Below, piece by piece: positions 1 through 64,000 of a stretch of DNA of 64,000 nucleotides. Position 1 is the stretch's first letter. Every line of letters starts with the position of its first letter. Source of the stretch: Physcia stellaris (Eukaryota; Ascomycota; Lecanoromycetes; Caliciales; Physciaceae). The notes under the pieces are model-generated. The model did not search any database and was not told where the DNA came from. It was given only the letters and a program-made list of their open reading frames with translations. A program made the position numbers and the translations under genes. The stretch lies in the NCBI GenBank assembly GCA_018902385.1, contig JABSSW010000011.1, positions 248,001 through 312,000 on the forward strand, read 5' to 3'.

Positions 1-2808
1 CAGAATTCGATGCAGGGAACAAAGAGGTCCGAAAGTCCATCAGCATAGCTTCTTTTCCGCAACCGCCGGGAGTTAGTTGGAAAATTCCTGCCACCCCGAA
101 GACAAGCTCATCTGTGCCCCATGCAATGGCTGAGAGCATTCCTATACGCTCGAGTAGCAACAAGGCGACCATGCAGTCTGTAGGCGGGTCAAGGCTAAAA
201 AGGTTGAGGATAAGTGAAGATCCACCAAACAATACTCACGCTACATCAACAGCGCTTCCAATCCTGCAGAATAGCAATGGCAGTGGCAAGCCCGCAATTA
301 CCGAAAGCAATCCCCAACTTACGAATGGACCCCCGAGCGGTCAGTCACCGCCAATCAGCAGAAGCTCATCGGCTCAAGACTCATGCTCAACATCCGCGAC
401 TACCTTCGAAGATATGGATGAGACTTCGCGAAGGGGAAGAAACGATCAGGAGAGCGTCCCGAATAGGCCGGCAAAGGAAAACAAAGGGAATGTCATTGTC
501 AGTGTACGTGTGAGACCTGACGCAAGTGGTAACGGGGACAAAAAATCAGAAGGCGAATGGATGGTGGATGGTCGGCGTTCTCTAGTGGCTTACAAAGGCC
601 GAGAAGGGGGCGAATACTTCTATGGTGAGTCTGCGACAATGGTGGTTGATGAGCCACTTATGTTATTCTAGACAACGTTTTCGCAACTCACGACAAGAAC
701 CATAAGATCTACGACGCTTCTGCTAAAAGGCTCGTCCGTCGCGTCATGGAAGGTTATCACGGTACGGTCTTTGCATACGGCATGACAGGTACGGGCAAAA
801 CGTTTTCCATGCAGGGGACAGCCACTTCTCCCGGTGTGATACCGTTGGCGATTACCGACATATTCTCGTACATCCGTGAAACGCCCCATCGAGAGTTCTT
901 GTTGAGGGTGAGCTATCTCGAAATCTACAATGAGAAGATTCACGATCTCCTTCTGCCTCCCACGGCTAGCGGCATTGGGCCCGGATCAACCCAGCCTGAA
1001 GAGATTAAGCTTCGCGAAGATAGCAAGCGTGGGGTTTACGCCTCGCCTTTGAAAGAAGAAATCGTCCAGAGCCCAACTCAGCTGTTACGAGTCATTGCTC
1101 GGGGCGATCACTCTAGGAGAACCCGAAGTACTCAATACAATGCCCAAAGTTCTCGCAGTCATGCCGTGGTGCAGATTGTGGTTGAAAGTCGTGAACGTGC
1201 TCAAGCAGCAGGAACAACAACGGAGAACAAGCGGGCGGCTCTTGTACCAGGGGGGGTTAGAGTATCGACTTTAAGCATGATAGATCTTGCCGGATCGGAA
1301 CGAGCAGCAGAAAACAAAGAGCGTCGTACGGAGGGATCCCATATCAATAAAAGCTTACTTACACTGGGCACGGTTATCGCAAGGCTCTCTGGTGAAAAGG
1401 ACAGCAACGGTAACGCTACGGACAAAGACGGGAAACATCTTCCGTACAGGGATAGTAAATTGACACGCCTGCTGCAGCCAGCCCTGTCTGGCAATTCCCT
1501 CGTCAGCATTCTGTGCACAATCCAAATCGGCTCTGCGGGCTCCGTTGCGCACGCGGGTGGGCACACCGGAGAAACCCTGAATACATTGAAGTTTGCTGCG
1601 CGAGCAAAAACAACATCGTGAGCCATGCCAAGAGGCAAGAAGAGGCTCTAGGTAGTGGCGCTGATGCTGGGAGCAAAGTCTTACTGGAACGATACCGTAT
1701 GGAGATTCTTAACCTACGAAGTCAGCTGGAAGCTCAGGGCAAATCGACTATAGACAAGGATGACAAACATCTTGAGAAGCAGGCCCAGCAGAGGCATGAG
1801 GAGCAAATGCTTGAAATGCAACTAGCTAGGACGGCGCTCAAAGAACGAATTGAACACCTAAATCGTCTAATCCTATCGTCGAAGTCCACAGGTGTCAACT
1901 CCAAGGGACAATTTTCGTCCTTGGGTCGTCCACCAAGGTTAGATACCTCTAACAACAGGGACACCTCGAAGATACTTCGATCACCGGTAAGATCGTTGCG
2001 TTCGACTACGAGCCGATCCACGCTCGGTGCGACTCAGTCTGCAATACAGAATAGTGCTTGCTCCCCAAACGGTAACCAAGCAGATCAATCTCCTAGCTCA
2101 TCATTCGAGCACGAGGGAGACGAAGACGACTCACTTGGTGAGTTCGGTGATGGTACTGCCACTTCAAAGGCACATATCCGAGCTCTACAAGCAGATCTCG
2201 CGGATAAAAATCGATATATCTCCACACTCGAGAAGCGGTTATTACAGGCCCGGCGGTCGAGTCAAACGAGGACGTCGCTCGCCTTTACTTCCTCGGCCCT
2301 GAGCCCCAGTGGACTGGGTGACGAACAGGGGGTTTGGCAGCAGCTACAGGAACGGGATGCTGAGGTTGCAGATCTTAGAGCGCAGCTCGACGACAAGGAC
2401 CGCATGGTCAACGCGTTGCGCTCTGCGGCACGGAAACGAGACATTGCCGACTTCGGCTCGGAACCAGTATCACCAGAAGCCGGTAAGGAGAGCCAGCATC
2501 GTGTTAATCCCAGTAATGAGAGTTACGGTAGCTCTGGAGCGTTTCCCTTCAGCCCGGTGGAGCTTCTGTCGCCGCAGAAGGAGAAAGAGACGAAACGAAA
2601 AAGCATCGACGAGATGTCCAAGATACTGGATGAGATGATCCAGGATCGGGTGGAGAGTGGCCAATTAGTCAAAAGCAATAAGGGTTCGGTACGCGCGACG
2701 CATGAAAGGAGCAACGGAAGCTTAAGCACCGTGCCCAAAGTGGGAGCTCTTGCAGCCTCCCTACGACCAACGTCAACAATATCCGAAGCTGAAGCTCCAG
2801 CGTCATAG
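1..2808 (+). CDS. kipA: Kinesin-7 motor protein, Kip2/KipA type (5' end outside window, one-base frameshift)
   Basis: Plus-end-directed microtubule motor of the Kip2/KipA group, which in fungi carries plus-end proteins and helps maintain polarity. The frame is open from the first bases, so the start codon lies left of the window. Exon 1 ends at 624; a 47-nt GTGAGT..TAG intron spans 625-671. Visible motor motifs: the VSVRVRP opening, P-loop GMTGTGKT, switch I NAQSSRSHA, switch II DLAGSE, and the neck LNTLKFAARAK. A Ser-rich head precedes the motor and coiled-coil segments follow. At about 1606-1610 the frame breaks: FAARAK and NNIVSHAKR are contiguous in the family, yet here they lie in two frames at a run of five A where six are needed. 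This is either an assembly error or a real mutation. The coding total is one base short of whole codons, which fits a single missing base. The assignment to Kip2/KipA rests on the motor and the conserved head and neck, not on a search. Confidence 0.88.
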
Positions 2809-3309
2809 CCTTTCAAACCTGGACTAGTTCTTTTGGGATGCATGGACGGCGTTAATGGCAGCATGAGCGGATGACATGGCTCTGTTCATTCCATCATTGG
2901 CATTTGATACCCAACATGGTTTTTGACATTCTCCAAAAGCATTCAGTACTCAATGGACTTGGGATGTATCATAGGTTCTACCTAGGTTGTCACTTTATTC
3001 TCATGAAGTTAACTCGCTCTACTAGAATCAAGGGCATTAGCATGTCTCTATCTGCGTCGCTCTACATCATCATACATGCGTCGACTGATGAACTTCTGTT
3101 TCTAGATGAGGTCTAGCGGATTTCTGCTTTGGCGCCTACCTAGAGTACAGGTAGTATCCGTACAGTCCGCTGCCAAAAACAGCGGGTTAGCTTCTCTAGC
3201 GACTCAAGGATTGAAGATAAATCCCCCTGTTGAGCAGGGATTTTCACTAGCGGTTTCAGAGATCAGGCCGACTGTTAATTGGTCAATGAGTGACTAAGGG
3301 ACTAAGGGA
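2809..3309. other. Intergenic, kinesin 3' flank
   Basis: No supported gene. It holds the kinesin 3' untranslated region and about 500 bases of ordinary composition. Just before the transposon target site, GACTAAGGG occurs twice in tandem near 3293-3310. Short open frames here have no recognisable content. Confidence 0.6.
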
Positions 3310-3317
3310 CTGGCATC
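3310..3317. repeat. Left target-site duplication of hAT element
   Basis: CTGGCATC lies directly before the left terminal repeat and recurs exactly at 6284-6291 directly after the right one. An 8-bp duplication is diagnostic of hAT-superfamily insertion. Confidence 0.88.
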
Positions 3318-6283
3318 TAGGGACACCGTCCCCCACGGTGACGATAAAAACGCCAAGGTAATTACGCGATAATTACTGTCATCATAGCCAACGATGACCG
3401 CTAACTATAAATAGTAGTATTCTTGATGATTAATATGCTTGACGTAGTTAATAAAATTGATGAAATGAATATGTACGAAATGCAAATCTCATTCGATGAT
3501 TCGATATTTTTTCAACTCTAAAAAAAAATTTTTGACTTTACGCAAGATTTTTGCTGTAAAATGAAAAGTTCGTTCTTTCAATTCTAATAAAATATTTAAT
3601 GATTTTGAATATCTGAATTAACAAAATAAGTGTTTCAACAATCATCATTTCAAAAATCGAAAATTATATCAAAATTACACTGAAATTTGAATGATATATT
3701 GATGATGTCTTTTCTAATAAAATTATCTAAAAAATCAATTGATCGAAACTGCGAAAATAAAAAAAATCGACATTAAAATCGATTTTACGTCATGATTTTC
3801 GCATTCTGTTTGCAAAAATCTCGAAAAACGCATATTTCGAAACATATTATGTCGAAACAATCGATTCTACTATCGTATTCATGAAAAAAAAAAGTTTTCG
3901 ATCAAAATGAAATCGTCGTCGTACGCATCAAAATTTTCGACGAAATTTTCGATGACAATTACAGACTTTGAATTCGATTTGTGAACGTTTTCGAATATCA
4001 ATTTTTGATTCGACGTCAACGTGAATCATGAAATGATCGTATAAAAATTCAATTCATCGATTTGCATTGTTTTTTTTGCACGAATTGTTTTTCACTTTTT
4101 CGATTTCAATGCTCGTCTGTTTATGTATATGAACTCAAACTTGACAACGCGTTCAAAAAGCAAACGATTTCGCGTATTGTTGTGAAAAAAATTCTGTATA
4201 AAAAAGAATCGCTCGAAGAGCACGAAATTCGTTGATGTTCTGAATACACGTTAAATCAAAATTGATAATTTGAACATATCAATATATGATTATTCTTGAA
4301 CATACACACTTATTCGAATACGACGAACATGATCATTTGTCAAAAATACAATGAATCATCTTTGCAGTTTCAAATATCGTCAAAAGCGAATAATTCACGA
4401 ACATCTTGACGTGTTTTGAAATCGAAAAAATTCTTGTTCAATTTTTTGATATTTGTATCAAAAATGACGTATTTTTTCAAAAATCGCAACATCATCGATT
4501 GAACATTCACGCTCATTTGAATATGATAATTAATCGAATGTAAATGATATGTTACTCAATGAATGTTTTTCATTTGTGTTTTCAATCGATAACGTCATAT
4601 ACTTTTCATGAATTTGTCGTGTTTATTACGTTTGAAATGAAACAAACGATTCAAATCGTTCTTGAAATCGAATTCAAATCGATTTTTCAAAAAACGTATA
4701 TGTTGTTTTATTGCTTGTCAACGAAACACAATTCGATCAAAATGAACGTGTTTCGATTCAAACATTTTTTGTTGTTCAAAAATGAATTCAAAAATTTCAA
4801 TATCGTCGTTCATTTCGTTTCAAAAATCATGATTCAATAAATCGCGTAACACGATTTTTTGAACAAAACTTTTTTCGAAATTTGAATTTATTTCAACAGT
4901 CGAATCGATGACATATCGTTTCAAAACGTTCTTATTGCGACGAAATGAATGTAAAAAATTTATCTGATAATATTTAATATCGATTTTTGAAATCAAAAGT
5001 GACTTATCTGATTATTTCAACGAATGATAACAAACAACATCATGACGTAAATTTTATTATAACAAATTCGTTGATGATTTCGTAAACACGTCGTGCATTT
5101 GTCGTTTCGATGAAAATAATTAATGATCGCATGAACTCGCTTAAACAAACGTACAAATCAGAACAATTTCGTAACGATATTTTTGACGAAAAATTGAACT
5201 TCATGACTGTCACACGAAACAAAAAAAACGTGTTTAAAAACCGAAATGATTTCGATTTTTCTTCAAATTTTTCTCATAACGTTGATTTCATCGATGCAAA
5301 AAAAATTGATATTTTCAAACTTATTATCATTTCAATACATCATCTTTTTCGCTATTCGAAAAACAAAATTCTCGATCGTGTGAAAAAAAAAAACATATTT
5401 TTCGAATCGAGATGAAAAAAAAAATATTCGAATATTTGAACAGTGAAAACATACATGCGATTTTGATTGACGTTGAAAAATTCGTCGATAATGAAATTCA
5501 AATTATCGTTGCTGTTTGTTATTGAATGAATTTGACGATGCTTTTTCTCGTAAACACGATCGAATAATGTAATAAAAATCGTCGTTTTGAAAGATGATTT
5601 GTATGTCGAATTCAAAACGTTCAAAAAAATCGTCATATTCGAATCTTCGTACAAATTCAACGATTTTTTTTTTGCAATAATTGCTCGCGTAACTAGTATA
5701 TCAAAATTGTTTTTTTTTGTTGCAATCATCTTCGCAAATGATAAAATGTTTTGACGTTTTGAAATTGAATTATTATTCGATGTTTTGTTTTCGTGCTCTC
5801 GCTTGAATTTGACGACATTGAACTCAACAACGAAAAAATGATTGACATTGTTTGCGTGTATAAAAAACGAAATACATTCGAATAAATGAATTTTCATACG
5901 CGTGATGTTTTTGAACTGATTTTTGTACAAATCGCATCAATTGCAAATAATTCGAAACATTTTTTCTGAAAAAATCTTGAATTTCTCACTGAATTGATTG
6001 TGAATCGAGAAGTCAAATACATAAATCATGATTGCAACAAAATATAATTTGTATGAATAAAGATCGAAACTGATGTATATTAATATGTAACACGAAAATT
6101 TTATTTGAAAAATGATTTGAAATGAAAATTTTGCTTGTTTATCGATGTTATCAGTGAATCAATCAAAGCTTTTGCACGTGATATGCTTGACGTTTCGTCA
6201 TGATGACGTCTTGTCATCATAGTCGTGATGACGTGACGGTAATTACCAGCATTTTCAACTTTACCGGTAATCCTTCGTCCCTA
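3318..6283 (-). mobile_element. hAT-superfamily DNA transposon, about 2.97 kb, heavily hypermutated
   Basis: The ends are inverted: TAGGGAC at 3318-3324 and GTCCCTA at 6277-6283, each followed inward by imperfectly matching sequence containing GGTAATTAC. A perfect 8-bp duplication (CTGGCATC) flanks them. Length, TAGGG-type ends and 8-bp duplication all fit hAT. The interior is strongly AT-rich, while about 100 bases at the left end and 45 at the right keep ordinary composition. A transposase remnant is readable on the minus strand at 5352-5930. The interior has an unusual mutation context: from about 3421 to 6235 I found one CC and no GG, while CpA and CpG remain common. The intact target duplication shows that no later deletion has removed either end. 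The element is dead as a coding unit. Confidence 0.87.
5352..5930 (-). pseudogene. hAT transposase remnant
   Basis: This is the only long stretch of the element whose translation still resembles a hAT transposase. It keeps the spacing of the central region of fungal hAT transposases: a fl..lN..YK motif, then a ti...L.DRVYE motif, then LNF..DE..N, then a short hydrophobic stretch ending in FHL. Where the family has Pro, Ser or Thr the copy shows Ser, Phe or Ile, and where Gly is expected it shows Asn or Asp. That is what C-to-T and G-to-A changes at CC and GG would give. The BED finger expected upstream and the dimerisation region downstream are not readable. The family call comes from memory of hAT proteins, not from an alignment. 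Confidence 0.6.
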
Positions 6284-6291
6284 CTGGCATC
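6284..6291. repeat. Right target-site duplication of hAT element
   Basis: CTGGCATC directly after the right terminal repeat, identical to 3310-3317. The predicted empty site reads ...AGGGA-CTGGCATC-ACTCG.... Confidence 0.88.
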
Positions 6292-6940
6292 ACTCGAAAC
6301 GAAGTCTCCAATCGTATTGGTTCAACAACGTCGTGATGATCGTCATCCCACAGCTCCTGACTCCTGAGAGAAGCAACGTGACGCTGCGTCAAGTATAGAT
6401 CGTCGTGCAGTACTCTAGAGACATCCACCGCCCATTCGCCGAACCTGAATATGCCAAGTCAGCAGTCATCACCCCGTGACCGCGTTTGTATCTCTTCTCC
6501 TTTCGTCTCATTGATTAGATTCAGCCAGAGAACGCTGTCCTGTACCCTCCATTTGCATTCCACCCTTCCCATATCCTTGATTGCTGAGGGAGCAGACCGA
6601 GGCAACAGTTACGCTCCCTGCCCAGCCATGTTGGCGATGCCGTTATAGCTGAACACCGCCTTCGTTGCACGCCTCCAAATCCTCGTATCTCCATTCTCGC
6701 CTTTGTTCGTCTATACAATCTTTATACACCTATTGTTTAGAGCCCTAGACTTGGGGCATGCATGATCAAACAGTCACTTCCTAATCATGTGGATATTCCA
6801 CCGTAATTGCCAGCGGATGTAGACGAAGCTCGTACTCGGATGTCGAGATAGACATCGATGCTGCAAAGACATATAGTACTGGTGACGAAGCCATTGTGCG
6901 CGACGCCTGTCCATAAGGCAAAGGCCAGCATATTTCCATC
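6292..6940. promoter_or_regulatory. Upstream region of the 6941 glycosyltransferase-like gene
   Basis: About 650 bases between the transposon and the next gene. Pyrimidine-rich runs occur around 6500-6570 and 6650-6710. No gene is supported. The hAT insertion sits about 650 bases from the start codon, so it may have brought the promoter near a silenced or methylated block; that is inference only. Confidence 0.35.
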
Positions 6941-8868
6941 ATGATCCTAACCTCAAGCCATACACCTCCAACGATGTCTATGCGACGAGCACCGGCGCCA
7001 GACGGCGCATTACTATCACCTTCATGGTCGTCAAGCTTTTCCTCTAAATACAGCGTCCACCATATGTTGGAGTCGCCAATGCCATCGCCAGCGCTCCCTT
7101 CGATCATTCCGCGACACGGAAAGAAGCCTAAATCAAACCATCTTCGGAGGGTCTTGCGGGGGCTTTTACCTATATTGAAGTGGACAAGTGGGATTGTGCT
7201 GATTGGCTGGTGTCTCAAATCGAGTATTACTCGCAAGACACTGCTTCCAGTGGCGGACGACTACTCTCTTGATGGGAGCCATCAGTTAATTGCCGATGAC
7301 AGCTCTTTGCAGGATCCTATGCCTGTTCTCATTGCAAATTCCAACAAAGCATCCAAAGTGTCAATTTCACTACCCGATCATCTCCAATTCCCTCTCAAGC
7401 CTAGCGAATATAACACTATCTGCTCGAGATACGAAGATGTTGCCAGGCGTTTACAACACCAGAATAGTCGGAGCGGCTTCCATCAGAAACGGGACTCTCA
7501 AGATTACTACTATGATGACCCGAATTTCATGGATATCAAAGAAGCTGAGGCCTATGGGCTGTTACCTGTCCGGCACGAAACAAAGCTTGCAGATCAGTCT
7601 AATCCACAAGGCTTATACAGCAAGCTTCGTGAAAAGGAACCGAGTACGCACCTTGGTACCACTGGTGAGGTTTGCGAGACGAGTTTGACCTATGTTCTGG
7701 AAACAACGGATGCTGGTATAGGAAAGACGCTTTTGGGCCTTTGGCTATCTTATGGTTTGTCAAAGCAGGAAGGTCGAGCCTTTTTCATCGACGATAGCAA
7801 TTGGTAATATGCTCCGATTATACCTTGACTACTGGCTTACGAGATTCAAGGTCATATGGCAAGTACACAGACCTCTTCAAGCCTCCACCAATCCCATCTT
7901 GTCTTCCCGCTCCGCCACATCACCGTTTGCCATGTCCACACCAGGCACGTCACTTACTGGTATCCACATCTACCACCTATTGGACGTTTGGTACAGCATT
8001 CAGAGAGCACTTTCGGAGTCAAGAAAACTCCAAATCGCACCCGCAAGGAAAAGTTTTCGCCTTACTTCGCACTGGCTTCGAGGCTCTCTTTCATCTTGCC
8101 CATCAAGACGCAGGTTATGTCACAACCCGTGTTTCTGAACTTGCAGACCTGCGCCTGAGGGATAGACGGGTCGTGGGGCTACACGTCCGCAGAGGTGATC
8201 GTCATCCGTGGGAGCCTCAGTATCAAGACTCTTACACTCCTCTTGAAACTTACATTGACGCTGCCAATGATTTCATTACACGAGAGTTCCACCCCAAGGC
8301 CGCAAACAGCAGCGCAATTCCACATTCAGAGAAATCAAACGCTGAGCTCGAATCTCAGATCCTTCTTGCCTCAGATGATCCCGACATTTACGATGCGCCA
8401 GAGCTGGCGAATACCAACCGTGTCCAGACACACATCTCACTCGCAAATAAAGCAGCCCTTGACGCAGCTAGCCCAGCCACGGCTCCCAAGAGCTCAGATT
8501 CAGAAGTCACCTTCAACAAATTCGTCGAAGGCAATGTCGGCTGGGAGGGTGGATTCTTCCCTTCAGTCTTTTGGGGCCTGGGAGATGCCAAGGCTGGAAG
8601 TGCAGCCGCTCGCGGACTAAGAGAAGAGAGGGAAGATCCGTCGCCGAGTGAGCTGAGTCTGAGCTTGAGAGGACTAGTCGCTCGAGCTTATCTACTCGAT
8701 CTCAAGATCCTTGGAGCGAGTGATGCGGTCGTATGCGGTGTCAGTAGTATAGGCTGCAGGCTCCTGGCTGTGATGTTGGGATGGGAAAGAGGTATCGTTG
8801 AGGGGCGATGGATCAATATTGACGGAGGGTTTGGATGGACGGCCTTTGAAGAGGATAAGGTTCGATAG
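6941..8868 (+). CDS. Type II membrane protein with fucosyltransferase-like HVRRGD motif
   Basis: Predicted 626-residue protein from two exons; the intron at 7804-7850 (GTAATA..CAAG) restores the conserved DDSNW-SYGKYTD junction. A short cytoplasmic head is followed by one hydrophobic segment at about residues 72-92, typical of a Golgi type II glycosyltransferase. The lumenal part has a conserved DDSNW block, a Pro/Cys-rich stretch, and VVGLHVRRGDRHPWE near residue 395-410. That Arg-rich motif is like the GDP-fucose-binding H-V/I-R-R motif of GT23, GT11 and related fucosyltransferases. I recognise this as a conserved ascomycete family but cannot assign its substrate. The start at 6941 is the first ATG in frame; a second candidate at 6974 would lose only 11 residues. 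The stop is TAG at 8866-8868. Confidence 0.72.
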
Positions 8869-9359
8869 CGACGCTACTGTTGATGTCGTCGTACTCATAA
8901 TTTCTCCGCGGTTTGAGCGAGCATTCGAAGCATCAGCAGGCTGCATAGCGATTCTTCTAAATATCCAGGACAGATATAGCGTTGCATTCATGTGTTCTGA
9001 ACAAGTGGAAGCATTCGGTCTATTCGCCGTCGTGCCACTACTTTGAATGCCCCACAACATTGTAGAATGGTGTCGGTTTACCCAAGAAGATTGAATTCCT
9101 TTCCGAATGCGGGCAGTTCCCGAGGCCTACTCGGCCAAAACCACTACTCTCCAGCCAATTTACTTTGAGGAATCGTCTCGTCTGTTCAGCAGCGCTGCAG
9201 ACAGAACCTCATGCGCCGTTCATTTATTCCCGTCACTCGATTCCTGAGCCGTCCATCTTCTATCTAAGCAGTCGCTCCCCCGAAGCACCGTCTTCCCAAA
9301 CCACTGAGGGCCCGCAAACCTAACGACCAGAACTTACCAGCCTCAACAACCCACATACA
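8869..9359. promoter_or_regulatory. Intergenic between glycosyltransferase-like gene and ERV2
   Basis: About 490 bases holding the 3' end of the upstream gene and the ERV2 promoter. The last 100 bases before the ERV2 start are C/A-rich with few G, as usual for fungal 5' leaders. No gene is supported. Confidence 0.35.
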
Positions 9360-10213
9360 ATGCCAAACCGACGTCCCCTGATCTACATCCTCTGCGCCAT
9401 CGGTCTAATCTCGCTCCTCAGTCTCATCTTCTCCTCCAGTCCCTCACCCTACCCGACGACCCAAGCGCCGATACACGAAGTCCACGTGGACGAGTCCATC
9501 CTCAAAGGCGACGCCATCATGGGCAAAATCGGCAACGAAACCCTGAAGTAAGCACCGCGCCCCCGAGAAGACCGCTAGTAAATCTAATCGAGATCGCAGA
9601 GCAGAGCTAGGCCGCGCAGCCTGGCGCCTGCTGCATACCACCATGGCGAAATTCCCGGACAGGCCGACTGCCGAGGAGCAGACGGCGATGTTCTCGTATA
9701 TCCATCTTTTCGCACGGTTGTATCCCTGGTGGGTCTCTCCTCCCCCTTCTTTTCCCCCTCCATTCCTCTATACCAACCCCCCCCCCCTCAACAGAAAGCT
9801 AACCTCCTCCGCCACCCCTTAGCGGCGAATGCGCCTCCCACTTCCGCACCATCCTCACCCGGTTCCCGCCCCAAGTAGCCACCCGCTCCTCCGCCGCGGC
9901 GTGGGCGTGCCATGTGCATAATGAGGTCAACAAGAGTTTGGGGAAGGAGCTGTTCGATTGTAGTAACATTGGCGACTTCTACGACTGTGGGTGTGCGGAT
10001 GAGGAGGAGGGGAAGGGGGCAAGAAATGGAACGGGAAGGAAGAGAAGGGTACGGCTGCTGCTGCGACGGAGGGGGGGAGGATCGATTTGAGGGTTCAGAG
10101 GGAGGGGTGAGTCGGTCTTGTTTGATGAGTTTTCCTTTGAGGAGGGGAGGTGGGTTTGAAAGAGGGAGGGCTAACGGTTTGGTGTTTGTTGTAGGGAGAC
10201 TGCTGGCGGATGA
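9360..10213 (+). CDS. ERV2: FAD-linked sulfhydryl oxidase, Erv2 type (one-base frameshift)
   Basis: ER thiol oxidase that makes disulfides and passes electrons to oxygen. Four exons: 9360-9547, 9600-9728, 9823-10106, 10195-10213. An N-terminal signal anchor (residues about 6-24) is followed by the Erv/ALR core: GRAAWRLLHT, the active-site CGEC split by intron 2 (9729-9822), CHVHNEVN and YDCGCAD. The C-terminus REGETAGG resembles the REGPTRGG end that I recall for fungal Erv2. Between DCGCADEEE and RIDLRVQREG the frame shifts within the G-rich run at about 10008-10019; one extra G would join both halves, and the exon total is also one base short. Without it the frame would stop near 10088. I favour an assembly error in the homopolymer, but a real mutation is possible. 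Confidence 0.85.
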
Positions 10214-10557
10214 GCTGTAAAAAAGCTGGTTGGTCGACGATTCGGGAGCCTTTTTGCTTTTTGCATAGCGGATACCCAGGCGTATGTTATGGTGTAAGAG
10301 AAGGAAGCAAAATCGAATGCTTGGACAGGGGATACAGGAGTTTCGATCCCTACCCTTGGATGTGGAAGCATAAGATCACAAGAAATCAAGACATGCACAC
10401 CTCAAGAAGGAAGCTCGAAATAAGATTGATCGATAATAAGCTGTACAGCAAGCCAGCAACTTACAGATCCGGGTATCAAGAAAGAGCCACGCTAGCCCAT
10501 ACTGTCGAGACAAAAAATCACAACCTCAACAGCACAAGCTTTTCCCACCTCGCCACC
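10214..10557. other. Convergent intergenic, ERV2 / FAR1-domain gene
   Basis: About 340 bases between two genes that point at each other. It contains both 3' untranslated regions. I see no other feature. Confidence 0.4.
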
Positions 10558-11955
10558 TCACCTCGTCGGTGCCTGCATACACTGCACCGCGCCTAAGATC
10601 TGTGCCAGCATAACCCTCTGATCTTTCTGCTCCTTCTCCATCCTCTCAATCCGACTCATAATAACCTGCCCACTCTGCACCCGCGGCTGCGGTTGTCCCG
10701 CCGGTGTCGCCGTCACGATCTGCGCGCCTCCTCCGGCTCCGAAGCCCATCGCGTTCGAGGGAAACCCTCCGCCGTGCCCGACGGCCGATTGCATCATTCC
10801 TGTGTCTGCGGGGCCGGCCGCGGGATGTTGGTGTTGAATTTGAAGAGAGGAGCGCTGATGCGAGAGCGGGGCGTGGTGTGAGGGAGAGGGGAAGAGGGAA
10901 TTGGTCAGGGATTGGGTTGGGTCTTCGTCGGTGGTGGGGCCGAAGTCGAAGGAGGAGGAGGTGGATGTGAAGCCGGCGGTTTGCTGCAATCGCATCGGCG
11001 CGGAGTCGTGGCGGGGGTTGGAGATCTGGTCGGAGGTACGGCGGTGGGTGGGGGAGAGCATGGATTGTTGGTGCTGGTTTTGTTGTTGTGGTGGCTGGTG
11101 ATAGGCGAGACTGGGTGGGTAACCTGCCGAAGAGGGGCGGTGGGAGGATGAGGAGGACATGCTATGTTGGAGGTTCGGCGCATTGGGTTGAAGGGCCGGA
11201 TCAAGAGGTTGTTGCTCTATCGGCGGGCGACGTCGTCTGCGCTTGTTCTTCCCCGCCGAATCTCCCTCAGGAACCCATTCCCAGCGACCATTTGGTGTAG
11301 GGCCTGGAATAGTTTCATTTGGGTCCACAAAGTCCTGCTGCTCCTCTGCTATGTCCGCGTTCTTCGCCGCTATCTCTGCCATTTCTTTCTGGGCTTTGTA
11401 TTTCTTTCGCGCATTGTAGATGTCTCGCGTCAGGACTTTTATTCCCGGCCATATCCGCTTGAGTTCTTCCAGTGTTTCTGCGGGGCTGTTGCCCGCCTCT
11501 GTCATCTCATTGACCTTCGCGCTTTGCTCCTCTGTCAATCTTCGCAGGGTAGGATGCTGGCTCAAGTCTTCAGAAGGGCCATGGTTATGTTCCGGGTTCT
11601 CGGTCGAAACCTTCCAAACCCCATCCTTCCGTACAACGGCCAGCATCCTGAAGGGGCAGCCGAGCAATCGACTGTCGCTCCTTTTCCGTTTCCTCTGCTC
11701 AGGCGTCAGGTTCCGGCGGTTCTCATACTGGCCCCCTCGGTCACATTTCAGCCACAGCCGGTTGAAGCGCGAGCGTGCGATGACGATAGCATACCCCTGT
11801 TGGGCGGCCCACTGTTTGGCCGACTCGAGCAATTCCTCGCGGCTGTTGAATTGACTCGGTGGCATCGGGGCCATTGAGTTTGCTCGTGGCGGGGAGATCT
11901 CAGGTGAGATCGGCATCTGTTCGTCGGGCGATCCAGGTTTGAGGAGACCGAACAT
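10558..11955 (-). CDS. FAR1/WRKY-GCM1-type zinc-finger protein
   Basis: Single-exon gene for about 465 residues, starting at the ATG at 11955 (MFGLLKP); codons upstream stay open, but only from non-ATG starts. Residues about 45-125 form a FAR1-type DNA-binding domain: a conserved SREELLESAKQWA helix, the WLKCDRGG Cys, a second Cys in LLGCPF and the closing HNHGPS pair. That C..C..HNH pattern matches the WRKY-GCM1 fold also found in Mutator-like transposases and plant FAR1 regulators. Next come a helical region, a basic KNKRRRRR patch (likely nuclear signal), a long Gln/Ser/Pro/His-rich tail and a short C-terminal helix (RIERMEKEQKDQR) that could dimerise. No transposase catalytic core is present, so it looks like a domesticated or ancestral transcription factor. 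Target genes are unknown. Confidence 0.75.
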   Translation of the reverse strand: MFGLLKPGSPDEQMPISPEISPPRANSMAPMPPSQFNSREELLESAKQWAAQQGYAIVIARSRFNRLWLKCDRGGQYENRRNLTPEQRKRKRSDSRLLGCPFRMLAVVRKDGVWKVSTENPEHNHGPSEDLSQHPTLRRLTEEQSAKVNEMTEAGNSPAETLEELKRIWPGIKVLTRDIYNARKKYKAQKEMAEIAAKNADIAEEQQDFVDPNETIPGPTPNGRWEWVPEGDSAGKNKRRRRRPPIEQQPLDPALQPNAPNLQHSMSSSSSHRPSSAGYPPSLAYHQPPQQQNQHQQSMLSPTHRRTSDQISNPRHDSAPMRLQQTAGFTSTSSSFDFGPTTDEDPTQSLTNSLFPSPSHHAPLSHQRSSLQIQHQHPAAGPADTGMMQSAVGHGGGFPSNAMGFGAGGGAQIVTATPAGQPQPRVQSGQVIMSRIERMEKEQKDQRVMLAQILGAVQCMQAPTR

Positions 11956-14900
11956 GACAGAGGTTTGAAAACCTCGATGATGTCGAGTACGGGGTTTCGG
12001 CAATCGTCGATAGTGGGGTTTGCTCGTTGAACGGGCAAGTAGGGTGTCGATTCAGTAATTGAGGTGTGGGTGGAAGAAAATGGTTGTGAGGTTCGAGTGG
12101 TGGGACTTGTTTTTGGCGGAGGCCTTGGCGGCGGAAAACAATTCCCTGTACGGATACAGTACGGACTACGAGTACTCTCGTGGTAAGGGGAAACCTTGGA
12201 TACAATAATGAGCCTTGGTGAGCACCGCATAATTGGGCTCAATTATCACGTTCAAATCAACTGATTCACAATCGGTTTATTTGGATGTACAACACAACAC
12301 CCTATACCATGAAGTGAATGTTTCATCAGATCCTCGAGGTCGTCAAGGACCCCCAAAAGTCCTTCCGAGGCGAGCAGAAACTTGGTGCAGCGAGTAGTTG
12401 AAGCGATAATCATCACGGTCATCGCTTTAATTTCTTGTCTTGGAGTCCGAAATACTGTGATTTAGTGTATGCGACACTTGCTCAACGCATTCATCTAGCG
12501 TAGCAGTACGATTCACTCTTTCTTCAATTCCTGACGCACTGCTTCGAGATTGCTGGTCATGGTTGCGGTTGGTAGTGATTATTGTACAGAGTACTTACTG
12601 ATTTTAGTGCCTGTTGGAGAATTGTGTTTGTTGTGCTGAAACGAAGTAGAGGCTGAAAGAAGCTGAAGACCTCGAGCTTTTGCATATGATTCAAGAGTCT
12701 TTCGGAATCTTTCGGATTAGGATGTAGATTTCAATATGTGTAGTCAACGAGTATTATTCGTTGAGCGAGCTGTTGGGTCATACTGCACGCCACACACCGT
12801 TAGATACCGAAGATGCACGAGACTTGCATTTCTCACCGAGCATGGCTTCCATAGGTTAGTGGAATATCCGAATTTCTTCTTTCATTTCCTTTTGTTAGGT
12901 TTCAGCATTGGCACTGCGACAAGTATCACACACACACCGTCTTCCACTTGCATGCCGTCGCGCCGTCCTCAATCCAAGCTGGATTTCTGGTGGTAGCTTG
13001 ACTGAATCTAGCAAGCGGCCAAAAACATTGACACGACATCATATAATAAACTTGAATTAGGTATGAGAGGATCACCACCTTTCACACACCCAAAAGAACC
13101 AAAGAGTCTCGTTCAATTGTACCGCTAGCATCCCCTTTACTGTCACTTCCACCGGAACTAAGCACATTGATTCTGAGGTTTGTCATTGGCATCTCTTCAG
13201 TGATTCGGTGCGGTATCCGAGGCGGTTGGCACATGTCTATGGGCCAAAGCTCGAGTCTTGGAGGCTCAATCCGTCCAAGACGTGTCGAGAATCGTGCGAG
13301 GATCAAGAGCGATCTTACTCAGATAATATTAAAGTACGGTCGTTGGAAGCAGACGATCACTACATCTGCCAAGAGTACCCTATGTAGGTGTCCCAGAACC
13401 AATCCAGTCGTTACGTAGTCTTCTTTCCCTTTAGTTCGTTACTGAGGTCGGCTTTCCGCCCCCAAATAACCATACCATAAAACTAGAACACTCAGCGGTT
13501 GAAAGGATAGTATTGACATCCACAGCGGTTGCGCCCTAGGACATTATAACCATTACTCAAGGAAGATGTGGATACTGGAGCCGCTTGATCTTGCTTTCCA
13601 CTCGATATCTAGAGTCTCCCATCAGATAAGTTCCGAGGCTAGCCAGATATTCTAGACTATGAACACATTCTCGGTTGGGAGAGCAGACATTTTCTGCTTA
13701 TTCCCAAGAGAGGAGGATCAGCTTACGCCATCTCCATTTTCGAACCGTTCATATGGATCGCGATCACGCGGACTGGGATGCTGCAATAATTCTATTGGAC
13801 CTTAGGACACTGCAGAATTGTGAGATCTTCACAGCTCGACTTTCGACACGAAGAAGTTACGAGTTCAGAGACAAATACAATGAGATCTATGTTAAACCAT
13901 CCATGGGCTCATGTAGAATTGGTGCTCCTGACTATAGGAGTTGCATAAATTACCATGTTCAGCCATTCTTGGACTTGCCTTTTCTACCCTTCCAGCAAGT
14001 TGTCGTCACCCGACAAGTTCCCATCGGCTGTTTTGAAGATCAGAAACATCGAATTTCGCTTCTGCAAGGTTCTTGCACAGCATCTTCTTGGGCTCGGGAA
14101 TGACTGGGTTCCCGGGAAGAGACACCATGGTCTCATCCAGAGGGATGTGCAACAGCTCACACTTACTACATCTCGGCCAGATCTAGCTTGGAAGGAGCGG
14201 CTGATCTGTTAGACCTTCGATGAGAGATTGGCGATTGCACGCAGATGGTGGGATAGCAGTTGACGGTCCCAAGAGATGAAATAGTGAAAATAATTCCAGA
14301 ATTCAACTACAAATTTTTCACTGGATGTGCACTTGAGAGATTTTGATTATCTATGCTCAAGCGGTGAACGCGGGCGTCTAAAAGCTCTGCCGCGATCATC
14401 TCTACAAGCGTCAAGCGAGCCAACTTTATATCAAGGCAGCAGCCAGCATTCCGTGCCGTCGTCAATGTCCTTCGTAGCCAGTCTGAAGTATCATTGAATC
14501 GAGCCAGCTGCCACAGCGTTCTTATGTGATCATTTTGCGTCGAAAAGGCCCACTCGGGTTCTGTAGTTGCGGCTGATTCACAACTCCGTCACAAATCGAT
14601 ACCGAGGCACATCCTGAGATTCGCCACGGAGACTCATATTACCTTAGAACCATCATCGAGGCAGAAAAGAAACATGGGCACTCTGTAACCTGACGTAAAA
14701 GTACTCCAGGTTACATAACGAATGCCGCTTCAAAAATCCAAATATTCTCCTGCCAAAAGCCCAGGACGGGGCAATATGCGCGACTCAGGCTTCCACCCCT
14801 TCGGAGGAAGGGTCAGCAAACACTTTGGAGAGTCGGTAGGCACAACCTCTAATAAAGTCCGTCTATTTCATGCGGTTCTATTATAGTTCTCATTCATCAA

Positions 14901-15034
14901 ATTCCACCACAATTACTCCATCACATACAAGACTAACTCGAGCTACGTAGTTGAATCCAGAAGACGCAGTCCTGAGCTGTTCGTTCATCTTCCCTTTCTC
15001 TACCAGAAGTTCGGCTAATGTAAGGTGCCAGACC
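11956..15034. other. Gene-poor 3-kb region between two divergent genes
   Basis: No gene that I can support. The first 300 bases are the promoter and leader of the FAR1-domain gene. Short open frames at 12736-12996 and 13675-14103 (+) resemble nothing I know. On the minus strand about 13980-14215 reads as a Cys-containing stretch (CSKCELLHIPL, then PGNPVIPEPKK) that looks protein-like but is soon interrupted, so it may be a decayed gene or an intron-rich one I cannot assemble. Base composition is ordinary, unlike the hAT element, so this block is not hypermutated. Confidence 0.4.
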
Positions 15035-15997
15035 ATGATATACGGTGTATGTATTGGCTATCTTTCTCATCACTTGCACCAAAGTCTGACAGATGAAGTA
15101 ACGAGGGAGGACGTAAATACCCTCAAGAATGACTGGTTGACGGATAACGTAGGTCAAGCTCTATGAGTATCTTCAGGACATATGGCTAATGGCAAAGCTC
15201 AGAGTATCGCATTCTGGGAAGAGTACGTTTAGTCGCAGGAGTCCATACATATACTTCTTTATCTGCTTTCGAGGATCTCAACGACTCGGAATCTGGATCT
15301 AACTTGTCCGCCTAGATATCTCGAGCGTGAATATCTTACGGAGTACAAGAACTCAAACATCGTTCTGCTGCGTCCGTCGATGTCATTCATGCTCATGCAG
15401 ACACCCGATCCAATGACGCTCAAAGAAGCATTGCCCGATTTCTCTCGAACTAGTCATATCTTTTTACCAATCAATGATTGCCGTAACGTCGAAATAGCTG
15501 AAGGCGGATCACACTGGTCACTCCTTCTCGTCAGTTTGACCGACAGGGTTTCATTTCATTACGACTCTCTGAATCCCGCAAACAGGAGCGAGGCACAGCT
15601 AGCATCGAATAAGATCAGCCAATTACTTGGAAAGCCAATCAGATTCATCAATTTGGAAGACTCGCCACAACAAAACAACTCGAGCGACTGTGGTGTCTTC
15701 GTCTGCATTGAAATGAAGCATTTACTCCTCAAAAGACTCCTGCAGGCTTGCTCGAGAGAGAAAGTAAGTATGAGCCTAAATGGAAGGGACATCAACGCTT
15801 CAGCAGGACGAAAAGAGATGTTAAGGGTCATTGAGACCTTCCGCAAGGAGGGGGAGCGGAGGAGATCGTAAGTTCCGCAACATTCCCGCGATATTCGTTG
15901 CCGGATTCGCTAAAGAGAATTGCCTAGGAGGAGTGCAAGTCCGTTTCCACATGGAGGGGACAATCCAAAAAGTAAAAGCCCTCCCAGGGTCGAATGA
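15035..15997 (+). CDS. nep2: Ulp1-family cysteine protease, SENP8/Nep2-like deneddylase
   Basis: Predicted 251-residue ubiquitin-like protease that probably removes NEDD8 (or SUMO) from targets. Four exons: 15035-15148, 15203-15222, 15316-15867, 15928-15997. Joined, they give DWLTDN-SIAFWEEYLE, the characteristic substrate-recognition start of this family. Catalytic residues are visible: His in GSHWSLLLV, Asp in HYDSL, Gln in SPQQNNS, and Cys in SSDCGVF. The short size and lack of a long N-terminal extension favour the SENP8/Nep2 branch. The last intron (15868-15927, GTAAGT..TAG) adds a Ser/Pro-rich tail (RSASPFPHGG). The start is the least certain part: ATG at 15035 is in frame and gives a plausible YLSHH opening, but another 5' exon cannot be excluded. 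Confidence 0.8.
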
Positions 15998-16530
15998 TCG
16001 TTGGGGATAGGGTAGTCTCTTTACGTCTTTCTGTCAAGGTTCACGAGTATTCATGTAGCATTGGCGCTCCGGATCGTATGGCTGTTGGGTTACGTGGCAT
16101 ATATCGCTTGCATGAGATGGTCTGGAGATGACTGCACATTAGTAGTATCACTCCATCTGAAGCTTATGGAGGCTGATAGCTTAGTCGACGCAAGCATTTA
16201 TACATTCCCCAGTCCTAACTACGAACCGAATGTTGTCTTAGGGTAGGTGTGACATCCGGCGAGTAACCCTAAAGTGCTTCTCCTTCGTAAGAACGCGACC
16301 TCCAGGACTCTTGCATGGGACACCAACGTCACTCATGCTAAACTCGGCCGCAGTCAACCACCTTCCAGAATGATTCGCTAGGAGATGAACTTGGACGAAA
16401 GTGCCCTGCATCATCGACTGCAAGCTGACCAATAATCTCCCACCTATTTATTCGCGACCCTTGACGTCTTCCTTCCGTTCTTTTACCCTTCTCCCCGCCG
16501 ACAGACCGTTATACAATCCATAGAGCCATC
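15998..16530. promoter_or_regulatory. Upstream region of the checkpoint kinase gene
   Basis: About 530 bases. The 90 bases before the start codon are strongly pyrimidine-rich on the plus strand (16440-16500), a common fungal core-promoter feature. No gene is supported. Confidence 0.4.
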
Positions 16531-18824
<2,294 letters not shown>

Positions 18825-20174
18825 CATTCAATCGACCGCAAAGTCGGCAGCACTGTAGCTCTGAAGCCTTCGGGAGGAAGAGCGACTGGGAAACCACCAA
18901 GCGTTGAGCGGCATGGGCCCTTCCTTGGTCTGAGAGATTCGATGTGATTACGATGAGACCGGAGACGATATAAGCACAGCGTGCTGATGCTTGATCTAAA
19001 AGTGGGAGATATCAGGGTTCGGAGCCAGGTGTGTACGGGCGGCGTTATTCAAATGTATCAGGTACGGGGCTTTTTGTCTTCTCTACGCCGCACTGTTTCC
19101 GGCGGAGAATTGAATACATATGTATGTGCAGGATGTTGGAATAGGTATCCTAGCAACAAGAAAGTTACGAGTATCAAGGGCTTCTTTGGGTATGTGACTT
19201 TTGATGCTTATTTTCACCGTCTCGAGCCTATTCTGGTATCACCCACAAGAATATCTTTCTTTCTCTTTCCTGCGGGCCCTTCCCGTCAATCTTGCAGTTC
19301 TTATCCTCTGACGTGAGGACTTTCTATTGTTTTGATGTTCGGCATCTTCACTGATCTTCCTTCCCCCTACTTCTTACATTCGCATATCCGCACACTACTT
19401 CCTGTTATATCCTCCCTCACCTCCCCCTCTCTCTACTCATCACCTCATCCCAATTTCTATGATTTAGTATCAAACCGTCATCTCAATTTATCTAGTATCT
19501 CTTTTCTCCCTTCCTCCTTTCTGATTGAAGTCGTGCAAACCCGTCCAGCCCGTCAAAACCGTCAAGCCGTCAAACGGTCAAACGGTCAAAGCGTCAAACC
19601 GTCAAACCCGTCAATCCGTCCAAACCGTTAAAGCGTGAAGACCGTCAAACCGTCAAATCGTCACATCGTCAAACCGTCAAATCGTCAAGCCGTCAAATCC
19701 GACAAACCGTCCAACCGTGAAGACCGTCATTTCAAGATCTGATTCCCATCTGATTGACTCGACAAAAGTGCCCGTTCCGTCAATCGCATCGTTCGATAAA
19801 AATATAGTGAAAAGAGGGCGGGGAGTTCGAGAAAAGCGGGGGGGGAGAAGGGTTGATGAGGGAGATGAGGAGGGGAAGGAGGGGGGTCTGTATACACAAG
19901 TAAACATTGTAGGGATTTCGTTGAAGTTTAGACAAGTACAGAGTGACAAAAAGGGAAGGGAGAAACAAAATCCGGTGACTGCTGGAGGGAGGGAGGCTAA
20001 GGTTCTCATTACCGGTTCCCGCTATGCTAACTAGATATCCCCTATATACATCACACACCCTCAAATCAATTAAAGTTACCTCGTTTATCCGTACCTTCAA
20101 GCTCGCTATGAGTATGCAGCTCCCAGCTTCCCTTCCAACCCCTCCCACCGCCCCTGAAAAAGGTAAGGAAGAGC
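18825..20174. other. Convergent intergenic region with pyrimidine tract
   Basis: About 1.35 kb between the 3' ends of the checkpoint kinase and the CSI2-like gene. A pyrimidine-rich stretch runs from about 19355 to 19525, followed by the minisatellite listed separately. No gene is supported. Confidence 0.45.
19541..19730. repeat. Minisatellite, about 8-9 bp unit CCGTCAAAC
   Basis: About 190 bases made of some 21 imperfect units of CCGTCAAA plus one or two variable bases. Variants include GGTCAAAC, CGTCCAAAC, CGTTAAAG, CATCGTCAA and CGTGAAGAC; CGTGAAGAC appears twice, about 90 bases apart, which suggests a higher-order unit. It lies in the gap between two convergent genes, outside coding sequence. 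The varied units suggest it is not newly expanded. Confidence 0.85.
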
Positions 20175-21392
20175 TCAATGCCCTCTACTCCTCCTCTCCG
20201 CCCCATCACCACCACCCCCACCACCATGCCCACTCCTACTCTTCCGCCTCGGCGCATCCGAGTGGCCCCTACTTTTCCTCCTCGTCCTTTTCTCCCTCTC
20301 TTTCTCCCCTGCGCCTCTCTCCTGCCGCTCGCTAACCGGCTCAGCACTCCCAACCCCGCTCTCGAACAGATCCTCGAGATACGCGCTCGGGGCTCTGCTT
20401 TGCGGCGCCGTGTTGAGGCTGTTGTTGCTCGCCGCACCTGTCAGAGCCGTGGTGCTGAGATTCGCAGTATTGGGTCTCGAGTCGCCGTTACCGCGGCTGG
20501 CTGGGAGTCGTGGGGAGTCAGGTGGAGTAGGACCGATGGAGCGAGAGGCGCGAGAGTAGCGGTTGTTTGGTGCAACACCCCCCGGATTCAGATTGGAGAG
20601 GCCGATCTGCTGCATCCCCGAGCCGCGGTCGCCGCTGTTGCCTGCGGCGTAGTAGCCTGCTGGCAAGTAGCCAGAGCCACGATTGGAAGGGGTGTGCATG
20701 CCTGCGCCGGCGGTGGGAGAGAAGAAAAGGGAGCCATGCGCTGAGTGCGGTTTGTTGCTGGGTGTCTTGCCGCTTGCGCCGAGTTGGTCAAGGGTGAGAG
20801 TCGAGCCTGGGCCAGAGGTGTAGAAGGGGGAGGCAAGCGGCTTGCCATGGCTGTGGCGCCGCTTGGTGTCGTTCAAGGAGGTGTATTGGGAGGAGCGGGC
20901 GATCGCTGCTTTGCGGACAGAGCGATGAAGGGACCAGGCTACTAAACCGCGCCAGGCGAGTATGACGAGGGCGATGAAGGCGATGCCGGCGCCGACGCAG
21001 ATGAAGACTGTACCTTCTGGTAGGTTGGACTTTTGCATAAAGGGAGCATTCGCTGTAGGAGGAACGCTGGGTGGTGGGTAATCATCGCCTGCTAATTTGG
21101 GGAGGCCTGTTTGTAGACCACCTAAGGCGGAAGATTTGGCAAGATCCGGAAGCTTTGATGTTTTTGATGATGCAGCTCCGGAAGTTGTGGCCGTAGTCAA
21201 ATCGTTCGCCGTCGTCTTAGCGGCGGCCTCTGTGGTCTTTGCCTCTGAGGTGGTAAGGCTCTGCGGTCTGTTGGCACCTGCAGTATCTGACAAGGCGGGT
21301 AGAGAATTGGCGGCCATTGTTCGAGGTATGGATATGAAGGCGGATAGGAGAAAAGATATCGGAGCGAGCGGTGTCCGATTGACGAGCCGCAT
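20175..21392 (-). CDS. CSI2-like single-pass membrane protein
   Basis: Single-exon gene for about 405 residues, starting at ATG 21392 (MRLVNRTPLAP); the frame continues upstream only from a GTG. An N-terminal hydrophobic segment looks like a signal peptide and is followed by a Thr/Ala/Ser-rich stalk. The conserved block is PFMQKSNLPEGTVFICVGAG leading into one membrane span (IAFIALVILAWRGLVAW) and a basic SLHRSVRKAA. I recognise this block from the fungal CSI2 family, linked in yeast to chitin synthesis and cell-wall or bud-neck functions. The cytoplasmic tail is Ser/Gly-rich and ends in an Arg/Lys/Gly-rich stretch with a run of six glycines. Function here is inferred from the family only. 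Confidence 0.62.
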   Translation of the reverse strand: MRLVNRTPLAPISFLLSAFISIPRTMAANSLPALSDTAGANRPQSLTTSEAKTTEAAAKTTANDLTTATTSGAASSKTSKLPDLAKSSALGGLQTGLPKLAGDDYPPPSVPPTANAPFMQKSNLPEGTVFICVGAGIAFIALVILAWRGLVAWSLHRSVRKAAIARSSQYTSLNDTKRRHSHGKPLASPFYTSGPGSTLTLDQLGASGKTPSNKPHSAHGSLFFSPTAGAGMHTPSNRGSGYLPAGYYAAGNSGDRGSGMQQIGLSNLNPGGVAPNNRYSRASRSIGPTPPDSPRLPASRGNGDSRPNTANLSTTALTGAASNNSLNTAPQSRAPSAYLEDLFESGVGSAEPVSERQERGAGEKEREKRTRRKSRGHSDAPRRKSRSGHGGGGGGDGAERRSRGH

Positions 21393-21851
21393 CAGGGTAA
21401 TATTGGCTTTCGGAGGGTTTAGAGCTATCACAAAGTGTCCTCCGCCAGATGTTTATTTGGACCCAGGAATTTTGCCTGAGGATGTTGGTTTTTCAGATGA
21501 TCTGAGAACGCCTTCGCAGTGGGTTGGTAGGATTAAGAGACGCCAATGATAGGAGAACCGCAGATGGTGTTTAGGTGGTTGCTTTTCCTGATCAACGAGT
21601 GTCGTACAATAACGAGAGACTTGGCAAAAGAACGACGAGTGACGCTGGACAAGGTCAAAGGAAGTGAGCTGAAGTGAAAACAATCGTCTTGATGGATTGG
21701 GAGATGTTTGGCCTCCACTTAGGATACGCTAGTGGAAGGGGCAACGGCTCAAAATAGATCTGCACGTGCCGATAAGATAAGATTTCCTAAACTGCTTCAA
21801 ATGCAACCCCACCGTTGAACAAACCCAGTCGTTGCCCAGGTTGGACTCAAG
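21393..21851. promoter_or_regulatory. Divergent promoter, CSI2-like / FCF1
   Basis: About 460 bases shared by two genes transcribed away from each other. No specific site is claimed. Confidence 0.5.
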
Positions 21852-22545
21852 ATGGGCATCCAGAAACGGACCCGAAAGTTTGCACAGGTATCGCGCATTT
21901 TAAATCTCTAAAACCTCCCCCAAGCTGACCTTCAAGCAGACGAAACGAGTAATCGGCCACCGCGATGCCCGCCTGTACGTCTCCCCTTCCCCCTTCCTCC
22001 CCTCTAGCTAATTCTAATCTCACCCCAGCAAACAAAACCAAGAAAAAGCCGCCCAAGCACTGAAGCAGCGCGTCCAAAAGCCGGAGCTAATCCGCGAAAT
22101 CCCCCAAGTCTCCTCCTCGCTCTTCTACCAACACAACACGGCCCTGATGCCGCCCTACTCCGTGCTCGTCGACACCAATTTCCTCTCGCACACCGTGCAG
22201 CACAAGCTCGAGCTGCTGTCCACGATGATGGACTGCCTGTACGCGAAATGCATCCCCATCATCACCGACTGCGTCATGGCCGAGCTGGAGAAGCTGGGGC
22301 AGAAATACCGGATCGCGCTACGGATCGCGCGGGACGAGCGGTGGGAGCGGCTGAAATGCGATCACAAGGGGGTCTATGCCGATGATTGCCTTGTGGATCG
22401 GGTGATGAAGCATAAGGTGTACATCGTCGCGACGAACGATCGGGATTTGAAGAGGAGGATTAGGAAGATTCCGGGCGTGCCGATTATGAGTGTTGCGAGG
22501 GGGAAGTATGTCATTGAGAGGTTGCCCGATGCGCCGGAGAAGTGA
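21852..22545 (+). CDS. FCF1: FCF1, PIN-domain rRNA-processing factor
   Basis: Essential nucleolar component of the small-subunit processome needed for early cleavages of pre-18S rRNA (sites A0-A2). Three exons: 21852-21887, 21940-21974, 22029-22545; 195 residues, close to the 189 of yeast Fcf1. The N-terminus MGIQKRTRKFAQ and VIGHRDARL are characteristic and lie in two tiny exons of 36 and 35 nt. The PIN domain shows LVDTNFLSHT, ITDCVMAELEKLG, YADDCLVDRV and VATNDRDLKRRI, with the acidic residues expected at the metal site. The C-terminus ends GKYVIERLPDAPEK. Both introns are 52-54 nt with GTATCG and GTACGT donors. Confidence 0.95.
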
Positions 22546-23029
22546 GAGAGTTGATCCGAAGTGAAAGCCACACGGGCCGTTGAAGGCTACAGAATATCAC
22601 GGACTTGGGAAACCTGTCCCGATGGTAGGGAAAGCTGAATGTTAGTCAGGAGACCTGTCGTAAGATCTTTGGCCTACAGAGCGAGATAGGATGAAGGTTA
22701 CTATGCCTGATCGAATGACAGCTGCACGGATTCACGCCGCAAACTAGACTCCGCCGAGCCCACGGCCGCAGCGAGAGTCGACGCGCAGGACATTAGCGGC
22801 AAATGAACCCTTGACCAAGGTCATGGTGGGGGATGTCTTGTAACTAGATACCAGAACCGTACCATAAATCATAGACAATGATTGTAAAGCGATTCGCCAA
22901 CAAGCAAACGTTATATGTTCTTTTCAGGCTTTTATAGTAGCCGCTCTATACCGTGTCCTAGAGGATACATCCAGATCATACAATACCCATTTTCATCCAG
23001 AAGTCCAACCAAAGATCCCAACGAAAACT
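22546..23029. other. Convergent intergenic, FCF1 / Kin4-like kinase
   Basis: About 480 bases with the 3' ends of two convergent genes; nothing else is seen. Confidence 0.4.
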
Positions 23030-25840
23030 TCAGGAGACAGCCCGCCTCCCATTTCCATCTCTCAAGCTTGCGGATTGGTCAGGGCCCTTCCTTTTGACCC
23101 ATTCTCCACTACCATCCTCCCCGGTTTTGGTCTCCCATACCACTTCCTCGGCTTCCGCGGGTACTGGGCTAAAGGCGTCGACCTCTTCGATGTCGTCTTC
23201 GTCTTCTTCTTCTATGATCTCTCCGCTTCTTCTGCCCGCTGCACTGGCGCTGCGATGACTGCCCACACTCTGATCTCTTTTGCCATGACTGGCGGGAGCT
23301 CCAGAAGTAGAAGCTGGGCGGCTGGAGCCAGGGCTATAGTTGCCGATTGTAGTGCCTAGTGTCAAGGCAGGTCCGCGGAAAGGGGTTTTCCTTCGCTTTG
23401 CGAAGACTAGAGACGGAGAAGGACCGAAAGATTCATTGTAGTTGTGTTGAGGTGGTCCACGTACCAAACGGATATTGGAAGGAAAGGAGCCAAAGGTAGG
23501 CGTAGCCGGAAGTACCTTGACAGAATTATGCGGTGAGTTGATGTGATGTTGACCGGAGGATCTTCCAGCCGATGAATGATGCAACGCGGAAGAAGTGACA
23601 GAATTAGACGTTGACGAGGTAGAAGAGGCCTTTGAGTGCGCAGGTGGGCGATGTATAGAGCGTATAGAAGACACGGATGATGATGTCGATTTGCGACCAC
23701 GAAGCCCGGAAGTCCGTCTATACGAGACAGAGCGTGGTGTTAAAGGGCCCGGAGAAAGGGAAGAGCGATGATGGTTGGCACTGATGCGGAGAGGTGTCGG
23801 GTATGACGAGACTGAATGACGATTTGGCGTAATTGCTGGTGGAGGTGTTCGATGAGGCGTGGGTATTGTTGGTGATCGACGAGTATCGGCTGGGCTTCTC
23901 CTTTCCTGGGGCACTTTTAAGGTCGATGTTTCGCTCTTTGTAGAAGGGGACTTGGCTCGCTTCGCAGAGTCGACGAACCAATGCTTGATGGATGCTAATT
24001 GATTGATAATGGCGTGTTGATGCTTTTTGCCGCCCTTCCTCTTTGAGTACCCCTGTGAGGCGTTGGAGCTCTTCAAGAGGTCCTGGTTCGAAGGGATAAC
24101 TTGAAGCGTCGTAGTCCGTGTTTTGCTTGGTTCTTTAGGTGGAGGTAGCGGTCTTCGACGCGAAGAGCTGGACGAGCGGACTGAGTCCTTTTTGATTGGT
24201 GGCGGAGGAGTTGGCGATGAAGGAGAATCGAGAGCCGTACCCTCCGGAAGTTTGGGGAGTTCGGGGACGACGATTTGAGCTGTTAGATCCTCAGTCTGAC
24301 TAGCATATACTAGTCGTCTTGAGGGTAACTCACGGTTAGGTGTCTCGCGTCGCTCTCGCCTACCCCGACTTCTGGAGGGATCAGTCGATGAGAGTGAGAA
24401 GTGTTCTTCATCGACCTCCTTAAGCGGAGCCGCAATCCTGTCAAGCCGACTGCTGGCGGCACTCAACCGCCGAAGTGTTTTTGCTTCCGCTTCGCGATCT
24501 CTACGCTTGCGCTCCCTTCTCTTCTCCTTTCGTTCCTCTTTCTCAATCGCTAAAGCCCACCATCCGGCTAGAGGATCACACCTCTGTGCAAGCACGTGCT
24601 CGATAACCTTGTCAATATCTATCCCAGCGCTTCTCATCCGTTCTAGGGTATCTTTCTCGACAGGCGTGGAAAAAGGAGGAGGCTGCGTCAGCTTCAATAT
24701 GGCCTGTTGCTGAGGGGCATGCTCAGCCAGGAAAGGGTTTGTCAAAATATCAGCCAGCGAAGGTCGGAGGATTGGTCGCTTTGATAGCATTGAAGCTACG
24801 AGAGCTTTAGCCTCTGGCTGCATAGTGTCAGGCCAGCGAGGCTCCGTTTGGAGAACTTTGTGCTTCGTAACCATATCATCATCGTCATCGAATGGAAGCT
24901 CTCCTGTGAGCAACGCGTAGAGGATTATCCCAAGACTCCACACGTCGACTTTTTCTCCAGCATATTTCTCGCCCTTCAGCATCTCCGGGGCGCTATAGCA
25001 TATCGTGCCACAGAATGTTTGCAGGTAGCTCGATTTTCCCTCATAATCGCGGGTAAATCCAAAATCACAAAGCTTGACGTTCTCATGCTTGTCCAAAAGA
25101 ATGTTTTCCAGCTTCAAGTCCCGGTGGACGCAAGAAAGGTTGTGCACGTATAGGACTGCTCCAACCAGTTGCGTAAAGATCTTTTGCACCTTTTCCAGAG
25201 GTAATTGACCATGGCGAACAAGGTAGTTGTACAGTTCGTCCCCTACCGTGGTCAGTCAAGGTCTGATTTCTATGCGCGCTCATTTTACCAGGACAGTACT
25301 CCAGAACTAGCCATACTAGATTTTCCGTCACGATGACTTCGTATAACCGAGCGATATGCGGGTGTAAGAATTGTCTGTGGTGATGTATTTCTCGAGCGAG
25401 GTTTGAGTCGTCCTTCTTAGCAGATTTGAGGACCACCTGGTTTTTCTTCAACAATCAGAACCTTTGTGGGCAGGGCAGTGGCGTACTTTGGATCCATTTG
25501 TGAGCTTATGCGTAGCTAGGTAGACTTTACCAAAAGACCCCTTGCCTATGAGGCGACCCAAGGTGTAATTTCCGACACTGCTCAGGTCTTTCGACGCAAA
25601 CTCGCTGTAAGACGTGCGAATTAGCATCCCCCAAGTCTAGCTCTAGCAGAAAAACTTACTCTAGTAGCTCATTATATGAATTTGTAAGCTGAAAGACTGG
25701 TGATCAGCCGTTGCAGAACTTCGAATGGGGAGCGATCCCGAGACCAGGGACTGTGCATGGTGGCCCTGAGAGGAGCACTGTCTCCTACTGACCTTGTTCT
25801 TCTGAGACTGCAGCTCTGCCTTTGAATTGACAGTCGGCAT
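23030..25840 (-). CDS. CAMK-group Ser/Thr kinase, Kin4-like, with long disordered tail
   Basis: Predicted 851-residue kinase from five exons: 25840-25793, 25688-25660, 25604-25487, 25436-25289, 25242-23030. The joins restore LLDEFASKDL, SKVVLKSAKKD and CPGDELYNYL. Kinase motifs: GKGSFGKVYLATH, VVLK lysine, HRDLKLENILLD, DFGFTRDY, and TFCGTICYSAPEML in the activation loop. After the kinase core comes a helix typical of this family (RCDPLAGWWALAIEKEERKEKR), then about 500 residues rich in Ser, Pro, Arg and His with an acidic patch near the C-terminus (EEEDEDDIEEVD). In yeasts the related Kin4 kinases guard the spindle-position checkpoint; that role is not shown here. The short first two exons (48 and 29 nt) are supported by phase and by the conserved motif they form. 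Confidence 0.83.
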
Positions 25841-26880
25841 AGGTCGCTACCCTGACAAGGTTTTAAGGCTATGATACTTTACCCACTCTCGATCCGAGGG
25901 CACAGCCGGCGGGGCAGATGGAATCTTTCAGCTTCGACTAGGTCCTGACAAGCAATACAGAATGACGCGCAGGCTCGACGCATTGGCAGAAATTGGTTTG
26001 AAAGGGGCGGTTGATCGGGATTGATGTGTTTCTTTACAGATTGCATGCTGTATGGAGAGTGCCGGATCCCTGAAAGGAGTGACGGCAGGTTGGCGGCGAG
26101 GCAGCGAGGCTTCAGGCTTAGTACGCATGGTCAATCTCTTACCAAGTTTTACCTATCTTCTTTTCATTGTTATGCCTTCGGTCGGTTTTGATACAGATGA
26201 CATTGATAAATGCGATATCATAAGATGAGAAATGGTTTGTTGGATTCAAATGTCTACAGACATCGTCCTGTCGAACAGGTTGGATCCTCTTTGGCTGGAG
26301 CAAGATGAACCTTTCCCTTTCGACAATCAACTTCCATTCTCGAGACTACTTCATCATCCCTTTAGATGAATATCGACAGATAGGGTATCTATACTACATA
26401 TACCTCCTTGGAGTTTACACCTGACCATGCGCCGCCCTCTCCCTAATCGGAGCAAGAATTCTTTTTTAAACACAAGTTTCGTAAGTCGCTTTCGTATTCA
26501 CATAAACGCTGAAATCGCAAAACTCCACGCGGAAAAGGCAACACCAGCAGCGGACGAAGCCGTACGCCCTGCACCAGCAAATGCCGTAAGGAAGGCTAGA
26601 AGTATCTAGCGCCAAGATTTAGATTTGAATACCGGTATACATTGTTTCGGGGGAAATGGAAGGGATCGAAGTTGATCTGCGTGCTGTCGGGAAGCACGCT
26701 TGTCGGGTATTGTGTGGTATACGTGCTTCAGCGGTGGTATAGAGTATGATGGCTCGTTCCAGCCAGATTCCATAAAAGAAACGAGGCGAGGATCGTCGAT
26801 TGAAAGACGCAGCGACTATGTCCAAGATTTTAGTTGATGTCGTTGGAGACTCGACTTTGGCAGATCAAGGCGAGTGATAG
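25841..26880. promoter_or_regulatory. Intergenic: kinase promoter and 3' flank of Rho GEF
   Basis: About 1 kb. It holds the kinase upstream region and the 3' side of the Rho GEF. An open frame at 26427-26609 (+) encodes 60 residues with an Ala/Pro-rich end and contains a GTAAGT; it may be chance or a small gene, and I do not call it. Confidence 0.35.
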
Positions 26881-29800
26881 CTACGAGGCCAGCTTGACGA
26901 AGTGTTTGTTCCATATCCACCCCACTTGACACGTTGCGTCGTCTTGATTTTTAGCTAGCCAAAGCTCTCCCTTCTCGCCAATAACGTCGAATATCTAGAT
27001 CATAATCAGTCTGCGTGAAGTGAGGTGCCAAAGGTCAGAAACTTACCTCTCCGGCGACGTATGTCAGGTAAGGGTATCCAGCCTCCCTTCTTGTTCGTTC
27101 GATATTGAATTCATACACACTGGCAGCCAAGAACAACACTTTGAACTCTCGCCGGCTCTGCATCTCCACAGGGGATTCGGTCCGTGGTGAGTCAGACATC
27201 GGTAGGGCAGACGAGAACAACCCTGAATACCGAGCTACTGTTGGAGAAGAGCTACGAGGTGGATTGACTTGAGGATATGTCGTGCCTGAAGAAGGTCGAT
27301 TCGCCAGCATCGCCTGTTCGCCCATTCGATTGAAATCAGGTGTCTCCACGGTTGGGCGGTTCATGGAAGGAGATTGCAGCGAGGAACGCCCGGTAGCTGT
27401 GTTCGGACGTCGAGAAGGGGCATTAGAAGGGGTAGTACTATTGGAGTATGAGCGGTAGCTTCCTGGAATATCTGGTGTTTGAGGGCTGTTATTATTCGAT
27501 ACTGCAGAGCTGGCGCGCATCCGACGATTTGAATCAAAGTTTGAGGTTGAAGCTGATGCGGCAGCCATATTGCCAAAGAAGCTTCCATTTTCTCGCCCAC
27601 CAAAGTCAGGAGCTGGTAGTACCGGTGAGACATCGCTGCTGACGGACATGGTCCGGCGCTTCGTCATCTCGAGGGACGATGTTTGCCTCGAGCTAGACGA
27701 AGTAGGAAAATCATCTCCGTTCAATGTCGTCGACGGAGAAAGGAATCCTACTCCCACGAGGTTTTGCACGTCAGCAAGCATCGAACCGTTGCATATGCCA
27801 AGGGAGAGAACTTGAGCATCGGCGAATTCGAAGTCGCCGGCGAATGCCATTCTGATTTCGTTGACATTAGTCGGAACCTTGTTATCATCGATGGCTTGGC
27901 TCAGCTTTCGCCGCCATACTCCCTGCCACTGCAATTGAAGCTGGACGAAATTATTCAAACAGGCCTCCACTAGTTTGCCGGTCAGAGCAAACAGCTTGGG
28001 AAGCTCCTCTTTGAGTGTATCGTTGACAGCTATGTACTGCTCTCCCTGCTCAGCGGTCTTCTTATCTAGTTTGTCGCCTCGGTCTTTGATTGCTTTATAT
28101 CGCGCATAGTCCATGACACGTTTGTTGCGTTTCAGCATGAGCTTCTGAGGTCCATCATGTAACTTCAAGAGCGTTGTCATAGGATCAATGACATTCTTAC
28201 GGACAAGGTTCACCTAGAGGGAATCAGCCTTTAGTAGACCACAAGAGCCTTTAGATTGACTTACGTGGTCCGTAAGCGCTGTAACCGTCATCTCTGTCAT
28301 AGACATCCTGAATTTCCGCCACTTGCTTTCCATTTCTGGATAACTTGTCTGCTGAACATCAATATGCTCCTCTATGGCGGTTGCGAAATCTCCAAAGCGC
28401 TTCATAAAGTTTTGAACGTCGTTGGTGTACATCTCGACGTCACGCATGACCACTTGCAACTGGAAGAAGTGCGACCCGAACTTCTCGGATATGGCGCTAT
28501 ACTGAATGTCTTCCACCATATCGGACAGCCCAACCTGTTGACGAAGCTTCTCCGTTCGACGCCCAAACGCTTTAGAGAGACCGACCCGAACGTCTGATTC
28601 TTTCCGTTTGCGATTATTGGTCACTTGCTCCATGATATCCGCACGTCTTTTCATCTCGTTGATCCTCATCGATATGCCCTTCATTTCTCTGGCAGCGACG
28701 TCGAGATGTGTGAAATCCGGATGGTTCTCTGGGGTTGTCTCTAGCAATTGATCTAACAACAACGGGTACTTGAGAATGCGCTGGACGGGTTTGACCAGCA
28801 AAGAGTCGAGACTCCAAGCGGCCGTAAGATCCTGAGCGTAGGCGTGACATTCCTTGAGCCAGATTTTCACCTTTTCATTCTTTTGCAGAACCTGAAGCTT
28901 TTGGTTTGCGGCATCATGATTTTTTAGGTAATCTCCGTAGACTCTTTCCATGAATGCCATGTGTTGCCCAAAAGCTTCACCAATAAAAGTTCTTCGATCT
29001 TTCTCGTCCTCACCAAGCTCGCCGCCATTTATAGATGACTGGTCGTCTGTACCGCCACTGGCTGTCGTTGAGTTGCTGACACGATTGCTCCTCCATCTTT
29101 TAGATTTTGGAAGGACGTAGACACTCCGAGATGCCTGTTTCAAAGCATCAAGGAAGTTGGTGGAAAATGCAATGATCTGGTCAGAGTTGCCGAAAAGAGT
29201 CTTAACGTCTTCCGCGGAGATGATTATGACACTGCAGGTGCCCTTGTATATGTCGTCAACAACTTTCATGTCCTGACCGAAGGAATGCTCTGTATCAACA
29301 AGCTCCTTGATGATGTTTCTTCGTCTTGTCAGTCGTTTTTGCTCTGCCGTGGACAATACAGCTTTCGAAGCTAAGTCTGGAGGGCCGGAGCGCTCATCCA
29401 TGCTAGGTCTCTCAGCGGAGATGGAAGATGATCCTGAAGGTTGCACGGAAGAAGCAACTGTTGTCCCCGACTGACGAGACGAATCTCCACTGTTCTGGCC
29501 AGGCAGACTAGGTACAGTAGAGAATACATGCTTGCTATAGGCGCTTTGTCTCGCCACGGGTCGGATTGCAGTAGGGGACGGGGTGGCCGGTTCCGTGGAA
29601 TCATTCGGGGGCGGTGGTGGAAGGTTTCCGGGCGGCGGTGGCATTTGAGGTGAATCACTGTCTTGGGGAGAAGTAATATTGATCGCTAGACCTAAACCCT
29701 CTCCAGCACCTTCAATCTCAGGCAGTTGAGGCCGAAAGTCAGTTGATATCTGAGCGGGTTTGGATACACTTTGATTGTCGAGCTCAGACAATTCCATTCT

Positions 29801-32800
29801 AGCCTTATCCCAAGATTTTGAAGGTCTCTCATCTGAAGGGCTATCTTCTGCCTGAGGTGCGATCCAGTCTGCGATGGATGGAGACATATCCCAGTCATCG
29901 GGATGATTCATGCTAGCCCTGTGTGTAAGCGGATAGTCCTCATCATGCACATCGAGGCTCTGGTTGCGACTGTGGCTGTAAGTACCGGAGGGGCTCAATA
30001 TTTTCTCGTTCGACACATCTTTGTCGTCCTCTTGCTGCGGCGTAGAAGTGGGTGATTGCAACGGCGCGATCTTGTGGGGCTTGTACTTCAGTGGGTCTGG
30101 TATTGCACCTCCCCTTGCAAGTGCTCGATCCCGTGCTAGCTGCTGCAAATACAGCTGTGTTACCTTCTTTGGGTCCCATCCTCCAGCTCGAGCTAGATCT
30201 GGTGATTGGGTGAATATTTGTTGCTGAACATCATGCATCACCTGCGGGTTAACCACGCTAGGATCGTGATATTGATCGAGGACACGGTTGATTGTGCTGT
30301 AAGCATCGCTGTCCAATGTGCTACTACGAGCAGTCTGCGGCGAAGCGAATGTAGCTGGTGACCAAGGCTGTGGGGTTGACTCGCTAGTGACTGTTGAGAC
30401 AGACAAGTGGTTGGACTCGCGAGGCTGCGTCTGTGTAGGCGACATTTCATCAATGCTTTCCATTGGAATGTCCCTTTCACTGTCTCTTGGCTTGGCAGAT
30501 GACGTCCACGAAGTATTCCCCCAGCGATTGCCTGAACCTTCTTTAGCAATGTCTTTGTTAGAAGACTCTGCTTGCAAGTGATTCGGCTCAGGTCTTTCCG
30601 AGACAGGCGTGTCACGGAGCATGATTTGGATGGATTCTCGATCATCCCTTTCCGATGAAGCCTCATCGCCATTCACTGGATGCTGTAGCCGCGTTGGACT
30701 TGCCGGACTTCGATCCCGTAGGCTCATGATATGGCTCATGAGCGTTTGATGTTCCGGCTGCGAAGGACGTGCCTCCACTTCACCTTCCTCGTATTGGGGC
30801 TCGTCGTCAAAAAACGTGTCCACAGAATCAGATGTTCCAGCAGTAATTGCTGAAGAAGGTTCAATGTCGGATGTGGGCGTCGTATCACCTTCTGAAACCC
30901 GATTCATGCTAGTGAATCGACCAATCACTCCCAGAGTGGGCGAATCCTCCAGGCTTAGGTCCAGGACAGACCTCTCTGAGAGATGTCCGGTATCAATGGT
31001 CAGTTCACGCTCCGACTTAGTTAGCTCCTCGGCCGGAGTTTGAAAAATGTCCTCAATGATCAGAGTGTCTTCTGGACTCAGGTTGCCCCCTTCCTCGGTG
31101 ATATTACCACACAATCCGCTCTCAAAAGTCGGCTCGCTGCTGACAGACTCGTGTACTTGGGGTTGCACATCTTGTGCAACGGAAGCTCGTCTTCGTTCGG
31201 CCTCGATTTCGTGCCTCTCATTTTCTTTCACAGTTTTCGTAAACGCCTGCTGGATTTTCTGCCTCCGTGCTGCGAAATCGACACCGCCAAGTTCCGGTGG
31301 TCGTCTATGCCTATATTCCCTAGGACTTCGAGGACTTCCATTCTCGTGTCCTGAATAACGATCCGCAGCTCTAGCTCTTGAGGCTGAAGTAGATGCTGAC
31401 GATACAGGTTGTCGTGGTCTTGAGCTTCTTAGAGGTGGAGACTTTTTCGGTAAAGGCGCTGATATAAATGCCGCAAGGCGAGGACTAGTAGAGATACGCT
31501 GTAGATCACGAGCAATATCATTCCGCCTTGGGGACTTGCGGGTCGACGGTGATTGCGGTCCTCGCGGGCTGTTTGGTTGTTTCCTGGGCACCGGTAATGC
31601 ACTGGAGCCTTTTGGTGGCGACGTTATGAGTGTGGGATGTCTATCCAGCGCAGAGTTGTTTCTCGTGGAGGGAGTCGAATTGCCTGAGTCAGAATTGAGG
31701 CTCAGGCGTCGAGAGCTAAGAGGAATGCGAGACTGAGAGTCGCGCTTGGCACCGACATTGTGTGAGATTAAAGGCGCTGCGTCTTGAGGGCTCTGAATGG
31801 ACGCGTTATGCGCCTTCGGCGCCTTCGTCGGAGGCCCTGGAGTTATTCCCGTAAAGTCACTCCTCGTGCGTCGATGACTCGCCAACGGTAATTCCGGCAG
31901 GCTCCTCTCCTGCTTGATTTCTTCCAAAGTTGGAGCATTGCCTCGATACCAAGCTGACGGTGATGACGGGGGAGGACTCTGAGCCAAACGCTTCCGTTCT
32001 TCAGGAAACATCGGATTGGGGCTATGCATGCTACCTTCGGAACCTCGCCTTCGACGAGGTACCGGAATGCCATAGCCAGGATCGATGTGACGTCCGTTCG
32101 ACGATATTATCTCTCCGAAGAGTGGCTGCCGGGTTCCGCCGCCAGGTCCTGGTAGCAGGTCCACCATGGATTGGGAAACAACACCGTTTGAAATGGACCG
32201 CTTGCCATGTGACACATGAGACCCACTCGTCCACCCTTGGGCTCTATTTTTGTCGATACTTGTTCTGCCTCTCTGTTGCTGAGCTCTTGATGGTTGCTCC
32301 TGGCTTGACCGAGCTTGTGGTTTTGATTGTGAGGAAGTGCGCGCTCTAGGAAATCCACTAGTTGGAGGATTGGAGTTTGTCGACGTCGATCTAGATTGAT
32401 TATTGCTCGGGAGAGGAGGAACCTCGTCGGGAGTCTGATTGAAGCGGTCTACCAAGTCCCTTAATGAGGTCTGACGATTTCGTGCTGTACTCGAGATGGT
32501 AGGATTTGACTTGGTCGCACTTAAAGCAGACTTGTCTGCTGATGACGGTGAAGAGGGATATCTAGAAGAGTGAGTGCTATGCACGCGAGATAACATGGGT
32601 GCAGGTTTTGCTCCATTTGCTCTTTGTTGTATTGGACTCGGTCTTCTTTGACGCCTCGAGGTCATGCTATCTTCCCGCTTACCAACCACTATATCTCTTT
32701 GGCTCAAACCGTCCGCAGATGATGGCGAGAAGCGATCTTGATATGGTCTGTAAAACTCGTGCGGGTCTGGCGCGTTGAAATCATGCGGTGGGTCTGCTGT

Positions 32801-32962
32801 GAAACCGTTGATGCTGGCGTTTGCAGCGTATTGTTCGAAACTTGCAGATTTCATCGAACGACTTCCGGCAGAAGGATCGTATGTGTACGGTTGTAGCGGC
32901 GATATCAAGGAGCCGGTAGGGCTTGAGGCATTGGCGCCGTTGTGGCTATTTGTGGGATCCAT
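26881..32962 (-). CDS. Rho guanine-nucleotide exchange factor with DH, BAR and SH3 domains
   Basis: Predicted 1,992-residue protein from three exons: 32962-28265, 28213-27047, 26994-26881. The first 1,190 residues are Ser/Pro/Arg-rich and appear disordered. The DH domain (about 1195-1415) starts RRRNIIKELVDTEHSF and contains LLVKPVQRILKYPLLLDQLL, the conserved helix that contacts the GTPase. A BAR-like helical region follows (about 1440-1680: FAT.IEEHID, SKWRKF, LVEACLNNFVQLQLQW). After a second Ser-rich linker, an SH3 domain closes the protein (VYEFN.ERTRREAGYPYL, VAGEIFDVIGEKGELW, GWIWNKHFVKLA). DH-BAR GEFs (S. pombe Gef1, animal Tuba group) act on Cdc42-type GTPases at growth sites; the GTPase here is not determined. 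The SH3 exon is only 114 nt and is easy to miss. Start ATG at 32962; the frame is open a little further upstream without ATG. Confidence 0.88.
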
Positions 32963-34405
32963 GAGCGGCACCGAGGGGTCATAGGCCGGTGGACGGGTGG
33001 TCTACGTCTCGCTGTGAGGCGGTTGCAAGGCATCAAAATGGTGTTCTGAGAAAATAGCCTTGGGCAAAGGATCGCAGTTGGCGTCGCCTCGGTCGCAGAA
33101 TGCGTGTGTGGAGGCGGAAGCTCAAGCCAGACAGCAGTCGCCAGCGAAGGCTAAGTGGGTAGTGTTGCCAGAGGTGCGGACTGATGTGGTCCGGTCAATA
33201 CGTGATTTATTTTATCGCGAGCCAGCTTTCAGTTCATCAGTTGTCACGGCCCGAGATGGGGTTGGAGTGAGGGCTAGTCCTGTAGACTGTAGACGGTTCG
33301 CGGAAACAGTTACCTTAGAGCTAGTTCCAGTCGGCCAATGTTGATTGGCTGTTATCAAATTGCACAAAAATCACATAGGCAGACGAGATCTTATATATTT
33401 ACATGCTCACCGTCCTTTCGGCTCACTGCCGTCAAGAAGATGTGTCCAAATGATATGCAGAGCGAGAACGCTCCCTTCGAGGGCAGCAAGAGGCTGTCTG
33501 CATCACCCACCAAGCGCTTAATGGTAAAGCAACTACGGCTTTACAGTATCTCTTCCTATATCTACGACTCATGCACGCCACTCTCCTTTGTCTTAAATCT
33601 ACTTCCATTTCAATATCATCTAATAGTGCTGCACTACTCGCGGGACTCTTCATAGTCAAGGCCCCTCTCGCCTCGAACAAAGACGATCGTGACAATGGGA
33701 TGATTTGGAATCAACTTTGCACTGTAGAGGACGATATGCACATGAGCATGGCTTTGAAATGAATGCTTTTCCGCACTCGGCCAACCGCGTGTCCATCAGA
33801 TTTTGACACTCAACCGTTGTCCAGGGCAAGGGCGGCAAAGATGGGAAACACTAAAGTGCTGTTGAGAAAATGGAGTGCAAGTGTGAAAGGAAAGCAGTCG
33901 TCAAACATGGTGCAGCAAGGGTTCGCCAACCTGCAGCAACGCTGAGCTGGCACACATAGTACTGTACACACCCTACAGCTCACGCGCTCCCGTGACTGGC
34001 AACACTTATTGGACTGAAAGTCATTGATACTTTGCTTCCAAAAACCCACTCGTCACGGTGAGGACACCGCCTTCTCTCATTCTTGGTACTCTTGACGCTG
34101 TCATCGAGAAATGCTCGAAAGGAGACGACATATTTCGCAACGAGGTGCGGCCCCCGCGAATTTGACTTTCGAGATCAACGCACCTCTGGCGAGCGTGGGT
34201 ATCTCCGGCTTTATTGGCTGAGGGAAACTACTGCCGGGGCAGATGTTGCGCTCGCATATCCTGTCAAGAAATATACGCTAGTATCGAACGAAGCGACAGA
34301 CCGAGCATCTCCGACCCAAGAAATAATATTTCATTGCATAACGCTTATTCCTACAGCCCATGGCTTTTCCATACAGCATTGCAGTTCGAGCCGCTATTCA
34401 TACTA
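32963..34405. promoter_or_regulatory. Intergenic, Rho GEF promoter and DGAT2 3' flank
   Basis: About 1.4 kb. Several short open frames (for example 33338-33655 +) have no recognisable content. No RNA gene or repeat is seen. Confidence 0.4.
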
Positions 34406-35882
34406 TTACTCCACGATCTCCATTTCCCCATTTCTCCCTCTAGCGAATTGATCTTTCCACTCCTCCCAGATCCTCTGCAGCTCCCCCACGTAACGGGTGT
34501 GCATCTCGTCGACGTAGCTACTTTCGGGTTCGTGCTGCTGTATGACTTTAATGGGCCTGCCGACAACAACATTCAGTGGACGTCGATAGGGCATCAATCC
34601 CACGTCATAATTGAACACCCCTCGAGCGTGAAATAATGGCACGGTGAAGCCCAGAACCTTCTTGACAAGCATCTGGCCTTTATACACCAACGGATGCGAA
34701 TCCGAGGAGATTACGTCGTAAAGGTCGTTCTCGCCAAAGGCCAGTACCGGGACAAGATCCGCTCCCGTACGGATTGCGAGCTTGATGAAACCCTTTCGAC
34801 GCTTGAGCACGAGACGCAGACTGTACGGCTTCGAGTCCAAGCTCTCCCGTGCGCCGCCAACCACGATCGTAATCGCACGCCCCATGCCCTCGCCGTTGGC
34901 TCCTCCTCTGGATAGAATGTTCTCGCAGCTCTCGCGCGATACACTGGCCAAGCCCATGGCGAGAGCATAGTCCCGATAGAATGGAACACGGAAATTTGCG
35001 TCGAGTGTCAGGAGGGTGTTCGTGATGCCCGGAAAGAGTTGAGAAAAGCCTAATGCTTCGGTAGCGAAGGCAGCGAACGCGCCGTGGGAGATAATGCCGT
35101 GCGGATGGTATCCAAAGATATACTTTCTCGTAGGCGGCAGAACAGCAGAGCGATGAAGGCGAGCTGGAAAGTACGAAGCAAATAAGGACCAGACGGAGGA
35201 AGACCTAAGGAGCTTTGACCGGTGAGAGAGTGTCCCGGATGTTCCGGCGTTGGAGAACAGTATATACAGAAGATATGGTATGAGCAGTGGCCATGTGAGA
35301 GGAACAGCTGCTAGCAGGAAGAAACTGGTCAGAAAACAGGCGATGCACACCGTGTGAGCCAGCACTATCAGGGTCTGAAGACGCCGCTGGAGTGGAACCG
35401 AGAGCGGCGCAAAGTGTATGCTGTGTAGGCAAGTCAATTGGCATAGCCCAGAAGTGATTCATAGGTTGTACATACTGGCTTCGCTCCCACTTTGTTCCCA
35501 CCCGCCGCCCACTGACAAGCTCGTCCCTGCGGCGGAGATGAGTTTCTGCTCTATCATGCGATCGATGTCGCTTGATGGTGGTGAGATGTTCGCCGTCTCT
35601 ATCCTGAAACTTTTCGACCATCAATTGCGAGCCCGAGCCTTCCCTATCCCTCCTGTGACCGTTGATGCGAATTGAGCTGGTTTTTCTATGCGGCTTGCGT
35701 ACTGGACTTCGAGGGGCATCATCTTCGCCTTGCCCGCTATACTGCTCAGGCGCGACGCCATTTGTCGGTGCATCAAGAAGCTCATTGACCGCTTCAGTGA
35801 TTGATGATGGTGGTAGGTTGGAATCCTGCTGCTGGACAGGTCTCGCAGGATCCGGATTCAGTGCTGCTACCGCTGCAGCCAT
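34406..35882 (-). CDS. DGA1: Acyl-CoA:diacylglycerol acyltransferase, DGAT2 family
   Basis: ER and lipid-droplet enzyme catalysing the last step of triacylglycerol synthesis. Two exons, 35882-35476 and 35420-34406, give 473 residues; the 55-nt intron (GTATGT..CAG) restores WERSHIHFAPLSVPLQRRLQ. A hydrophilic head of about 130 residues is followed by two close membrane spans (about 150-195), the usual DGAT2 hairpin. The active-site block GYHPHGIISHGAFAAFATEA lies near residue 240, with HPHG at about 241-244. Further conserved blocks are VGGARESL, RKGFIKLAIRTGADLVPVLAFGEND, and the C-terminal VVVGRPIKV followed by the helix YVGELQRIWEEWKDQFA. All diagnostic blocks are present, so it looks functional. 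Confidence 0.93.
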
Positions 35883-36723
35883 GGTTGCACTCTTGAGGAA
35901 GCTACTTTGTGATATGGGTGTTTCTAGGGCATTTGGCGCCCTTTGGAGTGTGATCCTCAGAATGGGTCATCACGGGCCTGTCAATAATGAAAGCGAGCGT
36001 CGGGGAATATGGGAATATGACGTCAGAAACTGGGACCAATCACATCTTTTCACCACCTCCTGTTTCACAATTTGGCTGTGACACAGTGTCATCTAATGTA
36101 ATGAATATGCTCAGGCTGAGTTGATCTACGTTATCCTGTGGTCTGGTAATAAGTGGTGCTAATTTTTAGGATACACCGACAGATCTACGATTACCCGGCT
36201 TGGGGCGAAATCAGAAGATGATGTCGTTTTCACGTCATTTTCATATCGTCCTCATGCCGTCTTCATATGCTTTGCGCCAAACACGGGTAAGCGTGTTATC
36301 ATATTGGGTGTATGGATGGCGATGCATTGGAGGCCAGATAGCACCACACCAGGCCATGGGATACCTCGTCGAGCTCGTGTAGGATAGTCCGTAGCCACAT
36401 CGTCGACAGGAACTGATTGTTCGAACCAACGAAAGCTCTCAACAATATGTGCGAAGGAACGAAACCACTGCTGCAGTGCGATAATGCCGGGTTGCAGCTC
36501 TGAGACCTTGCTGAAACCTGGTTGTTGCTCACCACCATCCCTCGACCTTGTTTCTAAAAAGAGTGGTACCCCGTTGTATGCATGAAAAAACGCGTCCATG
36601 AGATTACGCAATCCGTTTCCCCGTGGTATCATAGTTCCAAACCATGCTCTTGCGCCTATCGAACCTCACGAATCCACAAGCCAACCCTATAAGTTTATAC
36701 ATCCGAAAGTACCTCGTACACGC
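35883..36723. other. Intergenic, DGAT2 promoter and TF 3' flank
   Basis: About 840 bases. A 126-codon open frame at 36252-36632 (-) reads as a plausible protein (RNLMDAFFHAYNGVPLFLE, WFEQSVPVDD), but I recognise no family. It lies about 90 bases past the transcription factor stop. I keep it as a possible short gene of low confidence, not as a called CDS. Confidence 0.35.
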
Positions 36724-39329
36724 TCAAAGTCGTGCATCGATCATTTGCAGTCCCCGTTCTGCAACCGTATCGACCCAATCAACCATCAGTGGGTTTGCGC
36801 CCAGCATGATCACTTCTCTTTGTTTTTCGTACACAGTCTCCAGGATCTGGCGAGTTGCAACCATGGCCTTGCCAATGCTCTGGTTCTCGAAAGCGATCAA
36901 GAGCCGGATGACCTGTTGATGGTCCGGTGGGTTTTGGCTGGCGATTCCCGCCATGAACAATGGAAATACCATGAATTTCCGCTCAATGAACCCATTACTA
37001 GTAATCTCATGCCCGAGCTGGATGATCCGGCTTACGCTGTGCGTGGTCTCCTGGATGGGCTGCGGCCCGTTATCGAGTCGCTGGTTTGGCCACATGCTGG
37101 TGTGTGAGTAGATGATGCAGGCGTGATACAAGGCATAGGTCTGGCCAGTATGAACGTCAGCCTCAAACAATCTGATTTCTCTATACGCGGATGTGGCTAA
37201 GCAAACACAGGTAAGACACGGGGATTGCATGTCCTGTCACCTTTATTTGGAAAAGTATTGAATAGAGAGAAAGATCTCCAATACACAAAATGACTTACAT
37301 GCTCGAAAATCCCACGTGAATGGACCGGAACATTCTCATTGCAATAGCCCATCGCGTCGAATGTCGGTGCCTGCAGTTCCCATGTCTCCCGTAGACTGTC
37401 ACGGAGCTGTTCGACTCGATGTTGCCGTTGTATAACTTCTGCTCGTGATGCCTGAGTCTGACGCCCGTAAGACTGAGCGACTGAATATCTTATTTCATGC
37501 GCCAGCAGGCCCAGGCGAGCCGCTAATACAAGAATACTCCTATGAAATACCAGCACGGAAGGTCCAGGATGGGCTGTTGACGCTGTGGATGTGTTATCGA
37601 AGTCGAAAGTGGAAGCTTGACCTGCAATCGACGGATCCGACAGTATACCGCTGGCGAGCATGGTCTTAACGAAGTCTCCTCGTCCGCTTCCCGTAAGTAT
37701 GCTGTGGGTGTCTATACTGACTGTCCACCAAATGACGAACGAGTAGTTTTCCCTGCCATATAATTCATGTCGTAGCATCACAATACGCAGAAGCTGGCTA
37801 AGGTGCTGGGACCATAAATTCGTGCCTCTTGGTTCCGCAGCTGCAATCTGTGAGAACGTCAGGAAAGCTGAGTTACTTAGGCTGGAGAAGCACACCTCGT
37901 AAAGCAGCAGTAGAAAATGAGTCAACAGGGCTCCATCAGATGACAGGTCTATCGAACTGCGGAGGCTGTTCTGTAGATATGGCAGCGCCTTGTCATAGTG
38001 TTGCAGAGCGCTGAGATTCTGCACTCCTTGGCTGTGTGCCATGCTGAGTGCGGAGAACGCCATAAGAGCATGATATAGCTAATCAGTCGACGGTTAGCTA
38101 GTTGTAAAGAACGTTGCAAAGATCGTGGTACGCAAATGTAATCGTACCAGAAACCCAGTAGACAAAAGCTGCGAAACATACCGGGGGAAAGTTATCGGCG
38201 TTCCTGTCAAGGACCTCAGAAAATGTCATATTCTCAGACTGAGATGGAGTCCCCAAGGAGTCACAATGTACTTGGTTCAACTGACGGCGCACGAAATTTT
38301 GATAGAACGCGACAATCTCTTGATCTGCCTTACTCTGTACTGTACTCTCGACCATGGGTGAATTTTCATCGGAGCGGGATGAAAGCCGTGCGGTTTGAAA
38401 AATGGTGGTCGCTGGAGAGTGCGATGTTAAGCTCGACGTTGGCGATTTACTGAGCTGAGTAGTGAGTAATCCTAAGGTTGGCATCTTTCTGACATTATCT
38501 TCAAATGTGCCTAATATAAGCGTTTCAGGATCCTCGTATACATCCACATTACTTGATGAAGGCTTATTGGCAGAGCTTGACCGTCCTTTGGGACTGCGAC
38601 TTGGCCTCGAAACGCTGTTGCGCCGCGAGCTGTCCTGGCTATCCCGGTATTCCTCTAAACCCGCAAAGCTGGCCGGATTGGCAACGATGTGGTAGGTACC
38701 TGGTATCTTATGCTCAGCTTTTCTCTCTCGGTCCTCATCACTCTTCAGCATCGAGAATGGCGGTAGCTGGTCCTCATCCGGGTGGTAGTCATAGGTACAC
38801 CTTAGAGAGGACCACGAATTTGAACCTGTGTCACAAATCTCAGCTTCGACACTTGAGGAATTGACAAGAGTGCAGACGTTTCCAGATCGAAAAGCCGGAG
38901 CCCGTGTGTGGCCGCATTTTCTCGAGGACTCTCGGTGTGTCGTCCTTGAATGAGAGTCTTGGACTGTAATCACATGGATGACTCAATCGAGAACACGGCT
39001 TGTTGTAACAGACGCAGATTAGCGACCCTTCTTGGCCCAGTGGTCGGTGAATTCACTTACCGTGCATTTCGGCCTAGCCTCATCGCACCTGTAAGGATTT
39101 CCATAAGCAGTTGCTCTTGCATAGAACGAACGCAAATTGTCCCCACTTTACTTTACGAGTCTGTAAGAGGTCAGCATCACCCTGGGAACATCAATTGCGA
39201 AGGGGTACTGGCCCTACACGTCCTGGAAGGGCCCAATGTCAGCCACGCCTTGACCAAAGTGTAAAGGGGAACCTACCAGCATCCAAATCGCGAACGTGGA
39301 GGCAGACGAGCTGGAGCACTTCTTGTCAT
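36724..39329 (-). CDS. Zn(II)2Cys6 transcription factor with fragmented DNA-binding exons
   Basis: Fungal zinc-cluster regulator, 726 residues from eight exons: 39329-39277, 39222-39213, 39160-39147, 39088-39061, 38998-38853, 38800-38182, 38078-37241, 37196-36724. The first five exons spell the binuclear zinc cluster: [38 protein letters not shown], with all six Cys and the usual spacing. The linker FKDDTPRVLEKM is typical of the class. The remaining 600 residues form the fungal-specific regulatory region (FYQNFVR, FPPLYHALMAFSALSM) ending VDWVDTVAERGLQMIDARL. Exons 2 and 3 are only 10 and 14 nt, and the intron between them starts GC, not GT (39212-39161). Phases agree at all seven joins. Its targets are unknown and no metabolic cluster surrounds it. 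Confidence 0.85.
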
Positions 39330-41120
39330 GGCCTCAGTACCAAGACATGGACTTGAGTTAGATTTTGCCATTTGCTTTCGATATGGAGCAATGACTGGCA
39401 AACGGCATTGTGACTCTGGAGCTGTTTGGCCATAGCTGCTCTGCATTGATGGTTCAAGTAATCTGCCAAAAAGGAAATGACCCAGCGCAAGAAAGATAAG
39501 AGATCTTCGAGGTCTATAACAGCAAAGCTATGACTGCGGGGAGAGCCGAGGAAGTGGAGCAATTAGACTGACGGTGCCTTGCACTGTTAGGTCTTTCAAA
39601 GACTTTGGTAATCTGCGCTAGTGCGAGTTTTATGGATGAATGTTCAGTAGACGCCGTGATTGATCAGCGACTACCCGGGATGGGGCATGAGAGCCTTATA
39701 CATCAGACCCAAAGCTGACTAGGGATATATGTAGTCGTAGGCTTGCGTTGGTCATGGCCTGGAGGCTAGTTATGAAACGCCCTGAACTCGCAACCATTGA
39801 GAAAGAAACGACAAGATGAAACTCAAATGCAGAGCTGAGGCGTGATGCAAACGGCCCTCTCCCGAAGATTTTTAGATCGTACAATCATACCAATATTAAA
39901 TTTGCAAGTTTGAGTCCTCCGGGGCGAATGTGACATGCTTCTCGCTTGCGGGTAGGCTATTGGCGGTGTCTACAAGCTAGAGTGCCCGCGTAGGGGTTTG
40001 AGATTTGAGAGGGTGTGAGTTCGTTGCTACGAGCCTACGACTGGTACGGATGCGTAAGTGCCTAGTGTGAACGTTGGATATGGATCGGCGAATGGCCTCG
40101 GGATGGCCCATGCCCTGCAGAAGCTTTGTTCCTCCCTTGGGCCCTGCAAGTTATTGTGGCTGGGCTTCAAGGATGGACCTTCGCCTCTTTCGGAGATGTG
40201 CATGTAAAGATGCGGACGAAGGGAGAGTTTGATGAAAAGGCGTGACAAAAGAAACCTAACAGAAACGGCGTAGAGGAAGGAGACTGGGGATCGATGTCAA
40301 GTGCGAATGAGGCACCAGCGCTCACCAATCCCCACAAAGGGCACATGCTCGATGAGAGGCACGTTACACCAGGGGTACTCCGGTACCTAAAGGGGAGTGG
40401 TTAGTCCCAGGATTGAAGTTCAGCAGGCCAATGGTCGTTGGCCGTCGGTCCAAATTGCCTCGTGAAAGAATTAGAGTGCTGAAGCCACTAAAGGCTCCTT
40501 GGCGGATCAGCGTTCAGCAGCAGACTGCAAATTCCTTTTCCCTCCCAATGCTACTCTGGAGCTGGAGTAGCATCTCACACGAACACGTTGTCGTCAGCTC
40601 CATCCAGGGCAGGATCGCGGCGAGTTCGGAAGCTTTTCGCTTGTATCCCCGTGATTGCCGACAACGATTGGTCTTCCACTCAGACAAACCCCCATTGTGC
40701 GTAACCTTTCTGACTAGCATGACCAGTCCAGGCCGGCGCATTAAGGTGAACCGCAAGTCCCATCAGCCCAAATTCCCCATGCACGACTAGAGTCTTTTAG
40801 GGCTGCAGATGAACCGATTACCGATAGGTTCCCGGTCTACGGGAGCCCTAGTCTGGAGGCTGACCAGCTGGGAAACTCTATTTTCACCAGCGAAGCCATT
40901 CAGAATACCCTCCTGTAAGCTCTTGCCCATACCTACTGTACTTCCTGTCTGCTTACTATTGAAAGTGATAGGGTTGTCGCACGCTGAGTCGCCACCATGG
41001 AAACGCTTTAAGCGCCACGAAACACCCATCCTTCATGCGTCTCGAGTCCAGTGCTCCATATGTGGGGAACCTCATAACTCCACGCTGGATGCCAACGTCA
41101 TGCTGTTCGTATCCCAACCT
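39330..41120. other. Intergenic, upstream of the Zn2Cys6 gene
   Basis: About 1.8 kb without a gene I can support. Overlapping open frames on both strands at 40787-41189 include a Cys-containing fragment (VQCSICGEPHN) on the plus strand, but no coherent gene model follows. Composition is ordinary. Confidence 0.35.
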
Positions 41121-41626
41121 TCAATCAAAAAGCAACTTCCGCGCCCGTTTGAGGCCGAGCTGGACTCCCGCAGATCTCTCGTCATCTAGAGCGTTGGTTA
41201 TTTCCTGGCCCATTAAAGCTCTTATGCGATCACCTTTGCGAGCCAGCGGCACCAAGCTTGCCATCACCTCTGATGCCTTGAGCCGGCTCCTTTCAACTTG
41301 GTCGCGCGAAGCCCTTAGACTTCTCACATAACCCTCCAAAATCTCCTCCAGCTCGACACTCATGCCAACGTCGGTCATCCTGCTGAACAGTTTACCCTCT
41401 GCATCATACACGATATCCTGCACTAGGTTAGAACCGCCTTTTGCTGAAGCAGTGTTGATTAATTCGAGTGATCGATTTAGGGCTGAGTTCAATTCTAACC
41501 ATAGCATCTTGTTAGTCAACCTCTTCTCCGGATTGACCGCTTGGCTCCTTACCCTTTTCTTCACGGCGTCTCGGATTTACAGACTGTAGCAGCGCCGATA
41601 GAGCGTTGGCAAGTGTGATTTCTTTG
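41121..41626 (-). CDS. Hypothetical helical/coiled-coil protein (5' end unresolved)
   Basis: Unrecognised. The main exon 41494-41121 joins through a 58-nt intron (41552-41495, GTAAGG..TTAG with CTAAC branch site) to an upstream stretch reading KEITLANALSALLQSVNPRRREE. The product is highly helical: LNSALNRSLELINTAS, then ELEEILEGYVRSLRASRDQVERSRLKASEVM, then a basic end (LGLKRARKLLFD). The size and character suit a small subunit of a complex such as a kinetochore or vesicle factor, but I see no diagnostic motif. No in-frame ATG is found before a stop just upstream, so a further 5' exon would have to reach into or past the ECM29 3' end on the same strand. The start given is approximate. Confidence 0.42.
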
Positions 41627-41645
41627 CTACATCATGACTGTCAGT

Positions 41646-44600
41646 TTACGGCTTGACCCTCTTCAGCAAGTCAAGCACCAACATTGTTTTGGAAGATGGA
41701 CCCCCAGCTGGCGCGTCTACATCCATTTCAGACGATTCGTCCGAGCAAGATCGTATAACAGGCTCCGTGATCTCCAAGACCTGCGGATACATGTCGTAGT
41801 CTTCCCGGGAATCAACGAAGTCGCCGAGGCTTGCCAATGCTTCCTGCCGGTAGATTATATTATTTCTTTTGCTTTCTCGTATCACGATCATCTGTGGGCG
41901 TAATTAACGATACATACGCGTTAGGTTTTGTCAACTGGAAAGAGGCCGAGGGACGAGAAACGTACCTGTATTTGCTGCTCTACTTTCGGATTCGAAGTAA
42001 CGAATTTGGTAGCCTTAGCAAACTTGACAAGAGCCTTCAAGATCCTCTCTTTGCCTTCCCATGTCTTGCCTGCGATAGCCTTTTCCAAAGAAGGCCATAA
42101 TAGACTGGCATCAGCATCACTGATTTCGATCCCCAGAGTGTTCACACATTCGGCGATTGCGATTGCTGATGTGTGCTTGACAGACCAACGCGGAGAATCG
42201 AGATACTTGGAGGCTACGTGAATTATGTCTTTGAGATAAAGCAACACAGCGCGAGACCCTCCTACATTGTCGTTCCATGTATCTTTGAACAGGGATCCGG
42301 CACGCTCGTCAGGATCGTTTTTAGCAACGAATACGAAAGGTAGAATTTCGGTAGCAAGGTTGTTGAATCGATCGGTTGCATGTTTTGAGATTGCATGGAC
42401 AAGGTCGCCAGCGATGACTCGTTGGCGATCGTCACTTGAATTGAAATACAATTCGTGACTGTATGCAATGACCTTGATGATTTCACCATCTGTAGCGAGC
42501 CTGGCTAGATATCCACAAGCAGATGCATAGGCCGAGGCTACCGTGTCATTACGATCGAGTAATTGCTTGCGAGTAAGTCTCAAGAAATGGTCCGCATGTG
42601 GCTTGAAAATGAAGTTGTGCCTTGTTGACAGGGAGACAAGAACACGCGACGCACCAACTTTGGAAGGAAGCCCAACCGCTGTTTTGATGGCGTTCTCCAG
42701 GCCATCTTTGAGTTGTAGCATCGTTTTCTCGTCAATAGCGTCGAGGCATCGCTCGATGGCCTCCAGTAAAGGCGATGATTTGATACCAGTCAACCTGGCA
42801 TCGTCAATCTGTTGCGTTGTTACCCCATACTTATCTGCGTTGAGATGTAGATAATTGATCCCTTCATTCTCGAAGGAGCTGAGAAGTGCAATAAGGTGAC
42901 TGACGAGGTTTGGAACGAACGGTCTCAGGGTTTTGCTGTTGCTGCTCTTGATGATGTCGAGTAGTGTTGACAACGAGAAGACTTGAATCTCCTTAGAGCT
43001 GGATTCCAAACCAGAGGGGCTAAATAAGAACGGTAGTACAATCTTGAGCATCGTATCGATATTTTGAGCTGAAGAGTCACCCGCTTCCAGACTGCGAGTC
43101 AAGATACCTGCTAGTACTCGAGCAAGGGCCTGAGCGGCATCACGCACAGATCCTTTGATATCATCACATACCTAGTATACATCAGTCTTTGATAGTGTGA
43201 GCCCTTCCATCAACCAGAACTTACCTTGAAAGTTAATGTCCAAATCTGGTTCAGGTACTTCTCATACTTCTCTAACGGCTTTCCTTGAACAAGGTCCGCA
43301 ATAGCTGCGCAGCAAGCTTGGCGGACCCGCCATTCCTTGCCCAGAATGTTCCCGAGAAGATCGTCCATGATACTGTCAAAGAATTTGTCTATGACAGCGG
43401 ATGAGTCTCTCACCAACGCTTTCCAAATTTCATTCATGGATGCCCTAACGTTTGTATTCGCATCGAATCGATATCTGAAGAGGGCCGGATATAATTTTGG
43501 GTTGTCGGCCAAATACCCGTCAACGCTGGAATCCGAAAGGATCTTACTCAGTCCAAAGTGTCCAAAAGTGGCGCGGCTAGACCAGATGGCGTTATTAGAG
43601 GCCATGGACATGAATCGATAAACAAGACTGGGATCCCCGACTTCAGCTGCAAGACTCATGATGTCCTTGTAGGTCGTAATGGACTGATTATCTCCCGTGG
43701 GAAGTGCCCCAGGCTCGAAGAGCTGTGTCTGATCAGAGACATTCCCAGCCAGACCTGCAGTGTTCCCGGTAAATGAAGCGACAAGGTCTCTCACGAGCGC
43801 ATGTCTGACATCTTTGTCACCCTTTTCATAAACGAAGCTCAGTCCACGGGCTGCGGACTCTCGATTCAGGGAATCATGATCCGCTAGAAAGCCTTTGAAC
43901 GCTGCTTGGCATTCTCGCAAACGACCTTGTATACCTTGAAGATGACCGCAATACTGCACAAGGCATAACAGCCAAATCACGGAAGCTTGCCTCAAGGACG
44001 GCTTTGTGGTCTTACAATCTTCCAAGATTTTATGAATCATATTGGGCAGCGTCTTTTCGCGACTAGGCATAGGAGGCGGAGATTCCCCTACGTCCAGTCT
44101 CCCTACTGAAACTTCAGAAGCCCATCCTGCTGCTGCAGAGCTCAACGCGGAGCCGATAGCAAATTGAATCTCAGGCTGTCGACTTTCGTGCAGTGTATAA
44201 AGGACGCTTATGATCTGATTCAGATATGAGTCTTCGCTGTTCTCCACACACAGCATTGCAAGGTTTCCCAAAGCTAGGATTGCCCCCTCATTTCCGCCAT
44301 TCGCCTTTCCTTTCAGGTCCGAGACAATGGTAGAGAATGAGTGTGGCTTAGGGAGAGACTCAAGTTTGATAACACCGTATGCTGCGAGTTCCGTCAGCGC
44401 TGAAATAGCACTTTCTAGCACTAGAGCCTCGCGTGAATCAGATATGATGTCCAATACAACCTTGAAAAAGACTTCGGTATAATCTTCGTAGTCTTTCGAT
44501 AAGCTACTCGTACGTCTTTGAAAGAGTCTGCTAATGAGAAAATATGTTGCCAGAATAGAGCCATGTATTTGGTATACCTGGACTCCGACTGCCTGATTCC

Positions 44601-47263
44601 ATGTTGCCACCTTCTGCTGAAATTCTGAGAGACTGATCTGAAGAGAACTTGCCGAAAAATCGGGGTGAGAAGCTAAAATTCCGAAGACATTTGCAGCAGC
44701 CACTCGCATCGAGTAATTTGTTGAGTAAATAGCCTTTCGTAATGATGTCGCCTTTCGTGCAAAGGCTGAGAGCCCAGCATCAGGGCTCAAAGCACAGAGC
44801 TCCAGAAGACATTCCGCACTTCGTCCTGTACTGCCTTCCGCGTGCTCAGAAACAACGCTAAAAAGAGCTTGCAGAAGCAACTGTAGCGGGCCACCTGTAT
44901 TTGGATCGGTACCTGCCAGGTGGACTAAGTATTTTCTCAGCTTTTGCCGAGCATCTGAATCATTCTTGATCAAGGCCCCAAGCTTGCCTTCCCAATCAGC
45001 ATCAATTTGAGGCGCAGTGCCGGCTGCAGTCAGAGCCTGTTGTATGAGCACATTGCGACAAAACAAGGATGCTGCGTCGTTAGCCTTTGCAGACGTTATA
45101 CGCCGAATGTTCGTAGACGAAGCGTCCTGAGCATTGGTAGGACCATAGAACTGGCCGACTAAAGCCTTGAAATCAGGAAATCTCTGCGAAGTAGTGTCGT
45201 CTCCCCGATGACTTCCAGACTCTTGATTCGGCGACAGAACCAGGTTCTCATGCCAATAGGGATCGAGACCTTTAATTCCCTCGTCTGAGGCTTCATTCCT
45301 ACCCTCACCGTCATCATTGATGGCAAGGACGTTAATCCAACGAGCCTTATTGTTGCGGAACGGTAGACAGCGATTTGCGAAACGGACGGAAACGAAACGC
45401 GTGCTCCGGACAACTTCGTAACCAGATCCTTGAACGTCGCCAGTCCGAAGCCCGATTTGATAGACCAGCAGATCCGTAAGGGGTGCCTCAACCTCTGGAC
45501 TCAGACCTGTACCGAAGGCCCCCATTACACTACTCAATGCTTGCTCAATACTGAACGAAGTATCTCGACTTGAAGAATCACAAGCCAGAGAATCGAAAAG
45601 CCAACGGAGAAGATCAAGGTCTGGGTCGAGTAAAAGCATTCGAGGACAGGCTGCTGCGAGGAGGCCAATGCTTTCATAAGCTTGGCTCCTGGATACTTGC
45701 TCACCAGCGCCTGAGCCAACTGCACGACTCTGTTTCGGCCATCCTTGACTCTCGATATATGACCGGAGTTGTCCAACTAAGCCGGGTGCGAAGAGTTCCA
45801 GCTGTGCGGGCGAGCTGATACGTGCGAGCCAGTTCGTAAAAGCAAAGACATGATCCCGGAGCTTCGAAGCCTCTAGTCCCTGCTTGATAGGCTGGTTCCT
45901 GTTCGGCGGGCTATGATCTTCAACAGGTACAAGCCCTTCTTTAACAATTTGCGTACTCTGCACAATAAACTCTGCGGCTTGTTTCGATCTGCATAGAAAC
46001 CCAAGGATCTTAATTTGTAGTGGTGGACGAGCAGGCAGAGAACCATCAACGCCTCTTGTGCCAAGGTAGATCCGAAAAAGCCTTGCTAGTAAATCTGGGT
46101 CCTCCAGCGATATTGCCGGGACTGCCCTTTTCAAGATATCATCGCCGATGTCAGAAAGACGCGAATTCGGATCGGAAGAAGCAAAAAGTGCGGGCAAAAA
46201 TCTCTCCTCTTCAACGAAGGCCCCACTTGCGAGAAACTTGGCCGCTTTTACTTTTGTCTCGATCAGATTGAGGCCTCCAGCATTCGGCGTCCAGTTCTCT
46301 TTCTTCCCACTCAGACACAGGAAATTTACATCCTCAATACTTAACCCGGGGCCACGCTTACTTTCAACAGGTCCAGCTGTCAGCAAGATAAGCTTGCCGA
46401 GCCAGAGAGCCACAAATGCAGCATCTTCTTTGCTTTCTACTAGCCCGAGTTTGCTACGTAGATCAAGGTCTTCCTTATCACCGCGTGAGGGTAAGTCGAG
46501 GCTGTGTAGCAATCTAAGTAACAAATTGAAAACAGTTGCTGCGTTGTTGGTAGACTCCGCGTAATTGGTACGAAAGCCAGTGAGCAAAGTAGGCAGTAGA
46601 TCCAATCGATCCTATCAAATTGGTTTCTCATGGTGAGTCGGATTCGGGTTGATCGTGCTTCAAATGATACGGGAATGGAGCAATCGAATGAGAAATCACG
46701 GTTATTAGATGAACAAACTTACAGAAATAGCCAATCTATCGACACCCTGCTGGATATATAGAAGGTCGAAGTGGCGGATGAGAGGGTTCAAATTCTCCTT
46801 GTATTGCTTCAACAAGGAAGCTACAGGAAGCTTGATCGACCTATGCAAGAGGTTGATCAGAAAACGCATATTAAGACATTAGCATGCTTAGCGTGGAATC
46901 CGGAGCAGCAAAAAGAAAGAACGAATATGACGCGTACGGTGGCTTGATTCTGGTATTGATGTGTTGACAAACTGAAATAACCTAAGAAACATCAAACCCA
47001 TCAGCTGGATTCGCATTTGCTGTATAACAGCGTGGCGTGCCCGCCGCTCAGCAGAAAATCCACCAGATTATTATTTAAAGCGCTTCATTTGTTCCACTCA
47101 CTTTGTTCCGAACACTTATGTGCTCAGAGGCTAACTTGAGAAGGAGAGGAGGAAGATAGGTCTTTAATGTGGTCTCTAACTTCGTATCTGTCTCAACTAG
47201 TGCAATGCGAAGTTCGACCTTGCCCACTAGGCTGAGCTCCCTCTGCTCTTGAGTTTCCGTCAT
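41646..47263 (-). CDS. ECM29: ECM29, proteasome adaptor/scaffold (HEAT repeats)
   Basis: Large HEAT-repeat protein that binds the 26S proteasome, stabilises core-cap association and aids quality control. Six exons: 47263-47102, 46981-46938, 46840-46723, 46611-43225, 43171-41966, 41891-41646; about 1,720 residues, slightly shorter than yeast Ecm29 (1,868). The N-terminus ELSLVGKVELRIALVETDTKLE, SVRNK-VISVCQHINTRIK and LIRHFDLLYIQQGVDRL is characteristic and is spread over three short exons. Later hallmarks are NWTPNAGGLNLIETKVKAAKFL, EWRVRQACCAAIADLVQGKPLEKY, WTLTFK-VCDDIKGSVRDAAQALARVL, and the C-terminal SKRNNIIYRQEALASLGDF. It is divergent from the cyclin gene, with about 990 bases between the starts. 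Confidence 0.93.
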
Positions 47264-48251
47264 GGTAGGTACAAATTGAGGACTGGGGGAATTGGGAAGG
47301 TGAGCTGTTGAGAGCTGACAGCTACATCTCAATAGCTTTGAGGAGGACTACTTCGATGTGAGTAAAAAGTTTTTGGAATGCCGTATCATCATGCAAGGTA
47401 CGATAGTTCCGTAAGGTTATGTAGTAGGCAGATGTGATTCGTAAGGTAGACCTGTATACGTACTCTTAGAGATGGGGATTGCATGGATCCCTGCACTAGT
47501 CAGCTTTAGAGCGTCATAGAGCGGGCCACTCGGGCCGCTTCGCAGGGGATGGATAATTACCTCGATTACCTAAGCGAGCTAAGGTAAAGTACAGTAAAAT
47601 ACTTGATCAAAACGATCTCTCCTCGAGTCTCGTGAGATAAAGTGCCTTTCTGATTTTGCCAGATGGAGACATACAGGTAGGCTGGTGTGGTTACAGGGCT
47701 GTACATAGCAAGCATGAGTGACGAATTCATTGAATCAAGTACGAGCAGAGTACGCACTCAGTGAACAAGATGTCGTACATTTGACACCTGCTTGTGATGT
47801 GGCATGTCAGGGCAAGGGGACCACTTGGCAAGAACCTGCCGCCGTTACGCGATGCTGGCCTGGATGAAGCAGTGTGACGTGTTGGCTTCTTCTCAAATGC
47901 GAAATCTATAGTCGACCACAATGATTTGGTGCTCGAGCCACAATGCTTGACGACACAAAATAATAATAGCTTGCACGACATCCCACAATCTCAGCTGCAT
48001 TACTGTCTGAGATCATTCGGAAACGGAACTAGAGCGATTGAATTGCTTTATTACTTCCAACATAAATGTTGCGAGTAAGTTCTTTATCAATTTCTCTTCG
48101 CACCTACCCCACCTGAAGTACATACGAACATCGATGGAGGCTCGACCACACGGTGCTTGCTCCAGAAGTTAATAGGTAATCGCGAGTATCCTGCTCCTGA
48201 AAACTTACTTCTCTATCAACATCGCCTGGTCAAGCCTATGAAAAAGCTAAT
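47264..48251. promoter_or_regulatory. Divergent promoter region, ECM29 / Pho80-like cyclin
   Basis: About 990 bases between two divergent start codons. No gene is supported; a short open frame at 47727-47981 (-) is not convincing. Confidence 0.45.
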
Positions 48252-49647
48252 ATGGCCGCCGCCGGCATCAGCGATTTCATCCGCTTCCCCTCGAAAATGG
48301 TAGTTGGCGACGCGCATCAGACGACTTCCATAAGATCCGAATCAACTCAAAATCTATCGGCTCTCGCTCAAGCACGCTTACCCAACGGCCCTTCGATCCA
48401 AGCCCGAGTACCCCCAAGCTCAACCGTTCCCACTCAGATTCCAAACTCAAGAACCCCTACAACCCGTTCGCGAGCATCTTCTCATAGTAAACCGCTGAGC
48501 TCATCGAATCAGCGGTTGCACGAAGCTGGAACACCAGACTCACAACGAACAGGGGGTTATGCTTCTCCCCAGAGTGAAAGAGAAGGTCATGTATCTATAC
48601 CCCCATCACCTCGGCTCGAGCCCACACAGCGCTCGATGCTGTCATTCAATGGCTCAGGCTCGACATCGCCTGCCCGCATCAAAGTCCGCGATCTGAATCA
48701 CATACAAAGTTTTGCGAGTGAAGAAGTTCTCACAAGATCACGCCATGGGTCTTCTACGTCACTGAAGGGAAAGCGCTCATCGTTTGGTCAGCAATATGAG
48801 ATCAGTGCCATGCCAGTCACAGACATCATTGAAATGGTTGCCGGGCTCCTAACGAAGATCACAACCACCAATGACCACCAGCATGAACACATACATCGGC
48901 ACATTCCTCCGCCTGAAGGAGCCGCAGGGCTTGATCAGCAAGCAACGAGCGTGCTTGCTTTCCACGGGAAAAATGCGCCAAGCATCACGATTCTTAGCTA
49001 CTTGAGTCGAATACACAAGTACTGCCCTACTACCTACGAAGTCTTTTTGAGCTTGCTAGTATACTTTGACCGTATGGCGGAAATCGTCAACAGAGCCGCA
49101 GTTTTAACGGCCAGCGATGATAATTCACTAGAGGAGAAGCGGAACCCAAGATCAAAGAGGTCCAATGAACCAGCAGCAACAGTTTACGGGCCTGCAACCC
49201 CTCCGCCGTCCGGGCCGTTTGGACCTCAGCAAGGGGTACATGCTTCAGGGCATGCAGATGCGGATGTCGATGCATACAATCTCTCACACTATTTCGTCGT
49301 GGATAGCTTCAATATACATCGCCTAGTGATAGCAGGCGTGACCTGTGCGAGCAAATTTTTCTCCGACGTCTTCTACACTAATTCGAGATATGCGAAGGTA
49401 GGCCTGTCCCAAGCAACCATTCTGATCTTCTACTAATGACTGGCAGGTTGGCGGCTTACCCCTGGTGGAGCTTAACCATTTGGAGCTTCAATTCCTGCTG
49501 TTGAATGATTTCCGGCTTTCAGTACCCGTGGAAGAGTTGGAAGCTTATGGTACAATGTTGGTCGAGTTCTATGCTCGCGAAGTGATGACACAGCAGCAAA
49601 GTGGTCAAATGGAAGGCCTGTACATGCAGACACCCACACCGCCTTGA
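48252..49647 (+). CDS. Pho80/Pcl-family cyclin
   Basis: Partner cyclin for a Pho85-type kinase; in Neurospora the corresponding PREG protein represses phosphate-acquisition genes. Two exons, 48252-49397 and 49447-49647, give 448 residues; the 49-nt intron has a CTAATGAC branch site and restores SRYAK-VGGLPLVELNHLE. About 190 residues of Ser/Pro/Thr-rich sequence precede the cyclin box (about 190-420): VTDIIEMVAGLLTKI, LSYLSRIHKYCPTTYEVFLSLLVYFDR, NIHRLVIAGVTCASKFFSDVFYTNSRYAKVGGL, and LNDFRLSVPVEELEAYG. A His-rich patch (HQHEHIHRHI) and a Pro/Gly-rich loop (PPPSGPFGPQQG) interrupt the box. Whether it is the PREG ortholog or another Pcl cyclin is not settled. Confidence 0.87.
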
Positions 49648-50314
49648 AGATTGTCTCACGCGAAAAGGACGAGCTCTCTGTTGCGGATCCAAACATTCGA
49701 GGAATGCGATCTTTTGAATGAACATTCTGGACGGAATATTTTTGCTGTTACGCCAATAGACATTGCATTGCAATATTCGAGATGGTGCGAATACCCACAG
49801 GACGGTGTCGCAGCTATTGTTACGAGTCTCCTTAGAAACGGTTCGGTTTTTCGGGTTCTAAAGATGATCAAAGCATGGTAGCAGGCGTTGAATAGCGACC
49901 AAAGCATCATGTGTAGCCAATTTATTGAGTATTCACCGAGGTGAAGGAATCGGATGCTTCACGAAGCCGTCAACCTCATGATATCATAGCCAACGATAGA
50001 ACAGTCGCGATTGAAGCTATGCGGATGAGCTGAACTTTTCCGATCTCAGGAGCTCCGAGCAACCGAACGAAACCGTACAGGACCTCAATGAGTCCATGGT
50101 TTGATTACCTAGTAGTCCATCGGGGAAATGCATTAGTGATAGAGTCTGCGAAAGTTCTGAGAGGAGTACCTACATGTAGAGATGAAAACGGCCGAGGCGG
50201 GCGATGCGGGGGACCCTGCCAAGCCCCCGCACACCCAAGAAATTTTTGTAGATGCGAGATAAAGCAAAGCTTTTTTCACTTACAGCTTACAACCATTTTA
50301 AATACTGCAGTGCC
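49648..50314. promoter_or_regulatory. Intergenic upstream of the 50315 gene
   Basis: About 670 bases. Short open frames (49651-49881, 50088-50363) show no recognised content. No RNA gene is seen. Confidence 0.35.
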
Positions 50315-52340
50315 ATGTTGTTCGACCCACGTTTCGCCACTGGGCCCAATGCTACGGCGTTAAGCTTGCCCACCGATGAAAAGCCTATAAGCACAAGGAA
50401 GGATCGAAAGGGGGCCCAGGATATCCCCGGCGTGAACAAAGTTCCTCCAGGCCAAGGTGACCGATAGGTTCAGGAATAATCCCACAAGACACTAACAAAA
50501 CCCTGTAGGCAAAGAATGGGAACGAAAGCAGCGAGCTCGAGAATATCGAGTAGCTGCAAGGCGAGAAAAGAGAAATCGAAAAGCAGATGAGAAAAAGCAG
50601 AGGAAGCTCAATGCCACAATTCTTCGTCGCATGGTCAGACACTACAGGAAACAATGGCTTGAGACGGCATTAATAGAGCTATAGACCAGGAATCCAGACA
50701 AATACAATAAAAATGCCGAACGAAATCGTCTACGAGCAATTCAACAAGAGCGTCAATCGATATGGACGGAGGCCGTAAGACAAGCGGAACGTTTAGCAGC
50801 AGAACATGACCCGACCGGAGCGACCTTTAACGTCGGTGCCGTAGTGAAGCAAGAAGATGGTACTGTTATCTCAGTAGACACGCTCAAGCGACGAGAAGAA
50901 GGCAAGGCACGAAGAGCCGCTGAGCTCGCAGCGAAGGAAGAAGCCGCAGCAAACGGTACCGAGCTAAAATCAGAAAATTCGATCCCTAATGGCAATCTCC
51001 AAGAGGGCGTCAACTACGTCCAGATGGAACTCGACAAAACAAAGCGTCCCCAAGGGATGTCCAAATCCCAACAAAAGAAACTCGAAGCCCTTAAACCCCG
51101 ACCTCCCCCTCCCAAACCCGTCATCCCAGAAGGCTACTCCATCCCGGAAGGCGAAGAGAACTTCCTCTCTCTCTGGGACCTCTCCGACACCAAAATCGAA
51201 CGGCGCGTCCTCCGAGAAAAACGTCGAAAGGCAGCCACCCGCAAAGCCCTCCGTCAAAAGCAACAATCCGGCAAAGCCGAGCGGCGAATGGCCCGTGACG
51301 AAAAACGGCGTGTATACCGCGACATCAAACTAAGCTGGAAGACCATCAAAGAAGAAGAAGTGCGGGAACGCACCCGGCTCAAAGCCCAAGAAGACGAAGA
51401 AAGCAAGCGTATCGCTGTCGAAATTGCCGACTTCGAACGGAAAGCCGCAATGGAGCACTGTGTTTCGCTCGGCTTTACCCTCTCCAATACTGACGGCGTC
51501 AACGACGTCCAGCCGCGCGCCCTGGGCATGAAAGGGGTAGAAATCGACTGGAACGCCATCGAGCCAGACGACAGACCCGGTACCATTCGCCTCAAAAACC
51601 CATCCACCGCCTCAAAACCCAAAAATCCCAGACGTGTCGACCTAGGCGTAATACCCGGGAACGCCCAATCCTTCCTCCCTCCCCACCGTCAAAAAACTCT
51701 ACCCAACACGCAAGGCGATGAGAACGCACACGTCGACGCCGAAGAATTCATCAAGCTGGATGTCGGCTCAGAGCACCAATTCCAGGAATTAAGTTACAAC
51801 CACAAACTCCGGCGCAAGCTGCGTCGCTCGCTCGACAACGCGCAGATCGCCAAGGAGTTGCTCGTCCGCGAGCGCGCCATCGCACACTACACCTCGCAAG
51901 AGCTCCCCGTCCCCGCCGTGCTCACCACGCCCACGAAACCGATCAACGTGCGCGGAAGCCGCATCCTCGAAAACGGCACGCTCGAGACGGCGAAGCAAGA
52001 ACGTGTGCGCAGCAGGTTGGAACTGGCGGAGTTTAACAGGGTCATGAAGGTGCTGAGGAGGCAGGCGAAGCAGACGGCGATTGAGGCTGGACTGAGGAAA
52101 CATGCGGAGGTCACGGGGCGGATCGAGGTTGTGCGGACTGAGGAGGAGAGGGAGGCGGAGAGGAAGAGGGAGGCAGTCGCGGCGATCAAGGCGAGGGAGG
52201 TGGTGTTTAATAATGGGCCGAGTCGGATTGTGGATGATGATTATGGGTTGGGGCTTGGGGTGGATAGCGAAGGGGATGTGGATATGGGGGAAGCGGGGTC
52301 GGTGGTTGGGGGAAGTGATAGTGATGATAGTAGTGATTAG
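50315..52340 (+). CDS. Conserved-looking basic coiled-coil protein of unknown function
   Basis: Unrecognised family. Three exons: 50315-50456, 50509-50633, 50685-52340; 640 residues. Both introns (52 and 51 nt) have good signals: CACTAACA branch and CTGTAG acceptor for the first, GTCAGA..TATAG for the second, which removes an in-frame TAG. After a short N-terminal motif (MLFDPRFATGP) the protein is rich in Arg, Lys and Glu over long predicted helices (KEWERKQRAREYRVAARREKR, ERRVLREKRRKAATRKALRQK). A Pro-rich patch (KPRPPPPKPVIPEGY) precedes a block SLWDLSDTKIERRVLR. The tail is acidic (DDDYGLG, DSDDSSD). This charge pattern is common in nucleolar and RNA-processing proteins, but no domain proves it. 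Codon use shifts toward G-rich codons near the 3' end. Confidence 0.72.
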
Positions 52341-52735
52341 AGCGATTGAGTGGTTAGTTGATGCTGGAAGCCTTGCAATATTGACTGATACTGTAACTTC
52401 ACGATGTTGCTAATGAGGCTTTTATGAATCTTTGAAACCTTTAAGGCTCCCTCCAGTTTACCTTCCTTCAACCCTTCGAATATCCTCGATATATATTCCA
52501 AGAAGCAAGGATGATCGTGCACGGATAAAAAGAGTCAGACCAAAGGAACAGATCCAAGAACCTCTGGGCTAGCCATTTGTGAGGCCGACGCCATGAAGCT
52601 TTTGGAAGAGGTCTCAGCATGTGGAGACAGCGGACGCAGTAAGTCGGGATAATCTTGTGATCCTCTCATCCAGCATGGCCGATCGATAAAAGCAGTCATC
52701 CTTCTTTAGATCGTTATGTCTTTTCCGTACCGAAT
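52341..52735. other. Convergent intergenic, 52340 gene / eIF3m
   Basis: About 400 bases with two 3' ends. Nothing else is seen. Confidence 0.4.
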
Positions 52736-54084
52736 TTACTCCATGACATCAATCTCCCTCCTCCTAGCTCCTCCCATACCGCCCCTTACCCCATCTCTTT
52801 GCCCCTGCCCCTTGGGCCCACTCTCCGCAATTTCCATCTCCTTGGCCATCTTTTCCCTCTCCCCCTTCACGACCGCCAACACGCCTTCCAGACTCGTTCT
52901 CCACGTGTCGAGTCGTCCAGAGACCTCCACCCACTGCTTATCACCAAATACTCGATGGGTACTCCTGTGGATGAGAAAAGTCTTGTTCAGTTGGCTCAAC
53001 TTGCCCTCAACTAGTCCTGCGCGGATGACATCGATGACCCACATTTCGACGTCGTTCGAGGGCACCTGCAGCGCCGAGGCAATCTGGGCGTACGGTATCG
53101 AGCGAGTAGAGCTTGAAGCCGCAATCGAAGTGAGAGTAAGGAGGCGCATTTTCCGCTCTAGCACATCCTCTCGGAGAGTCTCTGAGGATAGGAAATCGGG
53201 GTAGGTGGTGAGGAAGTCGTGATAGTCGTCCAAGAGCTCGGCGTTGAATACTTCGAGCAGCTCGAAATGGGTCGGATGGGAATTCCGTAGCGCTTGGATG
53301 CTGTCCAGCGCTGTCAGATCCTGGAAGCTGAAATGCGAAGGATGCGAGAGCGCGGCTTTCAGCGCGCGGATGGACAATTGCTGGGATTCTTCCGTGTTGG
53401 ATTCCGTGGGCGGTATGGTGCGCAGAGCGCGCAGGAGATAATCGTAGGATTCGTCGGCTTCGCCCGCCTCGGAGGCTACGTCTGCGATGTTGAGGTAGAG
53501 CGTTCGCTGGTCTTCGGCATCTGTCTCCCATTCCGCGACCCAGGCGTCAAGGTTCTTGAGTTGTGGTCGGAGAGTGTCGAACATGGAAGAAGCCCGTACG
53601 ACCCGCAAGATGGCAAGGAACACATGATAGCGAACGTCATTTGTCGGGGGGAGGATGTTGAAGATCGTGCTTAATATCGACAAGGCGAGACCTGGACCAT
53701 TTGAGGGCGAAGAAGTAATAGGCTGTGAGAGATTTTGGCATATTTTGGGGAGGAATTTGTCGTTGTTGGGAGACTGGCGGACGAGGTGGATGAGTAGGTT
53801 GTAAGCTGCTACGAAATCTGTATTTGCTATTAGCCTGGTTTATAATTTAAAAGAGACGGCTTTGTACCTCTTTCATGTGCGTTGTTCAGGATCGAGCTTC
53901 CCGTGACGATCTTTTTGAGAGCTTCGTCTTTCTGTCCTTTCTCGAGGAGAGGTGTAACTTCAGAACCCAAGGACGGACTATCTTCGCTTTGCTTCTTTCG
54001 GATACCGTCAATATACGTTGCCAACTCATCGACAAGCTCCTCGAAGCTTCCTTCTACCAGGAGGGTGTTTGTAGGACCAGGCAT
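52736..54084 (-). CDS. Translation initiation factor eIF3 subunit M (PCI domain)
   Basis: Subunit of eukaryotic initiation factor 3, which organises the 43S pre-initiation complex. Two exons, 54084-53868 and 53817-52736, give 432 residues; the 50-nt intron (GTACAA..CAG) restores NNAHER-DFVAAYNLLIHLVRQS. The N-terminus MPGPTNTLLVEGSFEELVDELATYID and helical-repeat region (SILSTIFNILPP, RYHVFLAILRVVRAS) match eIF3m, as does the PCI/winged-helix end: MRLLTLTSIAAS, IPYAQIASALQVPSNDVEMWVIDVIRAGLVEGKLSQ, and RVFGDKQWVEVSGRLDTWR. A Gly/Gln-rich C-terminal tail (GPKGQGQRDGVRGG) is common in fungal copies. Confidence 0.93.
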
Positions 54085-55337
54085 GATTTTTCGAGGTCGG
54101 GATGTATTATTGGGCGTTTCACTTCCTGTGTGCAAAATATTAAAGATGCGAAATCGAGCTCTGCAATCTTATCAGATCTTGGCCCTAACCCTAAAAAGAT
54201 CCGTCCAGCAAGTCACGGCTTATTCAAGGTTAGGCAGAGTTGCCCAATCGAGAAGTCAACTTTTGAACATCAAAATCTTTGTCATCCACAATGCACTTCG
54301 TACTATAAACAGACCCAAACTGTAAAGCTTTCCGAGCGAATTCCGACGCACCAATTATCAATAAGAGCTGAGCGGTACCAAGTGTGTGATGAGATCCAGA
54401 AATACGAAGATTCTCGAGCTCGCCAAGTCACTGTACAGCCGTGAGCTAGGTTCAAACGAGCTTCGATATGATACATCGATTTGGCACGTCGCAGACTGCC
54501 ACAAGTTGCACTACTAATTCATAAAGCATCCCTCCTCCAGCCAGCCGAGCTAGCCTACTACCCCCGTTGCCACCACTCGGAAGCAAAAATGGGAGAAGAA
54601 ATGGAAAGCGAAGCTTGAGAAGCTCACGCACACAGAGCGGGAGCAGCACCAACAGCAGCGGGTGGCCGTATGGTCTCGGCACTCGATTCTGTCCAAGGCG
54701 AGTGGTGGCTGGATTGATTGATGATCATGATGGCCGGTTTTGGAACAGTAAATGACTGTACGGGTCCGGATACCGATGAATGCATTGCAAGATCAGAGAC
54801 AAGATTGCCAAACAGAACAATGTTACTTACGTAGTAGTGATGATGCGTATGGTATGACCCTGCGGCAAGATTCGAAGGCATGGCAATGCTGGAGGGAAAA
54901 AATGAAAAGAAAAGAAAAATTTCGAGGGAAAAGCTCCCGTCTCGATATCATCTGGGGCGTTGCACGTGCCGGCTTCACTTTCAGGGCGTCATCTCCACTA
55001 GAGGACAACAGTCATGGGCGCTCTGGTCTCGGGAACGTCACTATTGCAAGCGAGAATCGGCACCTCTTCGATTTCTATCTGTACGACCTCGAGTTCACAT
55101 ACCGCTTCAATCGAGACCCCGATACCGACTTCTATGAGGGGGAGCAGTCTACCTCGTCTCCCTTAATATTGAGGGGATCTTTCAGAGTCTTTCGGCGTAG
55201 ATGACTTTATCGGGACGCGACTCATCGTCGTTTGCACGCACGGTCGTAAAGTACTCACTCGATTGATCCCTTCTCTCTGCCGAATTTACTGGTGCATCTC
55301 TGCTCTCAATATTCACAGTGGACCTGCTTTCCCCATG
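54085..55337. other. Intergenic, eIF3m upstream region and beyond
   Basis: About 1.25 kb. The eIF3m promoter occupies the left part. Open frames on both strands between 54450 and 55200 are short and unrecognised. Two telomere-like CCCTAA units near 54184 are isolated. Confidence 0.4.
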
Positions 55338-56000
55338 CTAATGATCCTCCGAGAACCTACTCAAATGCAGGTAAGCAACTCCCAGGTGTTCATAACGATC
55401 ATTGGGCAACCTTCTGAGGCATTGTATTTCGAACTCGATGAATTGTCCAAAAAACTCTGGCCACAAAAGGAGCTGTGACGCCAGCATACCAAGGTCTTGG
55501 TTTTTCATCCTTGTTGGCATCAAATTGAACGCTGAGAGACCAACGTCCTGTTGATAGTCTTCTACCATCCTCTGTTCCGCCCAGTGTGGAATCGCTTGCA
55601 TATGTATGAAAATGTCAAATATGATCTCCCGAAAGAGCGTTCGCACATCCTCTAGGGGCATGGCTACCCCATAGTTCGTAACGATCATTTCAATGGGAGA
55701 GTCGTCGACATAATATCGGTATGGCTCAGCTGGTATTGGCAAGGATGTTAAGCTATTGGAGTCAGCATTCAGGGTTCACGGTGATCTATTCCATCCAAAC
55801 CACCTTTGGAAGTGTTCTGACGTGGTACGATTATGGGAGACTTTCGAGGCAAATGCTGATGTACAACTTTGATTGAATGCCGACAGGTCCTGGTTATGGT
55901 TGCAAGTTCCAATTTGAGGGAGAGCCAATGCCTGAACAACTACACTACACAAAGAGAATACCAAAATAGACCAAGAGGATCTATGTTGGAGAGAAGACAT
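55338..56000 (-). CDS. Small secreted protein, unknown function
   Basis: Predicted 203-residue protein with a signal peptide, from two exons: 56000-55804 and 55752-55338. The 51-nt intron (GTGGTT..AATAG with GCTGAC branch site) keeps phase. The N-terminus MSSLQHRSSWSILVFSLCSVVVQALA is basic then hydrophobic, with likely cleavage after ALA. The mature part has two early Cys (GTCNHNQDLSAFNQSC) and a sequon NRT, then a helical region (EDVRTLFREIIFDIFIHMQAIPHWAEQRM) and a third Cys near the end. I know no family for it. A secreted effector-like or cell-surface role is possible but is inference. Both exons are needed to see it. Confidence 0.55.
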
Positions 56001-57057
56001 GCCGTCGGAATGGCTAGTCGGTCTTGAGAGTATGGTTCAAAAGTGAGTATCGTTCCACCTACTTTAACGAGCATTTGAAGAATCACTCAATCTGTATCGA
56101 ACTCTATCTATGACAGGTGCAAAGTGGTATGCATGAAGCCTCAAAAGCGGTCGTGAGTGCTTCAAGCGCATAGTGATCTGTGGGATCTTGATACCCCAAT
56201 GCGCTTATCTACGCGGTCTAGGAGATATTCAAGCGTGATAGAAACGTGGGACTTATCACACCAGAGGCAGAGATCACTTTAATAAATGGCCTCTTATTCA
56301 CACTTATCCTTCACTCAACAATGTGAGCGAGCCTCGAAAACTTCAAATCTTCGATGTTTCCTTTTTCGGGCTGACTGGACCGACTTGCTCTTGATCAGTC
56401 AAGATCCGAGACAGGGCAGTGAGATTTTGCATGATTGTGAATGAAACCTTTACAAGGCGCTTCGTGGAGACATTATTTACTGACCCTTAGTTTGTCGTGT
56501 TCGCTCACTACTGTGTTCGAACGTTAGTAAAGTGTTGGGCGACCTGCCGCTTGCGGATCCTTTGCGTGCGGCGTCCGAGCAACGTACTCGTACCTCACAG
56601 AATGATCTGGGCATCTCACAGCACGGTATAAGCGCTCCAATGCGACGTGATATCCAGCCATTTCGCTCCCCAAATCGACCAGGTTTTCGGAATCAAAAGG
56701 ATCTTGCCCGATCTTGCAGCGGAAACGGCAGCTCGTCAGCATGAGCCGTTCTGCAATCTGCACGCTGTAGAGAAGACGCTTTCGCATTGCGTTATATTCT
56801 TGCCCAATCATGGTAAGTCTGGCCTTTGAAGAGGCTGCCTCAGCTGCGAGGTCAATGTTGGTCCCAGCGATCGACCTTGACACGGGCCACTTGATGGAGT
56901 GGTGGGGGAGACAGTCTTTGTGTCTTCGGTCTTCGTCCTAACTTACTGGTCCTCCCCATCTCTCATTCTGGTCACGATGCCCGTTGACCTGTGAAGTCCT
57001 ATCAGTAGGAATATATTCCCTTTCCTTGTTTGCTAGATCTAAGCGCACAGAGGTACC
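56001..57057. other. Divergent intergenic, secreted protein / membrane protein
   Basis: About 1.06 kb. An open frame at 56524-56883 (-) reads protein-like (MIGQEYNAMRKRLLYSVQ, DLGSEMAGYHVALERLYRAV) but starts only at a non-ATG codon and matches nothing I recall. It may be a fragment of an unresolved gene. Confidence 0.35.
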
Positions 57058-58209
57058 ATGTCATCCCATTCACCATACGCGATCGCAGAGTCGGAGCCTC
57101 CAAAATGGCGACCAGGAGAAGAAATAGCTGCTGCCGCGTTCATTGGTATTGCCATTTTCCTCGTCGTTGAGACGAATGTAGAGATCTTTCGAGTATTCAG
57201 AAAACGCAATGGGCTTTACTTCTGGTCTCTTGAGCTAGGAACCTGGGGCGTTCTCTTGAACGTCCTCGGTATTATCCTGAAATATCTATCGCCCGTCCGA
57301 GAAGCCTGGCCATTTTATACTCTGGCTATGACTACTGGATGGACGGCCTACACTTTGGGATTAATGTTTGTGCTGTACTCCAGGCTTCACCTTGTTATGC
57401 AGAGTCACCTGGTTCAGCGAGGCGTGCTAATAATGATTCTTTCGACCATCTTCACCATGTTCCTTCCCACATGGGTCGTCATCTGGCCAGCATGGGATCC
57501 TGATCCAAAACTATCCTCTGTATGGTCACCACGTGATGCTATCATTGAGCGATACACACAGATTGGCTTTACCATCGTCGAATGTATAATCTCGGGCATC
57601 TACATTTACTCGCTGTTCAACTTACTTCACACTAAGAGCAGCGTCCGTCAGCGTCGAGTCATGATAGATTTGATCTACGTCAACGTGATCGTGATTGTCT
57701 TTGACGTCCTTCAGGTGGTCATGGTGTATTTGAATCAGCTTGGCATTAGCCACCCCATTCAGACTTTCAGCTACATCTTGAAGCTCCGACTGGAATTCGT
57801 TGTTCTCAACCAGCTCATGGCGGTCGCTGCGCGGGGGCTGAGGCGCGAAACATTCGCAGATAGGCGCTACCATCATTCCTCCACGGAAGACGCCTTCTCG
57901 GCCGAACTCAAGAATTTCGAAGAGAGCAAACCTTCATGGTCGGATCAGGAGATCGAATCACGCCAGCTTCCAAACAGGGATGATCCATCAAAGGGCTCAA
58001 CTCAGATCTCCATCCCCTCACCGGTAGCGAAAAGGCATGGGTCCTCCACGGTATTTGGCTCGAGTTCCGAATCTAGAAGGGACGAGAAGGCGCTTCCCCG
58101 CCTCCGCTCGAGCACCAATCTTCAGACGACTCAATGGAGCCAAAGGAAATCCATATTCCGGAAATTGATGCTCCTACATCACGACAGGGACGTCTCAAAG
58201 CAGCAATAA
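57058..58209 (+). CDS. Seven-span fungal membrane protein, DUF7703-like
   Basis: Single-exon gene for 383 residues. About seven hydrophobic segments fill residues 20-270: AAAAFIGIAIFLVVE, YFWSLELGTWGVLLNVLGIIL, WTAYTLGLMFVLYSR, VLIMILSTIFTMFLPTWVVIW, IGFTIVECIISGIYIYSLF, MIDLIYVNVIVIVFDVLQVVMVYL and a shorter last one. The short loop FRKRNGLYFWSL after span 1 is the signature I associate with DUF7703-type fungal receptors or membrane proteins. The 110-residue cytoplasmic tail is Ser-rich with basic patches. No ligand or signalling partner is known. The last 20 codons overlap another open frame, so a terminal intron is possible but not needed. Confidence 0.7.
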   Translation: MSSHSPYAIAESEPPKWRPGEEIAAAAFIGIAIFLVVETNVEIFRVFRKRNGLYFWSLELGTWGVLLNVLGIILKYLSPVREAWPFYTLAMTTGWTAYTLGLMFVLYSRLHLVMQSHLVQRGVLIMILSTIFTMFLPTWVVIWPAWDPDPKLSSVWSPRDAIIERYTQIGFTIVECIISGIYIYSLFNLLHTKSSVRQRRVMIDLIYVNVIVIVFDVLQVVMVYLNQLGISHPIQTFSYILKLRLEFVVLNQLMAVAARGLRRETFADRRYHHSSTEDAFSAELKNFEESKPSWSDQEIESRQLPNRDDPSKGSTQISIPSPVAKRHGSSTVFGSSSESRRDEKALPRLRSSTNLQTTQWSQRKSIFRKLMLLHHDRDVSKQQ

Positions 58210-58832
58210 AACTCCCTCGACCTCGAAAGCGCCGCAGCCCCAGCAACAGTGAGGAGAGACCAATCTCTGGACATGAGCGGAACGAGGACAGGAACAGAAG
58301 TCAATGGATTGAAGATGATGAGGAAGACGATGAGATGGGGCTGCATGCGTGGGAGAATCGAGGCAGGATCGTGCTCGAGGTGCCCTGGTTTAGGACTACG
58401 GCTCGTGATGCGTGACCCAAGGAGATCTGATCTGAAGGGACCAATGTTATGTTTGATTTTTTGGACACCCAGTACTTCTCCCAAGGTCTATTGCTTCTTG
58501 TCTCCGCCTTCCACAGCTTGGCGAACAAGACCTTGCCTACCCAGTGCGTTCGGCATGAGGCTTTGGACACAATTCAGGGAGTTGGTGAAGCAATCGTAGA
58601 GTGCAAAATTGGGCAAGCTATCGACCAGCGCTGGCGATTCAGACAAGACCGTGCAAATAAGCTTCAACCCTATGTTGTACCTGGTCATAGGGGCCCCTTC
58701 ATCACCTCTATTTACGCCTTTTGCTGGAGTGATAAAAGTCCTGGTAACAGCTGGGGTCGACATCGAGCTAATGATGCTGCTTAGTGGACGACGCTACATA
58801 TTGCAGCATCCTGGGGTCTGAATATCCACAAT
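58210..58832. other. Intergenic, 3' flank of the membrane protein gene
   Basis: About 620 bases. Overlapping open frames on both strands, none recognised. Confidence 0.35.
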
Positions 58833-59175
58833 TCAAGCATCATCCGTATCTAGCAAGTGAAGTCTCGACTTTGACGCGACAACGAGCGAAAGCGAGACCG
58901 CTGTTGCCAATGCTAGCACGCTGAAACCGATCTTTCCACGAACATTATCCTCTATCAAGCGCCCGACCAGCGCGAGCGCGGCTTCAAACCCAACGTCGGT
59001 TGTCCACTTACAGCGTACCAAGATCAATGGGTCCGGTCAAGGCCCCATCTAGCTCATCCAAATCGCCATTCGACTTCCTAAAGGCGGTGGAGTGGAAGTC
59101 TATTTCATCAGTGGAGTCACCATCCTGCGCCGTCTTGAGATACTCGTTTCTAAGATCTGGGGAGGCCCTAGCCAT
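58833..59175 (-). CDS. Putative small tail-anchored-like protein
   Basis: Tentative 101-residue gene too fragmented to stand out. Exon 1 (59175-59019) starts MARASPDLRNEYLKTAQDG and is acidic; exon 2 (58981-58833) reads AALALVGRLIEDNVRGKIG followed by one hydrophobic span (FSVLALATAVSLSLVVA) and a short tail. The proposed intron (59018-58982, GTACGC..AAG) is only 37 nt, below the other introns here, with no clear branch site, though its phase fits. If the exons are not joined, exon 1 alone ends after 55 codons. No family recognised. Confidence 0.3.
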
Positions 59176-60462
59176 AGAATTAGAAGGTATGATATTTTGA
59201 TAGAAGAATGTTGAGTAGAGAGGGAATTGTGGGATGGGATTTGGAGCATGACTTCCGAACCTAGAGGTTTATGTCCAGCGTGCAGGAGCCTTTTGTACCA
59301 TCCCAGCGGCGTCATCACAGGCAATATATATTAGAGTATTTGCTTGAACCCGAAGAAGACTGCTGTTATCCTTACCTGATAACTCTCGATCCTAGTCTAC
59401 CCATGCACTGAATACGATAGACTTAGATCCAGAGCCCAGCCGTCTTGATTCTTGAAACCCCAAAGCCTTTCGACGCCCCGAGAGTCGATGCGGGCTCCAA
59501 GTGAAGACCTCCGGGTCTGATTCAATGAAACCTCTTTCGTGGATCGTCCAGGATTATTTCTAGAATTTGGGCTGATGTAGGCACGTAGAACTACTATTTT
59601 TGTATTCTTAATGTTATTATCCTATACAAGAGCTCTTAAAGCAGAACCCTTGCCATTAATATTATATAAGAAACGCCTCACTCCCCCCAACATCAGAGCA
59701 CATCCTCCTTCCACCTCCCCCCAGCCAAACCCAAATGCGCATGCAAAGCTACAGACCACGTCTTCGAAATTCAGAACACCCTCATCATAACAGAAATAGA
59801 GTTCCGCCCCCGCGTCTGCTCATTCTCTGCAGTGGCAGTTTAGTAGTGTTTAGGACTCGGGTATTGATGGAGGTAGGGATGAGAATCGGTTCGTGGGGGA
59901 TGGTAGCGGTGAGTACTGTAAAGATGTCCGTGGTCATTGCAAGGATAGGCAATGCATAGAGTTTGGATACTGTACTTCCATTGGAGGTGTTTTTGTTGCT
60001 TATCAAGGGTCGCAAGTTGAGAGAATACTCGATCCCAGGAGAGCGTCTAGAGCACCATCTGCGCGCCTGAATTCTCAAGGACGGCTTCTGCTCAACGACA
60101 TGCAAGGTGTAAAGCTGATTCAAGCGAAATAGATGCCGAATGTTTGAAGAAGGGAAAAGGCTTTTCAGAGATGTTTTGCAGACCCCCAAATGAGAGGTAT
60201 CACTTCCTTACATCTTGTGTAGATTAAATTGTCAAGATCTGGCTTCTACATTGCTACAACTCACGGTACGTATCGTGAAAATAGATGCAGGCAGAACGGG
60301 TTGCAGATGAGGGGTAGCCCAAGACGGAGAGCTTGCTAAACAGTCTGATCGACGAATGCCGTACACTCGTTGAAGTAGTGATTTATGCAGATGAATACTA
60401 TCTCTATTCGTAAAAGCTTGACTACATCTTCGCTTCAAGAAGCCAAGTCACGGCATAAGATA
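59176..60462. other. Intergenic, 3' side of the antiporter gene
   Basis: About 1.3 kb without a supported gene. An AT-rich patch lies at 59590-59670. Short open frames near 59735-60189 are not convincing. Confidence 0.4.
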
Positions 60463-61929
60463 TCAACCCCGCCCATCTGTGGGATCAGGATCTTCGTCGC
60501 TGTTGACGCTCGGATCACTTTCTGCATCGCTGCCTTCTTGATGTACCATAGCGTCGAGACCATCCATCTCCCCTCCTATCAGAGGCGCCCGCTCTCCTTT
60601 CGGTCTTGAATAGTGGCTTCCGACGCTGATGAACGCAACCGACAGGCCGTGTACCATGATTGAGCCAAGTATGATGAAGCAGACAATCGGGTAAATCGTC
60701 TCAATGGCAACCTTGTTCGGATGGTGTGCCGGAGGGTGTGGTAGCGGTAATGAAGTATCGGTCTCTAGATGAGCGGTAGCTTCTATGACCAGGAATAGCG
60801 CTCCAAGCCCCATAGGACCGAAATGCCCACAAAAGAGTGCCTCCCTGTAAGTTTTGATATCGGGTATCCAACGCTTGAGAGCTAAGACGATGGGTAGCCG
60901 ACGGAACAGGAGAATTAAAACCAGAAGCCCGACCAGCTTCCACGGCGAGAATTCCGGGGTAAATTCGGTTGCTACGAATTTATCCCAGGGAATTATGGCT
61001 CCGAAATAGACGAACATCGATGCGTTAAGAAGCAGATCGAGGATGTCAGGTAAATGAGCATCTTTCGTCTTGTTTGCAAACCAGCCGTCCCAAGCAAAAC
61101 CTGTGCCAGCGCCGAAAGCAAGAAGGAAGTCATCAGTGCCTAACGTGCTAGCAACACCTGTGCAGAAAAGGGCCATCAAGAAATAGAAGACAAAGAAGAA
61201 GGATGATCCAACGTATGAGCTACCGTGTGCTATCCGCAGAGCGTGGTTAGCAGACACACCTATGATGGCGCCTAAGACTGTCCCAAAGAGACATTGCCAC
61301 AATAGTGTACCCAGGACCCATTCTTTGATGGCCGAGCCTGCCGATTGCTGGACCAGGAAATAGATCCCGATGTAAAGAAAGGGAAACGAGATTCCATCAT
61401 TACATCCTGATTCCGCGGAGAGCATGTGGCGGAGTCTTCTTGGTACCCGATGTGCGAACTGTGATGTATTGAGAACGCTAGCAGCGAGCACAGGATCCGT
61501 AGGAGTCAAGCAAGCACTGACAATGAGTGCAGTGGTGAACTCTGTCTTGAAAATCAAGTAGACGAACAATGCGCTGACAAGCCAACCGAAGGTCATCACG
61601 GGGCCGAGCAGCATGGCCACACTGCGCCAGTGCCTGGTGAAATATTTCCGAGGCAACTCGACACCGACAGCGAATACCTGGACAGACAGTATGAGTCGCG
61701 TCGCCTCTTGAGTGATATTGTCTTCCCATCCCCAACTCGTTGGATCTATCACATCCAGGCTTTCAGGCCCGAAGATGATACCTATGAGAGTGGCCAAAGG
61801 TGGTTCTGAAAGATGCAATCGATTTCTTATGAACTGGGAGAAGAGCACGTAAAGTATGAGGAAAGTGGACAGGATGAGGTAAGTGAGATGAGTTGGGGTC
61901 GGCTCGAGCTGTTTGTCGATCCATGCCAT
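60463..61929 (-). CDS. Plasma-membrane Na+/H+ antiporter, NHA1/Sod2 type (CPA1)
   Basis: Exports Na+ (and often K+) in exchange for protons at the plasma membrane, supporting salt tolerance and pH balance. Single exon, 488 residues, starting at ATG 61929 (MAWIDKQLEPTPTHL). About 12 membrane segments. Diagnostic blocks: EPPLATLIGIIFGPESLD, VFAVGVELPRKY, ACLTPTDPVLAASVL, and the ion-binding AESGCNDGISFPFLYI with the paired Asp. GTDDFLLAFGAGTGFAWDGWF and YREALFCGHFGPMGLGALFL are also typical. The C-terminal tail is short and acidic (SDAESDPSVNSDEDPDP), much shorter than the long tail of yeast Nha1, so it is closer to S. pombe Sod2 in size. It is divergent from the aminotransferase gene. Confidence 0.92.
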   Translation of the reverse strand: MAWIDKQLEPTPTHLTYLILSTFLILYVLFSQFIRNRLHLSEPPLATLIGIIFGPESLDVIDPTSWGWEDNITQEATRLILSVQVFAVGVELPRKYFTRHWRSVAMLLGPVMTFGWLVSALFVYLIFKTEFTTALIVSACLTPTDPVLAASVLNTSQFAHRVPRRLRHMLSAESGCNDGISFPFLYIGIYFLVQQSAGSAIKEWVLGTLLWQCLFGTVLGAIIGVSANHALRIAHGSSYVGSSFFFVFYFLMALFCTGVASTLGTDDFLLAFGAGTGFAWDGWFANKTKDAHLPDILDLLLNASMFVYFGAIIPWDKFVATEFTPEFSPWKLVGLLVLILLFRRLPIVLALKRWIPDIKTYREALFCGHFGPMGLGALFLVIEATAHLETDTSLPLPHPPAHHPNKVAIETIYPIVCFIILGSIMVHGLSVAFISVGSHYSRPKGERAPLIGGEMDGLDAMVHQEGSDAESDPSVNSDEDPDPTDGRG

Positions 61930-62434
61930 GGCGGACGTATCTCAAGGTAAAGAATCTCGGGATATGCTGATCAGAATGTGGAGTAATTGATGCTCTATGA
62001 AACGCTGGGCCTTCAGGTCAAGAAGATGTGCATGATACCGCTGTTTCCCCGGAGACGTTCAGAAGGAGTGGAATTATCTGAAGAATCGAATCTCCCAAGA
62101 GACTCCCAAGAAATGAGCCTTGGCAGGGTCCAAGAGCTTGATAGTATCACGACCGATTGAGTAAACCAATTATCCCGAGAGGACCGCTTCTACGTTAATA
62201 GCGAGGCAACGCATGCAGTTATGATGTTAGTGGTGGCCCTGGTGGGGTAGTGGCATTTAAACACGGTTATCAGCCCTAAAAAGACCCTGTATGCAGGTCC
62301 GATGTCGCAACGGCTGACAGGAGGTTTAGAATGGCTCTCGATTCCATGAATCATGTACCAACTGAAGTTCATATGCAGTGAAACCTCCCAATTAAGTCGA
62401 CCTGTACTAAGTCGGCGATCAAGATCCACCAGCC
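61930..62434. promoter_or_regulatory. Divergent promoter, Na+/H+ antiporter / aminotransferase
   Basis: About 500 bases between two divergent start codons. No particular site is claimed. Confidence 0.5.
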
Positions 62435-63674
62435 ATGGTTTTCCCGCCGCCACCCGTAGATACAATCGGTAGGGCCCTGTTAATGCATGCATAGAGTGGC
62501 AGCTAAAGTGTTTTAGACTGGAACGATGTTGGCTTTCGCGTTCGAGAAGGCACGTACTTAATTCTGACCACCTTAAGAACCAAGGCTGACGGTCCAACTT
62601 TCAGTCAATGGTCACATCGAGTCTCATTACAGCGTCAAAACGAAACAATGGAGCGAGCCAGAATTCATACGAGATCCTTTCATGAGGATACACGGCCTAG
62701 CACCGGGCTTAAACTATGGTCAGCAGGCCTATGAAGGCATGAAGGCCTTTCGAACCCCAAATGACCAAATTGCCATCTTTAGACCTTCGCAAAATGCTTC
62801 TCGCATGGCTCATTCTGCTTCCTTTATCTCCATGCCTTCCGTACCAAATGATCATTTTCTCAAATGCTCGCACTTAGCTGTCTCACTGAACGCTGGATAC
62901 GTACCTCCTTCAGGCCTCGGTGCAGCTTTGTACGTACGTCCGCTCCTTTTCGGTAGTTCGGCTCAGCTAGGTTTAAGTCCTCCAGACGAGTATACGTTCT
63001 GCGTCTACGTGATTCCTGTTGGTGTATACCATGGTGTACATCCAGTGGACGCCTTGATCCTCGAAGACTTTGACCGCGCCGCACCTGAAGGCACCGGTTC
63101 CGCGAAGGTTGGGGGTAACTATGCGCCCGTCTTACGGTGGAGTGAAAAGGCCAGGAATGAGGGATATGGCATTACGCTTCACCTTGACAGCAAAACAAGA
63201 AGCGAGATCGATGAGTTCTCGACATCTGGATTCATTGGCATCAGAGAGGATGGCGAGCAGATCACCTTGGTCGTACCTGACAGCAAAAACGTGATCAAGA
63301 GCGTGACCTCAGACAGCGTATGCGAAATTGCTAAGTCATTCGGCTGGAGCGTCGAATGTAGGCCAGTCAAGTACGAAGAGCTGCGATCCTTCGTAGAAGT
63401 CATGGCAGCTGGCACCGCCGCAGCCTTAGTCCCTATCAAATCAATTACCATGCAATCAAAGAAAGACAAGTTTGTGTATGGGGACAGTGACAAGCCTGGT
63501 GAGTATTGCGTCAAGCTTCTAACTACATTGCAAGGCATACAGCAAGGAAAGATCAAGGATACTTTTGGATGGTTGGATTATGTGAAGGAAGCTGAAGGTT
63601 ATTCCGAGCCAGCGTCCGTGAAGGGCGCTGAGGTGATGAACGGCAGCCCTAACATAGTCGACAAGCTACCGTGA
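62435..63674 (+). CDS. Class IV aminotransferase, branched-chain aminotransferase-like
   Basis: PLP enzyme of fold type IV, similar to branched-chain amino acid aminotransferases and to the ToxF-like enzymes of fungal secondary metabolism. Three exons: 62435-62468, 62517-62549, 62605-63674; 378 residues. The joins give MVFPPPPVDTID-WNDVGFRVRE-VNGHIESHYS, a conserved start. Core motifs: GLNYGQQAYEGMKAFR, the cofactor-lysine block GSAKVGGNYAPVLRW, FSTSGFIGI (Ser where many homologs have Asn), and EVMAAGTAAALVPIKSI. Intron 2 (62550-62604) begins GCACGT, not GT; the only nearby GT donor would put the next exon out of frame. No mitochondrial leader is seen, so a cytosolic form is likely. A single gene without neighbours of a pathway gives no hint of a toxin cluster. 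Confidence 0.88.
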
Positions 63675-64000
63675 GACTTCAGATATTGGATGGATCTGTA
63701 GTCTCCGATCTGACTGCTCCCTTGGGTTATTCCAGTAGATAGGGTAAATCATGTCCTCGTACTCTACTTTCCGAACACATAGGTATCATAGAATTTGCTG
63801 TGATGTCTCGAATGAAGAAGCGAGTGCTCATTTCCTGCCCAGACGGCTAGCTGTTGAAATACCATGATAAGTTGTATACATCTGATCACCCAAATTGTTA
63901 ACTGTATGATGTGGTATGACTAATAGTCTCTCACTAAGATTTTCTCGTAGCTTGACGTCAATCTGTAGAGTACACATTGAACATAATACGGAGATGCACA
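63675..64000. other. 3' flank of the aminotransferase gene
   Basis: About 325 bases to the window edge. Moderately AT-rich, nothing gene-like. Confidence 0.4.

Follow-up and report, generated by a model that had tools for sequence, protein, structure and literature searches.

The window analysed here, a stretch of 64,000 nucleotides from the genome of Physcia stellaris, holds a DNA transposon flanked by two copies of the target-site duplication (TSD) CTGGCATC (Table 1). The first bases of its two termini match at 8 of 12 positions, forming short terminal inverted repeats. The original prediction had labelled the element hAT, and its 8-bp TSD and TAGGGAC/GTCCCTA ends agree with that label; transposase homology was not found in the core. 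A Pfam search with two open frames of the core gave no match, tblastn of one core open frame against the other loci fetched from the assembly (L031-L054) gave none either, and when the element was searched by tblastn with 48 hAT-related proteins, the best E value was only 0.004. Membership of hAT is therefore likely but unproven, the core lacking detectable transposase homology. The ends of the element recur at six other places in the 43.97 Mb P. stellaris assembly, where no second copy of its interior was found; for this reason the repeat partner of the element is missing, a point against a repeat-directed process.

Table 1 Features of the window element and of two further loci (positions without a locus name are those of the window).
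Feature	Position	Strand	Basis or remark
Left TSD CTGGCATC	3310..3317	.	Exact 8-bp direct repeat adjoining element end
DNA transposon, 2966 bp, hAT-like	3318..6283	.	8-bp TSD and TAGGGAC...GTCCCTA ends
Element left end, mostly unmutated, CC/GG retained	3318..3417	.	CC/GG bin counts and CpY against short relatives
Core poor in CC/GG and CT/AG	3418..6220	.	Composition, HMM borders
Element right end, unmutated	6221..6283	.	CC/GG bin counts and CpY against L049/L050
Right TSD CTGGCATC	6284..6291	.	Exact 8-bp direct repeat adjoining element end
Mutated element with about 100 bp unmutated at each end	L037:4415-8869
RID-A, intact-looking divergent RID paralog	L031:2401-4061		Gln replaces near-invariant His after PPCQ

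The core is the single CC/GG-poor segment that a two-state HMM, partly trained on the block itself and used there only for border placement, found in the window. We read its composition as resulting from C-to-T mutation of both strands, with CpC and CpT as the targets. The depleted block had been drawn at 3421-6235; the depletion is present, and the borders given by the HMM are 3418-6220, within a whole element of 3318-6283. Recounting 3421-6235 recovered one CC (at 5241) and no GG, exactly as predicted for about 2.8 kb, with 74 CT, 25 AG, 164 CA, 206 TG, 158 CG, 155 TA and 370 AT at a GC content of 28%. Relative to expectation these counts correspond to 0.02 for CC, 0 for GG, 0.52 for CT, 0.18 for AG, 1.14 for CA, 1.48 for TG and 0.42 for TA, and TpA is indeed scarcer than ApT. 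CpG, thought to lie near its expected level, is in fact about 2.9-fold over-represented (2.88-2.89), because C survives before G. Of the 64 one-kb rows of the window, the 60 that lie clear of the block hold 84-183 CC+GG apiece. Chance is not a serious option as the source of this composition, since the same signature recurs in other loci.

The CpT dinucleotides left in the core are strand-asymmetric (74 CT against 25 AG, p 9e-7), and another locus, L035, is asymmetric as well (127 CT, 222 AG). Strand-biased mutation was considered and rejected: asymmetry at p<0.02 appears in 3 of 18 other segments, always as an AG excess (orientation being arbitrary), and 15 of the 18 are without it. The asymmetry of the core is left as specific to this element.

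The direction of change was read from one pair of hAT copies, the mildly affected L034 and the heavily affected L037, together with one six-copy family. In the main alignment of the pair (2,114 positions, 84% identity), 317 of 328 differences are C>T or G>A in a single direction from L034 to L037 (190 C>T, 127 G>A), and the remaining 11 include three A>G and no T>C. Three smaller blocks contribute 88 more C>T or G>A and 7 other changes (one T>C), so that all four aligned blocks give 405 of 423; two of the smaller blocks run to the ends of the element and have a lower share of changed sites there. Sorted by the next base, the changes in the main alignment affect CpC at 112 of 112 sites and CpT at 185 of 231, against 13 of 270 for CpA and 5 of 236 for CpG (CpC versus CpT, p 3e-9; CpT versus CpA, p 1e-74; CpA versus CpG, p 0.15). 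Mutation of CpT is about even over the preceding base (A 50/63, C 36/41, G 48/65, T 51/62) and over the +2 base too. L034 itself has observed/expected values of 0.47 for GG, 0.81 for CC, 0.99 for CT and 0.89 for AG, as if it had been lightly mutated with CpC first.

In the second hAT family, six aligned copies are C/T-variable at 44 of 44 sites before C, 444 of 454 before T, 87 of 560 before A and 45 of 421 before G. The values for CpA (15.5%) and CpG (10.7%) exceed those of the first pair; all six of these copies are mutated, while L034 of the first family is only lightly so. Two heavily mutated DDE_1 copies, a pair without polarity, differ most at CpT (20/45, 37/64), with further differences at CpA and CpG; L051, the intact DDE_1 copy, could not be aligned to L052-L054 over 150 bp or more, hence no polarity for that family. 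In copy pairs below about 75% identity, CpA and CpG likewise differ, which is what old divergence would produce, and such pairs were excluded from the polarity analysis. These comparisons show that in one hAT pair CpC and CpT sites of both strands changed one way, from C to T, and that a second family has the same order. The proposed C-to-T process at CpC and CpT, with changes away from CpA and CpG, is borne out by both. No active hAT copy natively so composed, which would have spoken for an unmutated origin, was seen, and the least mutated copy, L034, is far more ordinary in composition.

The loci examined beyond the window were picked because they carry transposon domains, relatives of the window element or methyltransferases, and a fraction of the genome is not derivable from them. 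For 12 of the 13 hAT dimerisation domains detected, the 500-bp bin that holds the domain has a CC/GG ratio of 0-0.17 to expectation, the exception (L018, in L034) being milder at 0.56. Long depleted segments are present in 16 of the 24 larger loci (L035-L048, L053, L054), L052 has three short ones, and seven loci have none (L031-L034, L049-L051). The pooled affected DNA, about 102 kb, retains 0.02 of the expected CC, 0.03 of GG, 0.30 of CT and 0.35 of AG, with CA at 1.34, CG at 3.05, TA at 0.46, TpA/ApT at 0.45 and 26% GC. The affected segments sit in transposon-bearing loci, the loci having been chosen that way, and ordinary DNA is unaffected, the 60 window rows and three methyltransferase loci being normal. 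Within the loci fetched, several families of DNA transposon carry the signature in their DNA.

Stop codons inside transposon domains extend this picture. In 173 matches we counted 313 TGA, 38 TAA and 3 TAG, and a TGA excess is what mutation of CpC on the template strand predicts, since it turns TGG into TGA, whereas mutation of CpA would yield TAA or TAG. The hAT matches (13) contain 19 TGA and 2 TAA, and the DDE_1 matches (10, one of them stop-free) 44 TGA and 3 TAA. For reverse transcriptases, 150 matches scored of 527 candidates contain 250 TGA, 33 TAA and 3 TAG, with 10 matches stop-free; this indirect evidence, from stop codons alone, suggests that these families too may be affected. Two stop-free reverse-transcriptase matches, C12:60312-60788 and C5:1166521-1166997, have equal scores, and the open frames around them are 1151 and 1024 aa long; they are possibly recent or escaped copies.

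Element ends depart from this pattern. Between L034 and L037, with the right end placed 3 bp beyond the TSD-defined end, 1 of 34 CpY sites is changed less than 100 bp from either end, compared with 372 of 424 at 200 bp or more (Fisher p 5e-26); at 100-199 bp, 5 of 6 CpC and 8 of 23 CpT are changed. At the left end of the window element the successive 50-bp bins hold 10 CC/GG, then 2, then none in four more, and the right end has 7 in its last 50 bp and none in the five preceding bins. When compared with short relatives, CpY sites differ at 1 of 13 positions in the first 50 bp and at 4 of 10 and 4 of 11 in the next 50, and the last 66 bp show 0 of 11 changed against L049 and 0 of 12 against L050. 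L044 is less clear, with surviving CT/AG clustered at both ends and a 3' end without CC/GG. The 200 bp outside the three mutated elements (L037, the window element and L044) have ordinary CC/GG. Five of the six other places with window-element ends, about 0.3-0.6 kb long, also have ordinary CC/GG, and the sixth, on C5, lies in depleted DNA, age being uncontrolled in this comparison. The outer ~100 bp of element ends therefore escape mutation in the elements examined. The unmutated ends and the ordinary short relatives suggest that homology must extend over some distance before it is recognised or acted on, and that the action stops short of the ends. End-sparing in Neurospora was not found in the accessible text of two papers (PMC4858203, PMC11969663).

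To compare the measured rates with the block, ordinary DNA of the window (12001-44000, 32 kb) was mutated in silico at rounded L034/L037 rates with one random seed. For GC and ten dinucleotide classes the simulated sequence differed from the block by no more than 0.05 (simulated/block: GC.28/.28, CT/AG.37/.35, CA/TG 1.30/1.31, CG 2.84/2.89, TC/GA 1.50/1.50), and segments with less CT (L045, L048) match a higher CpT rate. Simulated CpC-only mutation, classic CpA RIP and context-free GC loss all failed to match the block, and a 5'-pyrimidine (UV/APOBEC-like) rule gave TC/GA of 0.22 and a GC dinucleotide value of 3.64, against 1.50 and 0.89 observed. Standard indices score nothing here, as had been anticipated for indices of the TpA/ApT type: among 479 overlapping windows from the window and L031-L054, none passed the stringent RIPper rule and one passed the loose rule, and none of the 182 with CC/GG below 0.2 of expectation passed either.

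The original prediction had proposed a search for RID and DIM-2 methyltransferases, and genes of both kinds are present. The DNA methylase profile matched three genes, on C3, C5 and C6. The C3 gene combines DUF7893 and methylase domains and is DIM-2-like. The C5 gene is canonically RID-like, with motifs EQT and PPCQFFSDAHT, and the C6 gene, RID-A, is a divergent RID paralog with EET and PPCQSFSPAQ. EET was discarded as a hallmark of RID-A, being found in 51 of 208 other proteins as well. The RID-A gene looks intact, because its two in-frame TGA fall in predicted introns, the first at 3561-3620 (GTATGT...CTAG), spliced as in a Heterodermia relative, and the second placed by eye. At the residue after PPCQxxSxA, Gln occupies 27 of 27 proteins of the RID-A set and His 166 of 170 others (Asn 2, Cys 1, Ser 1), in a count over 197 of 238 proteins, motif IV being unreadable in the 41 left out. 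The RID-A set comprises P0121-P0150, by match rank, and 12 of these 30 are also in the tree. This residue aligns with the stretch after PCQ in M.HhaI, a loop in contact with DNA. In a tree of 66 chosen rows and 215 columns, motif columns included, RID-A (13 rows) forms a 100/99 clade that includes Heterodermia, and the canonical RIDs of Physcia and Heterodermia fall outside it. A position near Aspergillus/Penicillium hangs on a single starred branch (95/80), the branches around it being open, and no origin is claimed.

Proteins from other assemblies bear a similar mark. A search with the L034 transposase returned 48 proteins, itself included, and two of them, P0241 and P0261, lack both Gly and Pro over 825 residues, which no other of 286 proteins does. 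Physcia loci with TGA read as Trp reach at best 57% and 56% against these two in long alignments. The pair probably reflects the same process in another species, although a close relative's elements of a different family could also explain it. P0241 has 13 Trp, which may stem from TGA codons read as Trp, and gene callers may have read TGA in this way in the assemblies of both proteins.

Taken together, these results strongly support RIP-like hypermutation with a CpC/CpT context. P. stellaris transposons have lost nearly all C before C and most C before T, and the best reading of the preference order, CpC > CpT >> CpA, CpG, is a near-inverted variant of RIP. The window block is very probably a transposon inactivated by repeat-directed, RIP-type C-to-T hypermutation in CpY context, CpC first and CpT second, and not at CpA. 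Such a process would sense homology between repeats, as RIP does, would come in a rapid burst, and would be carried out by a homolog of the RID/Masc1-type DNA methyltransferases. The likeliest agent would be the canonical RID on C5 with changed specificity or, more speculatively, RID-A on C6, and DIM-2 on C3 might add CpT mutation. A more specific proposal, that RID-A in the Physcia/Heterodermia clade is a RIP enzyme switched from CpA to CpC/CpT, with His-to-Gln as part of the switch, and that the clade runs a second, index-invisible RIP system sparing ~100 bp of repeat ends, strikes us as possible, though on balance doubtful.

Slow decay of methylcytosine could in principle yield the same TpY products without a RIP burst, if DIM-2 or another methyltransferase kept heterochromatic CpY methylated and spontaneous deamination followed; a DIM-2-like gene is present in the assembly, and a CpT preference has been described for DIM-2 in Neurospora (PMC13297926, accessible text). 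We regard this as unlikely, because all 112 CpC and 80% of CpT changed between L034 and L037 alongside only 11 other differences in 2.1 kb, where slow decay would accumulate more substitutions of other kinds, and because the borders are sharp and lie within the element, unlike those of spreading heterochromatin. Methylation without mutation, as in MIP, does not describe these elements, in which mutations are present.

Cytidine deaminases and UV damage, acting at pyrimidine dinucleotides, can both yield C-to-T changes at CC, and both depend on the 5' neighbour. An origin of this kind is very improbable given the failed 5'-pyrimidine simulation and the evenness of CpT mutation over 5' bases; neither the L034/L037 changes nor the simulation carry an APOBEC-type 5' context, and a search with the APOBEC_N profile gave no match but is uninformative, its controls being silent too. 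Hardly more credible is a native composition of the element without any mutation. No unmutated copy of the interior was found in the assembly, which would fit that account; against it, the first hAT family has the same composition alongside a less mutated copy, five of the six other places with the element ends show ordinary CC/GG at the match (the sixth, on C5, being in depleted DNA), and the rates measured in L034/L037 reproduce the block.

RIP-type hypermutation at CpY accounts for both the TGA-dominated stops and the protein predictions free of Gly and Pro. Beyond what had been predicted, CpC is attacked before CpT, the ends are spared, several DNA-transposon families are affected and a divergent RID paralog is present. 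A RIP-like process that is strong, nearly inverts the usual order and acts in loci scored as nothing by standard indices would show that the context of RIP can evolve and would supply a natural series of RID homologs for mapping the determinants of context; it also suggests that index-based RIP surveys undercount, perhaps above all in lichens. If components of ~50% and ~26% GC compose a genome of 43.3% GC, the affected share would lie at about a quarter to 30%.

RIP with CpC as the main target was not found in the open-access literature searched. CpG-type mutation in basidiomycetes takes the TpCpG form. Like the process in Physcia, the mutation of basidiomycete transposons is a C-to-T change in repeats that depends on context, but its target is CpG (PMC4352252), whereas CpG survives in Physcia. 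The P. stellaris genome paper reports 46.57 Mb and 43.32% GC, and in its accessible text 'rip' matches three times, each time in the name of RiPP peptides, while 'point mutation' is absent (PMC7513301). A survey published in 2025, covering 1,239 fungal genomes, finds a CpA preference common to RIP-like defences, and its accessible text is without 'Physcia' (PMC12543289). Another lichen fungus, Cladonia rangiformis, shares RID and DIM-2 homologs with Physcia and has RIP in AT-rich repeat compartments, with a GC peak near 16% compared with 26% for the pooled Physcia DNA; the accessible text names neither CpA, CpT nor TpA (PMC12542154).

CpT as a target of C-to-T mutation alongside RID/Masc1 genes links Physcia to Botrytis, Sclerotinia and Magnaporthe, where the CpT signature in transposons accompanies CpA and 'CpC' is absent from the accessible text (Amselem et al. 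2015, PMC4352252). A CpT bias is also reported for Colletotrichum truncatum (PMC6180176), whose CpT families have TpA/ApT of about 1.6 versus 0.45 in Physcia, and for control fungi of PMC7882544, and Monilinia has CpC-to-TpT double changes alongside CpA RIP (PMC8959702). With RIPCAL, CpT proved to be changed often in Tad1 of N. crassa, and in Stagonospora nodorum CpC/GpG was depleted alongside CpA (PMC2621366, accessible text), which makes the contrast with known RIP less simple. The published preferences are CpA>CpT>CpG>CpC for N. crassa and, as printed, 'CpA~CpG CpT>CpC' for Trichoderma reesei (PMC5496416, accessible text), in contrast to CpC>CpT>>CpA, CpG in Physcia, with CpA and CpG indistinguishable (p 0.15). 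CpA, the favoured target of RIP, is thus largely spared in Physcia (13/270 versus 112/112 for CpC), and the ~100 bp spared at element ends may set it apart from N. crassa RIP as well. C:G-to-T:A changes on both strands nevertheless stand far above all others (317/328; 405/423), and Physcia shares with N. crassa RIP the dense C-to-T mutation of transposons on both strands, the sparing of ordinary DNA and the possession of RID-like and DIM-2-like genes.
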